Of a DNA stretch of 64,000 bases, positions 1 through 64,000 are shown in pieces. A model generated the notes under the pieces. That model worked only from the letters and a program-made list of their open reading frames with translations, had not been told where the DNA came from and ran no database searches. This stretch comes from Paracoccaceae bacterium (GTDB lineage: Bacteria; Pseudomonadota; Alphaproteobacteria; Rhodobacterales; Rhodobacteraceae), in the NCBI GenBank assembly GCA_013214575.1, contig JABSSD010000027.1:124001-188000 (forward strand). Direction: 5' to 3'. The first letter of the stretch is position 1, and the number at the start of each line of letters is the position of its first letter. Made by a program: the position numbers and the translations under genes.

Positions 1-177
1 TGATAGAGAACCACGTCGCTGCAGGGGTTTGTTGTACGTGGCCCAGTTCGGAGTCTTCGAAATCGTCGGTGACCAGCTGCTCATGGCAGCCAGCTACCAT
101 GCTGGATTCCCGACATGAATCCCATCAAAGACGGTTTGTGCAACAAAGCCGGAGTAGCTCACAACAGTGGAAGAACG
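1..177. other. Unassigned left edge
   Basis: No gene can be supported here. One forward frame is open from the window edge to a stop at 116-118, so it could be the tail of a gene that starts outside the window, but its 38 residues match nothing I recognise. Confidence 0.3.
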
Positions 178-1629
178 TTATTGCAAATTCACCTTCTCAA
201 TATTGGGCAGCACCCATTTAAGGTCGAAATGATCTTGCGTAGGTCCGTAGAGACGGAAATAGCTGAACCAACCTTCTCCTGGATTTGTTGGGATCCAGTT
301 TTTCTCATTTCCCTTCGGCGCATTGGGACCAAAGTAGATGTCGACCGAACCATCTTCATTAATGTCCAAATCCATGCGCGATGATTTGTCTGCAATTTCT
401 TGCTCATTTTGGATCAAGTAACGAGTATCGTTGTGATAAACAGTTACCGACCAAAACCGTGTAGCCGGAGCATTCGCAGGGATGTTCAGCTTGTAGCTTT
501 TTGCTCCATCAAGCCAATCCCCGTTGCTGTCTTTGTATCCGCCAAGATACGCAGAACCGACCCCTGGCGTAGTGCTCTTCATGCCCTTTGACGACGTGAG
601 TGCTTCGTAGAACCAAGCCGCACGTTCATCCAATTCGAAATAGCCTGGCTGACGCTGGGAAATGCCAACGGCAATGGCGTTGCCCCATTTACTGCCTTCA
701 GCATAATGAGCCACATCCAATTCATTGTTCCAATCAAGCGCCTTGGTCATCGACTCTCCGACAAAGGCAGCTTCCCTTAGCAATGCAGCCATTTCAGGCG
801 TTGGCTCAAACGGCCTACCTTTTTCTATTCCTAGATCCTTCAAAAAGGCCATCATGAAACCATCGCGCTCATGCATGGGTTCTTGGTCAATGATCCAGGA
901 TAGGCGCTCCCAGTAAGCCAGACCCCTTGGCTGATTTGAACTCCATTCACGACCGCCTGGAGCCTCTATGACCGTTTCCCTGGGCGTTTCACGTTCAGCA
1001 TAGGGGTACAAACGAATGCCTGAAGACATTTCGGCTTTGCGTTTGGGATCAACCTCTAAAATACGAAGCAGTACGAAAGCGTTGTTATTGACAGACCGAA
1101 GCACTCTGTAACCCATGGTGTCATTGGGTTCTTTCTGGTCAGGGCCCAAAAACAAAAACTTGCCGCCCTTGCCCTTATTGGGCCCAGGAATGCCCAAATC
1201 CACCACCGGGCGTTGCCACATGTCCTGCAAAAAACCGGCCGCAGCACCTGGTGGCACCTCGAGTACCCATGTGTCTTCGGCAAGATTCATCCACGACACA
1301 AGATAATCCGTGGTCGCATTGGCCGTGATCCCGAAAGACAAATCCTCGTAGCTGTTCAAACGTATGAACTGGCCGTATTCCATATTCAAATTTGCTTTGA
1401 AGGTGAAAACAAAATCAGCCATCGAGACGATGGGTAGCGCCCAAATGTAAGCTTGCGTTGCACGGTGGAAACGACGTGCTTCACGCAATATGTCTGTTGT
1501 TTCTTGCGTTGGGAAACTGTTTACAAATTCAAGCTTTCCTACCCTAGTTTCATATTCTGTCTTTACAGGATCTGCATACGAAGTCGTCGCAACCAATACA
1601 ACAACCAAGCTAGCCAACAATGTTTTCAT
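178..1629 (-). CDS. DUF1254/DUF1214 periplasmic protein (first copy)
   Basis: A 483-residue protein with a clear Sec signal peptide (hydrophobic stretch ending SYA-DP near residue 20). It has the layout of the DUF1254-DUF1214 family: an N-terminal DUF1254 half with repeated aromatic and NNN-type motifs, and a C-terminal DUF1214 half containing FWSVTVY and a VDIYFGP-type strand. The biochemical function of this family is not established. The start overlaps the stop of the preceding small membrane protein by 4 bases (ATGA), so the two are probably translationally coupled. It is the last gene of a three-gene operon that also holds a second DUF1254 paralogue. Confidence 0.85.
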   Translation of the reverse strand: MKTLLASLVVVLVATTSYADPVKTEYETRVGKLEFVNSFPTQETTDILREARRFHRATQAYIWALPIVSMADFVFTFKANLNMEYGQFIRLNSYEDLSFGITANATTDYLVSWMNLAEDTWVLEVPPGAAAGFLQDMWQRPVVDLGIPGPNKGKGGKFLFLGPDQKEPNDTMGYRVLRSVNNNAFVLLRILEVDPKRKAEMSSGIRLYPYAERETPRETVIEAPGGREWSSNQPRGLAYWERLSWIIDQEPMHERDGFMMAFLKDLGIEKGRPFEPTPEMAALLREAAFVGESMTKALDWNNELDVAHYAEGSKWGNAIAVGISQRQPGYFELDERAAWFYEALTSSKGMKSTTPGVGSAYLGGYKDSNGDWLDGAKSYKLNIPANAPATRFWSVTVYHNDTRYLIQNEQEIADKSSRMDLDINEDGSVDIYFGPNAPKGNEKNWIPTNPGEGWFSYFRLYGPTQDHFDLKWVLPNIEKVNLQ

Positions 1630-2048
1630 TTGCTTTCTCCAGATTCATCATTTCCGCCAGCACAATACAAAGTAAGTCCCAATCCAATAACTGCAGACAA
1701 CCAAAGTACACCTTTCATGGCAATTGCACCTACATCATCATAAGGTTGGTCCAATATTCTTGTGACCCCTCGTAAATGAGCTTCAAAGTGACTAAAAAAA
1801 GTAGGAGTCATCATTCCAATCATATATGCCCACGCAGCAGCCATAACCATTCCTGCCCTAGGCGATCTCTTAAACCACAAGACCGCAGCAATAATCAAAA
1901 AGGCGCCTGATATATAATCTTCAATAATTGTCGTTGCATGAACGCCCCAATAGGCAAACCCTCGACGCAACGTCTCGGCTACTATCAAAATCGCACCCAT
2001 CAAATACGATGCATGGAATATTCCTGTCACTAATTTATCTTTTTTCAT
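1626..2048 (-). CDS. Small four-helix membrane protein
   Basis: A 140-residue protein with about four hydrophobic segments (near residues 8-25, 45-60, 67-85 and 110-130) and a polar, acidic C-terminus. I do not recognise the family. It sits between two DUF1254 genes, reads in the same direction and shares a 4-base overlap with the downstream one, so it is probably co-expressed and may act at the membrane with those secreted proteins. That link is inferred from gene order only. Confidence 0.7.
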   Translation of the reverse strand: MKKDKLVTGIFHASYLMGAILIVAETLRRGFAYWGVHATTIIEDYISGAFLIIAAVLWFKRSPRAGMVMAAAWAYMIGMMTPTFFSHFEAHLRGVTRILDQPYDDVGAIAMKGVLWLSAVIGLGLTLYCAGGNDESGESK

Positions 2049-2089
2049 TTGTTTTCCCAGGACTTCTTAATGCTGTCCATTTTTATGCA

Positions 2090-2123
2090 GAGCCATGCCC
2101 CACCAACATTAGGGGCATGGCTC
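2090..2123 (-). terminator. Strong hairpin between operon genes
   Basis: Arms GAGCCATGCCCC and GGGGCATGGCTC form a perfect 12-bp stem with a 10-nt loop, just after the stop of the 2143-3624 gene. The following bases are not a clean T run, so it may be an intercistronic stabilising or attenuating hairpin and not a full terminator. Confidence 0.5.
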
Positions 2124-2142
2124 AAAGATCAACAACCGTCGA

Positions 2143-3624
2143 TCACTTCAGCTTCACGAGATCGTCCGGCTTCCAGGTCTGGTCGAAGAATTCGACGCCA
2201 CTGCCATAGATGCGCAGACCTGCAAGAAAGTGCCTACCCGAGAGGGTCTGAATCCAGTTGGATTCCGGGGCACCCTCCGGTTTGGTGGGCCCAAAGTAGA
2301 GGTCAACGGACCCGTCCTTGTTCTTGGCTAGGTTGTCGAAGCCATTCTTGCCGGGAAACCGCTGAGAGGTTTCTGGCATCGTCCCATCAGTAATGTTGTA
2401 GATGGTAACAGCCCAAAACAACTTGGCCGGAATGCCGGCTGGCAGGTGGAGTTTGTAGTTGTTGCTGCCGTGCAGTATCTCGCCGTCTGCATCCCTGATT
2501 GCGGCGGGATATTTGGAGCCGTTATTGATGGTGCGCATGACCATACCCGGCGCAGAGGAATAGGCGACCTGGAAGAACTTGGCGCGCTCCACAACATCCA
2601 GGTAAGTGTCCTGCATCCATTCTGACGTTGCGCCTGCCCAAAGGCGCCCCCACTGGCGATCTTTGTAATAGAGGTCGCGCTGGTCGGATCGACCCGCCTT
2701 GCGCTCTGCCAAGAGCATTCTTGGCGCGATCAGTACCGCTCGCTCCAACTGCGTTTTCTGTCTCGCTGTTGGAGAGAAGGGTTTTCCTTTGATGATACCG
2801 ATGGCGGCAAGCACACCACGGAGCTCGGGGGGGATGGCCGCATAAGGCTCATGGTCAACAAACGCCTTGAGTTTGGTCCAAAAAGCAAAATCGGTTGGGT
2901 ACATCATATTGATGCGCTTGCCCGAACCATCGGCGAACAGCATCGGTTTGATGTTTTTTTCTTCTTCCCACAGTGGATAAATGCGAGTGCGTTCTCCGAC
3001 TTCTATGGCAGGACCTGGAATGAGCCCATCCTCTCCACCCGGCATCACCATTCGGAAAAACAACATGACGCCATAGGTGCGGGACGTGTAGGTGTAATAT
3101 CCATCCGGGACTGGTCCTTGATAATTAGGAGGCAGCAGCAGGAAAAGGCCACCTTTAGCTCGGTCGGGCCCAATCGCTCCAACATCTACGATTGTGCGCT
3201 GGAAGAAGTCGGTGAACATGCCGATAACACCAGCAGGTGCGGCGACAACCAATGGACCGGTTTCCTTGAGGTCCAGAAAGGACATGGCATACATGATGTC
3301 CGCGTTGGGTGTTGGCACCCAAGTCTTCGCGCTCATCCGGTTCTTCCACATCGTTACAACGTTGTAGCCCGCGCCAAACGTCTTCTGGGCACCGTCTCGC
3401 ATCCCGATGGTATTCAATGCCGGTAGCATGGTCATGTAGGCTTGTATCGCCATGTTGTAGTAAAGCGCGTCACGCAGCTCTGCCGCTTCACTGTCGCTTG
3501 GCCAATTGCCGTCATAGTGCAGACGCACAGCCGGCGAATTTATTTCTTGTGCCTGTGCCTGAATGCCTCCCAAAACAGCGGCAACACAACCGACGGCAAG
3601 CATGGTGTTCAGTATTTTTTTCAT
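2143..3624 (-). CDS. DUF1254/DUF1214 periplasmic protein (second copy)
   Basis: A 493-residue secreted protein with a Sec signal peptide (cleavage plausibly after IQAQA near residue 25), an N-terminal DUF1254 half and a C-terminal DUF1214 half (FWAVTIYN, VDLYFGP). It is clearly related to the 178-1629 product but diverged, so this is an old paralogue pair and not a recent duplication. It is the first gene of the operon. The family role is unknown. A strong hairpin follows its stop codon and may set the level of the two downstream genes. Confidence 0.85.
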   Translation of the reverse strand: MKKILNTMLAVGCVAAVLGGIQAQAQEINSPAVRLHYDGNWPSDSEAAELRDALYYNMAIQAYMTMLPALNTIGMRDGAQKTFGAGYNVVTMWKNRMSAKTWVPTPNADIMYAMSFLDLKETGPLVVAAPAGVIGMFTDFFQRTIVDVGAIGPDRAKGGLFLLLPPNYQGPVPDGYYTYTSRTYGVMLFFRMVMPGGEDGLIPGPAIEVGERTRIYPLWEEEKNIKPMLFADGSGKRINMMYPTDFAFWTKLKAFVDHEPYAAIPPELRGVLAAIGIIKGKPFSPTARQKTQLERAVLIAPRMLLAERKAGRSDQRDLYYKDRQWGRLWAGATSEWMQDTYLDVVERAKFFQVAYSSAPGMVMRTINNGSKYPAAIRDADGEILHGSNNYKLHLPAGIPAKLFWAVTIYNITDGTMPETSQRFPGKNGFDNLAKNKDGSVDLYFGPTKPEGAPESNWIQTLSGRHFLAGLRIYGSGVEFFDQTWKPDDLVKLK

Positions 3625-3649
3625 CGTATTCTCTCATCTTGCTTTGACG

Positions 3650-3997
3650 TTAAGCACCAACGCGGCGCCAATAATGCGCCTTGCTTTGCTTCCACCTGAG
3701 CTTTTGGGCCTCGATTACAGCCTGATACTCCCATGGCATCAGCTCGTTGATACGGCTGACGGGATGGCCTTGGATGCGGCCCAGCGTGACGGGACGCACG
3801 GCGCGTTCTGTGATGATGGCCCAATAACAGACAGTTTCAAGGTCGATATGGAACACAGTGCGGTGGTGGATTTCGGGCGAAGTCTGCGAGCAGATGACGA
3901 GGCCGTTCTTGCGCACCGCAGCGAAATACCTAATCGAACCTTTAGTGATTAATGCTGCGCCATGCAGATTTTGACAGCAAGGGCGGTTTCCAGTCAT
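3650..3997 (-). pseudogene. IS66-type transposase C-terminal remnant
   Basis: The only recognisable part is a stretch reading GRIQGHPVSRINELMPWEYQ near residues 79-98, which resembles the C-terminal tail of IS66-family transposases (ARI..HP.SRI.ELLPW.). The upstream residues do not fit the family, and no IS66 core domain or TnpA/TnpB gene is nearby, so this is a decayed fragment. It could be chance similarity, since only about 20 residues carry the signal. Confidence 0.45.
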
Positions 3998-4492
3998 TCG
4001 CTACGCGCTGAACAAACGGCTGTTGTGCGGGCGTACCCGCCGGTCGCCTCAGACAGAAGTGACAAGTCCGACCCACAGCCGACCATGGCAAGTATCCAGC
4101 CAACGGCGGCTCAAAAGCCGATAGACGACGCCATTCTCATTGCAGGCGGTGAGAAACATTGCGCCGTTTTTGGTTCTACAAAGCCAAATAAGTCACAGCT
4201 CGTAACCTACAGTTAGATATTTTTCGCTAGGTAATTTTCTAGGAGGCGATTTGACACCGCTTGGATTGCGACCCGCACCCAAGCGTCTCAAGGAGAAATT
4301 TTCCGTAAAACGAAGAGGATCTATTAACAGTGGCACATCTTTGGACATCAGGCAGCGCACCATTCTTGGTTTGGGATAGCCGTTTCAGGCACTCCGAAAA
4401 AACTCCGGTGTTTCCCAATGGGTTTTCGAAGGCAAAGACATGACCTTCGAGAACAAAATTCGGTTGCTAAGTGCCATTGAGAGGGTCTGGGA
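3998..4492. other. Decayed intergenic DNA
   Basis: No intact gene is visible. One forward frame (4431-4497) gives a protein-like segment FEGKDMTFENKIRLLSAIE that ends in a stop just before the Hint-domain gene, in another frame, so a degraded 5-prime portion of a longer ancestral gene is possible. Confidence 0.3.
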
Positions 4493-5665
4493 TTGGTAGT
4501 TTTAGTTTTCTCCGGAGACCAAATTGGCGCGCAGTTCTCTATGGAAGAGGACAATAATGTCGATGTCGATTGGAGTATAGGTGAAACACCATTCCTGGCG
4601 ACTGACATTGTGCGGATCGAGATCAAGGATTCCCACGTCGACGCCAATGGCGAGTTTGATGGAGACGAGGTCTGGTTCCAATCCTTCACTGTAGAACGCG
4701 ACGGTGAAATCCATGAATTCGGAGTCGATGGCGGCTCCAAAATCAAGGAAAGCGGTGATGGTTCAAATGTTGAACAGGGCGATTCCTATTTCGTTCTAAA
4801 TGATAGCGTTTCCCCTCCTTCGTCTGGACCATTCGCTGGGTTAGACGAGCAGACCTATCTGTTTTCGTCTGATGTTCACTTCGACGGCGGGCCGAACACC
4901 TACATGTTGGGTCGCATTCAGGATTATGACTTCAACGAAGACACAGATACCATTGATCCTGGTGAGGCTGGAAACGCCAACTTTAACGTACAGTCTGCAA
5001 TGGCTGTCTGTTTTCACGCGGGAACAAAGATTGCGACCCCAGACGGTGACGTTTTTGTGGAAACACTCAAGCCGGGCGATTTGGTAATAACAGCGGACCA
5101 TGGGCCGCAACCAATAGTCTGGATCGGCAGCACCTCTCATCGCTGGTCAAGCGCGGAAAACCAGCAGAAACCATTTATTTTCCCGGTCGGCGCTTTAGGG
5201 GCTGGGCTCCCAAAACGAGACTTAGTTGTTTCGCCCCAGCACCGCATGTTGCTGCCTGTTGAAAGTCAAAAGGGCGGAGGGTTGGCACCCGCAAAAGGAA
5301 TGACAGGCCTGCAAGGCGTCCGGCAATTGCATGGAAGACGTTTTGCGGAGTACATTCACCTGTTGTTTGAACAGCACGAGATTATTTTCGCTGAAGGAGC
5401 TCCCAGTGAAAGTTTTTTCCCCGGCCCCATGGCGATGCGCAATTTGTCTGCTGAAAATGTAAAGCAAGTTCGGCAGGTCATCACGGAACCGAGTTCCAAA
5501 CTGGGCCTGGGTGATTTCAAGCCCGCGCGACCGTTCCTGACTGTCAAACAGGCCCAATTGCTAATCACCAAAACAAATCAATGCTGGACGCATGCGGGTC
5601 TGCAAACCATGGGACTTCCCCTTGACCGCGTTACTATGAGAGAAAATGAACTGGTCTATATTTAA
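4493..5665 (+). CDS. Hint-domain (hedgehog/intein-like) protein
   Basis: A 390-residue acidic protein. The N-terminal 165 residues are rich in Asp, Glu and Gly and look like a secreted or calcium-binding type region. A Hint_2 domain starts at Cys173 (AVCFHAGTKIATPDG), continues through VETLKPGDLVITADHG and holds the family-typical VVSPQHRMLLP. Such proteins are frequent in Roseobacters; Hint domains in general can self-cleave at the first Cys, but that is not shown for this group. The reading frame opens only at 4481, so the start is TTG 4493 (weakly supported by GAGAGGG upstream) or ATG 4541. The lack of a signal peptide and a protein-like stretch upstream in other frames suggest 5-prime truncation. 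Confidence 0.65.
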   Translation: MVVLVFSGDQIGAQFSMEEDNNVDVDWSIGETPFLATDIVRIEIKDSHVDANGEFDGDEVWFQSFTVERDGEIHEFGVDGGSKIKESGDGSNVEQGDSYFVLNDSVSPPSSGPFAGLDEQTYLFSSDVHFDGGPNTYMLGRIQDYDFNEDTDTIDPGEAGNANFNVQSAMAVCFHAGTKIATPDGDVFVETLKPGDLVITADHGPQPIVWIGSTSHRWSSAENQQKPFIFPVGALGAGLPKRDLVVSPQHRMLLPVESQKGGGLAPAKGMTGLQGVRQLHGRRFAEYIHLLFEQHEIIFAEGAPSESFFPGPMAMRNLSAENVKQVRQVITEPSSKLGLGDFKPARPFLTVKQAQLLITKTNQCWTHAGLQTMGLPLDRVTMRENELVYI

Positions 5666-5700
5666 GTGAGCAGCCCCACTTGAGTGGTCCAATTTGAAAG

Positions 5701-6482
5701 TTAGTGCATGGTTGGCCTTTGGTCCACCGGTATGATGGCCTCTGGCGCCGGTGGGCGGTAGGCGTTGTGGACGAGCCGGTCGAGGATGGCATCTGCGATG
5801 GTTGGCTCACCAATCACATCATGCCATGCGTCGATGGGGAGTTGGCTGGTGATGAGGGTTGACCCAGCCTCATACCTATCCTCAACGATTTCCATCAGAT
5901 CCCTGCGTTGAGCTGCATTTAGCCGGTCCGGCCCCCAGTCATCAAGGATCAGCAGGTTGGTTTTTGTCAGGCTTCGGAACAGGCGCGGAAAGCGACCGTC
6001 ACCGTGGGCCAGTTCCAGTTCATCAAACAACCGCGGCAGGCGTTTGTAGAGTACGGTTGTTCCCGACCGGCAGGCAGATTGTGCCAGCGCACAGGCACGC
6101 CATGTTTTGCCCATACCACAGGGGCCGGCTCTTCTCGGCGATGCAAAGCATCGCCTGTCAGGCAGTGGATCATCAGGTTGCGTCTGTCCCTGATCCACTT
6201 CCAGGTCAGCAGTTTTTGGAACAGCGCTTTGTCGAGATTACGCCGTGAGCGGTAATCCACATCCTCGGGGGACGCGCCCACATGGCGCAGCTTTGCGCTA
6301 CGCATCCGGCTTTCAAAGCGCCTGGTCTCGCGGCTGGCCGTCTCTCGATCAATGAGCAGGCCAAGCCATTCGGCATGGCTGAGCGAGGCGGTACCATCCT
6401 GCGTTTCCAGCTCAGTAAAGGCCTCGGCCATACCGTAGAACTTCAGGGCTTTGAGTTGATCCAGTGTTGGGTGAGTAAGCAT
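5701..6482 (-). pseudogene. istB: IS21 helper ATPase IstB, interrupted
   Basis: IstB is the AAA+ ATPase that assists the IS21 transposase. The N-terminal part (from ATG 6482) reads normally to RNLMI, then meets a palindromic element at about 6128-6168. The rest, in another frame, resumes at AGPCGMGKTW (Walker A) and continues through LLILDDWG (Walker B), ending VHNAYR. Deleting 38 bases at the junction joins NLMI directly to AGPCGMGKTW in one frame. The final residues after HNAYR do not match the family, so the 3-prime end is also damaged. Confidence 0.85.
6128..6168 (+). repeat. Palindromic element copy 1 (in istB)
   Basis: Core hairpin GGCGATGC-AAA-GCATCGCC has a perfect 8-bp stem, with conserved flanks TTCTC on the left and CTGTCAGGCAGTGGAT on the right. 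The copy lies exactly between the NLMI and GPCGMGKT codons of istB and shifts the frame. Confidence 0.85.
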
Positions 6483-6494
6483 ATTCTATCCTCT

Positions 6495-8076
6495 TCAATG
6501 AAAGTACCCGGCGCCACGGATGTTGGACTGAGTGATCGCAGGACCGTCCGTGGCGGGCGCGCGGCGCTGGCGGTCAAGACCATTTTTCAAAATGGAATTC
6601 AGAGATGTGAATGAGTAGGCATTGAGTTTGGCGGCACGCGCACAAGCATGTTCGAGGCGGTCCGTACCGAAGGTTTTTGCAAGCCGAAGAACACCCATGC
6701 AGGTTCGATATCCCTGCTCGGGATGCTTACGTTTCCGCATAATTACTTCGACGAAGGCCTCAGTGTTTGGCCCAACCCGCGCGGCCTTCAGGCGCATTTT
6801 CTCGGGCGTCCAATCTTCGTGGAACCTGTGATGCGCGGGCATGTGGTCACCCCTCTTGGCAGATTGCTGCGCAATCTCCTGCCGGGCAGTGGATGGGTGG
6901 AATGCTGGCGATTGCCCGACGTGCGGACGTGTGAGGCCACGCGTTGCCCTTTAAAATAGACCTCCACGGTTCGCGCGGTGATCCTGGCCCAGAGTTTTTG
7001 CTTCAGCAACTGATAGGCACTGAGTAATAGTGACGGCCAATGTCGACGTGGTAATCCAGCCCTGCGCGGCACTGTTTCCACTCGGCATAAACATAGGGTT
7101 CAACGGGCAATGCCTTGAGCGCTGGCCTGTCCAGCTGCTCAAATAGGGCCCGGCGACTGGCCCCCAAATGGCGGGTGACTTTGCCATTCAACTGATCGAG
7201 AAATGGCCGGATCGCGGCATTGAGTTCATCCAGACTGAAGAACCGCTGGTTCCGAAGGCGCGCCATGATCCACCGCTCAGCCAACAGCACCGTACCCTCG
7301 ACCTTGGCCTTGTCTTTTGGTCGATGGGGCCGCGCGGGCACGATGGCAGTGCCGTAGTGGGCAGCCATATCAGCGTAGGTGCGGTTGATTGCCGGATCAT
7401 AGAAACAGGCCTTCGTCACGCCGGCTTTCAGGTTATCGGAGACGACCTGCGCGGGCACCCCGCCGAAGAACTCAAACGCTCGTGCATGAGCCGATATCCA
7501 GTCGGGCAGGTTCTGCGACCAACTCGCTTCGACGTAAGTGTAATTCGACGCACCAAGCGTGGCGACAAAGAGCTGAGCCGTGCGCACTTCGCCCGTTTTG
7601 GGGCAGACCACATCAAAAGTGGCACCGGCATAATCAACAAACAGCCGTTCGCCCGCCGGGTGACGCTGCCGCATCACCGGCGATAGCTTGCCTTCCCAGC
7701 GAGTGTAGAGTTCGCAATATCGGCTGTAGCCATAGCCATTCGGATGAACGGTTCGATACTTGTCCCACAACAGCGAAAGAGTAACCCCTTTCCGGCGTAG
7801 CTCGGCATGCACATAGGCCCAGTCAGGTTGTGGTATAGCCCCAAGATCATCGCCCTTCCTCAGAGGGAAAAGGTGTGTCTCAAGGTCAACGTCGCTGAGG
7901 TCCGCAGAGAGAGGCCAGGCCAAACCGGCCCGATCGGCGCGGCTCAGATATTCCCGCAGGGTTGTACGCCCCACAGATAAACTGGAAGCCATTTCCCTCG
8001 TTGACATGCCACTCGCACGAAGCCGCAAGGCCTCTCGTATTGTCCGCATCGGCGCTCTCTTCATAAGGGGTCTCAT
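6495..8076 (-). pseudogene. istA: IS21 transposase IstA, multiply frameshifted
   Basis: IstA is the DDE transposase of IS21. The N-terminal helix-turn-helix (ASGMSTREMASSLSVGRTT) and rve core (FVDYAGATFD, VVSDNLKAGV, KAKVEGTV) are intact from ATG 8076 to about 7006. There a missing base turns SVPYQLLKQ into SVPISC-stop. The next frame continues to about 6894, where a palindromic element breaks it again. The C-terminal part (MPAHHRFHEDWTPE to 6495) is in a third state. Two independent lesions in one gene make a simple sequencing error unlikely for both. Confidence 0.85.
6850..6893 (+). repeat. Palindromic element copy 2 (in istA)
   Basis: Core GG-C-AGATTGC-TGC-GCAATCTCC pairs over 9 bp with one bulged base; flanks are CCCCTCTT and CTGCCGGGCAGTGGAT. 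Removing 41 or 44 bases here rejoins the istA C-terminal frame just before HMPAHHRFHEDW. Confidence 0.85.
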
Positions 8077-8299
8077 CGTTCAAAAAGAAAGACAGGCTAC
8101 CCCGCGTCACGGGCGCTTCAACACAACACAAAACAGGCCAGAGAGGGGTGGGCGGATGGCCCGGAATCCCCGGGCGGATCAGATCGGAATGGGTGGGCGG
8201 ATGTTATCGGTACAGGTGGGCGGATCATCCCGGAATGCGCATACAGCCCGCTTCTGAGTGACGAGAACGAGCACATCGCTGATCTTCTGGTTGGGCTGA

Positions 8300-8338
8300 C
8301 CACTGCCTGACAGGGCATTGAAAATGCCCGAGAGGGGG
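8300..8338 (-). repeat. Palindromic element copy 3 (in IS3 orfB)
   Basis: On the minus strand the core is GGGCATT-TTC-AATGCCC, a perfect 7-bp stem, with flanks CCCCTCTC and CTGTCAGGCAGTGG. It lies between LVGLT and ARKTRGFG of the transposase. Confidence 0.85.
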
Positions 8339-8425
8339 ACGCCCGGAAGACCCGGGGCTTTGGACTATGTTTACTGCATCTACGCAACGTGAAGGGCCAT
8401 CCGTGGAACCACAAACGCGTTTGTC

Positions 8426-8467
8426 CCACTGGCTGACAGGTGAATGCGAAGCAATCACCGAGAAGCG
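8426..8467 (-). repeat. Palindromic element copy 4 (in IS3 orfB)
   Basis: Minus-strand core GGTGATTGC-TTC-GCATTCACC pairs over 9 positions with one mismatch; flanks CTTCTC and CTGTCAGCCAGTGG. It lies between NHKRV and IYCELELNLR. Confidence 0.8.
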
Positions 8468-8497
8468 CATCTACTGCGAATTGGAACTGAACCTGCG

Positions 8498-8538
8498 CCC
8501 CTATCGGGACATTGCGATGCGATGCCCTGTCGGGTGAC
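8498..8538 (+). repeat. Palindromic element copy 5 (in IS3 orfB)
   Basis: Core GGGACATTGC-GAT-GCGATGCCC pairs with one bulged A and a G-T pair; flanks CCCCTATC and CTGTCGGGTGAC. It lies between ELELNLR and IKPRKRLKR. Confidence 0.8.
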
Positions 8539-8649
8539 AATCAAGCCCCGAAAGCGGTTGAAACGAGACAAGCCCGACGCGTTGGCGGTGCCTGAGAAGC
8601 CAAATGGAGGCACAGGACTTTGCCACGCAATGGCTCTGGACATACAACA

Positions 8650-8694
8650 CCCCCTCTCGGGACATTGCTACGCAATACCCTGCCGGGCAGCGGA
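8650..8694 (+). repeat. Palindromic element copy 6 (in IS3 orfB)
   Basis: Core GGGACATTGC-TAC-GCAATACCC; flanks CCCCTCTC and CTGCCGGGCAGCGGAT. It lies between QWLWTYNT and RPNMGIGG. Confidence 0.85.
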
Positions 8695-8756
8695 TCCGCC
8701 CGAATATGGGCATCGGCGGCACCACACCCGCCATGAAACTGAAAATGGCCGCGTAA

Positions 8757-8998
8757 GTTCTACGGCCGCACTCCTCTAAAAATGGGGGATTACCCAATGG
8801 TCAGGCAGGCTTGTATCGCAGCATCGCTGTAGGCCTGCTGTCGCCCCCGTTTGCCTGAGGGTTTGGCCTCCCATTACATGTTAACGACCAACCGGGTTGC
8901 GAGTGACCCGCGTTGCTTCAGGGCCCGATTGTCGCGATGATCCCGCCTGGGGGAAGGGCAGGGCTCCGGTTCAGTTGTGCTCCTATGCCCATTGAACT
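8757..8998. other. Spacer after IS3 remnant
   Basis: About 240 bases without a supportable gene. The first part probably holds the end of the IS3 element; the rest shows nothing recognisable. Confidence 0.4.
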
Positions 8999-9694
8999 CT
9001 AAAGAACCGTAGGGGAGCGAATTTTGGCTATCTCTGATGGCCTGAAAGGGGCGGTTTTTTCGACACCATTGAAAAAGGCACTCACGGTGTTTGTAACAGC
9101 CAATTCAATGTCAATTTCAACCCGTTCGCCATAAACGTACTTGCGTATCGCAATGTAAAAAACGGCTCCGTGCAGCCCCCAGAACAACTCAAGGTCTTCC
9201 TCAGTTGGAACGGCAGGGCTGGAGCCCTGATCAACTTCGTAGCGCAATTCCAACGCGGCCGGGCGAATGATTTTGGTCCGGATGATGTCCAGGTAGCGTT
9301 CTGTCAGCCCATAGGATTTCAGCCCCGAGGACACAAATATACGGACCCAATCATAGTCAAAAACGCGGTTGGCGTACTCGATATAGAATTGTGTCATCCG
9401 ATCCTGGAGACTGCGGCTGCGGTCCAGCACTAACGGCTCCCAATCCGGGTTCCATCGTTTTACGTAAACATGGTCGTAAACCCGCTCTATCAAAGCATCT
9501 TTACTGTCAAAATGCCGGTAGATCACAGCATGGGAGACACCCATCCGTTTCGCCAGTTCTCTGGTTTGCCCCTCAAAGCCACATTCGGCAAAGAACCGTA
9601 CCGCCTCCGAAATAATCATTTTTTCGCGGTCCTCGCGACGCATGTTTTTGCGACGCGGCGCGGTCTCGCTTTTGTTACTGTCTGATCCTGCCAT
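8999..9694 (-). CDS. TetR-family transcriptional regulator
   Basis: A 231-residue regulator with an N-terminal TetR helix-turn-helix at about residues 22-66 (EAVRFFAECGFEGQTRELAKRMGVSHAVIYRHF) and a ligand-binding C-terminal domain of unknown specificity. It is transcribed away from the molybdenum hydroxylase genes, and the intergenic region carries two inverted 17-bp arms bracketing a promoter, so it most likely represses the hydroxylase-TRAP operon (and perhaps itself) until a substrate-like ligand binds. The ligand cannot be read from sequence. Confidence 0.85.
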   Translation of the reverse strand: MAGSDSNKSETAPRRKNMRREDREKMIISEAVRFFAECGFEGQTRELAKRMGVSHAVIYRHFDSKDALIERVYDHVYVKRWNPDWEPLVLDRSRSLQDRMTQFYIEYANRVFDYDWVRIFVSSGLKSYGLTERYLDIIRTKIIRPAALELRYEVDQGSSPAVPTEEDLELFWGLHGAVFYIAIRKYVYGERVEIDIELAVTNTVSAFFNGVEKTAPFRPSEIAKIRSPTVL

Positions 9695-9742
9695 CGGTCT
9701 CTCGCAAATGTTTGGGCAAGGATAACCGATTTGGTGGAAATT

Positions 9743-9807
9743 ACCAAGCGGTCACTTTTTTCTTGACGGGTGTCACTATGTACGCTTATCAAAAGTGACC
9801 GCTTGGT
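9743..9807. promoter_or_regulatory. TetR operator arms bracketing a promoter
   Basis: ACCAAGCGGTCACTTTT (9743-9759) and its exact inverse AAAAGTGACCGCTTGGT (9791-9807) flank TTGACG (9763-9768), a 17-base gap and TTATCA (9786-9791). Each arm contains an approximate palindrome (AAGTGACCGCTT), so each may bind one TetR dimer. Confidence 0.7.
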
Positions 9808-9846
9808 TATAAAACTGGCGGAGAGGCTGAATTCTAAGGGCGAAAA

Positions 9847-10707
9847 ATGAAGTCACCGGCGTTTGAATATATACGGGCGGAGAGCGTTGCAGGCGCAATG
9901 TCGGCCTATGCCGAGGCGGGTGATGACGTGGTTTACCTTGCAGGTGGGCACAGTGTTGTACCGTCTCTGGCCCTGCGTCTTCAGGCGCCGGCCTTGATGA
10001 TTGACCTATCGGAAATCGCGGCGCTTTCCGGCATATCGTTTCAGGATGGATGGCTTCGCATTGGTGCGATGACCCGGCACGTTCAGGCGATCAATGATCC
10101 GTTGATCGCAGCGCAGGCGCCGCTGTTTGCGGCGGCGGCCCCATTTGTGGCCCATCCCGCCATTCGCAATCGCGGGACTCTGGGCGGCAGCCTGGCCCAT
10201 GCGGACCCGGCGTCAGAGTTCCCCGCAGCGGCTGTTGCCATGCGGGTTGAGCTTGAGATTGCATCGCCAAAAGGCACCCGTCGGGTGCCTGCGGATGAGT
10301 TCTTTTTGGACATCTACGAGACGGCGATAGAGCCTGGGGAAATCCTGCTGGCGATCCATGTTCCTGGCCCGGTGGCCGGGCAGGTGATTGGCTTTGACGA
10401 AATCACCAGGCGGCAGGGTGACTACGCCATGGTCGGCGCTGCGGTTCAGGCGGTCGCCAAGGACGGCATTCTGCAGGACATCAGTATCGCATTGTTTTCG
10501 GTTGGAACCCGCCCCACAAGAGCCGTCGCCGCGCAGGCAGCATTGATGGGCCGGGTGATTGATGATGCATCGATTGCAGACGCCAAGGCGGCGCTTGGCG
10601 ATGATCTTGATCCACCCGATGATCTGCAGTTTCCAGCAACTATGCGCTTGCATTTGGCGCGCGTGTTGCTGGGGCGAATTCTAGCAAATCTGGAGGCGGT
10701 GGCATGA
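9847..10707 (+). CDS. Molybdenum hydroxylase FAD-binding (medium) subunit
   Basis: A 286-residue CoxM-like subunit of the xanthine dehydrogenase superfamily. It carries electrons from the iron-sulfur subunit to FAD and on to an acceptor. The FAD pyrophosphate motifs are present: AGGHSVVP at about residues 32-39 and TLGGSLAHADP at about 111-121, followed by the C-terminal CO_deh_flav_C region. Its stop overlaps the start of the small subunit by 4 bases. Substrate cannot be assigned from this subunit. It is the first gene after the TetR-controlled promoter. Confidence 0.9.
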   Translation: MKSPAFEYIRAESVAGAMSAYAEAGDDVVYLAGGHSVVPSLALRLQAPALMIDLSEIAALSGISFQDGWLRIGAMTRHVQAINDPLIAAQAPLFAAAAPFVAHPAIRNRGTLGGSLAHADPASEFPAAAVAMRVELEIASPKGTRRVPADEFFLDIYETAIEPGEILLAIHVPGPVAGQVIGFDEITRRQGDYAMVGAAVQAVAKDGILQDISIALFSVGTRPTRAVAAQAALMGRVIDDASIADAKAALGDDLDPPDDLQFPATMRLHLARVLLGRILANLEAVA

Positions 10708-11192
10708 AGACCGACATTACATTGACCGTCAATGGCGACGCGGTGCGCGAAGCCGTGGAGCCGCGTACCAGCCTTGCGGATCTGTTGCGCGACAACTTAC
10801 AGCTGACCGGCACCCATTTAGGGTGCGAAATGGGGGCCTGCGGTGCCTGCCTTGTGATGCTGGACGGCGCGCCGGTCCACGCCTGTCTGGTACTGGCAGT
10901 GCAGGCCTCGGGTCATAAGGTCGAGACCATCGAGGGTTTGAATGAAAGCGGGTTGATCAAAGATCTTCAGGAGAGGTTCCATGATCGCAATGCGTTGCAA
11001 TGCGGCTTCTGTACCAATGGCATGTTGATGTCAGCTCAGGCCCTGTTGTCGGAAAATCCTATGCCGTCGCGGCCCGAGATACGCGAAGCTCTGTCTGGAA
11101 ACTACTGCCGCTGCACCGGCTATGAATCGATTGTTGATGCAATCTCGGCCACTGCGAAAATGCGTTCAGGCCAGACAGGAGAGGTGTCATGA
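10704..11192 (+). CDS. Molybdenum hydroxylase 2Fe-2S (small) subunit
   Basis: A 162-residue protein with two [2Fe-2S] clusters. The plant-ferredoxin-type cluster is bound by GCEMGACGAC plus a downstream Cys (near residues 37-60), and the second by CGFCTNGM and GNYCRCTGY (near residues 98-140). It links the molybdenum site in the large subunit to FAD in the medium subunit. It overlaps both neighbours by 4 bases, consistent with a stoichiometric complex in the cytoplasm. Confidence 0.92.
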   Translation: MKTDITLTVNGDAVREAVEPRTSLADLLRDNLQLTGTHLGCEMGACGACLVMLDGAPVHACLVLAVQASGHKVETIEGLNESGLIKDLQERFHDRNALQCGFCTNGMLMSAQALLSENPMPSRPEIREALSGNYCRCTGYESIVDAISATAKMRSGQTGEVS

Positions 11193-13543
11193 TCCCTTCC
11201 AAAAATCATATCGGGCAATCGCACCGACGCAAAAACGCGCTACGCCATCTGGCTGGGCGGGGACGGTTTGTGACCGATCTGGCGCTGCCGCGTATGGTAC
11301 ATGCGGCCTTTGTGCGCAGCCCGATGGCCAAGGGGAATATCGTTGAATTGGACGTCTCTGAGGCCGCCGTAGCTTCGGGAGTCGTGCGGGTGTTTACTGC
11401 CGAAACCCTAAACCACAGCTGCGTGCCATGGACCGGCACGCTGGATCACTTTGCGGGTATGCAAAGTGGGGCGCAGAACATGCTGGCGAGTAGCGAAGTT
11501 CTTTGGGTCGGCCATCCGGTGGTGATGATCCTGGCCCATAGCCGGGCCGAGGCCGAAGACGCCTGCGAGCTTGTCATGCTGGACATCGAAGACGAAGACG
11601 CGGTTGTTGATGGCGACGCAGCGCTGGTCAAAGGGACCCCCTTGGCCGCGGAAGGGATCAATAGCAATATGTGTTTCCAGACGCTGCTGGAAACGCCTGA
11701 TCTGGACGATGCCTTCGCCCGCGCGGCGCATGTGGTTGAGGGAAAGTTCACTTTTGGGCGCCACACTGCTGTCACTTTGGAGCCGCGTGCCATCGTTGCT
11801 GATTTCGATCCGTCTACTGGGCAGTTGGACGTGCACCACGGCACCCAGACGCCGTACCAGTTTCAAGACGTCTATGCCCGCCACTTTGGCCTATCCGAGG
11901 GCAGGGTGCGGGTGATTGCGCCTGATATCGGTGGCTCGTTTGGCATGAAATTGCATGTCTATCACGAGGAAATGGCGGCGGTTGCTGCCAGCCTGATGCT
12001 GGGCCGCCCGGTGCGTTTCGTGGCGGATCGGCTGGAAAGCTTTGTGTCCGACATCCACGCCCGCGACCACCGTGTCACGGCGCGGATGGCGCTGGACGCA
12101 GAGGGCGGCATTCTGGCGATGGATGTGGATGACATGACCCAGATCGGCGCGTTCTCATCCTATCCCCGCACCAGCGTAGCGGAGGGCAATCAGGTGATCC
12201 GGCTGATGGGGGCTCCCTATCAGATGCCCGATTATCGCGGCCGTCTGTCGGTGGTGTTTCAGAACAAGGTGCAGACCAGCCAGTACCGCGCGGTTGGTCA
12301 CCCGATTGCCTGTGCGGTCACCGAGGCCTTGGTGGATCGCGCCGCCGAACTGTTGGATCTGGATCCGTTTGAGATACGCCGTCGCAATCTTTTGGCGGAT
12401 GACGCCTATCCGCATGTCTCGGCCACCGGATATCAGTTTGAAAAACTGTCGCATCAGGCAAGCTTGGACAAACTGCACCAGATGATGGGATATGAGGCCC
12501 TGCGCGCAGAGCAGACCGCGCTGCGCAAACAGGGCATCTATCGCGGCATCGGCATTGCGCCCTTTGTCGAGATCACCAACCCGGGCGCGTCTTTTTACGG
12601 TGTTGGCGGCGCACGAATTTCGGCCCAGGACGGTGCGGTTATACGTCTGACGCCGGCCGGTGACGTGCATTGCGCCATTTCGGTGACAGAGCAGGGCCAG
12701 GGCACCGAAACCATCATCGCGCAGATTGTTGCCGATCAATTGGGGGTGACGCCGGATCAGGTGAAAGTGACCACTGGCGACACCGACAATACCCCCAGTG
12801 GTGGCGCAACCTGGGCCTGTCGCGGTGCCGGCATCGGCGGCGAAACCGCCCTGCGGGCTGGGCGCAAATTGCAGATGCAAATTCTGACCCTGGCTGGTGA
12901 AATCCTGCAAGCTGATCAGCAGCATCTGGCATTGGCCAGCGGCGCGGTCGTAGACAAGACAACCGGCCAAGAGCGGATCACCCTGGCTGAAATCGGGCGC
13001 ATTGCGACCTATCGCCCCGACACGCTGCCCAAGGGGAGCGACAATTCTCTGACCGCCGCACAGCATTTTGCGCCCACGGGCTATCCGTTCGACTTTACCA
13101 ACGGCATTCAGGCCAGCCATGTCGAGGTCGACATTGAAACCGGCGTCACCCGTCTGTTGAAACACTGGGTGGTCGAAGATTGCGGTCGCATCATCAACCC
13201 GCTGCTGGTGGACGAGCAGATCCGTGGCGGTGTGGTCCAGGGTCTGGGGCCGGCGGTTTTTGAGGAATGCCTGTATGACGACATGGGCCAGATGACCAAT
13301 GCCTCGCTGGCGGATTATTTGGTGCCGATGGCCGGCGAAATGCCTGACATCGAGATCGCCCACATTGAAACTCCGACACTGGATACCATTCTGGGTGCCA
13401 AAGGCGTTGGCGAAGCGGGAACCGCTGCCGCCGGAGCCGCCGCGATGAACGCGGTAAATGACGCGCTGCGCCCACTGGGCGCGCGTATTTCTCAAACTCC
13501 TATGACACCGCTGCGCATTCTGACTGCCCTTGGTCATGTGTGA
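11189..13543 (+). CDS. Molybdenum hydroxylase catalytic (large) subunit
   Basis: A 784-residue molybdopterin-binding subunit of the xanthine dehydrogenase/CO dehydrogenase family, with GGSFGMK near residue 248 and the catalytic glutamate motif GVGEAGTAA near residue 738. The active-site loop reads QYRAVGHP near residue 364. Form I CO dehydrogenase has AYxCSFR and form II AYRGAGR there, so this is unlikely to be a true CO dehydrogenase. An aldehyde, N-heterocycle or similar carboxylate-type substrate is more probable given the adjoining TRAP transporter; that is inference. Confidence 0.88.
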   Translation: MIPSKNHIGQSHRRKNALRHLAGRGRFVTDLALPRMVHAAFVRSPMAKGNIVELDVSEAAVASGVVRVFTAETLNHSCVPWTGTLDHFAGMQSGAQNMLASSEVLWVGHPVVMILAHSRAEAEDACELVMLDIEDEDAVVDGDAALVKGTPLAAEGINSNMCFQTLLETPDLDDAFARAAHVVEGKFTFGRHTAVTLEPRAIVADFDPSTGQLDVHHGTQTPYQFQDVYARHFGLSEGRVRVIAPDIGGSFGMKLHVYHEEMAAVAASLMLGRPVRFVADRLESFVSDIHARDHRVTARMALDAEGGILAMDVDDMTQIGAFSSYPRTSVAEGNQVIRLMGAPYQMPDYRGRLSVVFQNKVQTSQYRAVGHPIACAVTEALVDRAAELLDLDPFEIRRRNLLADDAYPHVSATGYQFEKLSHQASLDKLHQMMGYEALRAEQTALRKQGIYRGIGIAPFVEITNPGASFYGVGGARISAQDGAVIRLTPAGDVHCAISVTEQGQGTETIIAQIVADQLGVTPDQVKVTTGDTDNTPSGGATWACRGAGIGGETALRAGRKLQMQILTLAGEILQADQQHLALASGAVVDKTTGQERITLAEIGRIATYRPDTLPKGSDNSLTAAQHFAPTGYPFDFTNGIQASHVEVDIETGVTRLLKHWVVEDCGRIINPLLVDEQIRGGVVQGLGPAVFEECLYDDMGQMTNASLADYLVPMAGEMPDIEIAHIETPTLDTILGAKGVGEAGTAAAGAAAMNAVNDALRPLGARISQTPMTPLRILTALGHV

Positions 13544-13569
13544 ATCTGGCCCATGAAAGGACAGCAATA

Positions 13570-14031
13570 ATGGAACTTTTAGGCAGTCAAAACCTTGCCG
13601 CAACGCCGGACCAGGTGTGGGCCGCGCTATTTGATCGCGATGTGCTGGAGCAGGCTATTCCGGGTTGCGAAAGCCTGGAGCAGACCAGCGATACAAGCTT
13701 TGTCGCCGTGGTGAAGCTAAAGATTGGTCCGGTCTCGGCGCGTTTTAAGGGCGAAATCGAGTTGAGCGATATTGATCCGGGTAAGTCCTGCACCCTATCG
13801 GGCAAAGGGTCTGGCGGGATCGCTGGATTTGCCAAAGGCGCGGCGCGGGTAACGCTGACTCCTGAGGGTGATTATACCGTGCTGGACTATACCGCAGACG
13901 TGGCCGTGGGGGGCAAACTGGCCGCCCTAGGCAACCGTTTGATTAAGTCGACAGCCAAGAAACTGACCGGTGAATTCTTTGCAAATTTTACCAAGGCTTT
14001 GACCGGTGAGGAGGAAACACCAGTCACCTGA
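13570..14031 (+). CDS. CoxG-like SRPBCC-domain protein
   Basis: A 153-residue carbon monoxide dehydrogenase subunit G family protein (SRPBCC/START-like fold): PDQVWAALFDRDVLEQAIPGCESLE at the N-terminus and GKLAALGNRLIKSTAKKL near the C-terminus are typical. CoxG is reported to help membrane association or maturation of the hydroxylase in Oligotropha. The start is taken at ATG 13570 behind AAAGGACAG; an upstream GTG at 13540 would overlap the large subunit but has a poorer context. Same operon as the three enzyme subunits. Confidence 0.85.
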   Translation: MELLGSQNLAATPDQVWAALFDRDVLEQAIPGCESLEQTSDTSFVAVVKLKIGPVSARFKGEIELSDIDPGKSCTLSGKGSGGIAGFAKGAARVTLTPEGDYTVLDYTADVAVGGKLAALGNRLIKSTAKKLTGEFFANFTKALTGEEETPVT

Positions 14032-14090
14032 GCACCACCGATACCTAAATACTGTCCGCGCAGGACGCGGGATTTCTAAGGGAGGACACT

Positions 14091-15164
14091 ATGAAATCTA
14101 CACGCCGGGCCTTTTTGGCTGCATCAACCGCTACGCTGGCGGTCCCGTTTCTAAATACCCGTCTGTTGGCGGCGGAAACCATCAATATCCAGATCGGCTC
14201 CAGCCATCCGACCAACAACATCTGGGTCTATGCAATGCAGAACGCGTTGCAGCCAGCGCTGGAACGCTTGCTGGCTGACGCCGGAGGCAAATACGCGGTA
14301 AACTGGACCGAGAACTACGGCGGCACGCTGTACAAGTTCAAAGACACCCGCACCGCAGTGCGTGATGGAATTGTTGATATCGGCATGGTCGGGACGGTTT
14401 GGGAAGGCTCTGCAATGCCGTTGCAGAATGTCACCTATTTCACGCCATTCGCCAATCCCGACCACAATGTTGTTATCGACATTTTCGACAAGCTGACGGA
14501 TGAACTGCCAGAACTGCGGGCCGGCTGGACCGATCAGAACATGGTGCACCTGTCGTCTCTGGTGACGGACAGCTATGATGTCTATTCGAACTTTCCGATC
14601 ACCTCAGTCGATGATGTGAAGAACCGCCGCCTGAACGCGCCGGGAACTTCGGCGAACTGGCTGCGCGATACGGGAGCCACACCGGTGAACGGCGCGCTGA
14701 CGACCTATTACACCGACATCCAGACTGGTGTGTCCGAAGGGGCGCTGTCCTTTGCCAGTGGCATCCAGCCGACCCGTGTTTACGAAGTTGCTCCGCAACT
14801 GACGCGCGTCGGATTTGGCTCGATGTACTTTGGCGGCATCGCGGTGAACAAACGGTTCCACGATCGTCTGCCCGCCGAGGTCCAGACCGCGCTGCGCGAA
14901 GCGGGCCGGATCACGTCGCGTAGCCATGGTGATTATGTCACCGAGCGTTCAACCAATGCGATGAAAGAAATGGTCGCGGCCGGCCTGCAAGTCACGGAAA
15001 TGGCCCAGGCCGAGCGTGAAAGATGGGCCGCAACGCTGCCCAATGTTGCCAAGCCCTGGTTGGACGCCAACGGCCCGGCGGCGGCGACGGTTCTAAAGGC
15101 TTATTTTGGAGAGCTGAAAGCACGTGGGATCACCCCTGCGCGTGATTGGTCCACCGAAGTTTAA
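14091..15164 (+). CDS. dctP: TRAP transporter substrate-binding protein (DctP type)
   Basis: A 357-residue periplasmic receptor. The N-terminus has a twin-arginine-like leader (STRRAFLAASTATLAVP) ending near residue 27 (LLAAE). The body matches the DctP family: substrate contacts in such proteins usually involve an Arg in a motif like RRLNAPGT, present near residue 181. A strong ribosome site (GGGAGGA) precedes the ATG. Placed between the CoxG gene and the membrane subunits, it should deliver the hydroxylase substrate or a precursor. The ligand is unknown. Confidence 0.88.
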   Translation: MKSTRRAFLAASTATLAVPFLNTRLLAAETINIQIGSSHPTNNIWVYAMQNALQPALERLLADAGGKYAVNWTENYGGTLYKFKDTRTAVRDGIVDIGMVGTVWEGSAMPLQNVTYFTPFANPDHNVVIDIFDKLTDELPELRAGWTDQNMVHLSSLVTDSYDVYSNFPITSVDDVKNRRLNAPGTSANWLRDTGATPVNGALTTYYTDIQTGVSEGALSFASGIQPTRVYEVAPQLTRVGFGSMYFGGIAVNKRFHDRLPAEVQTALREAGRITSRSHGDYVTERSTNAMKEMVAAGLQVTEMAQAERERWAATLPNVAKPWLDANGPAAATVLKAYFGELKARGITPARDWSTEV

Positions 15165-15196
15165 ACACCCAAATCCACACGGTTTTGCTCGGTCAA

Positions 15197-15754
15197 ATGG
15201 GAAATGAAATGTTACAAGATATGGGTCTCACCCAAAGCACAAACCCATTGAAATGGGGCTTGCAGATCGTTTTGAACGCCGTTGCGGCGATTGGAACCGT
15301 GTGGATTTTCGCTATCATGCTATTGATTGTGGCCGATGTGGTCGGCCGCAATTTTCTGGCCACTCCGATCACCGGTGTCGCCGAAATCGCCGCCCGCAGT
15401 GTGGTGGCAATCGTTTTCCTAATGTTGCCTGCTGCAGCTTTGAACGGGTCGCTGATCCGGGCGGACTTCCTGCTGCGGGGACTTCGGCGATACGCACCGC
15501 GTGCGGTGCATCTGCTGGACGCCCTGTTTGCGCTGGTCGGTACGGTGCTGTTTGCCCTCGTGGCCATCGCTGCCTGGCCAGACACCTATGAGGCCTGGGT
15601 CACGTCCGAATTTTTCGGAGTACGCGGGGTCTGGACGCTGCCAACTTTGCCGTTCCACCTGTTGGTGGTGCTTGGGTCCGGTGCCACCAGCCTTGCGTTT
15701 ATCACCGTTGCTATCGAAAGCGCGGTTCAGACTAAATCCGAAAAGGGTCACTGA
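15197..15754 (+). CDS. dctQ: TRAP transporter small membrane subunit
   Basis: A 185-residue DctQ-family protein with four transmembrane segments (near residues 23-45, 55-75, 98-120 and 145-167) and the family motif VVGRNF. It pairs with DctM to form the membrane complex. ATG 15197 is preferred; a more upstream GTG at 15146 would overlap dctP by 19 bases, and ATG 15209 is also possible. It is followed by dctM after only one base. Confidence 0.85.
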   Translation: MGNEMLQDMGLTQSTNPLKWGLQIVLNAVAAIGTVWIFAIMLLIVADVVGRNFLATPITGVAEIAARSVVAIVFLMLPAAALNGSLIRADFLLRGLRRYAPRAVHLLDALFALVGTVLFALVAIAAWPDTYEAWVTSEFFGVRGVWTLPTLPFHLLVVLGSGATSLAFITVAIESAVQTKSEKGH

Positions 15755-15755
15755 A

Positions 15756-17078
15756 ATGAGCAGTATTTCCATCGGCCTGATCTTAATCGGTGTGTTGTTC
15801 CTGCTGGTCCTGATGGGAATGCGCATTGCCGTCGCCCTGATGGCGGTGGCCTTTGCTGGGGTCTGGATGATCCGTGGGAACTTCGACCTGTCCATGCGCC
15901 TGATGTCGATGGCCTCTTATAACGGCGTGGCGAATTACCTGTTTGCCACCATTCCGCTGTTTGTCCTGATGGGACATCTGGTCAGCATTTCGAACGTCGG
16001 CAAGGATACCTTTGATGTGGCCGAGGCGCTGTTACGTCGCTTGTTGGGGGGGCTGGGCATCGCGACGGTGGCCGCCAATACAGTTTTTGCTGCCGTCACC
16101 GGCGTCTCTATTGCCTCTGCCGCCGTGTTCACCAAGGTCGCGGTGCCCGAGATGACGCGGCACGGCTATCGCGCATCCTTTTCTGCCGGCACCGTCGCGG
16201 GAAGCTCGGTGTTGGGCATGTTGATCCCACCCAGCCTGCTGTTGATCATTTATGGGGTGCTGGCGGAACAATCCATTGGCCGCATGTTCATTGCCGGGCT
16301 GATCCCCGGGGCGCTGTTGGCTGCTGGCTTCGTTTTGTGGATCATTCTGGTGGCCAAATTTGCGCCCGGATATGTGTTCACGCAAGAGTATCTGGCCCAA
16401 AAAGACCAGGACCATGCCCCGCTCCCGACTATGCCTAGGTCTGAAATCCTGCGGAAACTGTCGCCTATCGTCGTGCTGGTGCTGTTTGTTCTGGGCGGCC
16501 TCTACAGTGGGTTTTTCACCCCCACCGAGGCCGGAGGCGTGGGGGCATTTGCCGCTCTGGTCATCGCTTTGTTGCGCCGCAGCCTGAACCTGCGCAAATG
16601 GTGGCAAGTGTTGACCGAGACCGGCTCGATCTCGGTTGGAATTCTGGCCTTGCTTGTCGCCGCCAGTTTCTACAGTCAGATGCTGGCTGTTGCGGGTATT
16701 CCCTTTGCCATCGGAGAATTTGTCCAGAACAGTGGGTTTGGTGCGGTGGGCTTTCTGGTTGTCTATGTGGTTCTGGTGCTGCTGCTGGGCATGATCCTGG
16801 ACAGCAGTTCAATTTTGTTGATCGTTGTACCGATCGCGGCTCCAATTGCGCAGGGGCTTGGCTTTGACCTTATCCAGTTCGGTATCATCACCGTCATTGC
16901 GGTGGAAGTCGGGCTCTTGACACCGCCATTTGGAATTTCAATATTTACGGTGCATTCGACACTTGGTGATGAGCGGACGTCGTTGGAATCGATTTTCGCC
17001 GGTGCGCTGCCCTATGTTGGGGTGATGTTGATCGTCCTCGTTCTTATCGCGGTGTTTCCCGGGCTGATCATCAGTTGA
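15756..17078 (+). CDS. dctM: TRAP transporter large membrane subunit
   Basis: A 440-residue DctM-family permease with about 12 hydrophobic segments; LMGMRIAVALMAVAFAG and the GSSVLGMLIPPSLLLIIYG segment are characteristic. It uses a sodium gradient with the DctP receptor. The open frame extends upstream inside dctQ, but ATG 15756 gives the normal N-terminus (MSSISIGLILIGVLF) and a start two bases after the dctQ stop. Last gene of the TetR-linked operon. Confidence 0.9.
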   Translation: MSSISIGLILIGVLFLLVLMGMRIAVALMAVAFAGVWMIRGNFDLSMRLMSMASYNGVANYLFATIPLFVLMGHLVSISNVGKDTFDVAEALLRRLLGGLGIATVAANTVFAAVTGVSIASAAVFTKVAVPEMTRHGYRASFSAGTVAGSSVLGMLIPPSLLLIIYGVLAEQSIGRMFIAGLIPGALLAAGFVLWIILVAKFAPGYVFTQEYLAQKDQDHAPLPTMPRSEILRKLSPIVVLVLFVLGGLYSGFFTPTEAGGVGAFAALVIALLRRSLNLRKWWQVLTETGSISVGILALLVAASFYSQMLAVAGIPFAIGEFVQNSGFGAVGFLVVYVVLVLLLGMILDSSSILLIVVPIAAPIAQGLGFDLIQFGIITVIAVEVGLLTPPFGISIFTVHSTLGDERTSLESIFAGALPYVGVMLIVLVLIAVFPGLIIS

Positions 17079-17240
17079 GCTGTGGTTTGAGCCCCTTGCA
17101 AACGGTGTTTGCGAGGTCTTGGCCCGGTCAATCCCAAAATAGACGCGCCGCCGCGTGATTGCGCATCCCATCGACATGGCACCCAGGCCGGACCCGGCTG
17201 TAAAGACATCTCGCCACCCTCAGCTGCTTCGCCTCGGCAG

Positions 17241-18296
17241 TCAGACTGACGGCGCAAATCCTAGGATCAATTGTCGCAGGCCCAATGCGGCACCGACCAT
17301 GATGGATAGCAGCGTCAGCGGGGCGCTGTAAGACAGCACCGAGAAGGCTGCCAGCCCTTGACCAACACTGCAGCCAACCGCAACAACGGCCCCGATCCCC
17401 ATCAGGGCGGCTCCGAGCATTTGCCGGCGCAGCTCGCGGGGGTCATCGCAGGATTCCCATCTGAAATGGCCTTTGTACAGACTGCCAATCAAGGCACCAA
17501 TCAACACACCAGCAACCGATCCTGTGCCAAAGCTGATTGAATTGCCGGATGAGGTCATCAGGTACAGCAGCGTCTCACCAATGGGTGCTGAAAATGTGTG
17601 GCTGACAACGGGTGTCGCGTCAAACCCGTTGCTGGCGACCCAATATGTTCCGGCCCAGCCTGAAACGATCGCCAGACCGGCAACCGCCCCCCAAAACATA
17701 TGACTGGCAGAGCGCCGCAGCGCCTTGCTCGTTAGTGTCAGTGTCAAAATAACCACTCCGATCGCTATTCCGGTCACCTCCATTGACGCGCCCATCAGCG
17801 GTGCGGCCAGATGGGCAAATGTGGGGAAGTTGGCCGCTTGCTCAGAGGCCCCAAACATCCAGATGCGCAGAGAAGATAGGGGGCCACCCAATGTCACATA
17901 GGCGGAGATTCCCATCACCAGAACAATCAGCAGCGCCCGCAGGTCACCGCCGCCGACCCGCGCCAAAGCGCCGTAGCCACAATTGCCAGCAAGAGCCATG
18001 CCATAGCCGAAAAGCAACCCGCCAAATATGCTCTCCAGCGGATTCCATTGTCGTGACAGATAGAGCGTTTGGCTGAGATCAAGCAGACCCGCCGCTGACA
18101 GGCTGAATGTGCCAATCACCGACAGCCCAATCGCTATCCCCCACATCCGCAGGCGCAGCGTGCTCTCTCCGTAAAAAAGGTCTTCTATGGCGCCCAAAGT
18201 GCAGAACCGGCCGATGCGCGCGGCCAGGCCAAGCAGCACGCCGCCCGCAAGGCCGACAAGGGCAACAAGTATGGGTTCAGGAAACAGATCAAGCAT
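17241..18296 (-). CDS. soxT: YeeE/YedE (SoxT-type) sulfur-compound transporter
   Basis: A 351-residue membrane protein with about ten hydrophobic helices and two repeated halves, each with the family Cys-Gly motifs: AGNCGYGALARVGGGD near residue 100 and VGCSVGQGLAAFS near residue 312. YeeE/YedE proteins of the TsuA type import thiosulfate through conserved cysteines; SoxT in sox clusters is proposed to bring a sulfur compound into the cell, possibly to signal SoxR. It lies just downstream of soxR in the same direction. A paralogue occurs at 20695-21777. Confidence 0.85.
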   Translation of the reverse strand: MLDLFPEPILVALVGLAGGVLLGLAARIGRFCTLGAIEDLFYGESTLRLRMWGIAIGLSVIGTFSLSAAGLLDLSQTLYLSRQWNPLESIFGGLLFGYGMALAGNCGYGALARVGGGDLRALLIVLVMGISAYVTLGGPLSSLRIWMFGASEQAANFPTFAHLAAPLMGASMEVTGIAIGVVILTLTLTSKALRRSASHMFWGAVAGLAIVSGWAGTYWVASNGFDATPVVSHTFSAPIGETLLYLMTSSGNSISFGTGSVAGVLIGALIGSLYKGHFRWESCDDPRELRRQMLGAALMGIGAVVAVGCSVGQGLAAFSVLSYSAPLTLLSIMVGAALGLRQLILGFAPSV

Positions 18297-18341
18297 CGCC
18301 GCGTTCCACTACGTCCTTTGCAACAGCACCGGAATTGAGGG

Positions 18342-18677
18342 TCAGTCGCCGCGACAGAACAGATCGTAGACAACTTCCATGATTTTCTTCGGACGATCAT
18401 CCGTCAAGCTGTAGTAGATCACCTTGCCGTCGCGCCGAGGCGTCACCAACCCCTCGAGCCGTAGCCGAGACAATTGTTGCGATACAGCGGCTTGCCGCGA
18501 TGACAGCAGGTTTTCAAGTTCGGTCACTGATTTTTCACCGGAGGCAAGATGACATAGAATCATCAGGCGCCCCTCGTGGCTAATTGCCTTGAGAAAATAG
18601 GAGGCTTTCATGGCATTGTCTGCCATCTTGTCCATGTCTTCGGCACACATATTGCCGTCAAATACTGGCAGGCCCAT
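18342..18677 (-). CDS. soxR: SoxR, ArsR-family sulfur-responsive repressor
   Basis: An ArsR-type winged-helix repressor. The recognition helix region is SSRQAAVSQQLSRLRLEGLV. ATG 18677, behind AAGGAAAGAG, is preferred to the upstream ATG 18710, which lacks a ribosome site. With that start, the protein is 111 residues and two cysteines fall at 42 (LMILCHLASGE) and 108 (YDLFCRGD), the same spacing as the redox-active pair in BigR/SqrR-type persulfide sensors. It should repress sox genes until a persulfide or sulfane-sulfur signal forms a Cys-S(n)-Cys bridge. An AT-rich motif shared with other sox promoters lies just upstream. Confidence 0.88.
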   Translation of the reverse strand: MGLPVFDGNMCAEDMDKMADNAMKASYFLKAISHEGRLMILCHLASGEKSVTELENLLSSRQAAVSQQLSRLRLEGLVTPRRDGKVIYYSLTDDRPKKIMEVVYDLFCRGD

Positions 18678-18689
18678 CTGGTTCTCTTT

Positions 18690-18708
18690 CCTTAGATATG
18701 TATTGGCC
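18690..18708. promoter_or_regulatory. Candidate SoxR autoregulatory site
   Basis: Minus strand CCAATACATATCTAAGG immediately before the soxR ribosome site; shares AATACATAT with the metallohydrolase promoter at 30842-30860. Confidence 0.35.
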
Positions 18709-18743
18709 ATTAAAGTCGCGGTGCTTGCCTGAATATACGAAGC

Positions 18744-19136
18744 TCATCCAGATACATCAATGCTGGCGTCCGACAACATTTGCCCTAACAGCCCCCAGAA
18801 AAAATCCTCTCCAGGATAACCTTCGATCCGGGAGACTTCTTTTCCGTCAACCATCAAGACAAACGTAGGCGTGAAGTTGAGTGAACGGCTAAAGGTCAAA
18901 TCATCGGGCCGCGCAGCCTGCATATCCAGGCGTCGAAGCGGTGCGGCTCTACCCTCGGTGGTCTTTGGATAGATCTGCGCGATCTCCTGGTTCCAGCGGG
19001 CGCACCAGACACATCCCTTTTCCTCTACCATCACCAAAACGGTATCCGCCGCAGCGGAAAACGCCGACGACAGGCACAGTACCATGCTGAAAATAGTGAA
19101 ACGTAGTGACATGCGAAATTGACCTTTGCTTAACAA
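18744..19136 (-). CDS. soxS: SoxS, periplasmic thioredoxin-like protein
   Basis: A 130-residue thioredoxin-fold protein with a signal peptide (cleavage near AFSAAA, residue 29) and the redox motif CVWC near residue 43, followed by a FTPTFVLMVDGKE cis-Pro segment. In Paracoccus, SoxS reduces and reactivates SoxY. It reads in the same direction as soxR and the first soxT, and diverges from soxV; the short gap to soxV holds AT-rich palindromic sequence likely to bind SoxR. Confidence 0.85.
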   Translation of the reverse strand: MLSKGQFRMSLRFTIFSMVLCLSSAFSAAADTVLVMVEEKGCVWCARWNQEIAQIYPKTTEGRAAPLRRLDMQAARPDDLTFSRSLNFTPTFVLMVDGKEVSRIEGYPGEDFFWGLLGQMLSDASIDVSG

Positions 19137-19139
19137 ACA

Positions 19140-19165
19140 ACGTAATATGAATATTTGAATTATAC
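19140..19165. promoter_or_regulatory. Candidate SoxR operator, soxS-soxV gap
   Basis: The 47-base gap between soxS and soxV contains TAATATGAATATTTGAATTA, resembling the TATnTGAATT half of the motifs before other sox genes. Confidence 0.4.
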
Positions 19166-19183
19166 AAGAGTAGGTGCCTGAAT

Positions 19184-19924
19184 ATGATGGAAATTACCCT
19201 TGCAGGTGCTGCTTTTGCGGGCATTTTGTCCTTTTTGTCACCCTGTATTCTGCCGATCGTGCCGTTCTACCTGAGTTACCTGGCCGGTGTGGGCATGAAT
19301 CAGATCTCTGCGGAGGCCGAGATTGATGGCAAGACGCGGCTGCGCGCGGTGCTGGCGGCCTGCCTCTTTGCGGCGGGGGTGATTACAATCTTCATGGGGT
19401 TAGGGGCTGCGGCAACGGTGTTTGGCCAGGTCGTCCGCGATTATTTCGATATTCTGCGATGGTTTGCGGCGGCAATCATTATTGCAATGGGACTGCATTT
19501 TCTTGGGATCATTCGGATCAGTATTCTTTATCGGCAATTGCGGTCCGACGCGGGGAGCACCTCTAAGGTTAGCCTGCTGGGGGCCTATGTTATTGGTTTG
19601 GCGTTTGCATTTGGCTGGACCCCCTGCGTCGGGCCCGTCCTGGCGGCAATTCTGTTCACCGCAGCGGGCGCCGAAACGGCCTCAGCCGGGGCAGGGCTGT
19701 TGTTTGTTTACGGATTGGGGATGACTGCTCCCTTTGTGCTGGCGGCTTTCTTTATCGGTCCCTTTATGCGGTGGATGTCAAAATTTCGCAGACATCTGGG
19801 GCGGATCGAAAAGATTATGGGGGCCATGCTGATTGTATTCGGGCTGCTGATCGCCACAAATTCAATGAACTACATTGCGCAATGGATGCTGGCGATCGCG
19901 CCGGACATTGGTGTTCTGCGTTAA
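19184..19924 (+). CDS. soxV: SoxV, CcdA-type thiol electron transporter
   Basis: A 246-residue membrane protein of the CcdA/DsbD-beta family with six helices. The two redox cysteines are visible: SFLSPCILPIVPFYL near residue 20 and FGWTPCVGPVLAAI near residue 148. It carries reductant from cytoplasmic thioredoxin across the membrane to periplasmic SoxW/SoxS. Start 19184 or the adjacent ATG 19187. The soxW gene follows after 15 bases. Confidence 0.92.
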   Translation: MMEITLAGAAFAGILSFLSPCILPIVPFYLSYLAGVGMNQISAEAEIDGKTRLRAVLAACLFAAGVITIFMGLGAAATVFGQVVRDYFDILRWFAAAIIIAMGLHFLGIIRISILYRQLRSDAGSTSKVSLLGAYVIGLAFAFGWTPCVGPVLAAILFTAAGAETASAGAGLLFVYGLGMTAPFVLAAFFIGPFMRWMSKFRRHLGRIEKIMGAMLIVFGLLIATNSMNYIAQWMLAIAPDIGVLR

Positions 19925-19939
19925 CATGGAGCGGACAAT

Positions 19940-20503
19940 ATGAAATACTTTTTATCGGGATGGGCGCTGTTATTTGCGATGACGCTTGGCGCCTTTGCAG
20001 CCGAAGTGGGCGACGACGGGCTGCATAAGGCGCCATGGATGCGGGACACCTTCAAGGACCTGCGCGAGGATCTGGGCGAAGCGAACGCCACCGGCAAGCG
20101 GCTGATGGTGATCATCGAGCAGCGCGGCTGTATTTACTGTAAGAAAATGCACGAAGAGGTGTTCCCGGTTGAGGAAATCGCCAACTATATTGAGGCAAAT
20201 TTCTTTGTGGTGCAGATCAATATGTTTGGCGACGTCGACGTTACCGACTTTGATGGGGTGACCATGCCGGAAAAGCAGATTGTCAAAAAATGGGGCGCTC
20301 TGTTCACGCCGATGATCCTGTTTTTCCTGGAGGACGTAGCGGCTGATGCCAGTGCGGCGACGGCAGCGGTGGCAACCATGCCCGGGGCCTTTGGCCGCAA
20401 TACCACCTTCAACATGCTCAACTGGATTGTCGAAAAGGGATATGAAGGAGACGAAGGTTTCCAGAAATATCATGCCCGTAGGCTGGCAGAGCAATCCAAT
20501 TAA
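19940..20503 (+). CDS. soxW: SoxW, periplasmic thioredoxin
   Basis: A 187-residue thioredoxin-fold protein with a signal peptide (cleavage near GAFAAE, residue 20) and the active site GCIYCKKMH near residue 59. SoxW takes electrons from SoxV and is thought to keep the SoxY carrier cysteine reduced. The C-terminal LNWIVEKGYEGDEGFQKYH helix is typical of SoxW. Co-directional with soxV. Confidence 0.9.
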   Translation: MKYFLSGWALLFAMTLGAFAAEVGDDGLHKAPWMRDTFKDLREDLGEANATGKRLMVIIEQRGCIYCKKMHEEVFPVEEIANYIEANFFVVQINMFGDVDVTDFDGVTMPEKQIVKKWGALFTPMILFFLEDVAADASAATAAVATMPGAFGRNTTFNMLNWIVEKGYEGDEGFQKYHARRLAEQSN

Positions 20504-20694
20504 ACACGGCAAGCGCTGACTGCGGAAATGTGGGTTTGCAAATGGTTGGCGGTGTTTTTTGAGTATTTTCAGCAAAAAGAAGCCATCTAAGTCGGCGCGC
20601 CGTTATTCTCGTTGCTCTAAATACTCATAACGCGACATCTGCGGCTTTGTCTGTGTGGTTTACTGTGGGGCCCACTGTGCGGCTGGCCCTGCAC

Positions 20695-21777
20695 TCAGGC
20701 GGCTTGGGCTGCACCACGCTGATCGATCAGCCAATCCGTCGCCATGGCGCCAATCCACATGCAGAACAGCGCCAGCCAGGCGGTGCCGACAAAGATGGAG
20801 CCACCGGTGACGCCCGCGCCAATGGCGCAGCCGCCGGCCAGCATGCCGCCAAAGCCCATCAGCGCCGCACCGGCCATCGCCTTGCGCATGGTGGGGGCAT
20901 CATCAAAGGCCTGAAATTTCAACTCCCCCCCCAGCGCCGCGGCAACAAAGGCACCGATGAATACGCCGGGCACCAGGCCGACGTCGAATTCCAGCACCGA
21001 GTCGCGCTCGAGAAAAAACATCAGCGTATTGGCCGAGGGGCCGGTGAAGGTGGCGCTTTCAACCTGCACTGGGTCAAAGGCTACCAAGCTCAACGAATAG
21101 GTCAGCACCCATCCCAGCGCCACCGCAAAGCCAACGCCTGAGGCAAACACCAGGCGCGAGGCGCCGATACAGTTGCGACGGGCTAGGATCAGGGCCAGCG
21201 CCGCAATGCCAACACCGATGAGCAGGCCAGAATAGGCTGGCAGACCGGTTGCGGCCAGCAGATCCATGTTGCGGCCTCCACTGGTGACCCAGAGCGACGC
21301 CAGTTGGTTGCGCAGAGATGACAAGATACCGGTCAGGCTCATCTGCGCCACCACGGCAAAGATCAACCCCGACACCAGCGAGCGCAGATTGCCGGTGGCG
21401 GCGAGGACCAATAGCCGTCCTGAGCAGCCGCGGGCCAGCACCATGCCGACGCCAAAAATCAAGCCGCCGATCACCGCCCCTGACCAACTTCCGGGCACCG
21501 CCATCATCCGGGCGCTGGAGGCGTCCATCAGCCCCAGCATCTGTGCGCCCTGCACCCAGACCATCGCGGTGGAGAAGGTCAGCAGCCAAACGGCGACGCT
21601 GTCCTGCATTTTGCCGCGGGCGAATTCTACCGTGGCGGCGCGCAGGCAGAACCGGGAGCGTTGGGCGGAGGCGCCAAACACCACACCGGTGATCATGCCG
21701 AACAGGGCGGCGGTGGGGGCCTCGCCAATCCGCTCAATCAGGGTGATCAGGTCCATACCTTGCTCCAAATAATTCAC
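20695..21777 (-). CDS. Second YeeE/YedE (SoxT-type) transporter
   Basis: A 360-residue membrane protein of the YeeE/YedE family with about ten helices and conserved cysteine motifs: LARGCSGRLLVLAATGN near residue 113 and LAGGCAIGAGVTGGS near residue 319. It is only distantly similar to the 17241-18296 paralogue. It is transcribed away from soxX; the 265-base gap holds two AT-rich inverted repeats. Sox loci of Paracoccus-type bacteria often encode a SoxT; two flanking soxVW is less usual. Confidence 0.85.
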   Translation of the reverse strand: MNYLEQGMDLITLIERIGEAPTAALFGMITGVVFGASAQRSRFCLRAATVEFARGKMQDSVAVWLLTFSTAMVWVQGAQMLGLMDASSARMMAVPGSWSGAVIGGLIFGVGMVLARGCSGRLLVLAATGNLRSLVSGLIFAVVAQMSLTGILSSLRNQLASLWVTSGGRNMDLLAATGLPAYSGLLIGVGIAALALILARRNCIGASRLVFASGVGFAVALGWVLTYSLSLVAFDPVQVESATFTGPSANTLMFFLERDSVLEFDVGLVPGVFIGAFVAAALGGELKFQAFDDAPTMRKAMAGAALMGFGGMLAGGCAIGAGVTGGSIFVGTAWLALFCMWIGAMATDWLIDQRGAAQAA

Positions 21778-21795
21778 ATATTGCTATATGTAGTG
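21772..21795. promoter_or_regulatory. Candidate SoxR operator before second soxT
   Basis: ACATAT (21776-21781) and ATATGT (21786-21791) form an inverted repeat with a 4-base gap, preceded by AATTC. The site overlaps the start of the second soxT. The CATAT..ATATGTGAATT pattern (minus strand) recurs before soxB. Confidence 0.5.
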
Positions 21796-21960
21796 ATTGA
21801 TTCCCAAGCCTGTATTGATGCAGATCAGCTGCGCCTCTGCATGTCGAGGTCGCTTGGTGCCGCGATCCATGGCTGCTGGGCGGCCTCGAACGCGTGGCCC
21901 CTGCAGCCAGCCAGGGTTCTGATGTTTTTGAAGGCCTCAGCTTCATCCAACAAATACAAT

Positions 21961-21978
21961 AATTCATGTAAGTGAATT
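21961..21978. promoter_or_regulatory. Candidate SoxR operator before soxX
   Basis: AATTCA-TGTAAG-TGAATT is a perfect 6-bp inverted repeat with a 6-base spacer, 65 bases before the soxX start. Confidence 0.5.
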
Positions 21979-22042
21979 TGTTGTTGCGTCATCACGGGAT
22001 CGTGCGCTACGGTGTCCCGAATTGAAGTGTTTGGGAGGATGC

Positions 22043-22495
22043 ATGAGGATCATCGGTATATCAATCGCAGTGGCGGGTTTGCTGGCTAGTCCATTGGCCG
22101 CTGAGCCCGTGGCTCCAAACGACGTCAACTATGAGGACGGCGTGGTTTTGGCCTCTTTGACAGGCGTTGCCGGAGACCCGGTAAATGGCCGGGATGTTTT
22201 CAAGAACAGAAAGCTGGGCAATTGTCTGGCCTGTCATGTCAACGCTGAGATGCCTGAGGAATCGTTTCACGGCGAGGTCGGTCCTGAATTGACCGGCGTT
22301 GCGGATCGTTGGGAGCAGCAGGAGCTTCGTGCCATCGTGGCCAATTCCAAAATGGTTTTTGACGGCACCATCATGCCAGCATTCTATCAAGATACCGGCT
22401 ATGAACGGCCGCTCAAAGATTTTGACGGCAAAAGCATCTTGACCGCACAGCAGGTCGAAGATGTCATCGCCTATCTGCAAACCCTAAAAGAATAA
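22043..22495 (+). CDS. soxX: SoxX, monoheme cytochrome c
   Basis: A 150-residue periplasmic cytochrome with a signal peptide (cleavage near PLAAE, residue 21), a heme site CLACH near residue 63 and a methionine ligand in GTIMPAFY. SoxXA oxidatively couples thiosulfate to SoxY. The start is ATG 22043, placed behind GGGAGG; an upstream in-frame ATG has no suitable site. First gene of soxXYZABCD. Confidence 0.93.
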   Translation: MRIIGISIAVAGLLASPLAAEPVAPNDVNYEDGVVLASLTGVAGDPVNGRDVFKNRKLGNCLACHVNAEMPEESFHGEVGPELTGVADRWEQQELRAIVANSKMVFDGTIMPAFYQDTGYERPLKDFDGKSILTAQQVEDVIAYLQTLKE

Positions 22496-22527
22496 TCACT
22501 GACCCAGACTCCATGGGAGGAAATGAA

Positions 22528-22950
22528 ATGGACCTAACACGTCGACAAGCGCTGGCGCTTGGCTCTGCTACACTTGCCATTGCATCGCTATCTGGCCTTC
22601 CGGCATTTGCATCGCTGACCGATGAGGCGATCACCGCCCTGACGGGTGGCGCTGATGTTACTGAGGGTGGCATCGACCTGATCGCCCCGGAGATCGCGGA
22701 AAACGGCAATACAGTTCCTGTTGAGGTTTCGGCCCCCGGAGCGGTTGAAATTGCTCTGTTTGCCGCAGGCAATCCAACACCGGCTGTCGCGACCTTTAAG
22801 TTCGGGCCTCTGGCCGGGTCGCGTTCGGGATCGACACGCATTCGATTGGCAAAGACGCAGCAGGTCGTGGCGATTGCCAAAATGGAAGACGGTTCGTTCC
22901 GCAAAACCAGCGCGACCGTAAAAGTAACTATTGGCGGCTGCGGCGGCTAA
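22528..22950 (+). CDS. soxY: SoxY, covalent sulfur carrier
   Basis: A 140-residue protein with a twin-arginine leader (LTRRQALALGSATLA) and the C-terminal GGCGG motif, whose cysteine carries the sulfur intermediates. It forms a heterodimer with SoxZ that visits SoxXA, SoxB and SoxCD. ATG 22528 behind GGAGGAAATG is chosen over an in-frame ATG 22513. soxZ follows after 21 bases. Confidence 0.95.
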   Translation: MDLTRRQALALGSATLAIASLSGLPAFASLTDEAITALTGGADVTEGGIDLIAPEIAENGNTVPVEVSAPGAVEIALFAAGNPTPAVATFKFGPLAGSRSGSTRIRLAKTQQVVAIAKMEDGSFRKTSATVKVTIGGCGG

Positions 22951-22971
22951 ACTCAAACGAGGAGAAAAACT

Positions 22972-23301
22972 ATGGCTTCTGGTGTAAAACCTCGTGTCAA
23001 AGTCCCAAAGAAGGCTGCGGCCGGTGACGTTGTTACCATCAAAACTCTGATCAGCCACAAGATGGAATCTGGTCAGCGCAAAGGTGATGACGGCGCTCTT
23101 ATTCCACGCTCAATCATCAACCGTTTCACCGCGGATTTTAATGGGCAGAATGTAATCGACGTGACGATTGAGCCGGCTGTTTCGACAAACCCGTACTTTC
23201 AATTTGAAGCGCTGGTCCCCGAAGCAGGCGAGTTCAAGTTCACTTGGTACGATGATGACGGGTCAGTCTACGAAACAGCTAAAAAAATCGCAATCGGCTG
23301 A
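22972..23301 (+). CDS. soxZ: SoxZ, partner of the sulfur carrier
   Basis: A 109-residue protein of normal SoxZ length (KPRVKVPKKAAAGDVVTIKT, ISHKMESGQRKG, FTWYDDDGSVYE). It lacks a signal peptide and is expected to be exported as a complex with Tat-targeted SoxY. Strong ribosome site GAGGAG upstream. Confidence 0.95.
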   Translation: MASGVKPRVKVPKKAAAGDVVTIKTLISHKMESGQRKGDDGALIPRSIINRFTADFNGQNVIDVTIEPAVSTNPYFQFEALVPEAGEFKFTWYDDDGSVYETAKKIAIG

Positions 23302-23329
23302 GGTCGGACAGTTTAGGGAGGACGACCGA

Positions 23330-24166
23330 ATGAAAGCAATAAAACTACTGGTAAGTACGGCATGTTTTATGGGGATGGCAGCTAGTACCCATGCGGAAGA
23401 ACCCGCAACACTCTCCATCGAAGGGCAGGCGTTTACCATTCAGGCGTCAGCCCCTGCACATACAGAGAACCTTGATGAAGTGACGTCAGGCTGGATCTAT
23501 CGTACAAAAGAAACCCGGGCCCTGCAGCTCGATGATTTTGACAATCCGGGCTTTGTCTTTGTCGATAAGGCAATCGATCTTTGGAACGAGGTCGACGGCA
23601 GCGAAGACAAATCCTGTGCCTCGTGCCACGAGAATGTCGAAGACTTTGCAGGTCTGCGGACCACGTTGCCGCGGGCTGAGGACGGCGAACTGGTCACCAT
23701 GGAAGATCTGGTGAACGAGTGCCGCACCGAGCAGATGGGCGCAGAGCCTTGGAAATATTCTGGTGGTAAGATGACTGGAATGACCGCTTTGATCGGCCTG
23801 CAGTCGCGTGGCATGTTGATGAACGTGGCCATCGATGGCGAAGCTGCGGCGTTCTGGGAAAAGGGTAAAGAGCTTTACTATACCCGTGTTGGCCAACTGG
23901 ATATGTCCTGTTCCAATTGTCATGAAGACAATTATGACACGATGATCCGCGCCGATCACCTGAGTCAGGGCCAGACCAACGGCTTTCCGACCTATCGTCT
24001 GAAGAATGCCAAGCTGAATTCAACACATGCTCGCTTTAAGGGCTGCATGAAGAATATTCGGGCGCAACCTTACAAGGTTGGCGGCGATGAATTCAAATCT
24101 CTTGAGTTGTATATCGCCTCGCGCGGCCAGGGGCTTTCTGTTGAAACGCCTTCGGTTCGGAACTAA
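23330..24166 (+). CDS. soxA: SoxA, diheme L-cysteine S-thiosulfotransferase subunit
   Basis: A 278-residue periplasmic cytochrome c with a signal peptide (cleavage near STHAE, residue 20). Two heme sites are present, CASCHENV near residue 96 and CSNCHED near residue 194, and the active-site cysteine occurs in KGCMKNIRAQPY near residue 239. With SoxX it conjugates thiosulfate to SoxY. The start is ATG 23330, behind GGGAGGAC; the open frame extends further upstream in soxZ but without a leader. Confidence 0.94.
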   Translation: MKAIKLLVSTACFMGMAASTHAEEPATLSIEGQAFTIQASAPAHTENLDEVTSGWIYRTKETRALQLDDFDNPGFVFVDKAIDLWNEVDGSEDKSCASCHENVEDFAGLRTTLPRAEDGELVTMEDLVNECRTEQMGAEPWKYSGGKMTGMTALIGLQSRGMLMNVAIDGEAAAFWEKGKELYYTRVGQLDMSCSNCHEDNYDTMIRADHLSQGQTNGFPTYRLKNAKLNSTHARFKGCMKNIRAQPYKVGGDEFKSLELYIASRGQGLSVETPSVRN

Positions 24167-24176
24167 TAAACAATCA

Positions 24177-24208
24177 AAGCCCCAATGCCGGATGGTGTTG
24201 GGGCTTTT
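24177..24208 (+). terminator. Hairpin after soxA
   Basis: AAGCCCCAA and TTGGGGCTT form a 9-bp stem with a 12-base loop followed by TTTT (ending 24208), between soxA and soxB. It splits the sox run into XYZA and BCD transcripts or lowers readthrough. Confidence 0.75.
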
Positions 24209-24220
24209 CCACCTCTAACG

Positions 24221-24240
24221 AATTCATATATGCGTATGTG
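24221..24240. promoter_or_regulatory. Candidate SoxR operator before soxB
   Basis: AATTCATATATGCGTATGTG lies in the 95-base gap between the soxA terminator and soxB and matches the motif before the second soxT, suggesting a separate SoxR-controlled promoter for soxBCD. Confidence 0.5.
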
Positions 24241-24261
24241 TTGTAAAAGCTAGGACCCACT

Positions 24262-25965
24262 ATGATATCTCGCCGCGATTATATGCAAACCAGCATGGCA
24301 GCAGCTGCGCTTTATGGGGCATCCGGGTTTGGAAACTGGGCGCGGGTGGCCGCGCAGCAATCGCTGACGCAGGACAAGCTGTTAGAGTTTGACACCTACG
24401 GCAATGTCTCGCTGATCCATATCACCGACATTCACGCGCAGCTAAAGCCGATCTATTTTCGCGAACCTTCGGTCAATATCGGGGTTGGGGGAAACAACGG
24501 CGCGGTTCCGCATGTGACGGGCGCTGATTTCCGCAAGCTTTACGGCATTGATGACGGCAGCGCCTCGGCCTATGCGCTGAGCCACAGTGATTTTTCATCG
24601 CTGGCACAGGCCTATGGCCGGGTTGGCGGTATCGACCGTGTTGCCACCGTTATCAAATCGATCCGTGCTGCGCGCCCCGACGCCCTGTTGCTGGATGGTG
24701 GCGATACCTGGCATGGCAGCTATACCTGCTATCAGACCGCTGGTCAGGATATGGTCAACGTGATGAATGCGCTTAAACCGGATGCAATGACCTTCCATTG
24801 GGAATTCACCCTTGGCTCAGAGCGGGTGAGCGAGATTGTCGAAGGCCTGCCGTTTGCGGCCTTGGGTCAGAACATTTTTGACGCCGAGTGGAACGAGCCA
24901 ACAGAGCTGTTTCCGCCGTATAAATTCTTTGAGACGGGCGGCGTCAAGGTGGCTGTGATCGGCCAGGCCTTTCCCTATATGCCAATCGCAAACCCCGGCT
25001 GGATGTTCCCCGAATATTCGTTTGGTATTCGCGATGAGCGGATGCAGGAAATGGTCGATGAGGTGCGCGCCAAAGGCGCCGAGCTGGTGGTCTGCCTGAG
25101 CCATAACGGCTTCGACGTTGATAAGCAGATGGCAGGCAAGGTGAGCGGCATTGACGTGATCCTGTCGGGCCACACCCATGACGCGCTGCCGGAACCTGTT
25201 TTGGTGGGCGAAACCATTATTGTCGCATCCGGCTCTAACGGCAAATTTGTCAGCCGGGTGGATCTGGATGTCCGCAACGGCCGGATGATGGGCTTTCGCC
25301 ACAAACTGATCCCGATCTTTTCCGATGTGATCACCCCCGATGCCGAGGTGGCACAGTTGATCGACGCGCAACGCGCACCCTATGTGGATCAGCTGGGTGA
25401 AGTCATTGGTCGCACCGGCGATGACCAGACCCTGTACCGCCGTGGTAACTTTAACGGCACCTGGGACGACCTGATCTGTGACGCGCTGATTTCCGAACGC
25501 GAGGCGGATATTGCCCTGTCGCCGGGCGTGCGCTGGGGGCCCTCCATTCTGCCGGGACAAGACATCACCCGCGAAGACATCTGGAACGTCACCTCGATGA
25601 CCTATGGCGAGGCCTACAGGACCGAGATGACCGGTGAATTCCTGCATGTCATTCTGGAGGATGTCGCAGACAACCTGTTCAATCCCGATCCCTACTATCA
25701 GCAGGGCGGCGATATGGTGCGTGTCGGGGGCCTTGGCTACCGGATTGACGTCTCCAAACCGCAGGGCAGCCGCATCACCGAAATGACCCTGCTCAAGACC
25801 GGCGAGCTGATTGATCCGTCCCGGACCTATCAGGTTGCGGGCTGGGCCTCGGTCAATGAAGACACCGAAGGTCCAAAAATATGGGACGTGGTCGAGGCGC
25901 ATATCGCCAAACAAGGCACGATCTCGCTTGATCCAAACAACAGTGTGAAAGTGGTTGGAGCCTAG
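24262..25965 (+). CDS. soxB: SoxB, S-sulfosulfanyl-L-cysteine sulfohydrolase
   Basis: A 567-residue dimanganese hydrolase of the 5-prime-nucleotidase superfamily, releasing sulfate from thiosulfonated SoxY. The N-terminus has a twin-arginine leader (ISRRDYMQTSMAAAALYG). Metal-binding motifs are intact: HITDIHAQ near residue 54, LDGGDTWHGS near residue 144, HWEFTLG near residue 178, SHNGFD and SGHTHD near residues 280-306. Length is normal. Confidence 0.96.
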   Translation: MISRRDYMQTSMAAAALYGASGFGNWARVAAQQSLTQDKLLEFDTYGNVSLIHITDIHAQLKPIYFREPSVNIGVGGNNGAVPHVTGADFRKLYGIDDGSASAYALSHSDFSSLAQAYGRVGGIDRVATVIKSIRAARPDALLLDGGDTWHGSYTCYQTAGQDMVNVMNALKPDAMTFHWEFTLGSERVSEIVEGLPFAALGQNIFDAEWNEPTELFPPYKFFETGGVKVAVIGQAFPYMPIANPGWMFPEYSFGIRDERMQEMVDEVRAKGAELVVCLSHNGFDVDKQMAGKVSGIDVILSGHTHDALPEPVLVGETIIVASGSNGKFVSRVDLDVRNGRMMGFRHKLIPIFSDVITPDAEVAQLIDAQRAPYVDQLGEVIGRTGDDQTLYRRGNFNGTWDDLICDALISEREADIALSPGVRWGPSILPGQDITREDIWNVTSMTYGEAYRTEMTGEFLHVILEDVADNLFNPDPYYQQGGDMVRVGGLGYRIDVSKPQGSRITEMTLLKTGELIDPSRTYQVAGWASVNEDTEGPKIWDVVEAHIAKQGTISLDPNNSVKVVGA

Positions 25966-25998
25966 GCTCCGCACGCCACAATAAAAAGGCATCTGAAT

Positions 25999-27282
25999 AT
26001 GTCAGATAATGAAAACGATCCAGTCCGCTCTCGGCGCGCGTTCCTAAGTGGGGCGGTGGCGGCTGGGGCAGGGGTGCTGACAACCAGTGCCGCAGCCGCG
26101 CAAACTGCGGACCCCTTGATCACCGAGATCCAGCCATGGGCACAGGGATTTGGCGACGGGGTTGATGCGGTGCGCTATGGCCTGCCAAGCGAACATGAGG
26201 GCGACGTCATTCGCCGCAATGTGGAATGGCTGACCGCCGATACCGTCAGCTCCATCAACTTTACCCCGATCCATGCGCTGGATGGCACCATCACTCCGCA
26301 GGGCTGCGCATTTGAGCGCCATCACTCGGGGGCGATTGATCTGAAAAAAGACGATTACCGGCTGATGATCCACGGTCTGGTCGATAACCCGCTGGTGTTT
26401 AGCTACGCCGACCTGGAACGGTTTCCACGCGAAAACCATGTGTATTTTTGCGAATGTGCCGCCAACACCGGTATGGAATGGGCCGGCGCACAGCTGAATG
26501 GCGCGCAGTTCACTCACGGTATGATCCACAACATGGAATACACCGGCGTGCCGCTGCGCACCCTTCTAGAGGAAGCGGGCTTTGATACTTCGGGTGATCT
26601 AAAGGACAAATGGGTCTATGTCGAAGGCGCGGACGCGTCGTCAAACGGGCGCTCAATCCCGATGGAAAAGGCGCTTGATGATGTGCTGGTCACCTTTAAG
26701 GCCAATGGCGAGGCGCTGCGCAAAGAGCATGGCTACCCTGTACGCCTGGTTGTTCCCGGTTGGGAGGGCAACCTGTGGATCAAATGGATCCGTCGTATCG
26801 AAGTGATGGACGGCCCGGTTGAAAGCCGCGAAGAGACCAGCAAATACACCGATACGCTGGAGGATGGCACCAGCCGCAAGTGGACCTGGGCGATGGATGC
26901 AAAGTCGGTTGTGACAAGCCCCAGCCCGCAGGCGCCGATCAAACATGGCACCGGGCCACTGGTCATCACCGGCCTAGCATGGTCCGGGCGCGGCGCGATC
27001 AGCCGGGTGGATGTGTCCAAGGACGGCGGCAAGACCTGGGAGACAGCCCGTCTTGCCAAGCCCGGTGAGAAGATGGCGCTGACGCGTTTCTATCTCGACA
27101 CCAACTGGGATGGCTCGGAAATGATGCTGCAATCGCGCGCCATGGATGACACCGGCTATGTGCAACCCACCAAGACGCAGTTGCGCGAGGTGCGTGGGTT
27201 GAACTCGATCTATCATAACAACTGTATCCAAACCTGGCTGGTGCGGTCCAACGGTGAGGCAGAAAATGTCGAAGTTTCTTAA
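25999..27282 (+). CDS. soxC: SoxC, sulfur dehydrogenase molybdenum subunit
   Basis: A 427-residue sulfite-oxidase-family protein with a twin-arginine leader (RSRRAFLSGAVAAGAG). The molybdenum-coordinating cysteine is in YFCECAANTGMEW near residue 153, followed by the Mo-co dimerisation domain. With SoxD it removes electrons from SoxY-bound sulfane sulfur, which makes complete thiosulfate oxidation to sulfate without sulfur globules likely. Its 3-prime end overlaps soxD by 17 bases. Confidence 0.95.
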   Translation: MSDNENDPVRSRRAFLSGAVAAGAGVLTTSAAAAQTADPLITEIQPWAQGFGDGVDAVRYGLPSEHEGDVIRRNVEWLTADTVSSINFTPIHALDGTITPQGCAFERHHSGAIDLKKDDYRLMIHGLVDNPLVFSYADLERFPRENHVYFCECAANTGMEWAGAQLNGAQFTHGMIHNMEYTGVPLRTLLEEAGFDTSGDLKDKWVYVEGADASSNGRSIPMEKALDDVLVTFKANGEALRKEHGYPVRLVVPGWEGNLWIKWIRRIEVMDGPVESREETSKYTDTLEDGTSRKWTWAMDAKSVVTSPSPQAPIKHGTGPLVITGLAWSGRGAISRVDVSKDGGKTWETARLAKPGEKMALTRFYLDTNWDGSEMMLQSRAMDDTGYVQPTKTQLREVRGLNSIYHNNCIQTWLVRSNGEAENVEVS

Positions 27283-28291
27283 ATCAGCCGCTGTGGCTGT
27301 TGCGATTACCCTGATCGCGGCACCGGCGTTTGCCGGTAAGTTTGGTCTGGGTCGCGCGGCGCTGCCGGCAGAAATCGCTGCCTGGGACGGCGATATCAGC
27401 CCTGATGGCACCGGGTTGCCGGTTGGCTCGGGGGATGCGCTGATCGGCGAAGAGATCTTTGCCGACCAATGCGCCGCCTGCCACGGTGATTTTGCCGAAG
27501 GCATCGGCAACTGGCCGAAGCTGGCAGGCGGTGCTGATACGCTGAACTATGATGATCCGCTCAAGACTGTCGGGTCTTATTGGCCGCATCTGACAACCGC
27601 CTTTGATTACATCAAACGCTCCATGCCTTACGGCAATGCGGGTAGCCTATCGGATGATGAGGTCTATGCCATTGTGGCCTATATCCTCTATTCCAATGAT
27701 CTGGTCGAAGATGATTTTGTCCTGTCGAACGAGACGTTCTTTGACGTTGAGATGCCAAACGCCGGGGGCTTCATCATCGATGACCGCGCTGAGACGGAAT
27801 ATGCTTTATGGACAGGCGAGCCCTGCATGGTGAACTGCAAGGACGAAGTTGTTGTGACCATGCGGGCCTTGGTTCTGGACGTGACACCGGATCAGGATGA
27901 AGCCGCTGAGGAGGAGGTCACAGAGAGTACCGAGGCCAAAGTTGAAGCTTTGGCGGCCGATGTGATTGACGCTGAACTGGCCGCCGCTGGGGCCAAGGTC
28001 TTCAAGAAATGCAAATCCTGCCATCAGATTGGCGACAGCGCCAAGAACCGCACCGGGCCGATCCTGACAGGCATCGTCAACGGCACGGCTGGCGCGGTTG
28101 ACGGCTTTCGGTACTCAAAACCACTGAAGGCAGCCGCTGACGGTGGTTTGGTTTGGACTAAAGCAGAACTGGGAGCATTCCTGGCCAAGCCGAGAGCCTA
28201 TCTTAAGGGCACAAAGATGTCCTTTTCTGGCCTAAAGAAAGAGGCCGATCAGCTTGCAATTATCGAATACCTCAGGTCGTTTGAGAAGTGA
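27266..28291 (+). CDS. soxD: SoxD, diheme cytochrome c of sulfur dehydrogenase
   Basis: A 341-residue periplasmic cytochrome with a signal peptide (cleavage near PAFAG, residue 22). Heme sites are CAACH near residue 71 and CKSCH near residue 250, joined by an acidic linker (QDEAAEEEVTESTEAK). It accepts electrons from SoxC. ATG 27266 is preferred over an upstream GTG 27254 because it starts a normal leader (MSKFLKSAAVAVAI). It is followed by a terminator; no soxE or soxF is seen after it. Confidence 0.93.
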   Translation: MSKFLKSAAVAVAITLIAAPAFAGKFGLGRAALPAEIAAWDGDISPDGTGLPVGSGDALIGEEIFADQCAACHGDFAEGIGNWPKLAGGADTLNYDDPLKTVGSYWPHLTTAFDYIKRSMPYGNAGSLSDDEVYAIVAYILYSNDLVEDDFVLSNETFFDVEMPNAGGFIIDDRAETEYALWTGEPCMVNCKDEVVVTMRALVLDVTPDQDEAAEEEVTESTEAKVEALAADVIDAELAAAGAKVFKKCKSCHQIGDSAKNRTGPILTGIVNGTAGAVDGFRYSKPLKAAADGGLVWTKAELGAFLAKPRAYLKGTKMSFSGLKKEADQLAIIEYLRSFEK

Positions 28292-28318
28292 AACCGGGGC
28301 GCTATATGTGAGTTTTCC

Positions 28319-28355
28319 AGACCCTTGCTGCTTTTGCCGCAAGGGTCTTTTTTTG
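28319..28355 (+). terminator. Terminator after soxD
   Basis: AGACCCTTGC and GCAAGGGTCT form a 10-bp stem with a 10-base loop, followed by a run of seven Ts. Confidence 0.9.
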
Positions 28356-28400
28356 GTCATAAAATCGCAGCAAGGGTGCTGGCAATCGGGGAGTGAAATC

Positions 28401-28850
28401 ATGAGATCATTTTTAATCGGCGGCATGTTGACTGTTATGGCAACTGTTAGCGCTGCGGGGCCTACGATCGCGGAGGGTGCCTCGACGGTTTATAAATACG
28501 ATGGCAGCTTTGATGACGCAGCATTCAGCGTCGAAAGTGCGATTATCGATAAGGGGCTGAATATCGACTATATCAGTCACGTCGGTGAGATGCTGAACCG
28601 CACGGGGCAGGACGTGGGCAGCGACATCACCCTGTTTGACAATGCCGAGATCTACATTTTCTGTTCGGCCGTTCTGTCGCGCAAAATGATGGAGGCTGAC
28701 CCGATGAACATCGCCCATTGTCCCTATGGAATATTTGTAGCGGATCGTGCAGGCGAGGTCATGGTGGGGTTTCGCAATTACCCCGAAGGCCCGATGCAGG
28801 AGGTTCAGTCGCTGTTGGAAGAGATCGTGAGTGAGGCTTTGGCGGAGTGA
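28401..28850 (+). CDS. Secreted DUF302-like protein
   Basis: A 149-residue protein with a signal peptide (cleavage near IAEGA, residue 25). The mature part resembles DUF302 proteins: an early strand-helix unit (FDDAAFSVESAIIDKGLN) and an IYIFCSAVLSRKMMEADPMNIAHCPYGI segment with two cysteines. Function unknown. It stands where soxE/soxF occur in other clusters, downstream of the soxD terminator, and is followed by a bidirectional hairpin. Confidence 0.7.
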   Translation: MRSFLIGGMLTVMATVSAAGPTIAEGASTVYKYDGSFDDAAFSVESAIIDKGLNIDYISHVGEMLNRTGQDVGSDITLFDNAEIYIFCSAVLSRKMMEADPMNIAHCPYGIFVADRAGEVMVGFRNYPEGPMQEVQSLLEEIVSEALAE

Positions 28851-28904
28851 TGTCGGAGCGACATGTCGATCCAATAGCCGTGCAATAAAGGCTGTCTAAG
28901 CCGT

Positions 28905-28943
28905 AAAAATGCCAATCAGAGATCAATCTGATTGGCATTTTTT
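28905..28943. terminator. Bidirectional terminator
   Basis: AAAATGCCAATCAGA and TCTGATTGGCATTTT form a 15-bp stem with a 6-base loop, with A and T runs on both sides, between convergent genes. Confidence 0.9.
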
Positions 28944-28951
28944 GGTGTCGC

Positions 28952-29902
28952 TTATTCGAATTCCATCTGCTCATAGACCCGGCCTGCGTTCTTGGTTGCA
29001 AGCTCTTCGAAAGTATCAAGATTGGCGTAGGGCGACTGATCAACATAATAGGCACTGGCCAGATCGCCGTCATTCTCCAGATGGGCGCCGATTTTTGCCC
29101 GCAGATAGACCAGATAGTCACGGGTATAGCGCCGCACCTGATCCATATTGGTGGGATGCCCATGTCCGGGAATGACATAGGTGGCGTTCAGCGGCTCAAA
29201 GGCGGCGTCCCATGTATCAATCCAATCGGCGGTCATTGTATGCTCAAAAATCGGCAGCATGCGTTCGTGAAAGGCCATGTCCCCCGCCAGGACCAGGCCT
29301 TTTTCAGGCAGCCAAATGACGATATCACCGGGGCTGTGGGATGGGCCAAGGTAGAGGGCTTCGATCCGCATGTCGCCCATCTCAACCACATAAGAGTCTT
29401 CGAATGTCTGAGTGGGTAAAACCACCCGGGTATCATCCGCCTGTTCCTTTACCCGTTCCTGAGCTGCCCGCAAGGATTGGCCGCCGTGGGCTTCGAAATC
29501 AGCGGCGGCGTCCACATGGGCCAGGATTTCAACACCCAGATCCGCCCAGTAGGAATTGCCAAGCATGGCATGGCCCTGACCGTTTTCGTTGAATACCAGC
29601 TTTACCGGCTGATCGGTAATAGCCTTGATTTCAAGGTGCAGCGCTTCGGCCAGCTGGTATGAGGCGCCGCCATTGATCACCACAACGCCGTCGCCGGTTA
29701 TAATGAAGCTCAGGTTATTGTTGTGACCGGCGTTTTCATAGGTCGGCGGTGCGGTGGCGCCAATGGCCGAAAATACACCCGGGATCACTTCATATGGTTT
29801 GGAATAGAGCACCGAGCCGGGGTATTGATCGGCGATGTCTTCGCTGGCAACGGCCGGGGTGGTGAGCAGGGCAAAAGCAAGAATGGCGTGTTTCATATTC
29901 AT
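28952..29902 (-). CDS. Periplasmic metallo-beta-lactamase-fold hydrolase with altered metal motif
   Basis: A 316-residue protein with a signal peptide (cleavage near PAVAS, residue 20) and the metallo-beta-lactamase fold: GDGVVVINGGAS, GPSHSPGDIVIWLPEKGLVLAGDMAF and VIPGHGHPT. At the place of the usual HxHxDH zinc motif it reads NENGQGHAMLG, so most of the first zinc ligands are missing. It resembles the SoxH/quinoprotein-associated hydrolase group found near sox and PQQ genes. It overlaps the preceding hydrolase gene by 4 bases, so both are one operon. Confidence 0.75.
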   Translation of the reverse strand: MNMKHAILAFALLTTPAVASEDIADQYPGSVLYSKPYEVIPGVFSAIGATAPPTYENAGHNNNLSFIITGDGVVVINGGASYQLAEALHLEIKAITDQPVKLVFNENGQGHAMLGNSYWADLGVEILAHVDAAADFEAHGGQSLRAAQERVKEQADDTRVVLPTQTFEDSYVVEMGDMRIEALYLGPSHSPGDIVIWLPEKGLVLAGDMAFHERMLPIFEHTMTADWIDTWDAAFEPLNATYVIPGHGHPTNMDQVRRYTRDYLVYLRAKIGAHLENDGDLASAYYVDQSPYANLDTFEELATKNAGRVYEQMEFE

Positions 29903-30819
29903 GCCTCCGCCACAAAAGCATAGCCGTCGGCGATCTTGTCCACATAGCCAATACCATTGCCGGTCAGGTGATATCCGATCACCCGGGTTTTTTCATGTGA
30001 CAGCTGATCCATCAGCACGGTGCGGGTTGCCGCCGCCGTTTCGGGATCCTGATCAGACCCAGAGGCCCATTCGGGTTTGGCAAAGGCGATATGATCGTTG
30101 CCAATGCAATCGCCCAGGATCATCACCGACTCGGAGCCGCTGCGGACCTCAAGCGCCATGTGGCCGGGGGTATGGCCGATTGTGGCGCGGGCTGCGATGC
30201 CCGGCAGGATCTCCTCGCCGTCGCCAAACAGGGTAATCTGATCCTCGATCATCGACAGCCTGCGCTGTGCGCCGATGGCAAAAGATGCCCGTGCGTCGCC
30301 AACATCATCTATGGTGTTTGGGTCCATCCAATACTCCCATTCGGTTTTGCCGATCATGTAGCTGGCTGCCGGAAAGAGAGGGTCGTCAAAATCATCCAGC
30401 AGCCCCCACAAATGATCCGGATGCGCATGGGTAAAGATAATGTCGGTCACATCGTCGGGGGTGACACCCAAGGCCTCTAACGACTCCAACAGACGTCCCG
30501 AATTCGCAGAGAAGTCCGGTCCGGACCCAACATCGAACAAGATCGTCCGATCCCCTTGTCGCAGCAGGGTGACGTTACAAGGCGGGGTCAGCCGCTCGAC
30601 GGATTGCCCGTAGGTTTTGAGAATGGGCAGCAATTCATCCTGTGGCATCGGGTCGAATATGAAGCTGCCCGGCAATGTCAAAAATCCATCGCTAACAACA
30701 TCAATTGTCATGTCGGCAAACGCGACCTGCGCATGGGCCGGTCTGGTTTGCAGGCCCAGTGCTGCGCCAACGGTCAGTGCAGCGCTGCCCGCAAGAAATT
30801 TTCTTCTGGGTAACTTCAT
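29899..30819 (-). CDS. Tat-exported metallo-beta-lactamase-fold hydrolase
   Basis: A 306-residue protein with a twin-arginine leader (LPRRKFLAGSAALTVG). It keeps a canonical metal motif FTHAHPDHLWG near residue 125, plus GHTPGHMALEV and GDCIGND. A SoxG/SoxH-like thiol or persulfide hydrolase role is plausible from its place beside the sox genes, but unproven. ATG 30819 gives the compact Tat leader. A SoxR-like AT-rich site lies just upstream. Confidence 0.75.
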   Translation of the reverse strand: MKLPRRKFLAGSAALTVGAALGLQTRPAHAQVAFADMTIDVVSDGFLTLPGSFIFDPMPQDELLPILKTYGQSVERLTPPCNVTLLRQGDRTILFDVGSGPDFSANSGRLLESLEALGVTPDDVTDIIFTHAHPDHLWGLLDDFDDPLFPAASYMIGKTEWEYWMDPNTIDDVGDARASFAIGAQRRLSMIEDQITLFGDGEEILPGIAARATIGHTPGHMALEVRSGSESVMILGDCIGNDHIAFAKPEWASGSDQDPETAAATRTVLMDQLSHEKTRVIGYHLTGNGIGYVDKIADGYAFVAEA

Positions 30820-30841
30820 CACTCTCTCCAATAATTCTCCT

Positions 30842-30860
30842 ATTCGAATATGTATTATTG
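30842..30860. promoter_or_regulatory. Candidate SoxR operator before hydrolase operon
   Basis: ATTCGAATATGTATTATT, about 23 bases before the hydrolase start; on the minus strand it contains AATACATAT, also present before soxR (18693-18703). Confidence 0.4.
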
Positions 30861-31092
30861 TTCACCTTGGAGCAAGGCTTTCGACAGGCCAGCAGACAAT
30901 GAAATATTGCTTATCCCCTTCGGAGAAATGAGGAAACAGGCGCTGCCCAATCGGCGGACCCCATCACCGCTAATTTCAGGCGGGATTGCCAGCCAAGACA
31001 TAGGGTTCTTCAACAGGGTCCTGGCTTGTGCTGAGCTGCGCTTCCTGTTGAAGGTCACAGATATCTGCAAGCGCCTGCGCGCGGAGCTCGCT

Positions 31093-31164
31093 TTCTGGCT
31101 GACAGGCGAACAAATAGCGCGGCCTGAGCCCTTCTTTGCGAAGTCGCATGGCAAGCCCCGCGTT
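31093..31164 (+). pseudogene. IS5-family transposase N-terminal fragment
   Basis: The reading frame gives FWLTGEQIARPEPFFAKSHG and then KPRV, which matches the N-terminus of IS5-group OrfA proteins (usually WLT.EQ.ARLEPFFPKSHGKPRVDDRRVLSG). The match stops exactly at KPRV, where a palindromic element begins; the expected DDRRVLSG does not follow, so the remainder is lost. Confidence 0.7.
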
Positions 31165-31206
31165 CGCTGCCCGTCAGGGTATTGCATAGCAATGTCGCGA
31201 GAGGGA
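31165..31206 (-). repeat. Palindromic element copy 7 (at IS5 fragment)
   Basis: Minus-strand core GCGACATTGC-TAT-GCAATACCC with flanks CCCTCTC and CTGACGGGCAGCG, almost identical to copy 6. It abuts the last matching codon of the IS5-type fragment. Confidence 0.8.
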
Positions 31207-31753
31207 TGTCAGGTGGGGCCTGTAAGGGTCAGCTGAGCGAACAGGTTTACAGTGAGGCGCCGCACCAATGTGTCTCGCGGCTTTGATCGCTCAGCGGGGC
31301 CATACGGAAGGAGCAGAATCCGTCCAAAGCCAAACATCAGTCCCATCAAAAGGTATGTCGCGAAGGAAATCCGGTTCACAAACGCCCCGGTCGCAAAACC
31401 GTTGTAAGCTGTTTTTCCTAAAAACAGCGGCGTTTCATCCAAAATGGACAGCGAGATAAGGGCCCAGACAACGTGCGGACAAATACCATTTCATGCCCCG
31501 CTCGGGTCCGAACTAGATGAGAGACGGTCAGGACCAGGGCCCGCGCAGGCAGATTGCGCAGCATCAGCCGCGGCCAATCATACAGTGTCGATAGTCAGCC
31601 GCTCGACGCCGTGCAAGGCCACATCGTTGGGATCATTGCAGGCTGACGCCGTGGTCAATAATGATGTCGAGACGGTACCAAATCCTGTCACAGTTCGGTC
31701 AGGACCGTCGGTTTTTCATTGTCTGGCCGCCTGAAACGCTTAGGTGTTGAGCT

Positions 31754-32605
31754 ATGAAATATGTCTCCCTCATTCCCGCACTGTTGATGCGTGGCCTGCG
31801 CGCCCTTGTTCTTGCATCCCTTTTGTTGCCGAATACCGCCGCTGCTGCAGATCGTGACCAGATTGAAACCTTCCTGGAAGTCACTGGTTTTGATGTTGCC
31901 CTGGACAGTATCGCCCTGTCTGCCGGCAGTGCACCCGACATGTTGGGGTTGGAGCCCGGAGAATTTGGCACCGCTTGGGCGCGTCTGTCGCATCAGGTGT
32001 TTGATACAGATGTGATGCATGATCTGGCGCTGCAAATCCTGGTGGAGACGCTTGATGAGGAAGCCTTGGCCCATGCCTCGGCGTTTTATGCCAGCGCCTT
32101 GGGTCAGCGGCTGGTTGCGGCTGAAAATTCGGCTCACATGATCGAAGAGGACGATGTTGTCCAAGCGGCCGGCCGGCGCATCATCTCGGATCTTGTCCGC
32201 GATGGCGCTGAGCGCTTGGCTCTGTTGAAACGGATGGCGGCCGCAATTGACGCCTCGGGTACCGGGGTTAAGGCCGTGCAACAGATCCAGCTCCGCTTTC
32301 TCATGGCGGCCCGCGACGCTGGGGTGATTGAACTGGAGCTGAGCGTCGAAGGTCTGCAAGCGCTGCTGAAAGAACAAGAGGGAGATTTGCGGCTGGCGCT
32401 GCTCGCCTCGTCCTTGGCGGGTTCGGCATATATCTACCAGGCGTTTTCGGACCAGGACCTGTTGGATTATGTCGTCGCGCTGGAACAGCCGTTGATGCAA
32501 ACCGTCTATGAACTGCTGAATGCGGTGCAGTATGAAATCACCGCAAACCGGTTTGAACTGCTGGCGTCCCGGCTGTCTGAATTGACCGCAGGTCAAGATA
32601 TCTAG
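31754..32605 (+). CDS. DUF2059-type secreted protein
   Basis: A 283-residue protein with a signal peptide (cleavage near NTAAAAD, residue 33). The C-terminal half resembles DUF2059 (LLDYVVALEQPLMQTVYELLN, a segment often written as F..YPLGKA), and the whole protein is predicted almost entirely helical. No enzymatic motif is visible; role unknown. It stands alone between decayed DNA and the rplU leader. Confidence 0.6.
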   Translation: MKYVSLIPALLMRGLRALVLASLLLPNTAAAADRDQIETFLEVTGFDVALDSIALSAGSAPDMLGLEPGEFGTAWARLSHQVFDTDVMHDLALQILVETLDEEALAHASAFYASALGQRLVAAENSAHMIEEDDVVQAAGRRIISDLVRDGAERLALLKRMAAAIDASGTGVKAVQQIQLRFLMAARDAGVIELELSVEGLQALLKEQEGDLRLALLASSLAGSAYIYQAFSDQDLLDYVVALEQPLMQTVYELLNAVQYEITANRFELLASRLSELTAGQDI

Positions 32606-32848
32606 CACCGCAAAGCAAAGCCAGAGGGGCAGGGTGCAAAGCTGGGCGCACAACTGAGTGTCGGGCCCGTTTTTGTTGGGCTTGACAGGCCTGCGCAACT
32701 GCCGCATAAGCCCGCATCCCGGCTCAAAATCTTTTTTGGGCGGGGATTATTACGTAATTCGTCCCCAACGGGACGCGCCGTTCGAGGTGGCCTAGGCCGA
32801 AACGCCCGATAAGGGGACCACAGAACGCGGTTGAAAAAGGAAAGACGC

Positions 32849-33406
32849 ATGTTTGCGGTCCTCAAGACTGGCGGCAAGCAGTACAAAGTTCATTCGGGTG
32901 ACGTTCTCCGTATTGAAAAATTGGCTGCTGATGCTGGCGAAACAATTCAGTTCAACGACATCCTGATGCTGGGCGGCGACGCTCCGGTTGTGGGTGCACC
33001 CTTTGTTGAAGGCGCTGCAGTGCAGGCCGAGGTCATCGACCAGATCAAAGGCGAAAAGCTGATCCACTTCGTCAAGCGCCGTCGTAAGCACTCTTCTAAG
33101 CGCACCAAAGGTCACCGTCAAAAGCTGACACTGATCCGGATCACTGAGATCCTAGCCACGGGTGCTGACGCCACTGGTGTAAAAGTTGCAACGGGTAAAG
33201 CTGCTCCGGCTGCCAAGGTCGCTGCATCTGATGATCTGACACAGTTGACCGGTGTAGGCCCTGCCGCCGCCGTCAAACTGAACGACGCTGGCCTGACCAG
33301 CTTTGCTCAGATCGCAGCCTTGTCGGCAGATGACATTGCTGGTATCGAAGCGGTTAAAGTGAAGCCCGAATGGGTTGAGCAAGCCAAAGATCTGGCTAAA
33401 GGCTAA
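32849..33406 (+). CDS. rplU: 50S ribosomal protein L21 with C-terminal HhH extension
   Basis: The first 105 residues are ordinary L21 ([42 protein letters not shown]). A further 80 residues follow: an Ala-rich linker and a helix-hairpin-helix-like domain ([35 protein letters not shown]) as seen in L21 of Rhodobacteraceae. ATG 32849 is the normal start; an in-frame upstream codon adds only MKKERR. A 243-base leader precedes it. Operon with rpmA. Confidence 0.95.
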
Positions 33407-33417
33407 GGAGAGACAGA

Positions 33418-33687
33418 ATGGCACATAAAAAAGCTGGTGGTTCCTCCCGTAACGGCCGCGACTCTGCTGGTCGCCGCCTTGGCGTGAAACTATATGGTGG
33501 CCAAGCGGCCATCTCGGGTAACATCATCGTTCGTCAGCGCGGCACCAAGTTTTGGCCGGGCGAAGGCGTAGGCATGGGCAAAGACCATACGATCTTTGCC
33601 GTTGTCGAAGGCGCTGTTACCTTCCACAAAGGCCTGAAAGGCCGCACCTTTATTTCGGTTCTGCCAGTGGCGGAGGCCGCTGAATAA
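33418..33687 (+). CDS. rpmA: 50S ribosomal protein L27
   Basis: An 89-residue L27 with the usual N-terminus ([23 protein letters not shown]) that reaches toward the peptidyl-transferase centre. It follows rplU by 11 bases behind AGGAGAG. A hairpin at 33713-33743 follows the stop. Confidence 0.97.
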
Positions 33688-33712
33688 ACCGAACCCACAA
33701 GGTTAAGAAAAT

Positions 33713-33743
33713 TTGGGGGATCGGTGATAAGCCGGTCCCTCTT
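33713..33743 (+). terminator. Probable terminator after rpmA
   Basis: GGGGGATCGG and CCGGTCCCTC pair with mismatches, followed by TTTCT. Confidence 0.5.
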
Positions 33744-33844
33744 TCTGTTGTGGCACCTGACACAGATTAAATTGCAGGTCTGATGTCTGCCGATCGGACA
33801 AGATTGTCCGTTGAACTAGTACCGATTGAATGAGGAACATCTGC

Positions 33845-34381
33845 ATGAGCCTGGATCAAACACCTATACAACCTCTCATCGAGGCTGAGCATTTTGTCCT
33901 GCGTCCGCTGCGAAAATCGGACAAAGGATTGCTCTTCCAATATACCAGCGACGAACGTGTCGCCCGAATGACCAGTTCAATTCCTCATCCGCTACCACCG
34001 GGGGCGACGGAGGCCTATATTGCACGTGCTTCGGCCGAGGACCGTGACGAAGATATCTGGGCGATTGATGGAACCCGGGATGGCGGCGCCGAACTGAAGG
34101 GTGTGATCGGATTAAAACGAATGGATCGCAACCAGTCGGAAGCCGTATTTTGGATCGCACCGGTGTTCTGGAACACCGGCCTGGCCTCTGAGGCGCTAAA
34201 GGCGCTGGTGGATGCAAATCCGCTGAACAACGCTGCGATGTTTGCCTCTGTCTTTCAGGACAATCCCGCCTCGGCGCGGGTGTTGACCCACTGCGGCTTT
34301 GAATATCTGGGCGATGCTGAAACATTTTCAGTTTCGCGCAATGCGGCGGTGCCTACCTGGACCTATAGCCGAAAACTGTGA
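33845..34381 (+). CDS. GNAT-family N-acetyltransferase (RimJ/RimL type)
   Basis: A 178-residue acetyltransferase of the RimJ/RimL subgroup: LRPLRKSDKGLLFQY at the N-terminus, the acceptor-facing FWIAPVFWNTGLASEALKALV and the acetyl-CoA region NPASARVLTHCGFEYLGD. ATG 33845 is preferred: the upstream in-frame ATG 33830 contains the AGGAA that serves as its ribosome site. Substrate unknown. It lies between rpmA and obgE, a common place for such a gene in Rhodobacteraceae. Confidence 0.85.
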   Translation: MSLDQTPIQPLIEAEHFVLRPLRKSDKGLLFQYTSDERVARMTSSIPHPLPPGATEAYIARASAEDRDEDIWAIDGTRDGGAELKGVIGLKRMDRNQSEAVFWIAPVFWNTGLASEALKALVDANPLNNAAMFASVFQDNPASARVLTHCGFEYLGDAETFSVSRNAAVPTWTYSRKL

Positions 34382-34509
34382 TTGGCGCGCCGCGCATGAT
34401 GCGTTAAGGCAGGCGTTAAGCGAGGCTGGGCAAAATTTGCCTCCGCCTCGGATCACTTGATACTATCACGCCTGGGTCGATGATTTGGCCTGTGCGAAAA
34501 GGAGCAGTC

Positions 34510-35544
34510 ATGAAATTCCTCGATCTGGCAAAGGTCTACATCCGGTCTGGCGGCGGCGGCAACGGCTGTATCGCCTTTCGGCGCGAGAAAAATGCGGAAT
34601 ATGGCGGCCCCAATGGCGGCGATGGCGGCAAAGGCGGCACCGTCTGGGTCGAGGTTGTCGACGGCTTGAACACGCTGATTGATTTTCGCTATCAGCAGCA
34701 CTTCTTTGCCAAAAGCGGCCAAGGCGGTATGGGCCAGCAGCGCACCGGTAAAGATGGCGAAAACATTATATTGCGGGTCCCGGTCGGCACCACAATTCTG
34801 GACGAAGATCAGGAAACCGTTATTGCCGATCTGACTGAAGTTGGTCAACGCATCCAATTGGCCAAAGGTGGCAATGGCGGCTTTGGCAATCTTCACTTCA
34901 AAACGGCTACCAATCAGGCCCCACGGCGCGCCAATCCCGGCCAAGAGGGTGTGGAACGCACCATTTGGCTGAAGCTGAAGCTGATTGCCGATGCCGGCCT
35001 GTTGGGTCTGCCGAACGCAGGAAAATCTACCTTTTTGGCGGCCACCTCCAATGCGCGGCCTAAAATTGCCGACTATCCGTTCACCACATTGCACCCAAAC
35101 CTCGGGGTGGTTGGCATTGATAATGCTGAATTTGTCATTGCTGACATTCCGGGATTGATTGCCGGCGCCCATGAGGGTCGCGGGATCGGCGACCGGTTTC
35201 TGGGCCATGTGGAACGCTGCTCGGTGCTGCTGCATCTGGTCGACGGGACCTCTGACACCATTGCCGAGGACTACCGGACAATCATCGGCGAGCTAGAGGC
35301 CTATGGCGGCGAACTGGCCACCAAGACCAGGGTCACCGCGCTGAACAAAATCGACGCTCTTGACGATGAAGAACGCGCCGCGGCCCAGACCGAACTGGAA
35401 GCCGCAGTTGGCGGCCCGGTGCTGCTGATGTCCGGCGTCAGCCGCGAAGGTCTGCCCGAGGCATTGCGGGCTGTGAGAGCAGAAATCGAAGCTGACCGCA
35501 TCCGCTCAAACCCCGCTGTGGAGGCGGAGAGTTGGAGTCCCTAA
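34510..35544 (+). CDS. obgE: Obg GTPase
   Basis: A 344-residue ribosome-associated GTPase. Residues 1-160 form the glycine-rich Obg domain ([23 protein letters not shown]), followed by the GTPase domain with [22 protein letters not shown] and MSGVS motifs. It acts in late 50S assembly and stress control. ATG 34510 follows AAAGGAGC. The stop lies 13 bases inside proB. Confidence 0.96.
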
Positions 35545-36638
35545 GCAGCGCAAAACGCATCGTTGTCAAAATTGGCTCTACCCTGCTGGTTGACCGCGAT
35601 GAGGGGGTTTTGCGTGCCAAATGGCTGCGGGCTCTTGCGGAAGATGTCGCCTGGTTGCGACAGCAAGATATCGACGTTATCCTGGTGTCGTCCGGCTCCA
35701 TCGCCCTAGGCCGGGCTGTGCTTGGCCTGTCCGGTGCGGATCTTCGCCTGGAGCAGTCCCAGGCGGCTGCGGCTGTGGGGCAGATCAGGCTGGCGCGGGC
35801 CTATGAAGCCGCGCTGGAGCCGCATGGGATTAACACCGCTCAGGTTCTGGTGACGCTGGAGGACAGTGAAAACCGTCGTCGCTACCTGAATTCCCGTGCC
35901 ACCCTTGAGACGCTGCTGGGCTTTGGGGTGGTGCCGATTGTCAACGAAAACGACACCATTGCAACCGACGAAATTCGCTATGGCGACAATGACCGGCTGG
36001 CGGCCCAGGTCGCGGTGACGATTGGTGCCGATTGCCTGATCCTGCTGTCTGACGTCGATGGATTTTACAGCGCCAATCCGGCGCTGGATCCAACGGCCAT
36101 CCGTTACGACAGGATTGAACAGATCACGCCAGAGATAGAAGCCATGGCCGGGGAGGGTGTCTCCGGGCTTTCCAAGGGCGGAATGATCACGAAACTGATG
36201 GCAGCCAAAGTGGCCACGGCAGCGGGTTGCGCCCTAGTTATCACAGACGGTTTCCACTCAAACCCACTGAAAATGCTGGATAACGGCGCGCCTTGCACCT
36301 GGTTTATCGCGCATACGGACCCCCAGACCGCCCGCAAGCGTTGGATCGCAGCGATGAAACCGCGCGGCGAAATCACCATCGACATCGGCGCCGCAAGGGC
36401 TTTGAAATCCGGCAATAGCCTGCTGCCGGCCGGGGTCATCCATGTGCAGGGTGATTTTGGCCGCGGTGAGCCGCTGGCCATTCTCGATCCATCCGGGCAC
36501 AAACTGGGGCAAGGGTTAAGCCGTTACACCGGCGCCGAGGCCCGCGCCATTTCAGGGCTGCAGTCGCACCAGATCGAGGCCACGCTCGGCTATCCCGGCC
36601 GCGCCGCCCTGATCCACCGCGATGATATGGCGCTCTGA
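35532..36638 (+). CDS. proB: Glutamate 5-kinase
   Basis: A 368-residue enzyme for the first step of proline synthesis (glutamate to glutamyl-5-phosphate). The amino-acid-kinase domain shows [17 protein letters not shown] and [17 protein letters not shown]; the C-terminal 75 residues form a PUA domain ([13 protein letters not shown]). The start is TTG 35532, which overlaps obgE by 13 bases, suggesting coupled translation. Confidence 0.95.
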
Positions 36639-36716
36639 CTCTTCTTCTTGTTTAAAATACCTCCGCCGGAGGCAAATAATTCTCTCGCGCCCCAGATTGG
36701 GAAAGGCTTGCAACTG

Positions 36717-37982
36717 ATGAACGACATTGAAAACATTCCCGAACTGATGGCCAATATTGGGGCTCGAGCCAAAGCCGCATCGCAAATTTTGGCCACCGCA
36801 TCAGGCGCAGACAAGCGCCAGGCGCTGAGGGCCGCAGGTGATGCGGTCTGGGCGCAGCGGGGTGAGATCATCGCCGCCAACCAATGCGATCTGGAATTTG
36901 GCCGGGCCAAAGGCCTGTCGGCTGCGATGATGGACCGGCTGATGCTGGACGAGGCCAGGATCCAGAGCATCGTCGACAGCCTGCGCGCGGTTGCAGAACA
37001 GGCTGATCCGGTTGGCCAGATTTTGGAACAATGGGATCAGCCGTCGGGCCTCAATATCCAACGGGTTCGCACACCTTTGGGGGTTATTGGGGTGATCTAT
37101 GAAAGCCGCCCGAATGTGACGGCTGACGCGGGGGCGCTGTGCCTGAAGTCCGGCAATGCGGTGATCCTGCGCTGCGGATCCGAGAGTTTCCACTCAAGCC
37201 AGGCCATCCAGGCCTGTCTGCTCACCGGGCTGACGGCCGCCGGGCTGCCACTGGACGCGATCCAACTGGTTCCCACCCGGGACCGCGCCGCCGTTCAACA
37301 ATTGCTGACGATGACCGACTATGTGGACGTTATTGTCCCTCGCGGTGGCAAGGGACTGGTGGGGCTGGTGCAGCGTGAGGCGCGGGTTCCGGTGTTTGCC
37401 CATCTCGAAGGCATCGTGCATATTTACATCGACAAAACGGCCGATCCAAAGAAAGCGCTGGAGGTGGTGCTGAATGCCAAGACGCGGCGCACTGGCATTT
37501 GCGGTGCGGCAGAATGTCTGCTGATCCACCGGGATATCTGTGAAACTCTGGGCAAGGATATTCTATCGGCGTTAATGGCTGCGGGCGTTGAAATTCGGGC
37601 CCAGGAAGGCCTGCCTGGCCCGGATAATATGGTGATTGCAAGTGAATCCGACTGGGGCTGTGAATATCTCGACATGATCATCGCCGCAAAACGGGTGGAC
37701 AGTCTCGCAGATGCAATCTCGCATATACGCCGCCATCATTCCCAGCATACAGACTGTATCATCACCGAGGACCCAGACGCAGTTCAGACCTTTTTCAGCG
37801 AACTCGACAGTGCCATCTTAATGCATAATGCCTCAACACAGTTTGCTGACGGAAGTGAGTTTGGCATGGGGGCTGAAATTGGCATCGCCACCGGCAAGAT
37901 GCATGCCCGAGGTCCGGTTGGCGCGGCGCAGTTGACCAGTTTCAAATACCTGGTGCGCGGCAACGGAACCATCCGTAGCTAA
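36717..37982 (+). CDS. proA: Glutamate-5-semialdehyde dehydrogenase
   Basis: A 421-residue gamma-glutamyl phosphate reductase, second step of proline synthesis. The catalytic cysteine region is [15 protein letters not shown], and the NADP-binding segment includes [17 protein letters not shown] 36717 gives the normal start ([15 protein letters not shown]); the open frame extends 23 codons upstream. Follows proB by 78 bases, ending in a strong terminator. Confidence 0.95.
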
Positions 37983-37985
37983 AAC

Positions 37986-38025
37986 AAAAGGCGCCTCGGT
38001 CCCATCAGGGTTGGAGGCGCCTTTT
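37986..38025 (+). terminator. Terminator after proA
   Basis: AAAAGGCGCCTC and GAGGCGCCTTTT form a 12-bp stem with a 16-base loop. Confidence 0.85.
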
Positions 38026-38057
38026 GGCAGATAGGCCTGCATTAAAATAGGCCTGCC

Positions 38058-38654
38058 TTAAAAATTGATCGTGACCTTATCCAGGCTTTGTTCAACCCGC
38101 ACCGTGCGCCCCATCGCTTTGGCGACCTCTGGCAACATGGCAAACTGCACCAGCGCCGGGGTGATCGTGGCATTGGATTGCCCACCACTGATCCGCGCCC
38201 AAAGATCGTCATTCACGTTGATCTTTGTCGCCTCGCCAATCACAGTCCACTTGCCATCGGCGCAATAGACCCTGGCGGTGCCACCATAGGGCAGGGCGGT
38301 TTCAAGGCATTGCAGCGCCAAAAACGAAAGCCGAACCTCCTGGCGGTTACAGGGATCCAGCGGCGACCACTGATACTGAAGCCGCGCCCCCTTGCACATG
38401 TCGTCCAGAATGGAAGCGACCTCGGCGCGGCCGAGCTGCTGGTTGCCGGCACTGCCATAGGCCACTCTGAAGAAACGAATGCGCGCATTGGCATTGCCAA
38501 CACTGTCTGAAATCAGTTCCAGTTCAGGACCGGCGAGGTCGCCAGACATGCCGAGTAGTTCCAGGCCATTGTTGATGGCGCCCACCGGGCTAATCAAATC
38601 ATGACAGATCCTTGACGCTATCAAAGCCGCCAAATCGACGTTATCTATACCCAT
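38058..38654 (-). CDS. chpT: ChpT-like histidine phosphotransferase
   Basis: A 198-residue protein resembling ChpT, the phosphotransferase that passes phosphate from CckA to CtrA and CpdR in alphaproteobacteria. The phospho-accepting histidine is in SRICHDLISPVGAINNGLEL near residue 18, and the C-terminal part resembles a degenerate ATPase fold lacking ATP motifs, as in ChpT. In Roseobacters this relay controls motility and gene-transfer agents more than the cell cycle. It converges on proA and diverges from the DUF3553 gene. Confidence 0.8.
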   Translation of the reverse strand: MGIDNVDLAALIASRICHDLISPVGAINNGLELLGMSGDLAGPELELISDSVGNANARIRFFRVAYGSAGNQQLGRAEVASILDDMCKGARLQYQWSPLDPCNRQEVRLSFLALQCLETALPYGGTARVYCADGKWTVIGEATKINVNDDLWARISGGQSNATITPALVQFAMLPEVAKAMGRTVRVEQSLDKVTINF

Positions 38655-38683
38655 GTCTTTCCTCCGAATTGGGCCAATCCCTT

Positions 38684-38866
38684 ATGACCGACCTCAACGC
38701 AATTTTAACGCCCGGTATGTTTGTCCGGCATCCTGATCACCCCGATTGGGGGCTGGGGCAGGTGCAGTCAAATATCGGCGGCAAAATCTCCGTAAATTTC
38801 CGTGATCAAGGCAAGCTGGTGATCGACGGATCCCGCATTGCTCTGACACCAGTATTTGATCCGTGA
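38684..38866 (+). CDS. DUF3553 small protein
   Basis: A 60-residue protein with an SH3-like strand pattern (PGMFVRHPDHPDWGLGQVQS, ISVNFRDQGKLVI), matching DUF3553. Role unknown; small proteins of this type resemble the CarD/UvrD-type Tudor-like domains. The start is ATG 38684, divergent from chpT. Confidence 0.8.
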   Translation: MTDLNAILTPGMFVRHPDHPDWGLGQVQSNIGGKISVNFRDQGKLVIDGSRIALTPVFDP

Positions 38867-38976
38867 TAACGGTTGATGAAGAGTTAACATTTTTGGTAAA
38901 TTTTGCTTAAAATGTTGCTTAATCATCGCAATGCAGTCTATCTGCGCCTGACTTCAATCTGTGTTAGCTGTTGACC

Positions 38977-39738
38977 ATGCCAGACCACCTCCCTGCTTTT
39001 ACCGTGAAGATTGCTGAAACCGCAGCGGACGTGATGGCTGCGCAGGCGCTTCGATATCAGGTTTTTGTGCAAGAGCTCGGCGGCAATGGCGATCTGGTTG
39101 ATCATCAGCAGGGTTTGGAACGGGATGGATTTGATCCATTTGTCGACCACATGCTGGTCTGGGACACCACAAATGGCACTCTGGCCGGGGTTTACCGATT
39201 GTTGCGAGAAGATCAGGCGATGCGCGCCGGGCAATTCTACTGCGAGACCGAATATGACCTGACGGAGCTCAGAGCTTCAGGCCGCAAGCTTTTGGAACTG
39301 GGGCGGTCCTGTCTGCATCCAGCCTATCGCGGCGGCACTGCGATGTTTCATTTATGGTCAGGGTTGGCCGCCTATGTGGAACAGCATCACATCGAGGTTT
39401 TGTTTGGTGTCGCCAGTTTTCACGGCACTGACCCTTTGGTTTTGGCCAACCCACTTTCGATGCTGCGACAAAACCATCTGGCGCCCACCAATCTGCGGGT
39501 CCGTGCCAGGACCTATCAGCCGATGGATTTGGTTTCACCAGATGAGCTTGACCGCCGCCAGGCCATGATCGACACGCCGGCATTGATAAAGGCCTATCTG
39601 CGGCTTGGCGGTTGCGTCGGAGACGGCGCCTTTATTGATTACAAATTCAACACCACCGACGTGTTCCTCATTCTTGACACTGAGAAGATGAACAGCCGCC
39701 AAAGACGGCTGTATTCAAACGGACGAGGCCGCGGATGA
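38977..39738 (+). CDS. olsB: Ornithine N-acyltransferase, first step of ornithine lipid synthesis
   Basis: A 253-residue OlsB-type GNAT acyltransferase that transfers a 3-hydroxyacyl group from ACP to ornithine. Typical segments are LRYQVFVQELGG, FDHM-like FVDHMLVWD, LGRSCLHPAYRGG and the DPLVLANPLSML region. ATG 38977 is chosen; TTG 38971 is an alternative. It overlaps olsA by 4 bases. Ornithine lipids replace phospholipids under phosphate limitation, which fits the pst genes 13 kb away, though no PHO box was seen here. Confidence 0.88.
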   Translation: MPDHLPAFTVKIAETAADVMAAQALRYQVFVQELGGNGDLVDHQQGLERDGFDPFVDHMLVWDTTNGTLAGVYRLLREDQAMRAGQFYCETEYDLTELRASGRKLLELGRSCLHPAYRGGTAMFHLWSGLAAYVEQHHIEVLFGVASFHGTDPLVLANPLSMLRQNHLAPTNLRVRARTYQPMDLVSPDELDRRQAMIDTPALIKAYLRLGGCVGDGAFIDYKFNTTDVFLILDTEKMNSRQRRLYSNGRGRG

Positions 39739-40580
39739 GCGCCGGTTGGCACAGTGAGGCAGAGCCGGATCCGATTCAGATGTCCGGGTTCGGCTGGGGG
39801 TTGGTTGTGCTGCGCTGTCTGGTCTTGGCGGCGCTGGTCTTTGGCGGGCTGCTGATCCTGCTCCTGTTTCGCTTGTTTGAGCGGCCATTATTCGGAATGC
39901 ACCGCCCTATTACCCCCTATATCACTCAATTTGTGTGTCGAAACGCATTTCGGATTATGGGGATAGGCTTCCGGTCCAGCGGTGACTTGATGAAAGAGCC
40001 TGGCGCTGTGGTGGCCAATCACTCGTCCTGGCTCGATATTTTTGCCCTCAATGCCCGCAAGCGGATCTATTTTGTTTCCAAGGCAGAAGTGGCGAAGTGG
40101 CCGGGGATCGGCTGGCTGGCCCGGGCAACCGGTACCGTATTCATCGAGCGCAACCCCAAGAAAGCGCGCGAGCAAACATTGCTGTTTGAGCAGCGTCTCA
40201 AGGCGGATCATAAGCTATTGTTTTTCCCCGAAGGGACCTCAACCGACGGGCTGCGGGTTTTGACTTTTAAAACAACATTGTTTGCGGCGTTCTTTAGTGA
40301 TCAGCTGCGGGACTTCATGTCGGTGCAACCGGTGTCTGTTGTATACCACCCGCCAAAAGGAGAACCGAAGAGGTTTTACGGCTGGTGGGGGGATATGGAT
40401 TTTGCGCCGCATTTTCTCAAGACTTTGGCGGTCTTGCGTCAAGGCTCAGTTGAATTGATCTATCATCCCCCGGTCCGGGTGGCTGATTTTGCCAATCGCA
40501 AGGTTCTGGCCGCCTTTTGTGAGGAAAAGATTCGTGCCGGTCATGCGACGGGGCGCGCGGCTCGGGAAATGGCTGATTAG
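39735..40580 (+). CDS. olsA: Lyso-ornithine lipid O-acyltransferase
   Basis: A 281-residue PlsC-family 1-acyl-sn-glycerol-3-phosphate acyltransferase with an N-terminal membrane helix (residues 25-48) and the catalytic HX4D motif NHSSWLD near residue 95, then FPEGTSTDG near residue 164. Its overlap with olsB supports the OlsA role (acylating lyso-ornithine lipid). Confidence 0.88.
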   Translation: MSAGWHSEAEPDPIQMSGFGWGLVVLRCLVLAALVFGGLLILLLFRLFERPLFGMHRPITPYITQFVCRNAFRIMGIGFRSSGDLMKEPGAVVANHSSWLDIFALNARKRIYFVSKAEVAKWPGIGWLARATGTVFIERNPKKAREQTLLFEQRLKADHKLLFFPEGTSTDGLRVLTFKTTLFAAFFSDQLRDFMSVQPVSVVYHPPKGEPKRFYGWWGDMDFAPHFLKTLAVLRQGSVELIYHPPVRVADFANRKVLAAFCEEKIRAGHATGRAAREMAD

Positions 40581-40753
40581 GCCGCTGTTTTGTCATTGGG
40601 CTTGCGCCCCTCCACAACCTGTTTTATACGCGCGTTATTCAAACCCGCAGGCGGGGTTTGGCCTGATTGGGGGAGACATCCTCAACAGACCGCCGGTTGG
40701 AGCATCCGCTCTAAGACCCCCGCCGAGGAAAAAACCGGAAAGGTAATACGAAT

Positions 40754-41521
40754 ATGGCTCTTCCTGAGTTCACTCTTCGTCAGCTGCTCGAAGCTGGCGT
40801 ACACTTTGGCCACCAGACACAGCGCTGGAACCCACGTATGGGTCCGTACATCTACGGCGCACGTAACGGCATCCACATCATGGATCTGACCCAAACTGTT
40901 CCAATGCTGGACCAGGCTTTGCAGGTTATCCACGACACCGTCGCCAAAGGCGGCCGGGTACTGTTCGTCGGCACCAAGCGTCAGGCTGCGACACCAATCG
41001 CCGAAGCGGCTGAGAAATCAGCTCAGTACTTCATGAACCACCGTTGGCTCGGCGGCACATTGACCAACTGGAAAACTGTGTCCTTGTCGATCAAGCGCCT
41101 GAAAGACATCGACCAGAAGATGGAAGTTGGCTTTGAAGGCCTGACCAAGAAAGAACGTCTTGGCATGGAGCGTGACCACGGCAAGCTGCAGGCTTCGCTT
41201 GGCGGTATCAGCGAAATGGGCGGCGTACCTGATCTGCTGTTCGTCATCGATGTGAAAAAAGAAGCGCTGGCCATCGCCGAAGCCAACAAGCTGGGCATCC
41301 CGGTTGTTGCAATCGTCGACACCAACTGCTCGCCTGATGGCGTTGACTACATCATTCCTGGCAACGATGACGCTTCCCGCGCCATCGCCTTGTATTGTGA
41401 CCTGGCGTCACGTGCGGCTCTGGAAGGCATGTCCACTCAACTGGGTGCTGCTGGCGTTGATCTGGGTGCATTCGAAGAAGCCCTGGTAGAAGAAGTTCCG
41501 GCCGCAACAGCCGAAGCCTGA
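40754..41521 (+). CDS. rpsB: 30S ribosomal protein S2
   Basis: A 255-residue S2 ([46 protein letters not shown]). It starts behind an A-rich AAGGTAATACGA region, with a 173-base leader. Ends with an acidic tail. tsf follows after 78 bases, as in most bacteria. Confidence 0.97.
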
Positions 41522-41545
41522 TCCAACCGTCACAGGTTTAATAGA

Positions 41546-41569
41546 TGGGGCAGGGTCTGACCTGCCCCA
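41546..41569 (+). promoter_or_regulatory. rpsB-tsf intergenic hairpin
   Basis: TGGGGCAGG and CCTGCCCCA form a 9-bp stem with a 6-base loop and no T run: an attenuating or processing hairpin, allowing partial readthrough into tsf. Confidence 0.6.
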
Positions 41570-41599
41570 AATCCGTTTAGATTTGAGGAGAGCCAAAAG

Positions 41600-42475
41600 A
41601 TGGCAATCACAGCAGCACTCGTGAAAGAACTGCGCGGCGCGACCGGCGCAGGCATGATGGACTCGAAAAAGGCCCTGACAGAAACCAATGGTGACATGGA
41701 TGCCGCCGTCGATTGGCTGCGTACCAAGGGTCTGGCCAAGGCAGCAAAAAAATCCAGCCGTACCGCCGCTGAGGGCCTAATTGTTGTCTGCGTTGAAGGC
41801 AACAAGGGTGTCGCTGTTGAGGTGAACTCCGAAACCGACTTCGTTGGTAAAAATGCTGATTTCCAAGAGATGGTCAGTGATATCTCCAAGGTTGCCCTGG
41901 GTGTGTCGGATGTCGATGCCCTGAATGCAGCGGACATGGGCGGCAAGACTGTCGCGGAAGTGGTGACTGCCAAGGTTGCTACGATTGGTGAAAACATGTC
42001 GGTACGCCGCATGTCTGCCCTCGAAGGTGACATTGTTGTGTCTTATGTTCACAATGCGGTAACCGCTGGAATGGGCAAAATCGGTGTCCTGGTTGCGCTG
42101 ACCGGTGGCACTGAGGCCCTGGGCAAGCAGATCGCAATGCACATTGCTGCGGTAAACCCGGCGGCTCTGAGCGAAGCAGACCTGGACGCTGCGGTTGTCG
42201 AAAAAGAAAAGAAGATCCAGATGGATATCGCGCGCGAGTCCGGCAAACCAGAAGCGGTGATTGAGAAAATGATCATTGGCCGGATGAAGAAATTCATCGG
42301 CGAGTCGACATTGCTGAACCAGTCGTTTGTGGTGAACCCTGATCTGACGGTCGAAGCTGCAGCCAAAGAAGCAGGCGCCACAATCACCGGTTTTGTCCGC
42401 CTCGAAGTTGGCGAAGGCATCGAAGTAGTGAAAGAAGATTTTGCAGCTGAGGTTGCCAAGGTCGCACAGGGTTAA
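41600..42475 (+). CDS. tsf: Elongation factor Ts
   Basis: A 291-residue nucleotide exchange factor for EF-Tu, with the N-terminal UBA-like domain ([18 protein letters not shown]) and the TDFVGKN motif near residue 80. Strong ribosome site GAGGAG. Two terminators follow. Confidence 0.97.
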
Positions 42476-42523
42476 ATTACGGTCCGGCGTTTTTTTGACG
42501 CTGGGTTGTTTTGACCAACATTG

Positions 42524-42552
42524 GACCCGTTCCGGACCGGAGCGGGTCTTTT
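42524..42552 (+). terminator. Terminator after tsf
   Basis: GACCCG..TCCG and CGGA..CGGGTC stem, followed by TTTT. Confidence 0.85.
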
Positions 42553-42600
42553 GCTATTTGGCGATCGCTGGACAGTCAAATTGGCAGTAGCTGGGCAGCC

Positions 42601-42640
42601 AAAAAAACGGAGCCGCGTCACCGCGACCCCGTTTTTTTTT
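42601..42640. terminator. Second hairpin after tsf
   Basis: AAAAACGG-GCCGCG and CGCGACCCCGTTTTT pair with a bulge and end in ten Ts; on the opposite strand it is preceded by an A run, so it could also serve the luxR transcript. Confidence 0.8.
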
Positions 42641-42888
42641 CGAAGGATCCCTCCAGATGGGGATGAGAAGGTCCCTTCTTTGGCTTCCGACCAGATACAG
42701 CAAATACGCACCTAAAACAGAAAACGAGTTGGACTGGTTTGAAATATAAACCTCTTCACCCGAATGTCCCTTTGGCTAAAGCCACCACTCACGGAACAAA
42801 TATAGAATGCTCTTTTTCACCTATTGGTGGAAGTAATGAATACCATACTTTCTAAGGCAGACTAAATCGGCCTGAAAGACAAACACGC

Positions 42889-43644
42889 CTAAGCCTCCAT
42901 TACAAACATCTGGTTTTGTAATGCAGCCTTCAAAACCGCTTGGGCAGTGGTCTCCACGCTCAACGAATCCCTTGCCAAACGCAAATGCTTTTCAACCGTG
43001 GCAGAAGTTAAGCCCATCAGGATCGCGATATCCTGTGTGGTCTTGCCGTCACCGACCCACTGTAAGGCTTCGCGTTGCCGTTTCGTCAATCCACGGTTGG
43101 GAGGGGAATAGGGCAGGGATAGAATTTTCAGGTGGGCAATATTGTTTATCAGAACAATATCAGAGCCGTGCTCCTGCCACATCTCATCCAGATCATCCTG
43201 TGTCCTCCCGCGTTTCCCAGCCAGTGAAATGGCGCCTTTGAATCGCTTGGAAATTGAATGGAAGCTGATGGTATATCCAGCGGTCATTTCCATACGCTTG
43301 TTGAACTCAATAACCTTTAGGCCTTTTGGGCTCAGCTCCCGATTGGCTTCCATGGCGTAGACTTGACGCCAGCTACATGCGCCTTCATTCTCCAGCGCCC
43401 AGCGTGTCATCGGAGCGTGAAAGTACAGCCCGGTGTGCATGAAACCATTAAGGTACTCATTGGAGTGATTGGAAAGAATGACAAAATCGTCGGGATCCCC
43501 CAGTGAGGTTTCCGTCTTATAACGGGTGTAGCCATAGATCAGCCGATCAAAGCCGTATTGTGCCAATTGGTCTATATGGGCGACCCACAATTCCTCCAGA
43601 CTTCGGCAACTGGAAATGAAATGCAGATACTCAGTCAGTTTCAT
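42889..43644 (-). CDS. LuxR-family autoinducer-binding-type regulator (solo)
   Basis: A 251-residue protein with an N-terminal autoinducer-binding domain and a C-terminal LuxR HTH (GLTKRQREALQWVGDGKTTQ, SATVEKHLRLARDSL). No luxI-type synthase is in the window. Pocket residues depart from acyl-homoserine-lactone receptors: the segment FHAPMTRW has Ala in place of the conserved Asp before Pro, and EYLNGF replaces the usual W...Y pair. It overlaps aroQ by 4 bases (ATGA), so the two are co-transcribed. It may sense a non-AHL signal. Confidence 0.85.
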   Translation of the reverse strand: MKLTEYLHFISSCRSLEELWVAHIDQLAQYGFDRLIYGYTRYKTETSLGDPDDFVILSNHSNEYLNGFMHTGLYFHAPMTRWALENEGACSWRQVYAMEANRELSPKGLKVIEFNKRMEMTAGYTISFHSISKRFKGAISLAGKRGRTQDDLDEMWQEHGSDIVLINNIAHLKILSLPYSPPNRGLTKRQREALQWVGDGKTTQDIAILMGLTSATVEKHLRLARDSLSVETTAQAVLKAALQNQMFVMEA

Positions 43645-44090
43645 GTGCAACCGGTCTCTTCAAGATGGGCAATTAATGCGCTGATAGCCATGGTATAACC
43701 GAGAGCCCCAAAGCCGCAGATTTGTCCAAGTGCCACCTTGGAAATATAGGAAACCTGCCGGAAATCTTCGCGCGCGTGAATGTTGGAGAGATGCACTTCG
43801 ACGCAGGGCAGCTCAACCGAGGCGAGCGCATCCATCAGGGCAATTGAGGTATGAGTATAGGCTCCGGCATTCACAACAATGCCGTGATGGCATCCCTTGG
43901 CCGCATGGATTGCATCAATCAGGACACCTTCATGATTGGACTGCTGGCAAACAACCAGAGCGCCCAGAGATTTGCCCTGTGCGATACAATTGGTGTCAAT
44001 CATTTTTAATGTGACTCGTCCGTAGACTTCAGGTTGTCTACTCCCCAGTAAATTAAGGTTTGGACCGTTCAAAACCAAGATACTGCGCAT
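43641..44090 (-). CDS. aroQ: Type II 3-dehydroquinate dehydratase
   Basis: A 149-residue enzyme of the shikimate pathway. Active-site features are visible: LNLLGSRQPEVYG with the catalytic Tyr, QSNHEGVLIDAIH, VNAGAYTHTSIAL and EVHLSNIHARE. The start at 44090 gives the usual MRSILVLNGPNLN; the frame extends 16 codons further. The cell may have a second housekeeping aroQ elsewhere, since this copy is tied to a luxR gene instead of accB/accC, its frequent partner in this group. Confidence 0.9.
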   Translation of the reverse strand: MRSILVLNGPNLNLLGSRQPEVYGRVTLKMIDTNCIAQGKSLGALVVCQQSNHEGVLIDAIHAAKGCHHGIVVNAGAYTHTSIALMDALASVELPCVEVHLSNIHAREDFRQVSYISKVALGQICGFGALGYTMAISALIAHLEETGCT

Positions 44091-44238
44091 TTCAATTCGT
44101 TCCTTATTCGTCTTATTAGGGCGGATTATGACAGCCATTCAGGGAAGTCGAAAGAGAACTTGCAGAATACTCGCCTGCCATCAGATTAAATTGACAATTG
44201 GGGCAAAAATGCAAGCACAGTAGTGTGGCATAGGTCTT

Positions 44239-45234
44239 TCAGTCGTTGGTCAGAACGATTTTGCCCACTACTTTTCGATCTTGGATCATCTGCAGGGCTT
44301 TGCCGGCTTGTTGCATGTCAAAACGGGCGCTGATGCGCGGCTTTATTTTACCAGCCGCGTAGAGATCAAACAAGTCAGACATGTTCTCAGAATGGGCTTT
44401 GGGATTGCGAAGCACCGAGGCGCCCCAAAACACGCCCAGGATTTGACAGCCTTTCAACAGGGGCAGGTTCAGCGGGATTTTTGGAATGCCGGCGGGAAAC
44501 CCGACGACCAGATAGCGCCCCTCCCAGGCCAGTGTTCTCAGCGCCGCCTCAGCATAGTTTCCACCCACCGCATCATAGACCACGTCCACACCATCATTGC
44601 CCGCCAGACGCTTGATCTCATTCGAAAACGCCTTCTGACCGCTGCGATCAAGCTCGCGGCCGTAAACGAGGGTTTCATCGGCACCAATACTGCGGCAAAA
44701 GACGGCTTTTTCCTCACTCGAGACCGCCGCAATCACCTGTGCGCCAGCCGCTTTTGCCAGCTCGATCGCGGCGCTTCCCACCCCTCCGGCGGCGCCCAAA
44801 ATCAGCAAGGTTTCTCCGGCCCGTATCCGAGCCCGGTCTTTCAACGCGTGGTATGAGGTTCCGTAGGTAAAGATAAAACAGGCGGCGTCTTCATAGGACA
44901 TCTCCGACGGGAATTTAACGGCGCGATCAGCCGCGACACAGATATGGGTGGCAAAGCCGCCATGGCCGGTCAGCGCCAAAACACGGTCACCCAGTGAAAA
45001 CCCATCAACGTCATCGCCAATAGAAATCACCTCGCCAGAAACCTCACCACCGGGCGCAAAAGGCCGACTGGGCTTCATCTGATACAGGTCTCGAATGATC
45101 AATGTATCGGGGAAATTCACCCCGGCCGCATGGATCCGTACCAGCAGTTGCCCGGATGCTGGATCTGGCGTTGGCAAGGCGCTCCATTGCAACGTTTCTG
45201 GCCCGCCCGGAGCGGTGCTGAGCATTGCTTTCAT
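44239..45234 (-). CDS. NADPH:quinone oxidoreductase (zinc-free MDR family)
   Basis: A 331-residue medium-chain reductase with GVNFPDTLIIRDLYQ near the N-terminus and the nucleotide site LGAAGGVGSAAIELA near residue 150. Zinc-ligand cysteines of the alcohol dehydrogenases are absent. It probably reduces a quinone or an enoyl compound with NADPH. It diverges from the APH-family gene, with which it often pairs in acyl-CoA catabolism gene neighbourhoods. Confidence 0.88.
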   Translation of the reverse strand: MKAMLSTAPGGPETLQWSALPTPDPASGQLLVRIHAAGVNFPDTLIIRDLYQMKPSRPFAPGGEVSGEVISIGDDVDGFSLGDRVLALTGHGGFATHICVAADRAVKFPSEMSYEDAACFIFTYGTSYHALKDRARIRAGETLLILGAAGGVGSAAIELAKAAGAQVIAAVSSEEKAVFCRSIGADETLVYGRELDRSGQKAFSNEIKRLAGNDGVDVVYDAVGGNYAEAALRTLAWEGRYLVVGFPAGIPKIPLNLPLLKGCQILGVFWGASVLRNPKAHSENMSDLFDLYAAGKIKPRISARFDMQQAGKALQMIQDRKVVGKIVLTND

Positions 45235-45372
45235 TTTGTTTTCTCCATGATTTGGCCAGACATAGCCAAAGTTACGTCAAGTCTTCTGCCCCCTGATGGC
45301 GTTGTCAATGAATTTCGAAAATGCAATTCTGGACATGAACCATAGGGTTACCTTCTCACTTGGGAGACAAAT

Positions 45373-46401
45373 ATGTTCGCAGACAAAGCCGCCCTGGATC
45401 TTGTTGCCGTCGCGGCATATTTGCGACCGCTCCTGCCAGGCTTTGAGGGGCCGGTGACGGCTGCTAAATTTGAAACCGGGCAGTCAAATCCGACTTTCCT
45501 GTTGAAAACCCCGGCGTGCAACTATGTGCTGCGCCGCAAACCCGCCGGTGTTTTGTTGAAATCGGCCCATGCGGTGGACCGGGAATTCCGGATCCAGAAA
45601 GCGCTGTTCAATTCAAATGTGCCGGTCGCGGCCATGCATTTACTGTGTGAAGACGAAGATGTCATTGGATCGTCCTTCTATGTCATGGAACATGTCGTTG
45701 GGCGCAATTTTGTCGAACCAACATTGCATGGTTTGGACCGGTCGCATCGAAGGCAAATGATTGAAGACATGGGGAAAGTACTGGCGGGTCTTCATATGGT
45801 GGATGTCGATGCCGTTGGTTTGGCGGACTACGGCCCGCCAGGAAACTACTTTGAACGGCAACTGGCCCGCTGGACCAAACAGTACCGCGCTACAGAGACC
45901 GAGCCTATCCCGGATATGGACAGGTTGATCCGGGAATTGCAGTCGACACTGCCGAAAGATGACGGCCAGCGGAGTTTGGTTCACGGCGATTACCGAATCG
46001 ACAATATGATTTTCCAGACCGATGGCACCCGCTGTCTTGCGGTTTTAGATTGGGAATTATCGACCATTGGCCACCCCTATGCGGATCTGGCAGGGGTGAT
46101 CATGCAATGGCAGATGCCCCAGGGCTCCGAGGGCCGCGGTCTTGCAGGGGTTGATCGAGAAGCCCAAGGTTTGCTCTCAGATCAAGAGTTTATCCAAATG
46201 TATTGTGCCGATCGGGGGCTGCCAGAAATCGAAGATTTTGGGTTTTACCTGAGCTTCAGTTTCTTCCGCATGGCCGCAATTCTTCAAGGTGTGCTTAAGC
46301 GGGCCCTGGACGGCAATGCCTCTAACCCGGAGCGCGCCAGAAAACTTGGACGTTATGTCCCACTTTTTGCCCGACACGGATTGGATGCGCTTTGCAAGTA
46401 G
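45373..46401 (+). CDS. APH-family phosphotransferase (ACAD10-like)
   Basis: A 342-residue aminoglycoside-phosphotransferase-fold kinase: TAAKFETGQSNPTFLL near residue 30, catalytic loop VHGDYRIDNMIF near residue 202 and metal site LDWELSTIGHPYADLA near residue 225. Such stand-alone proteins in alphaproteobacteria neighbour acyl-CoA dehydrogenases and are thought to phosphorylate hydroxy-acids or hydroxyacyl chains, not antibiotics. The adjoining SDR and MDR oxidoreductases fit that theme. Confidence 0.85.
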   Translation: MFADKAALDLVAVAAYLRPLLPGFEGPVTAAKFETGQSNPTFLLKTPACNYVLRRKPAGVLLKSAHAVDREFRIQKALFNSNVPVAAMHLLCEDEDVIGSSFYVMEHVVGRNFVEPTLHGLDRSHRRQMIEDMGKVLAGLHMVDVDAVGLADYGPPGNYFERQLARWTKQYRATETEPIPDMDRLIRELQSTLPKDDGQRSLVHGDYRIDNMIFQTDGTRCLAVLDWELSTIGHPYADLAGVIMQWQMPQGSEGRGLAGVDREAQGLLSDQEFIQMYCADRGLPEIEDFGFYLSFSFFRMAAILQGVLKRALDGNASNPERARKLGRYVPLFARHGLDALCK

Positions 46402-46574
46402 ACAGCCAATGATGGGGGCGTTTTGGTCCATATGGCTCTCTAAGTCCCAACGTCTCAAGTGAAAACAACCTAATATGGGTCAGCCTAAAAGGCCGCCACA
46501 AGGGCAGGGCGGCCGTTACCGCAGATCCCCATGGGTAATTTAAACATTAAATATTACCTGCAAGTAATTGTTAC

Positions 46575-47342
46575 TTAATGTTTTTCATAAATGGCCTTAA
46601 GTTTACGCATACCGCTTAGCCAACGATCATAGTCTGTGGTTTTCGCCCGCATATAGTCCAGAACCTTCCCATGAGGTAAGATAAGAAACGTCTCGTTTTC
46701 AATGGCTTCGATGCAAGCCGTTGCAACCACCTCTGGCTCCAATATGCCATCGATGCTGGCCACGTCATCTTCCAGACCACGTATCATTTTCGACCGCACA
46801 GCTTGTGGGCAAAGCACCGAGACACCAATGCCCAAATCGCCATAAGTTATCGCCAGCCATTCCGCCAGACCAACAGCGGCATGCTTGGTAACGCCATAGG
46901 GTGCGGCGCCAATTTGATTTAGGAGACCGGCTGCCGAGGCTGTGTTCAAAAGGTATCCGCCACCGCGCTCAACCATTCTGGGCACCATGTGCCGGGCGGC
47001 CCAGACATGAGACATCACGTTGATGTCCCATGTTCGCTGCCAGCTAACATTGTCGACCTCGACACCACCAAGGGTCAGAATTCCAGCATTTGAACAGAAC
47101 AGATCAATCGGCGCGATGGTCTGTTCAACAGAGGAAATCAACTGGGAAATCTGGTCTTCGTTGCTGACATCAACTTCGAAGGCCATGCCGTTGGTTTCTC
47201 TTGCCACAGCCTGTGCTCCAGCCAGGTCAATATCTGCACAAATGACATGCGCTGCGCCTCGTTGAGCCAGCGCGCAGCACAAAGCACGACCAATTCCGCT
47301 CGCAGCGCCGGTGACCACAACGCAAGATTTTTCTATGAACAT
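46575..47342 (-). CDS. Short-chain dehydrogenase/reductase
   Basis: A 255-residue SDR with cofactor motif TGAASGIG near residue 12, the NAG motif (CSNAGILT) near 87 and the active-site pair Y-K (APYGVTKHA) near 154, preceded by a Ser (NTASAAG). The start is ATG 47342 (MFIEKSCVVVTGA); the frame is open further upstream but not credible. Substrate unknown. Confidence 0.88.
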   Translation of the reverse strand: MFIEKSCVVVTGAASGIGRALCCALAQRGAAHVICADIDLAGAQAVARETNGMAFEVDVSNEDQISQLISSVEQTIAPIDLFCSNAGILTLGGVEVDNVSWQRTWDINVMSHVWAARHMVPRMVERGGGYLLNTASAAGLLNQIGAAPYGVTKHAAVGLAEWLAITYGDLGIGVSVLCPQAVRSKMIRGLEDDVASIDGILEPEVVATACIEAIENETFLILPHGKVLDYMRAKTTDYDRWLSGMRKLKAIYEKH

Positions 47343-47528
47343 TTGTGTCTTTCGGTTGTGTGGGGGCAAGCTACGCTGGATATGCACATCTTGCCAATCC
47401 AAAACCGCCATGGACAAAGTATAACATAATACTTATTATATGAATTACTTTTTGTAGCCGCAAAGCGATAATGTCACCCCTGTGCAATTCAGGAATGTCA
47501 CTCTCTTGTTCAAAAGAGCAACGGGAGA

Positions 47529-48908
47529 TTGAGCATGGGATGGGTGATGATGAGCGAGCGGGAGTTAAATCGCATTGAAGTGTTGGCGCAGGTCGATGAT
47601 GGGCGGTTGAGCGTTCAGAACGGCGCGAACATGTTGGACGTGACGAAGCGGCAGATGTTCAGATTGCTGAAGCGATACCGAAGCGATGGTGCCGGCGCGA
47701 TCAGGCATAAAGCGCGCGGTAAAGCCCCGAACAATAAGATCCATAAATCCAAGCGCGACTATGCCTTGGCTTTGGTCAAAGAGAACTATCAGGATTTTGG
47801 CCCGACACTGGCAGCTGAGATGCTGGCTGAACATCACGGGTTCAAGGTGTCCCGTGAGACACTGCGCAAGTGGATGCAAGAAGACGGCATCTGGTTGTCG
47901 CGCAAGCAAAGACGGACATTTCATCAACCCAGATTGCGTCGCGAGTGCTTTGGCGAACTGATCCAAATTGATGGCTCTGACCATCGATGGTTCGAGGATC
48001 GAGCTGATCCCTGCACCCTGCTCGTCTTCATTGATGACGCAACCAGCATGTTGATGGAGCTCCGATTTGTTCAATCAGAAAGCACATTCAGCTACTTCGG
48101 CGCGTTGGAAAGCTATCTACTTAAGCACGGTCGGCCTGTTGCCTTTTACAGCGACAAGCACACTGTCTTCCGCGTGGCGAAGCCCAATGAACACATGACC
48201 GGCATGACCCAATTCGGTCGTGCGTTGGCTGAACTGAACGTGGAGATTCTGTGCGCAAACTGCTCTCAAGCCAAGGGCCGCGTTGAACGCGCAAACCGCA
48301 CGCTTCAGGATCGACTGGTCAAGGAGCTTCGCCTCGCTGGTGTCTCGTCGATGGAAGATGGGAATGCGTTTCTCGAAGGCTTTGTTCAACGCTACAATGC
48401 AAAATTCGCAAAGGCCCCAGCCAAGCCCGACAACCTGCATCGCGCCTTGAACATTCAGCCAGGGCGTCTTGCGGAAGTCCTCTGCCTGCGTGACAAACGC
48501 TATGTCACAAAGGATTTGACGCTCAAGTACGACCGCAAACGGATTAAGCTGGCAGTGAATGATCTGACACGCGGTTTGGTCGGCAAATACGCGGATGTCT
48601 ATGAGATGGCGGACGGGCGCATTCAGGTGCGTGCCAAAGGCGTCGCCCTACCCCACACGATCCTGAACCCAGAGCGCCGGATCACACATGCCGCTATCAC
48701 CGAGAACAAACACCTCAGCGCCGTGCTGGCTCATATCAAAGACGAACAGGACAAAGCCGCGCCTGAGCCCAAAGTCAAACCGGTCAGCAACAAAAATGGC
48801 TATGTGAAGACTGGCCGACGCTCACCTGGACGGCCATCGAAGATGGAAGCGTACTATGAACGCAAACGGGCGGAACGTGTGGCCGCTAATGCACCAGGCG
48901 AAGTTTAG
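47529..48908 (+). CDS. ISNCY-family DDE transposase
   Basis: A 459-residue transposase with two N-terminal HTH segments (GANMLDVTKRQMFRLLKRY, HHGFKVSRETLRKWM) and a DDE core: LIQIDGSDHRW near residue 143, FYSDKHTVF near 206 and QAKGRVERANRTLQDR near 250. The C-terminus is basic (RRSPGRPSKME). No frame disruption or palindromic insertion was seen, so it looks functional. Start ATG 47529, or ATG 47535, 47547 or 47550 inside the first few codons. Confidence 0.88.
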   Translation: MSMGWVMMSERELNRIEVLAQVDDGRLSVQNGANMLDVTKRQMFRLLKRYRSDGAGAIRHKARGKAPNNKIHKSKRDYALALVKENYQDFGPTLAAEMLAEHHGFKVSRETLRKWMQEDGIWLSRKQRRTFHQPRLRRECFGELIQIDGSDHRWFEDRADPCTLLVFIDDATSMLMELRFVQSESTFSYFGALESYLLKHGRPVAFYSDKHTVFRVAKPNEHMTGMTQFGRALAELNVEILCANCSQAKGRVERANRTLQDRLVKELRLAGVSSMEDGNAFLEGFVQRYNAKFAKAPAKPDNLHRALNIQPGRLAEVLCLRDKRYVTKDLTLKYDRKRIKLAVNDLTRGLVGKYADVYEMADGRIQVRAKGVALPHTILNPERRITHAAITENKHLSAVLAHIKDEQDKAAPEPKVKPVSNKNGYVKTGRRSPGRPSKMEAYYERKRAERVAANAPGEV

Positions 48909-49620
48909 GTTGGTTGTCAGATTCCAGCTTTAAGCACGCTGACCAAAGGGGCGTTTTGTAGTATGTGCTGTCGCCAAATATGCCTTTACTATCAGGTTCT
49001 TCCCGTAATAGCCCAAGCCAGCATAAAGGTCGGATGACATTGATCCGGAAGGTCGAACAGACATTGCTATAATGGGAATCGTAGCCCTCACTGTCAGCCA
49101 TCCCATAGAGAACTTCAATCAGGCGCGCGGACCTGCAGCCTTGCCGCGCCTCGATATTGATCAGGTTCAAAAAGATGTGCCAGTTGCCCAGAACGCCGTG
49201 ATCTTCGCCCTCGTGCATGTATTCGTCATGAACAAAGCGGTAGAGGTAAATCGGGGCAACCAAATCAAAGAACTTTGCAGGGTCTGCTGCCTGAGATCGT
49301 CCCAACGCCGTCGCACGTAATGTCTCTTTGTAGCGCCTGACCAGCTTGAGATGATGCCGCAGGTTCCGCAGTGGCCAGAGCGGAAACAAGTCATGCTCAT
49401 TCAGTACCTTGTTGACGACAAACAGTTCCTCAGGCGTGTGCCCCGGCCAGTTAAAAGCAGCGGCAGCCCAATGTACAAACTTCCGGTTCATCGCATCAGA
49501 TTTGGTCAGGCCGATCCCACCATGATCGTCGGCATAGCGCAGCGATAAAACCATCCCGCGCAAAAGCGGGGAATGTTCCATGACATCAACATCAGCGTGA
49601 AGTTCGAGGGTTGGATCCAT
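48886..49620 (-). CDS. Passenger protein of unknown function
   Basis: A 244-residue soluble protein convergent with the transposase, their 3-prime ends overlapping by 23 bases. It lies inside the element ends. I do not recognise the family. It contains a segment LTKSDAMNRKFVHWAAAAF and a following NKVLNEHDLFPLWPLRNL that suggest a winged-helix-like or other helical domain. No toxin, nuclease or resistance motif was seen. It may be an accessory transposition or regulatory factor. Confidence 0.7.
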   Translation of the reverse strand: MDPTLELHADVDVMEHSPLLRGMVLSLRYADDHGGIGLTKSDAMNRKFVHWAAAAFNWPGHTPEELFVVNKVLNEHDLFPLWPLRNLRHHLKLVRRYKETLRATALGRSQAADPAKFFDLVAPIYLYRFVHDEYMHEGEDHGVLGNWHIFLNLINIEARQGCRSARLIEVLYGMADSEGYDSHYSNVCSTFRINVIRPLCWLGLLREEPDSKGIFGDSTYYKTPLWSACLKLESDNQPKLRLVH

Positions 49621-49763
49621 GCAAAGACGCTAGCCAACGCTCCCAACCGGATCAATCCGCAAGGCTTACCAACCCTTCGATATATGAGGTCTTCGGGCCG
49701 CTAAGCCTTGCTACCGCCAGCGCCTGTGGTGACATTCCTGTTTTGCGCAAACGGTGACATTTC

Positions 49764-50088
49764 TGAATGGCGTTTACACTTTTCGCAGATGGTGCGCGCT
49801 ACTTCCAACTGTGATTCTTACTTCAAACCAACTGGTTATATGACATTCCGCATCGGCAACGCACCAAAATCGAGAAGCGTGTTCTGCCCGAACGTTGTCG
49901 CGCACCGACGCTATTCAGTCATGTCTAATCCGTCTTAATGACGCTTAAACAGCGGCTTATGGCGAGCAATGTTATGGTTGCCTCGCAAAGACCCTCAGTT
50001 ATTTCTGGATCAAATCGATCCATGTTCATCAAATTTTATTTGGGTTCCCTGCCTTATGGACAGGGAACCGTTTTGATCGTCACGCGGG
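49764..50088. other. Gap between IS element and acyl-CoA dehydrogenase
   Basis: About 325 bases without a supportable gene. The only clear structure is a hairpin at 50042-50068 (GGTTCCCTG / CAGGGAACC), near the stop of the acyl-CoA dehydrogenase gene, followed by TTTT on the plus strand. Confidence 0.5.
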
Positions 50089-51312
50089 TCAGAAAAAGGC
50101 CTGGAGCCCGGTTTGAGCACGCCCCAGGATCAAGGCATGCACATCGTGGGTGCCTTCATAGGTGTTGACCGTCTCAAGGTTCATCATGTGACGAATGACC
50201 TGAAATTCCAGAGAAATCCCATTGCCACCGTGCATATCGCGAGCGTGACGTGCGATTTCGAGGGCTTTTCCACAGTTGTTGCGCTTCACAATCGAGATCA
50301 TTTCCGGCGCCGCCTTGGCCTGATCCATCAAGCGGCCAACCTGTAACGAGGCCTGCAGTCCAAGCGAAATCTCGGTTTGCATGTTGGCCAGCTTTACTTG
50401 GAACAGCTGTGTCTGTGCCAACGGCCGGTTGAACTGATGCCGGTCCAATCCGTATTGACGCGCTGCGTGCCAGCAGGCTTCGGCGGCGCCCATCGCGCCC
50501 CAGCTGATGCCATAGCGGGCACGGTTCAGGCAGCCAAATGGCCCCTTTAACCCCTGCACATGCGGCAGCAATGCATCGTCGCCGACCTCGACGCCATCCA
50601 TCACGATCTCGCCGGTGATCGACGCCCGCAACGACATCTTGTTTTCAATCTTTGGGGCAGTCAGACCCTTCATTCCCTTATCCAGAATAAAGCCGCGGAT
50701 CTTATTCCCGTGCTCCTCTGATTTGGCCCAAACGACAAATACATCCGCAATCGGTGCATTTGAAATCCACATTTTTGATCCGGTTAACTTGTAGCCATGC
50801 TTGGTTTTTACAGCCCGCGTTTTCATGCCCGACGGATCTGAGCCCGCATCAGGTTCTGTCAAACCAAAGCAGCCGATGTATTCGCCGCTGGCCAGTTTGG
50901 GCAAGTATTTCTGCCGCTGTTCCTCACTGCCGTAGGCATAGATCGGGTACATCACCAATGAGCTTTGCACAGACATCATCGACCGATAGCCGGAATCCAC
51001 CCGTTCAACCTCACGCGCAACCAAACCGTAAGCGACGTAGCTGCCGCCCAATCCGCCGTACTCCTCGGGAATCGTGGTGCCGAGCAGGCCCATCTCTCCC
51101 ATCTCGCGGAAAATAGCCGGATCGCATTCCTCGTTGGCATAGGCGCTGGTCACCCGAGGCTGCAATTTCTCTTGCGAATAGGCCCTTGCCGATTCCGCAA
51201 TCATCCGCTCTTCTTCACTCAACTGGCCCGTCAAACGTAACGGGTCAGCCCAGTCAAAACTGCTCAGATCCGGTGCATCCTTGGCGCGAAGCGCCGGTTT
51301 GCCATTGGCCAT
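50089..51312 (-). CDS. gcdH: Glutaryl-CoA dehydrogenase-like acyl-CoA dehydrogenase
   Basis: A 407-residue flavoprotein. The N-terminal [41 protein letters not shown] and C-terminal [22 protein letters not shown] are closest to glutaryl-CoA dehydrogenase, which converts glutaryl-CoA to crotonyl-CoA in lysine and tryptophan breakdown. The catalytic Glu is in NTYEGTHD near residue 389. Diverges from a LysR regulator. Confidence 0.88.
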
Positions 51313-51415
51313 CTATCGTTGTCCTTGCTAAAATTCGCCTTCAAAAAGACTTTACCTCTGCAATGACCACAAAAACAGCGAGACTTTCACCCAAAAGCAT
51401 GAGTATTAGTCATAG

Positions 51416-52327
51416 ATGCAGACACCGCGTCGTTTACTCCCGTCGATTTCCTCGCTGCGCGCGCTTGAGGCGCTTGATCGCTTGCAGTCGGCCTCTGCCG
51501 TGGCCGAAGAGCTGTCATTGACCCAGAGCGCGGTGAGCCGACAGTTACAGGCTCTTGAACGGCAATTGGGTACGGATTTGATAAACCGTGACAATAAGCG
51601 ACTTTCCTTGACCGCTGAAGCGCAGGATTACGCCGCCGAAGTGCGGCAGGCACTGACCCAAATCGCCCAATCGACCTTGAGGTTGCAAACGGCGCCACTG
51701 GCCGGGACGCTTAGTCTGGCCATCCTTCCTGCCTTTGGTATGCGCTGGCTGATGCCGCGGCTGCCCGACTTCTCGCGGCTGCACCCAGAGGTGACAATCA
51801 ACATGGCAACGCGGCTTGAAGCGTTTAACTTTGCTGGTGAACCGTTTGATGCTGCGATACATTTTGGACATGCTGATTGGCCCGGCACTCAATCAATCTT
51901 ATTGAAGCACGAACAATTACTGCCCGTTTGCGCGCCGTCTTTGCTGGGCGATCTGAAGATCGAGACTCCGACTGACATATTGAACTTGCCATTGCTCCAT
52001 ATTCAAACACGTCCGCTGGCCTGGAAGCTCTGGTTTTCCGGTCAAGGGGATGTTTCGTCCCGGTCGCTGTCCGGGACGATGTATGATCAATTCGCAACCA
52101 TTAGCCAGGCCGCCTTGCATGGGCTTGGGGTGGCGTTGATGCCTGACTATCTGATCGAGCAGGATTTGGCTGCGGGGCGTTTGGTTGCGTTGCACCCTGC
52201 CCCGGTCGAAACCAGCGGCGCCTATTATCTGGTCTGGCCCGAGACCAAATCCCGCCATGCGGCCTTAACGAAATTCAGACAATGGTTGGCCACACAATCA
52301 CAACCCGAGGATCCGCTACCGCGTTGA
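51416..52327 (+). CDS. LysR-family regulator (GcvA-like)
   Basis: A 303-residue LysR-type regulator with the HTH near residues 10-65 (SASAVAEELSLTQSAVSRQLQ) and a substrate-binding domain; FGHADWPG and GVALMPDYLIEQDLAAGRL are typical of the GcvA-like subgroup. It is divergent from gcdH with a 103-base gap, so it probably controls that gene. Confidence 0.87.
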   Translation: MQTPRRLLPSISSLRALEALDRLQSASAVAEELSLTQSAVSRQLQALERQLGTDLINRDNKRLSLTAEAQDYAAEVRQALTQIAQSTLRLQTAPLAGTLSLAILPAFGMRWLMPRLPDFSRLHPEVTINMATRLEAFNFAGEPFDAAIHFGHADWPGTQSILLKHEQLLPVCAPSLLGDLKIETPTDILNLPLLHIQTRPLAWKLWFSGQGDVSSRSLSGTMYDQFATISQAALHGLGVALMPDYLIEQDLAAGRLVALHPAPVETSGAYYLVWPETKSRHAALTKFRQWLATQSQPEDPLPR

Positions 52328-52364
52328 TTGGCCGCATGAATCGAAAACCGCAGCGCTGCCGATA

Positions 52365-53054
52365 TCAGCCAAGCGCATAGCCGGCACCGCGCACAGTACG
52401 CACCGGATCTTCGCCGCCGAATTGGCCCAGGGCCTTGCGCAATCGGCCGATATGGACGTCAACGGTTCTTGTGTCGACGTAAATCTCCCGTCCCCATACC
52501 CGATCCAGCAGTTGCTCGCGGCTCCAGACCCGCCCTGGTTTTTCCATAAATGTGGACAGCAGCCGAAATTCGGTCGGCCCCAGTTTCAGAGGCTTATCTG
52601 CCCGGCTCACCCGATGGGTTTCCGAATCCAGGATGATGTCGCCATATTGCAGCCGAACCCCCACAGACGAAGGCCGGACCCGGCGCAGTTGCGTGCGCAC
52701 CCGGGCCATCAGTTCAATCACCGAATAGGGTTTGACAACAAAGTCATCAGCGCCGGTTTCCAACCCCCGCACCTTATCGACCTCCTCAGATCGGGCGGAG
52801 AGCATTATGATCGGAATGGCCGATGTTTTGGGCCGTGATTTCAGTTGCCGGCAGACCTCGATACCGCTGAGGTTGGGCATCATCCAGTCCAGCACGATAA
52901 TGTCCGGCATTTCCTCGGCCACCAACAGCAGGGCTTCCTCGCCATCCCCTGCTTTTATCACACGGAACCCATCGGCCTCCAGATTATAGGTCAGCACCTC
53001 GCGCTGAGCCATTTCATCTTCGACGATCAAGACGGTCGGCTGATCAACAGACAT
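52365..53054 (-). CDS. phoB: PhoB, phosphate response regulator
   Basis: A 229-residue OmpR-type regulator. The receiver domain has the phospho-accepting Asp in IIVLDWMMPNLSG near residue 55 and Lys in VVKPYS near 108; the C-terminal winged helix includes DTRTVDVHIGRLRKAL. It binds PHO boxes after phosphorylation by PhoR. Last gene of the pho-pst run, 3 bases after phoU. Confidence 0.96.
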   Translation of the reverse strand: MSVDQPTVLIVEDEMAQREVLTYNLEADGFRVIKAGDGEEALLLVAEEMPDIIVLDWMMPNLSGIEVCRQLKSRPKTSAIPIIMLSARSEEVDKVRGLETGADDFVVKPYSVIELMARVRTQLRRVRPSSVGVRLQYGDIILDSETHRVSRADKPLKLGPTEFRLLSTFMEKPGRVWSREQLLDRVWGREIYVDTRTVDVHIGRLRKALGQFGGEDPVRTVRGAGYALG

Positions 53055-53057
53055 CGA

Positions 53058-53768
53058 TTATATCTCCTGGATCGTTGTCGAGGTAACATCACCCTTGATG
53101 CGCGCCTCGTCCGGTTTTTCCCCGGTCACCAAATAAATCACCTGCTCTGCAATCGAGGTCACGTGATCGCCCATCCGTTCAGTATTCTTGGCAATGAAAT
53201 GCAAGTGCATACAAGGCGTTATGTTGCGCGGGTCTTCCATCATAAAGGTCAGGAGCTGACGAAACAGCGCGTTATACATCTGGTCCACATCCCGGTCACG
53301 AACGATAATATCTGCCGCCAGTGCAACGTCGCGCTGAATATAGGCGTCCAGCGCATCCTTCAACATCCGTTCCACCTCGCGCGCCATCCGCCGCAACGCC
53401 GATGTGCAGTCCTGCACCGAAGGACCCTGCGCCAGAACCACAGTTCGTTTGGCCATGTTCTTGGCATAGTCGCCAATCCGCTCCAGATTTGCAGCGATTT
53501 TCATCACTGATAACACCAGACGCAGATCGCTGGCCGCAGGTGAACGAATTGCGATAAGTCGGGCCGCCTCCACGTTTATCTGCTCTTCCATATCGTCGAT
53601 AACCTGGTCACGAGCGCGGACTTCCAGTGCCAGGTCTTCATCGCTGGTCTCCAGCGCCCGCGCCGCGTCGACAATGGCCGCCTCGACCAGGCCGCCCATT
53701 TTCATGATCCGTGCCTGAATGGCTTCGAGGTCGCGGTCAAAGGCGGATGCAATATGTTGCTCTTCCAT
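53058..53768 (-). CDS. phoU: PhoU, phosphate signalling protein
   Basis: A 236-residue protein with two PhoU repeats, each a three-helix bundle with acidic metal-binding motifs (ERIGDYAKNMAKR near residue 87, ERMGDHVTSIAEQ near 194). It represses PhoR-PhoB signalling when phosphate is plentiful. ATG 53768 is behind GGGAC in a purine-rich region; the open frame extends upstream into pstB without family similarity. Confidence 0.96.
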   Translation of the reverse strand: MEEQHIASAFDRDLEAIQARIMKMGGLVEAAIVDAARALETSDEDLALEVRARDQVIDDMEEQINVEAARLIAIRSPAASDLRLVLSVMKIAANLERIGDYAKNMAKRTVVLAQGPSVQDCTSALRRMAREVERMLKDALDAYIQRDVALAADIIVRDRDVDQMYNALFRQLLTFMMEDPRNITPCMHLHFIAKNTERMGDHVTSIAEQVIYLVTGEKPDEARIKGDVTSTTIQEI

Positions 53769-53784
53769 GTGTCGTCCCTTTCCG

Positions 53785-54582
53785 TCAGCCGATACGGCCG
53801 GTGATGTAACTCTCTGTGCGCGGATCTTCGGGGTTGGTAAAGATCTGCCCGGTTTCGCCAAACTCTACCAGTTCGCCTAAGTGGAAGAACGCCGTTTTCT
53901 GACTGACCCGCGCCGCCTGTTGCATCGAGTGGGTGACAATCACCACCGAGAACCTCTGGCGCAACTCGTCTATCAGTTCTTCGACCTGGGCGGTGGCAAT
54001 TGGATCCAGAGCCGAGCAGGGCTCATCCATCAGCAACACTTCGGGTTCGGTCGCCACGGCGCGTGCAATGCAGAGACGTTGCTGCTGGCCGCCGGACAGA
54101 CTGGTGCCCGGGGCCGCCAGCCGGTCTTTGACCTCTGCCCAAATGGCCGCCCGGCGCAGTGCCTTTTCTACGATGTCATCCAGCTCACTTTTGTGGTTGA
54201 ACATACCATGGATCCTGGGCCCGTAGGCGACGTTGTCATAGATCGATTTGGGAAAGGGATTGGGTTTCTGAAACACCATCCCCACCTTGGCACGCAATTG
54301 CACCGGATCAACCCGCTTGTCATATATATCCTCGCCATCCAACAGGATTTCGCCTTTTACCCGGCAGGTTTGGATGGTGTCGTTCATCCGGTTCAGACAG
54401 CGCAGAAATGTCGATTTTCCACAGCCTGACGGGCCAATAAAGGCGGTTACGGTGTTATCGGTGATCCGGACAGTCACGTCTTTGACCGCATGGGTGTCGC
54501 CATAATGGACCTGCACATTGCTGGCCTTAATCTTGATGTCTTGCGCGTCCATGTTTCGCTCCGGTAATGTCATATCATTCAT
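53785..54582 (-). CDS. pstB: PstB, phosphate ABC transporter ATPase
   Basis: A 265-residue ATPase with Walker [10 protein letters not shown] near residue 53, signature LSGGQQQR and Walker [14 protein letters not shown]. It powers high-affinity phosphate import. It follows pstA by 14 bases. Confidence 0.97.
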
Positions 54583-54596
54583 AGCTTTGCCCCTTG

Positions 54597-55934
54597 TTAC
54601 CAGCGGCGTTCAAAGCGACGGCGCAGGATCACTGCAACCGCGTTCATAGTGACGAGAAAGATCAACAGCAGGATGATACCACCCCATGCTCTTTCGTAGA
54701 ATGCGGGGTCGGCACGTTTGGCCCATTCGTAGATCTGCGCCGGCATGGCCGAATTTGGCGACATCAATCCCGATGCAAGGCTGTCCGGCGCGTTTGAGGC
54801 GATAAATCCAACCATGCCGATCAACAGCAACGGCGCGGTTTCCCCCAGAGCCTGGGCTAGACCAAGGATTGTTCCGGTCAGAATCCCGGGCGCCGCCAGC
54901 GGCAAAACATGATGGAAAACCGCCTGCATGCGCGACGCTCCAATGCCCAGGGCGGCATCCCGAATGCTCGGGGGGACGGCACTCAGGGCGGCGCGGGTTG
55001 AAATAATGATGGTCGGCAAGGTCATCAGTGTCAGCACCAGCCCCCCCACTAAGGGCGCCGACATCGGCAGGTGCATATAGTTGATAAATACCGCCAGGCC
55101 CAGGATACCAAACACAATCGAAGGCACCGCAGCCAGGTTGGATATATTCACCTCGATGATATCGCTGATCCAGTTCTTGGGGGCAAATTCCTCCAGATAG
55201 ATCGAGGCCCCGACACCAATCGGCAGCGCCAGTGCCAGCACCACCAACATCATCGACAAGGAACCGAGCATCGCCACCCCCATGCCAGCCGCTTCGGGAC
55301 GCTGATCCGAGGCATCCGCGCCGATGATAAAGTCAATATTGAAGGTCTTTTCGATCACTCCGGCTGTTATGAATAAGTCAACCAGATCCAGCTGTTCCGG
55401 CGAGATGCTCTTGTCATTCTTGATGCTCTCACGGGTCACCCGCCCCTTCAGGTAACCATCGACCCGGCTCGAGGTCAGAAACCGAAACTGGATCGTTTCG
55501 CCGATGCGATCTGGGTTGGCGATGACAAAATCCCGCAGCTGCGCCGCCGCTCCTTTGGACAATATCCCCAACAGTTGCTTTGGTTTCAGAGCCGTATTGA
55601 TGCTCAGTTCTTCAACTTTGGAGCCGACCGCCGATTTGATCAGCGGCGCATAGCCAAAAGTGGAGATTTTTTTCAGATCCGCGAGGGTGCGGTTGCCCTT
55701 TTTGTCGAGCTTCTTTTCCAGAAGCTCAACCTCAAGGGTTATGAATGTTTGCTGAAAGGCCCCCATTCCCTTGCTGAAAATCGTTGTAACCAATATGGCC
55801 AACATCAGAAAACTGAACGCAATAGCGGCCATTCCATAGGCCTTGAACCGGGTCTCGGCGGCGTTTCGCTTCTTGGTGTTTGAACTTTGCGTTAGCAGTG
55901 ATCCGCGGTGTTTGCTTAGAGAATGATTGCTCAT
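54597..55934 (-). CDS. pstA: PstA, phosphate ABC permease (long form)
   Basis: A 445-residue permease. The last 250 residues form the usual six-helix PstA domain (EAA-type loop [23 protein letters not shown]). The N-terminal 180 residues hold one membrane helix and a periplasmic domain, DUF3333-type, absent from E. coli PstA but typical of alphaproteobacteria. The start shares a base with the pstC stop (TGATG). Confidence 0.93.
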
Positions 55935-57424
55935 CAGTCGTACTGCTCCCGGTAGGTGCGCACGATATAGAGCGCCAGAATGTTCAACCCCAGTGTCAGC
56001 ACAAACAGCGACAGCCCAAGGGCAAAGGCCACCAGCGTTTCAGGGCTGGCAAAATCGGTATCGCCGGTTAACTGACTGACAATGCGGGTGGTGATTGTTG
56101 TCATAGATTCTAATGGGTTGGCCGAAAACTTGGCAATCGCCCCGGCGCCCATCACCACAATCATGGTCTCGCCAATCGCCCGCGATGCTGCCAGCAAAAT
56201 AGCCCCAACAATGCCCGGTAAGGCGGCCGGAATGACTACCTGACGTATGGTCTCGGATTTGGTTGCGCCCAGCCCCAGCGAGCCGTCCCGCAGCGATTGT
56301 GGAACGGCGTTGATGATGTCGTCGGACAGCGAGGAGACAAACGGGATCAGCATGATACCCATCACCAGACCTGCGGTCAGCACCGAGGTGGCGCCGCTCA
56401 TCCATTCAACGCCCAACAGGCCATCGTCACCGCGTCCAAAAATCCGCACCAGCATCGGGCCGACGGTCAGCAGGGCAAACAGACCGTATACAATGGTTGG
56501 GATGCCCGCCAGAATTTCAAGCAGTGGTTTGGCAACCGACCGGGTTTTTGGACCTGCATATTCGGACAGGTAAATCGCAGCAAACAGCCCCACCGGAACC
56601 GCCACCAGCAGAGCGATCACCGAAATATAAATCGTCCCCCAGAGCAGCGGCAGCATGGAAAGCGTGCTATCGCCCCGGAAATCGGGCGCCCAACTGCTGC
56701 CAAAAAAGAAATCGCGCCAATTGTGCAGGCCAAAGAAGTTCACCGTTTCGAACAACATGGAAAACACGATGCCTATGGTCGACAGGATCGCCAGCGAGGC
56801 GGCCAGAATCAGCAAGGCCATCACGCCGCGCTCAACCACGTTGCGGGCCCGGAAATCCTTGTGGGTCTGGCCATATGATCTGGCAAATCCAACCAAGGCC
56901 ATCAAGGTGACCACAAGGGTCATCATCAATCGACCGTCCTGTGACATTTCACGATAGCTGCGCGCCGCCACCAGGAATTCCGGCAGCACCTCCGAGCCAA
57001 GCGCGATGCCGAGGCCCCCAAGACGCGCCCGCAAATCTATCGTATCGACACTCAGGTGCTGGATTTCACTCTCTGTCATAACGCCTTGGGTTACTGCAAT
57101 ATCAAGCCCCTCAGCGATGCGGCGCACATCGGACATGACAAGCCCAACCTCTGTGCTTCGCGGCGCCAAATCCGCAGGGATCATCGCAGCTATGCGCGTT
57201 TCAACGAACAAAGGTTGCGCCAGCAGCCAAATGGCCAGCACAGCCAGGGATGGCACCAAGGTCGTAAGAGCGACGTTGAAACCATAATACGCAGGCAATG
57301 AATGAAGCTGCGGAACCTGCCCCTTTGCCGAAGCCAGGGCGCGATGACGTCCCAAAAAGAAACCCGCGGTGGATAACAGGATCAGACAGATAATTATCCA
57401 AAAAGTAGCCATCAACAGCTCCAT
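55934..57424 (-). CDS. pstC: PstC, phosphate ABC permease (long form)
   Basis: A 496-residue permease with an extended N-terminal part (two helices and a periplasmic loop up to about residue 170), then the PstC core with the loop QSLRDGSLGLGATKSETIRQVVIP. It partners the long-form PstA. An 84-base gap to pstS. Confidence 0.93.
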   Translation of the reverse strand: MELLMATFWIIICLILLSTAGFFLGRHRALASAKGQVPQLHSLPAYYGFNVALTTLVPSLAVLAIWLLAQPLFVETRIAAMIPADLAPRSTEVGLVMSDVRRIAEGLDIAVTQGVMTESEIQHLSVDTIDLRARLGGLGIALGSEVLPEFLVAARSYREMSQDGRLMMTLVVTLMALVGFARSYGQTHKDFRARNVVERGVMALLILAASLAILSTIGIVFSMLFETVNFFGLHNWRDFFFGSSWAPDFRGDSTLSMLPLLWGTIYISVIALLVAVPVGLFAAIYLSEYAGPKTRSVAKPLLEILAGIPTIVYGLFALLTVGPMLVRIFGRGDDGLLGVEWMSGATSVLTAGLVMGIMLIPFVSSLSDDIINAVPQSLRDGSLGLGATKSETIRQVVIPAALPGIVGAILLAASRAIGETMIVVMGAGAIAKFSANPLESMTTITTRIVSQLTGDTDFASPETLVAFALGLSLFVLTLGLNILALYIVRTYREQYD

Positions 57425-57508
57425 CGGGGTGTTGGGTTAGGGGGGATGTCCAGCACATGATCGGGGCAAAAACCGTGCCCCGATCTGACTTGATTTTTGT
57501 AATGCCAG

Positions 57509-58564
57509 TTAGGAGTTGCCACCGATGGTGATCTCGTCCGAGACCGCCTCTTGGATATTTTCCAGCTCGGGATCGGCAACCAAACCGTATTCAGCCAGCG
57601 GTCCATCCGGGCCGGCAACTTCGTCGGAGATGAAGAACTCAATGTAGTCTTTCAGGCCAGGAATGACCCCGATATGGGCTTTCTTGACGTAAAAGAACAA
57701 GGGGCGCGACACCGGGTATTCCCCGGTTGAGATACTCTCACTCGAAGGCACAACACCGGACATGGTTGCAACCTGCAGCTTGTCAGTGTTGTTCTCATAG
57801 AACGCCAGACCAAAGACGCCGATGCCGTTTTCATTGCTTTCGATACGCGCCAGCGTTTCGGTGTAATCCCCGTCGATATCCACCGAGCGGCCATCGGTGC
57901 GCAGCGAAATACAGGATTTTTCGGCCGCTTTTTTGCGGGCCTTGGCGGTGTCACCTGCCGCCGCCTGCAGCAGAACGTCGAAGGCGCCAGTGGCGTCGCA
58001 GCCTGCCAGGATCACCTGGTCTTCGAACACTTCGCGGGTGCCGTGCTTGGTGCCTGGAATGAAGGCCTGGATCGGCTGTGCAGGGAAGCTGGGGTTCACC
58101 TCTGCCCAGGTTTTGGCGGTGTTGGCGACCATTGCGCCGTCAACCAGAACCTCGCCGGACAGCGCCAGGAACCAGTCGGTCGGCGTGAACTCAAACGCGG
58201 CGCCCTGAATGTCGCTGGCAAAAACAATGCCATCATAGCCGATGCGGACTTCGATAACATCGGTCACACCATTTTCTGCGCATTTTGCGATTTCGGTGTC
58301 TTTGATCCTGCGCGACGCATTGGCCACGTCGATGGTGTTTTCACCAAGACCTTCACAGAACCGTTTCAGCCCAGCCGAAGAACCACCGGATTCAACTACA
58401 GGTGTCGGAAAGTCAAAGTTCTCGCCAAACGCCTCGGCGACGATCGACGCATAGGGCAGAACCGTCGAGGAACCAGCGACTTGGACCTGGTCACGCGCGG
58501 TGGCTGCTGTTGCGGAGACCGCGGCAATGACGATGGCAGAGGCGGACAATTTCACAAAAGACAT
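57509..58564 (-). CDS. pstS: PstS, phosphate-binding protein
   Basis: A 351-residue periplasmic receptor with a signal peptide (cleavage near ATAAT-ARD, residue 23). It has VAGSSTVLPYASIVAEAF near the N-terminus and ESGGSSAGLKRFCEG, the phosphate-contact region. ATG 58564 gives a normal leader; the upstream 30 codons overlap the promoter. A three-repeat PHO box lies 83 bases upstream. Confidence 0.95.
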   Translation of the reverse strand: MSFVKLSASAIVIAAVSATAATARDQVQVAGSSTVLPYASIVAEAFGENFDFPTPVVESGGSSAGLKRFCEGLGENTIDVANASRRIKDTEIAKCAENGVTDVIEVRIGYDGIVFASDIQGAAFEFTPTDWFLALSGEVLVDGAMVANTAKTWAEVNPSFPAQPIQAFIPGTKHGTREVFEDQVILAGCDATGAFDVLLQAAAGDTAKARKKAAEKSCISLRTDGRSVDIDGDYTETLARIESNENGIGVFGLAFYENNTDKLQVATMSGVVPSSESISTGEYPVSRPLFFYVKKAHIGVIPGLKDYIEFFISDEVAGPDGPLAEYGLVADPELENIQEAVSDEITIGGNS

Positions 58565-58646
58565 CTCAAGTTTCCTTGGATAGAAGACAGGTCGATCACT
58601 CCATGATGATCTTGCGGCCACTGTTAAGAGAGCTGCATGAGCCTTT

Positions 58647-58675
58647 TGTGACACCAGTGTAACAGCTGTGTGACA
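58647..58675 (-). promoter_or_regulatory. PHO box before pstS
   Basis: Read on the plus strand: TGTGACA (58647), TGTAACA (58658), TGTGACA (58669), exactly 11 bases apart. On the coding strand they read TGTCACA, TGTTACA, TGTCACA, matching the direct-repeat architecture bound by PhoB. Confidence 0.88.
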
Positions 58676-58789
58676 AACCCCGAAAAAGCAAAAAATGCGT
58701 CAAAACAGCGCCCGAGCAACCGGCGGCACATTAACGATCTGTTTGCTTTTTCGCGCGCGAAACAATGACGCATCAATGCTGACCTGTTG

Positions 58790-59851
58790 TTATCCCGGCA
58801 GCGGCAGGGTCACCGAAAAACAAGATCCCTGCCCCAGGTCGCTATCAACCCGGAGCCGACCACGGTGTCGGCTGGTGATGTGCTTTACAATGGCAAGGCC
58901 CAGGCCAGTGCCGCCCAACGCCTGTGACCGGTGGTTGTCTGCGCGATAGAACCGCTCGGTAAGCCGGGGCAGATGAATGGGGTCAATTCCCTCGCCATTG
59001 TCGATCACCTGTACCTTGGCAACGGCACTGCGCAGGACAGGGTCGCGTGGCTCTGTGGTCAGCACCACCCGCACCTGATCTCCGCCGTATTTGATGGCGT
59101 TTTCAACCAGATTGGTGAAAACCTGCTTTAGCTGATCAGGATCGCCTGCCAGGTTTACCGGATCATCGCCGAGGTCCAGTATCATGTCCACCCCGCCGGA
59201 TTTGGCCAGCGGTTCCAGAGATTGCAGCGTTAAAGCCAATAGCTCCGAAAGGTCTACTTGGGTTTTGGGCCGTATGCGCTCCTGGCTTTCGACCCGGTTC
59301 AAGGACAGCAAATCCCCGACCAGGCGGTTCATCCGGCCGGCCTCACCTGCCATGATCGACAAAAATCGCTCCCGCGCGATTGGATCCTCCTTTGCCGCCC
59401 CCTGCAGTGTTTCAATGAACCCCATCAGCGCGGTCAAAGGGGTCCGCAGTTCGTGACTGACATTGGCCACAAAATCGCGCCGCATCTGACCGGCTTGCTC
59501 GCGTTCGGTGACATCCTGAAATGTCAGCAGCACCGCACCGCCCTCCAATGCAGCCGAGGCTGGCACATGGCGCAACGTCACCTCATGAACCCTGTCCTGC
59601 GCGCCATCACTGGACAGATGTCGGGTGGAGCACGGCTTGTGGTTCCGCAGGCAGGTCTCGACAGCATCGGTCACCGCAGGCTGGCGCAGGGCGGTGGCAA
59701 AATGGCGGCCTTGGATCTCCATCCCCAGCAGGTCCGCCCCCTCGCGATTGGCGCCGACAATACGCTCACGGTGGTCCACCAACACCGCAGGCATTGGAAT
59801 AGCCGCCAAAATTCCATCAATCAGTTGCTGCGACATGGGCGCCTCGTTCAT
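58790..59851 (-). CDS. phoR: PhoR, phosphate sensor histidine kinase
   Basis: A 353-residue kinase with a PAS domain (LAAIPMPAVLVDHRERIVGAN near residue 20), a phospho-accepting H-box VSHELRTPLTALMGFIETL near residue 130, and ATPase motifs (NLVENAIKYGG, DNGEGI, GTGLGLAIVKH). No membrane helix is visible, so it is likely to act at the membrane via PstSCAB/PhoU. ATG 59851 or 59836 (better ribosome context) starts the protein; the frame upstream is open but not credible. Confidence 0.9.
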   Translation of the reverse strand: MNEAPMSQQLIDGILAAIPMPAVLVDHRERIVGANREGADLLGMEIQGRHFATALRQPAVTDAVETCLRNHKPCSTRHLSSDGAQDRVHEVTLRHVPASAALEGGAVLLTFQDVTEREQAGQMRRDFVANVSHELRTPLTALMGFIETLQGAAKEDPIARERFLSIMAGEAGRMNRLVGDLLSLNRVESQERIRPKTQVDLSELLALTLQSLEPLAKSGGVDMILDLGDDPVNLAGDPDQLKQVFTNLVENAIKYGGDQVRVVLTTEPRDPVLRSAVAKVQVIDNGEGIDPIHLPRLTERFYRADNHRSQALGGTGLGLAIVKHITSRHRGRLRVDSDLGQGSCFSVTLPLPG

Positions 59852-59885
59852 GTGTTTTGGCGGCCTGTTTAACGGCCGAATGTAA

Positions 59886-61067
59886 CTAAGACGTGGCAGC
59901 CGCCACCGCATTGGTAAACACCGATAACAACAGCTCTGGCGCTTCCAGACCGACCGACACCCTAAAGAAACCCTCACCCAACCCCAGAGCCGCACGCTCG
60001 TCTGTTGTCAGCGCGCGGTGGGAGGATGACGCCGGGTGTGACAATGTGGTGCCAATATCCCCCAAAGTCGGGGCGAAATTCAGACCCTCGGCCTCACGGG
60101 TGAAGATATTGGCGGCGGCGCGCCCGCCTTCCAGCTCAAAACTAACCATATTACAACCGCTTACGCCCAGAAGATCGGTCGCCAGAACATGGTCGGGATG
60201 ATCGCTCCGCAATGGATAAAGCACCCGCTTGATCCCCGGCAAACCGGCCAGATGATCCGCCAGCAGGGCGGCGGTTTCTTGGGCCCGGTCAAACCGCAGT
60301 TCAAACGACAACATGCCGCGCTCTGCCAGCCAGCAATCAAACGGGCTGGGCGTCATGCCGGTGGTGATCGCAAACACCCGCATCTGGTCGTTGATCGCCG
60401 GATCACGCGCCACCGCATATCCCAGCATCACATCCGAGTGGCCGGCCAGAAGTTTGGTGATGGAGTGGATCACAATATCGGCGCCGTGGTCGAACGGTTT
60501 GAACCCCCGTGGCGTGGTGAAGGTATTGTCCACCACCAGCAGAATGTCGTTTTCTTTACACAGCTCGGTCAGCCCCTTGATATCCGCCAGCGAAAGGGTT
60601 GGGTTTGAGACAACTTCGACCAGTATCATTTTGGTTTCAGGTCGAATTTCGCGTTTGACCGCCAACACGTCACCGGGATCAGCCAGAGTGGTGGTGATGC
60701 CCAGCCGTGGCAGATCATCTTTCATCAACCGCAAAGAGCGACCGTAAAGCTGATTTGCCCCGATGATGTGATCGCCCGCCCTGAGCAGGCCCAGAACCAC
60801 AGCCGAGACCGCCGCCATGCCCGAACTGGTGACCACACCGCCCGACACGCCTTCCATTGCGTCCAGACGCTTGGCCACCACATCGGCGTTGGGATGCCCC
60901 TCTCGCGAATAGGTGTAGCCCTGCACCCTGCCCTCGTACTGATCATCCAGCGCATCGGGCGTTTCACTGGCATAGACCACCGACGGGCTGAGCGGCGTCA
61001 CCACCGGATGGCTGGCACTGAAGGGCAGCGGGTCGGGCCGCATGATTGAGCCTTTGGAATTGCGCAT
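59886..61067 (-). CDS. PLP-dependent trans-sulfuration family enzyme
   Basis: A 393-residue Cys/Met-metabolism enzyme. The PLP lysine is in HSITKLLAGHSDVMLG near residue 205, and VDNTFTTPRGFKPFDHGAD is characteristic. It could be a cystathionine gamma-synthase/lyase or O-succinyl- or O-acetyl-homoserine sulfhydrylase; the sequence alone does not separate these. It lies 3 bases after the carbonic anhydrase gene. No SAM-II riboswitch was visible because there is no leader. Confidence 0.85.
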   Translation of the reverse strand: MRNSKGSIMRPDPLPFSASHPVVTPLSPSVVYASETPDALDDQYEGRVQGYTYSREGHPNADVVAKRLDAMEGVSGGVVTSSGMAAVSAVVLGLLRAGDHIIGANQLYGRSLRLMKDDLPRLGITTTLADPGDVLAVKREIRPETKMILVEVVSNPTLSLADIKGLTELCKENDILLVVDNTFTTPRGFKPFDHGADIVIHSITKLLAGHSDVMLGYAVARDPAINDQMRVFAITTGMTPSPFDCWLAERGMLSFELRFDRAQETAALLADHLAGLPGIKRVLYPLRSDHPDHVLATDLLGVSGCNMVSFELEGGRAAANIFTREAEGLNFAPTLGDIGTTLSHPASSSHRALTTDERAALGLGEGFFRVSVGLEAPELLLSVFTNAVAAATS

Positions 61068-61070
61068 CGA

Positions 61071-61592
61071 TTAAACCTCTTTCAGCTCGGCTCGGAAGCG
61101 TCGCATATTGTCTTGATAGTGTTCTGCGCTCTGGCGCAGTTTCTCGGCCAGCGCCGCATCCACTGTCCGCACCACTTTGCCCGGCGATCCCATCACCAGT
61201 GAGTTATCCGGAATCTCCTTATTCTCGGTAATCAGGGCGCCCGCGCCAATCAGGCAGTTCTTGCCGATCTTGGCGCCGTTCAGCACAATGGCCCCCATGC
61301 CCACCAGTGTATTGTCGCCAATCGTGCATCCATGCAGCATCACCTTGTGGCCAATGGTGCAGTTCTGACCAATGGTCAGCGGATAACCGGCATCAATATG
61401 CATGACGCAGTTTTCTTGCACGTTCGACCCCTCACCAACCCGTATTTCTTCATGGTCGGCGCGAACGGTGCAGCCAAACCAGACCGAGGCGCCTTGCTCG
61501 ATGACAACCTTGCCAATCAGATTGGCATCGGGAGCCACCCAGGAATCATCGTGAATTTGCGGTTTGTGCTCACCCAGGGCATAGATCGTCAT
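61071..61592 (-). CDS. Gamma carbonic anhydrase-family protein
   Basis: A 173-residue left-handed beta-helix protein with hexapeptide repeats ([40 protein letters not shown]). The three metal-binding histidines are at about residues 68 (VMHIDAG), 85 (IGHKVM) and 90 (LHGC). Similar proteins (YrdA/PaaY type) act as esterases or cofactors. It overlaps gmk by 4 bases. Confidence 0.88.
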
Positions 61593-62230
61593 GACTGTTC
61601 CTCAAATTCGGTCTGCAGGGTGCGCACGTGTTGGGTCAGGCTGGGTTGCTGAATGCGGCGCATACGCTCAGCTTTGACAATGGTTTTCAGGCGTTCTTCG
61701 GTTTCATCCAGATCGTCATTGATCAACACATAATCATAATAGCCCCAGTGACTGATCTCGTCCCAGCTTTTCAACATGCGCTTGCCGATCACATCCTCGC
61801 TGTCCTGCGCGCGGGTTTCCAGGCGTCGGCGCAGCTCACGGATGGAGGGTGGCAGAATAAATATCGACAGGGCGTGCTTGCCCAAGTCTGAATTTCGGAT
61901 CTGGATTTCGCCCTGCCAATCCACGTCAAACAACACATCCTGGCCCGAATCTATCGTCCGTTTCACCGGGCCCGCCGGAGAGCCATAAAAGTTGCCAAAA
62001 ACATGCGCGTGTTCCAGCATTTCGCCGTCAATGGCCTGCTGTTTGAATTCCTTCTCGTTGAGAAAGAAATATTCCCGCCCGTGCTCTTCCCCCGACCGAG
62101 GTTCGCGGGTGGTGGCGGACACCGAAAATTCCAGGCTGGGATCCCAGGCCATCAAGCGCTTGGCCAGAGTGGATTTTCCCGCACCCGAGGGTGACGACAG
62201 GATGATCAATAGGCCGCGCCGATCTGTCAT
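61589..62230 (-). CDS. gmk: Guanylate kinase
   Basis: A 213-residue enzyme converting GMP to GDP, with P-loop [11 protein letters not shown] near residue 12 and the GMP-binding region [18 protein letters not shown]-like at residues 39-58. It starts 18 bases after yicC, a common gene pair. Confidence 0.96.
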
Positions 62231-62248
62231 GACATGCTTTCCTTGTAC

Positions 62249-63145
62249 TTATTCTATGTTTTGAACCTGCTCACGCATCTGGTCGATAATGGCCTTCAGC
62301 TCAAGCCCTGTCGCCGTCAGTTCGCTGTTCTGAGCCTTGGCGCACAGTGTATTGGCCTCGCGGTTGAATTCCTGCATCAGAAAATCAAACTTGCGGCCAA
62401 CGGCACCGCCCCTGGTCAGCAATTCACCGGCCGCCACCACATGTGCGCCCAACCTGTCAATTTCCTCGGTGACATCCGATTTGATCGCCAGAATCGCCAG
62501 TTCCTGTGCCAGCCGGGCCGGATCAACCCCTTCGGTATTGTCTAACACTTTCGCAAGATTAGCTTGCAAGGCGGCGGCGACCAGGGGCTTTCGAGCCTCG
62601 GCTTGGCTGGCGGCAAGGGCTGTCAATTGCGCGACCTGGGCCAATTGATTGGTTAATATTTCTGCCAGCACCGCACCTTCGGCGTCACGCATTTGTACGA
62701 ATTCCGCCACAAGTGTTACGAATTCCCTGGTCAATTCCTTAACCAGTGGCGCCGGATCGTCCTGGATGCTGGACTGCTCCAGAACGCCCCGTTGGGACAA
62801 TATATCTGCCGCTCTGGTTGGGGCCAATTTGAGGCCGGCGGCCACTGCGGCGGTCTCTATCCCGCCAAGCGCCTGCAATATCGAGACCAGCACCGCTGGG
62901 TTTAACTCAAGCGCCGCATCACCGTCATCGGCCCGTGACACCCGCAGTGCCAGGGAGATATTTCCGCGGGCCAAAGCCTTGCCCAGTTGGCTGCGCAACT
63001 GCGTTTCCAACCCGTCAAGCCAATCGGGAACCCGCAGGCGAAGATCCAATCCCTTGGCGTTGACCGAGCGAATTTCCCAGCTCCAACTGTGCCGTCCCAG
63101 GCTTCCCTGGGAGGACGCAAAACCAGTCATTGATCGCAACGTCAT
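62249..63145 (-). CDS. yicC: YicC-family endoribonuclease
   Basis: A 298-residue protein of the YicC/YloC family (N-terminal LRSMTGFASSQG, C-terminal DUF1732 with FLMQEFNREANTLCAKAQ). In E. coli YicC cleaves some RNAs. ATG 63145 gives the normal start. Clustered with gmk. Confidence 0.92.
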   Translation of the reverse strand: MTLRSMTGFASSQGSLGRHSWSWEIRSVNAKGLDLRLRVPDWLDGLETQLRSQLGKALARGNISLALRVSRADDGDAALELNPAVLVSILQALGGIETAAVAAGLKLAPTRAADILSQRGVLEQSSIQDDPAPLVKELTREFVTLVAEFVQMRDAEGAVLAEILTNQLAQVAQLTALAASQAEARKPLVAAALQANLAKVLDNTEGVDPARLAQELAILAIKSDVTEEIDRLGAHVVAAGELLTRGGAVGRKFDFLMQEFNREANTLCAKAQNSELTATGLELKAIIDQMREQVQNIE

Positions 63146-63415
63146 GCGGCGCGCTCCTTCACGTTTTGATGTCAACTTGCATTGCACCTAAAGCCATGAA
63201 CAAGGGCTACACAAGCTCGGATAGCGGGCTCTGGTGGTGAAAGTGGTTAATACGGCACCGGTCCGGATATTAACCATTGGTTTAAGATTTAGTCCAAAGT
63301 TGAACTAGATTGTGACATGTTAACTCCAGAGTAACCATTCCGGTACTAATCTTTAAGAGCAGGTTTGCTCTGATGGAAACGGGAATGAAATCGGATGCGA
63401 ACGGAGGGATGGGAT
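63146..63415. other. Divergent promoter region
   Basis: About 270 AT-rich bases between yicC and the PAS-type gene. No hairpin or operator stands out. Confidence 0.5.
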
Positions 63416-64000
63416 ATGTTTTTTGGTAGCCGCAAGGGGTCTGGGCAAAACTCGGGCCAGGACAAGGTGATTTCAATGGATCGTTTCCGCAGTGGTTGCT
63501 CCTTGTCTCCTATTCGTCAGGCCGAAGCCTACTGGACAGCGTTGCGCCAGGGCGATGACATCCCCAACCGGTCACAGGTCGACCCGCGCGGGCTGGAAAA
63601 TATTCTGAGCCAGACCTTTGTACTGGAACGCATTGCCCCCGGCATTGCCCGCTTTCGTCTTGCCGGTCAAAAACTGAATGAAATGGCTGGAATGGAAGTG
63701 CGTGGCATGCCGCTCACCGCATTTTTTACTCCGGCGGCCCGCAAACAGGTCAGCGCCGCGCTGGAGCATATGTTTGATACGCCGGCGATTGTTGAACTGA
63801 CCCTCACCACCGTGGCCAGCCGCAACCATCCGGCGCAGGAGGCGCGTATACTCATGTTGCCCCTGCGCAGTGATTTTGGCGACGTCAGCCGGGCTTTGGG
63901 GGTGTTTGTCTCCGAGGGCAACCCAACAAAATCGTCCCAGCGTTTTGATGTCGTTGCAACCGAATTGCGGTCGGTCACAGCCATTTCTCCGACGCAGAAA
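63416..64000 (+). CDS. PAS-type domain protein (partial)
   Basis: The frame is open from ATG 63416 to the window end (195 codons). It resembles the alphaproteobacterial PAS_5-type (DUF1508-independent) signalling proteins: RQAEAYWTALRQGDDIPNRS near residue 40 and LSQTFVLERIAPGIARFRL, then GMPLTAFFTPAARKQ. It is truncated by the window edge, so its C-terminus is unknown. Divergent from yicC. Confidence 0.75.
   Translation, partial: MFFGSRKGSGQNSGQDKVISMDRFRSGCSLSPIRQAEAYWTALRQGDDIPNRSQVDPRGLENILSQTFVLERIAPGIARFRLAGQKLNEMAGMEVRGMPLTAFFTPAARKQVSAALEHMFDTPAIVELTLTTVASRNHPAQEARILMLPLRSDFGDVSRALGVFVSEGNPTKSSQRFDVVATELRSVTAISPTQK

Follow-up and report, generated by a model that had tools for sequence, protein, structure and literature searches.

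A REP-like mobile hairpin of Rhodobacterales that is found mostly in or next to insertion sequences

Short palindromes of bacterial genomes are mostly described as intergenic, and outside RAYT systems they have no known way of moving. Transposons of the IS200/IS605 type insert without duplicating their target, and in mitochondria the so-called byps are inserts which are skipped during translation. Among the systems closest to the repeat reported here are the CGTC REPs of Alphaproteobacteria, which in the part of the published account considered here have no dedicated transposase, lie mostly between genes and show few, fortuitous associations with transposase genes (PMC3733652). The REPs of Bradyrhizobium are intergenic according to the consulted part of their description (PMC5082802), and Rickettsia palindromic elements (RPEs), in the excerpt used here, are in-frame insertions fused with ordinary genes (PMC10969869). 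The listings of our literature search contained no description of the present repeat or of a palindrome family confined to transposase genes.

The window, i.e. the whole stretch of DNA that was analysed, comprises 64,000 nucleotides (G000:C139:124001-188000). Its own genome, G000, has 5.59 Mb in 218 contigs; G001-G007 are other genomes of the genus, and L-numbers denote fetched loci. The hairpins of the window and the elements in which they lie are as follows.

5701-8076, minus strand: IS21-type remnant (istB, istA) with two hairpins within, identified by Pfam domains; 6495-6842 (minus strand) has no Pfam match.
6129-6170, plus strand: hairpin within the IstB reading frames of the IS21-type remnant; model match, IstB_IS21 domain in 5701-6198 (minus strand).
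6850-6894, plus strand: hairpin between two parts of the IS21-type remnant; the neighbours are frames with IstB and rve/Mu-transpos_C_2 domains.
8242-8756, plus strand: IS3-type orfB remnant with four hairpins inside and about 360 bp lost at about 8605/8606; ordered alignment to the intact orfB L009:2352-3179.
8298-8337, minus strand: hairpin copy 1, a short-stem variant, net gain 36 bp (8301-8336), also in L010, L232 and L238; model match and comparison with L009.
8424-8467, minus strand: hairpin copy 2, second subfamily, net gain 41 bp, also in L010 and L166; model match and comparison with L009.
8498-8538, plus strand: hairpin copy 3, with 41 bp at the same site in L166; model match, sequence reading and L166.
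8651-8695, plus strand: hairpin copy 4, net gain 42 bp, the site being filled with other stems in L171 and L011; model match and comparison with L009.
31162-31206, minus strand: hairpin with IS5-type transposase homology on one flank; model match and flank test.

The initial annotation had described four copies, in both orientations, within an IS3-family orfB remnant whose intervening pieces keep their order, and both statements hold. The intact orfB of the own genome (L009; 275 aa, domains rve, rve_3 and HTH_21) aligns with the window in ordered pieces (8242-8300 with 2463-2521, 8337-8422 with 2522-2607, 8466-8498 with 2610-2642, 8606-8649 with 3071-3114 and 8696-8795 with 3119-3219). Since uninterrupted homologs exist without the hairpins, the four are insertions. 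For copy 3 the basis is the sequence itself together with the filled site in L166; the comparison of filled with empty sites gave no window row for it.

Two further features of the region may be recorded. The IS21-type remnant is adjoined at 8146-8237 by short direct repeats (three copies of GGGTGGGCGGATG), perhaps a repeated IS end. An inverted repeat at 9740-9810, with 20-nt arms that are 95% complementary, lies between a TetR-type-looking regulator frame (8999-9694, minus strand) and a gene start at 9847 (plus strand) and is perhaps an operator. Known RNA families gave no match at E<=1 in window positions 5500-9500, and the hairpin at 6850-6894 had no flank match to our set of transposase ORFs on either side.

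The hairpin is about 41 bp long and consists of CCCTCTCGGG, stem, loop, stem and CCTGCCGGGCAGTG. In 83 distinct full-length copies the conserved ends are CCCTCTCGG and CCTGCCGGGCAGTG; the outer bases are nearly invariant and the inner stem varies with compensation. The main stem pairs positions 8-17 with 21-29, and 12 bases remain before the 3' flank. Across 60 aligned copies 95.5% of the stem cells are paired. Two-sided changes number 63, compared with 14.1 for shuffles, of which 0 of 500 reached this value; the pairing signal disappears when the partner strand is slid along. The count of further stem pair types was not above that of the shuffles (138 of 500 as high). The fold rests on this covariation, since by folding energy three of the window copies, taken singly, are unremarkable (z between -0.66 and -0.89), with z -2.65 for copy 1.

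A search model built from 14 copies gave at least 116 matches at E<=0.1 in the own genome, 96 of them at E<=0.001; the total is a minimum, because scoring covered 150 of the 3482 candidates. The copies are strongly clustered, with 47 neighbour pairs at a distance of at most 1.5 kb; 2000 random placements gave 3.6 such pairs on average and never more than 13. The density which the initial annotation had found so hard to explain is thus not peculiar to orfB: 13 other regions of the genome hold 3 to 6 copies whose spacing is below 1.5 kb. Where adjacent copies lie within 700 bp, their orientation is ++ in 36 cases, -+ in 35, -- in 23 and +- in 18; no single arrangement dominates, and a REPIN-like pair unit was rejected on this ground.

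In the eight genus genomes, G000 to G007, matches at E<=0.001 number 96, 0, 0, 8, 1, 110, 51 and 21. Class-wide, under stricter filters, 5 of 143 genomes (own included) had a match at E<=0.0001, two of the five belonging to other families. A consensus pattern found 86 stretches of named genomes, and the titles of the 80 listed are mostly Rhodobacterales. The repeat is also contained in 100 plasmid records, mainly of Pseudosulfitobacter, Sulfitobacter, Leisingera and Phaeobacter; the PLSDB annotation was of little help here because pseudogenes are absent from it. In viral contigs, searched with one strict pattern for a phage carrier, 0 stretches were found. One locus (L062), an IS5-type remnant with a hairpin, bears the title Enemella evansiae, which is not a proteobacterium; this is either transfer or contamination.

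The precision of insertion was assessed by setting filled sites against homologous empty sites in other loci, gains below 26 bp being excluded. In the 160 pairs the gain was 41 bp in 74 and 40 bp in 48; among the 91 distinct sites, i.e. those with a gain of 38-43 bp, it was 40 or 41 bp in 75. An example from within one genome is AAACCAT|GACGAA (L161) versus AAACCAT[41 bp]GACGAA (L172). The net gain equals the element, and no net length remains for a target duplication. In 47 of the 91 cases the empty site has GAY as the three bases that directly follow the insertion point on its 3' side; no other offset that we tested gave more than 8, and at 44 sites the exact GAY is absent. The plus strand of the hairpin is the coding strand at 132 of 201 sites (expected 50.6%), a count to which one IS5 group contributes 24 to 1; it leaves aside 17 hits whose flanks were in conflict, and common descent of the sites has been only partly removed from it. 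By its precise insertion relative to empty homologs and its conserved fold, the hairpin is a dispersed mobile palindromic repeat.

How does it compare with the described families? Like the CGTC REPs, as far as the partial account goes (PMC3733652), it is a short high-copy palindrome of Alphaproteobacteria for which no dedicated transposase is known, and the GAYG that often follows its 3' end reads CRTC on the opposite strand. In that account, however, CGTC REPs carry their tag as part of themselves, next to a stem of 8-9 bp, whereas the GAY of the hairpin is already present in the empty target, with 12 bases between it and the main stem. No tag (CGTC, TGTC or CCTC) stands next to the stem of the hairpin, and the flank of the 91 filled sites is most commonly GATG (21), with GACG in 9, GACA in 7 and GAGG in none. 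CGTC REPs are mostly intergenic in the same partial source; the hairpin lies mostly in or beside IS. With the GTAG REPs of RAYT systems and the REPINs it shares short covarying hairpins, lack of autonomy and many copies, but its consensus carries no GTAG tag at either end, its habitat is IS DNA and not spacers, and the copy-richest genus-mate, G005, has no Y1 enzyme. RPEs, too, are palindromes within coding sequence, yet in the excerpt cited above they sit in frame in ordinary genes, whereas the hairpin sits in transposase genes and mostly shifts the frame (frame kept at 12 of 91 sites). It is small and non-autonomous like MITEs and the palindromic derivatives of IS200/IS605, but its two ends do not form an inverted repeat, and our searches gave no parental element. 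A target duplication, expected of MITEs, is absent, as it is in IS200/IS605 insertion. Of its features only the one-sided motif and the absent duplication are compatible with HUH single-strand transposition. The repeat works REP-like but departs from the CGTC REPs, the RAYT-linked REPs, the RPEs and the MITEs in features that we tested; we therefore file it as a variant of the mobile palindromic repeat.

What sets it apart is that the whole family is nearly confined to IS DNA; this, and not the density within orfB, is the anomaly. Twenty recurrent ORFs adjoin hairpins, 17 with domains assigned to transposases and 3 without a Pfam match; the 17 belong to what we take to be the families IS3, IS4/5, IS110, IS66, IS21 (both genes), IS481 type and IS6. 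In a flank test we masked the hairpins, left out matches of a locus to itself and compared 400 bp on each side of a hairpin with the transposase ORFs from hairpin loci. For the 80 listed loci of the pattern scan, transposase homology was present on both flanks in 51, on one in 19 (4 of them with a second flank of insufficient length for testing) and on none in 10. As controls, 65 sites within these loci that lay over 2 kb away from any hairpin gave 0, 3 and 62, the control hits being undercounted to some degree because the transposase set was assembled from ORFs near hairpins. Six of the 10 loci without a flank match have transposase domains beside the hairpin: HTH_Tnp_1 in L053 and L125, TnpB_IS66 in L058 and L126, DDE_Tnp_IS66 in L123 and Transposase_mut in L067. 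For another two, L086 and L092, a different locus supplies a matching empty site, and on visual inspection both appear to be transposase genes, although a piece of L086 had no Pfam match. Just two of the 80 loci are clear non-IS sites, L117:4297-4410 and L120:4021-4133, with paired hairpins between ordinary genes of one Sulfitobacter strain.

The same picture was obtained within genomes. Copies fetched from the own genome (61 at E<=0.05, part of the 116) had transposase homology on both flanks in 46 cases, on one in 11 and on none in 4; for 64 copies of G005 the numbers were 43, 16 and 5. All these loci had been fetched for their hairpins; in a sample of G005 drawn at even spacing (20 stretches of 20 kb, 400 kb together) IS lay within 100 bp of 7 of the 9 hairpins with E<0.001, as against 2.8% of IS-like bases; for weaker matches (E 0.001-0.02) it was 3 of 5. 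The true enrichment is smaller than this bare ratio, since the transposase set underestimates IS, marking 1288 bases of the window versus about 2.4 kb for the IS21-type remnant alone. The exceptions in the sample are L277:1080, a hairpin inside a frame with an HTH_38 domain that we read as IS30, and L275:14970, which has no IS assignment. Four named plasmid records, chosen from those that contain the repeat, showed transposase homology on both flanks in three cases and a weak one-flank match in the fourth.

Contig C1 of G005 carries an IS110-type element with two hairpins in four full copies and one split copy (L161-L165, e.g. L162:1555-3000) of 98-99% identity; the remaining matches to it in G005 are partial or more distant. 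This element seems to have spread with the hairpins aboard. One site of near-identical IS110 copies holds different, internally compensated stems (L161:3174 versus L164:2594 and L165:3530), as if the stem had been swapped or rewritten as a unit.

Our preferred interpretation, which we hold to be quite probable, is that the four orfB insertions are copies of a REP-like mobile hairpin, about 41 bp long and non-autonomous, that habitually resides in IS DNA. A trans-acting enzyme would recognise the folded hairpin, probably as single-stranded DNA, and would join it at GAY, such that the 3' end of the hairpin comes to lie directly 5' of this motif. This enzyme would not be a resident RAYT/Y1 protein. 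Somewhat more likely than not, IS DNA would be preferred as the target, perhaps because its own transposition exposes single strands.

Alternatively, the hairpin could insert anywhere with a GAY and be lost from other places, IS remnants being merely the neutral DNA in which copies last. Most gains break the frame, so that copies in genes would be purged; hairpins are present in older, partial IS3 copies, whereas the 17 full-length IS3 copies of G005 show no length gain and no hairpin; and the strong clustering in old remnants suits a slow accumulation. However, spacers should tolerate an insertion of 41 bp as well, and just 2 of the 80 loci with near-consensus, presumably young, copies are found there. 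Published REP families, moreover, are mostly intergenic in the part of the source at hand (PMC3733652). As the near-consensus copies are already almost confined to IS, we lean somewhat towards a real preference for IS rather than mere survival of insertions there, although the hairpin-free full-length IS3 copies of G005 speak for slow accumulation in dead copies and against a preference. Differential survival is a serious reading, but not the one that we would expect to prevail.

According to the classical REP/RAYT explanation, the hairpin is mobilised by a Y1 transposase of IS200/IS605 type which the genome itself encodes. A short palindrome, the absent duplication and a short one-sided motif would suit this, and the own genome does contain one Y1_Tnp match. 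That match (G000:C90:12777-13100, L017) has an internal TAG stop and no hairpin in its locus; G001 has one Y1_Tnp and zero hairpin matches; and G005, with 110 matches at E<=0.001, has no Y1_Tnp, by which a resident enzyme of this type is largely refuted. We regard this explanation as very unlikely. IS91-type Y2_Tnp was found in three of the eight genomes (G000, G005 and G006), which are the three richest in hairpins; G007 has 21 hairpins and no Y2_Tnp, and the four Y2_Tnp loci fetched, of nine matches (including L226, L227 and L229 of G005/G006), contain no hairpin inside. Y2_Tnp as mobiliser is a weak lead.

A longer autonomous form with the same ends was not found via the 3'-end matches (27 in G000, 39 in G005) and 5'-end matches (17 and 20). 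In G000, model matches account for 23 of the 27 3' ends and 16 of the 17 5' ends. The four remaining 3' ends comprise two hairpins that a contig end truncates (L189, L190) and two places without a clear hairpin (L012, L191), which is also lacking at one fetched 3' end of G005 (L197); we read such ends as deletions or variants. A split autonomous form may exist among the 5' ends of G005. Among the loci and genus genomes examined we found no mobiliser and no linked gene.

The latter result also bears on the idea of a host defence in which hairpin insertion inactivates IS elements. The near-confinement to many IS families and the mostly frameshifting gains would fit, but besides the missing linked gene the 17 full-length IS3 copies of G005 are untouched, and the IS110-type element with its two hairpins in several copies means that hairpins do not always stop the spread of their host. 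We give this idea little credence.

It is highly improbable that, as with RPEs or byps, the insertion is tolerated in the protein or skipped in translation, such that an interrupted transposase stays functional. The IS110 element amplified in G005 does bear a 41-bp insertion inside its transposase gene, and all six frames are stop-free in 39 of 83 distinct copies versus 9 of 83 after shuffling. On the other hand, the gain is not a multiple of three at 79 of the 91 distinct sites, which rules out an in-frame coding role as a general rule; a count at the protein level gave 81 of 96 out of frame and 15 in frame. Host genes are mostly further decayed, as only 8 of the 51 both-flank loci align over 300 of the 400 bp in one frame on both sides, and copy 1 of the window, by reading of the sequence, adds an in-frame TGA.

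The related IS3 copies allow the order of events to be considered. No site is filled in L009, in the fetched full-length G005 copies and in L233 (G003). In G006, copy 1 is present in L232, which has a hairpin at another site as well, and in L238, where site 2 is hard to read. L010 of the own genome has copies 1 and 2, sites 3 and 4 not being readable, and L166 (G005) has copies 2 and 3. The window is the sole holder of all four among the IS3 copies read, some rows of this comparison being one place fetched twice; no other intact IS3 containing all four was seen. Because related copies hold different subsets, from none to the full set, the four are separate events, as the initial annotation had proposed. 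Its further claim that they all entered one gene copy found no support: copies 1, 2 and 3 recur at the same sites in IS copies of a different contig or of congeneric species, and at least three of the insertions are thus probably older than the orfB copy of the window. The IS3 lineage gained the four at different times, at least three being common to sister copies. For copy 1 the same unusual short stem in four places argues for common descent. The others may be repeated hits on the same site; the copy-4 site in L171 and L011 is filled with stems unlike that of the window. The 17 hairpin-free full-length copies of G005 indicate that insertion is slow or favours old copies. That the hairpins were an original part of IS3 and never inserted is virtually impossible, since, although copies 1 to 3 are common to several IS copies, intact homologs lack the hairpins with zero bases between the joined parts and the same hairpin occurs at other sites in unrelated IS families.

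The hairpin family offers empty sites, exact ends and a target motif, and nearly all examined copies lie in unrelated transposon families. Two questions thereby become testable, namely what moves palindromes that have no RAYT, and whether IS DNA is recognised as such. For the genomes concerned the hairpin is a simple source of transposase pseudogenes and provides markers for the history of IS lineages. The strongest form of the hypothesis, in which the hairpin actively and nearly exclusively enters IS of many families via a GAY-acting enzyme and inactivates them, is tentative and, on balance, rather unlikely. If it were true, the hairpin would be a transposon of transposons that holds the IS load in check throughout the Rhodobacterales.
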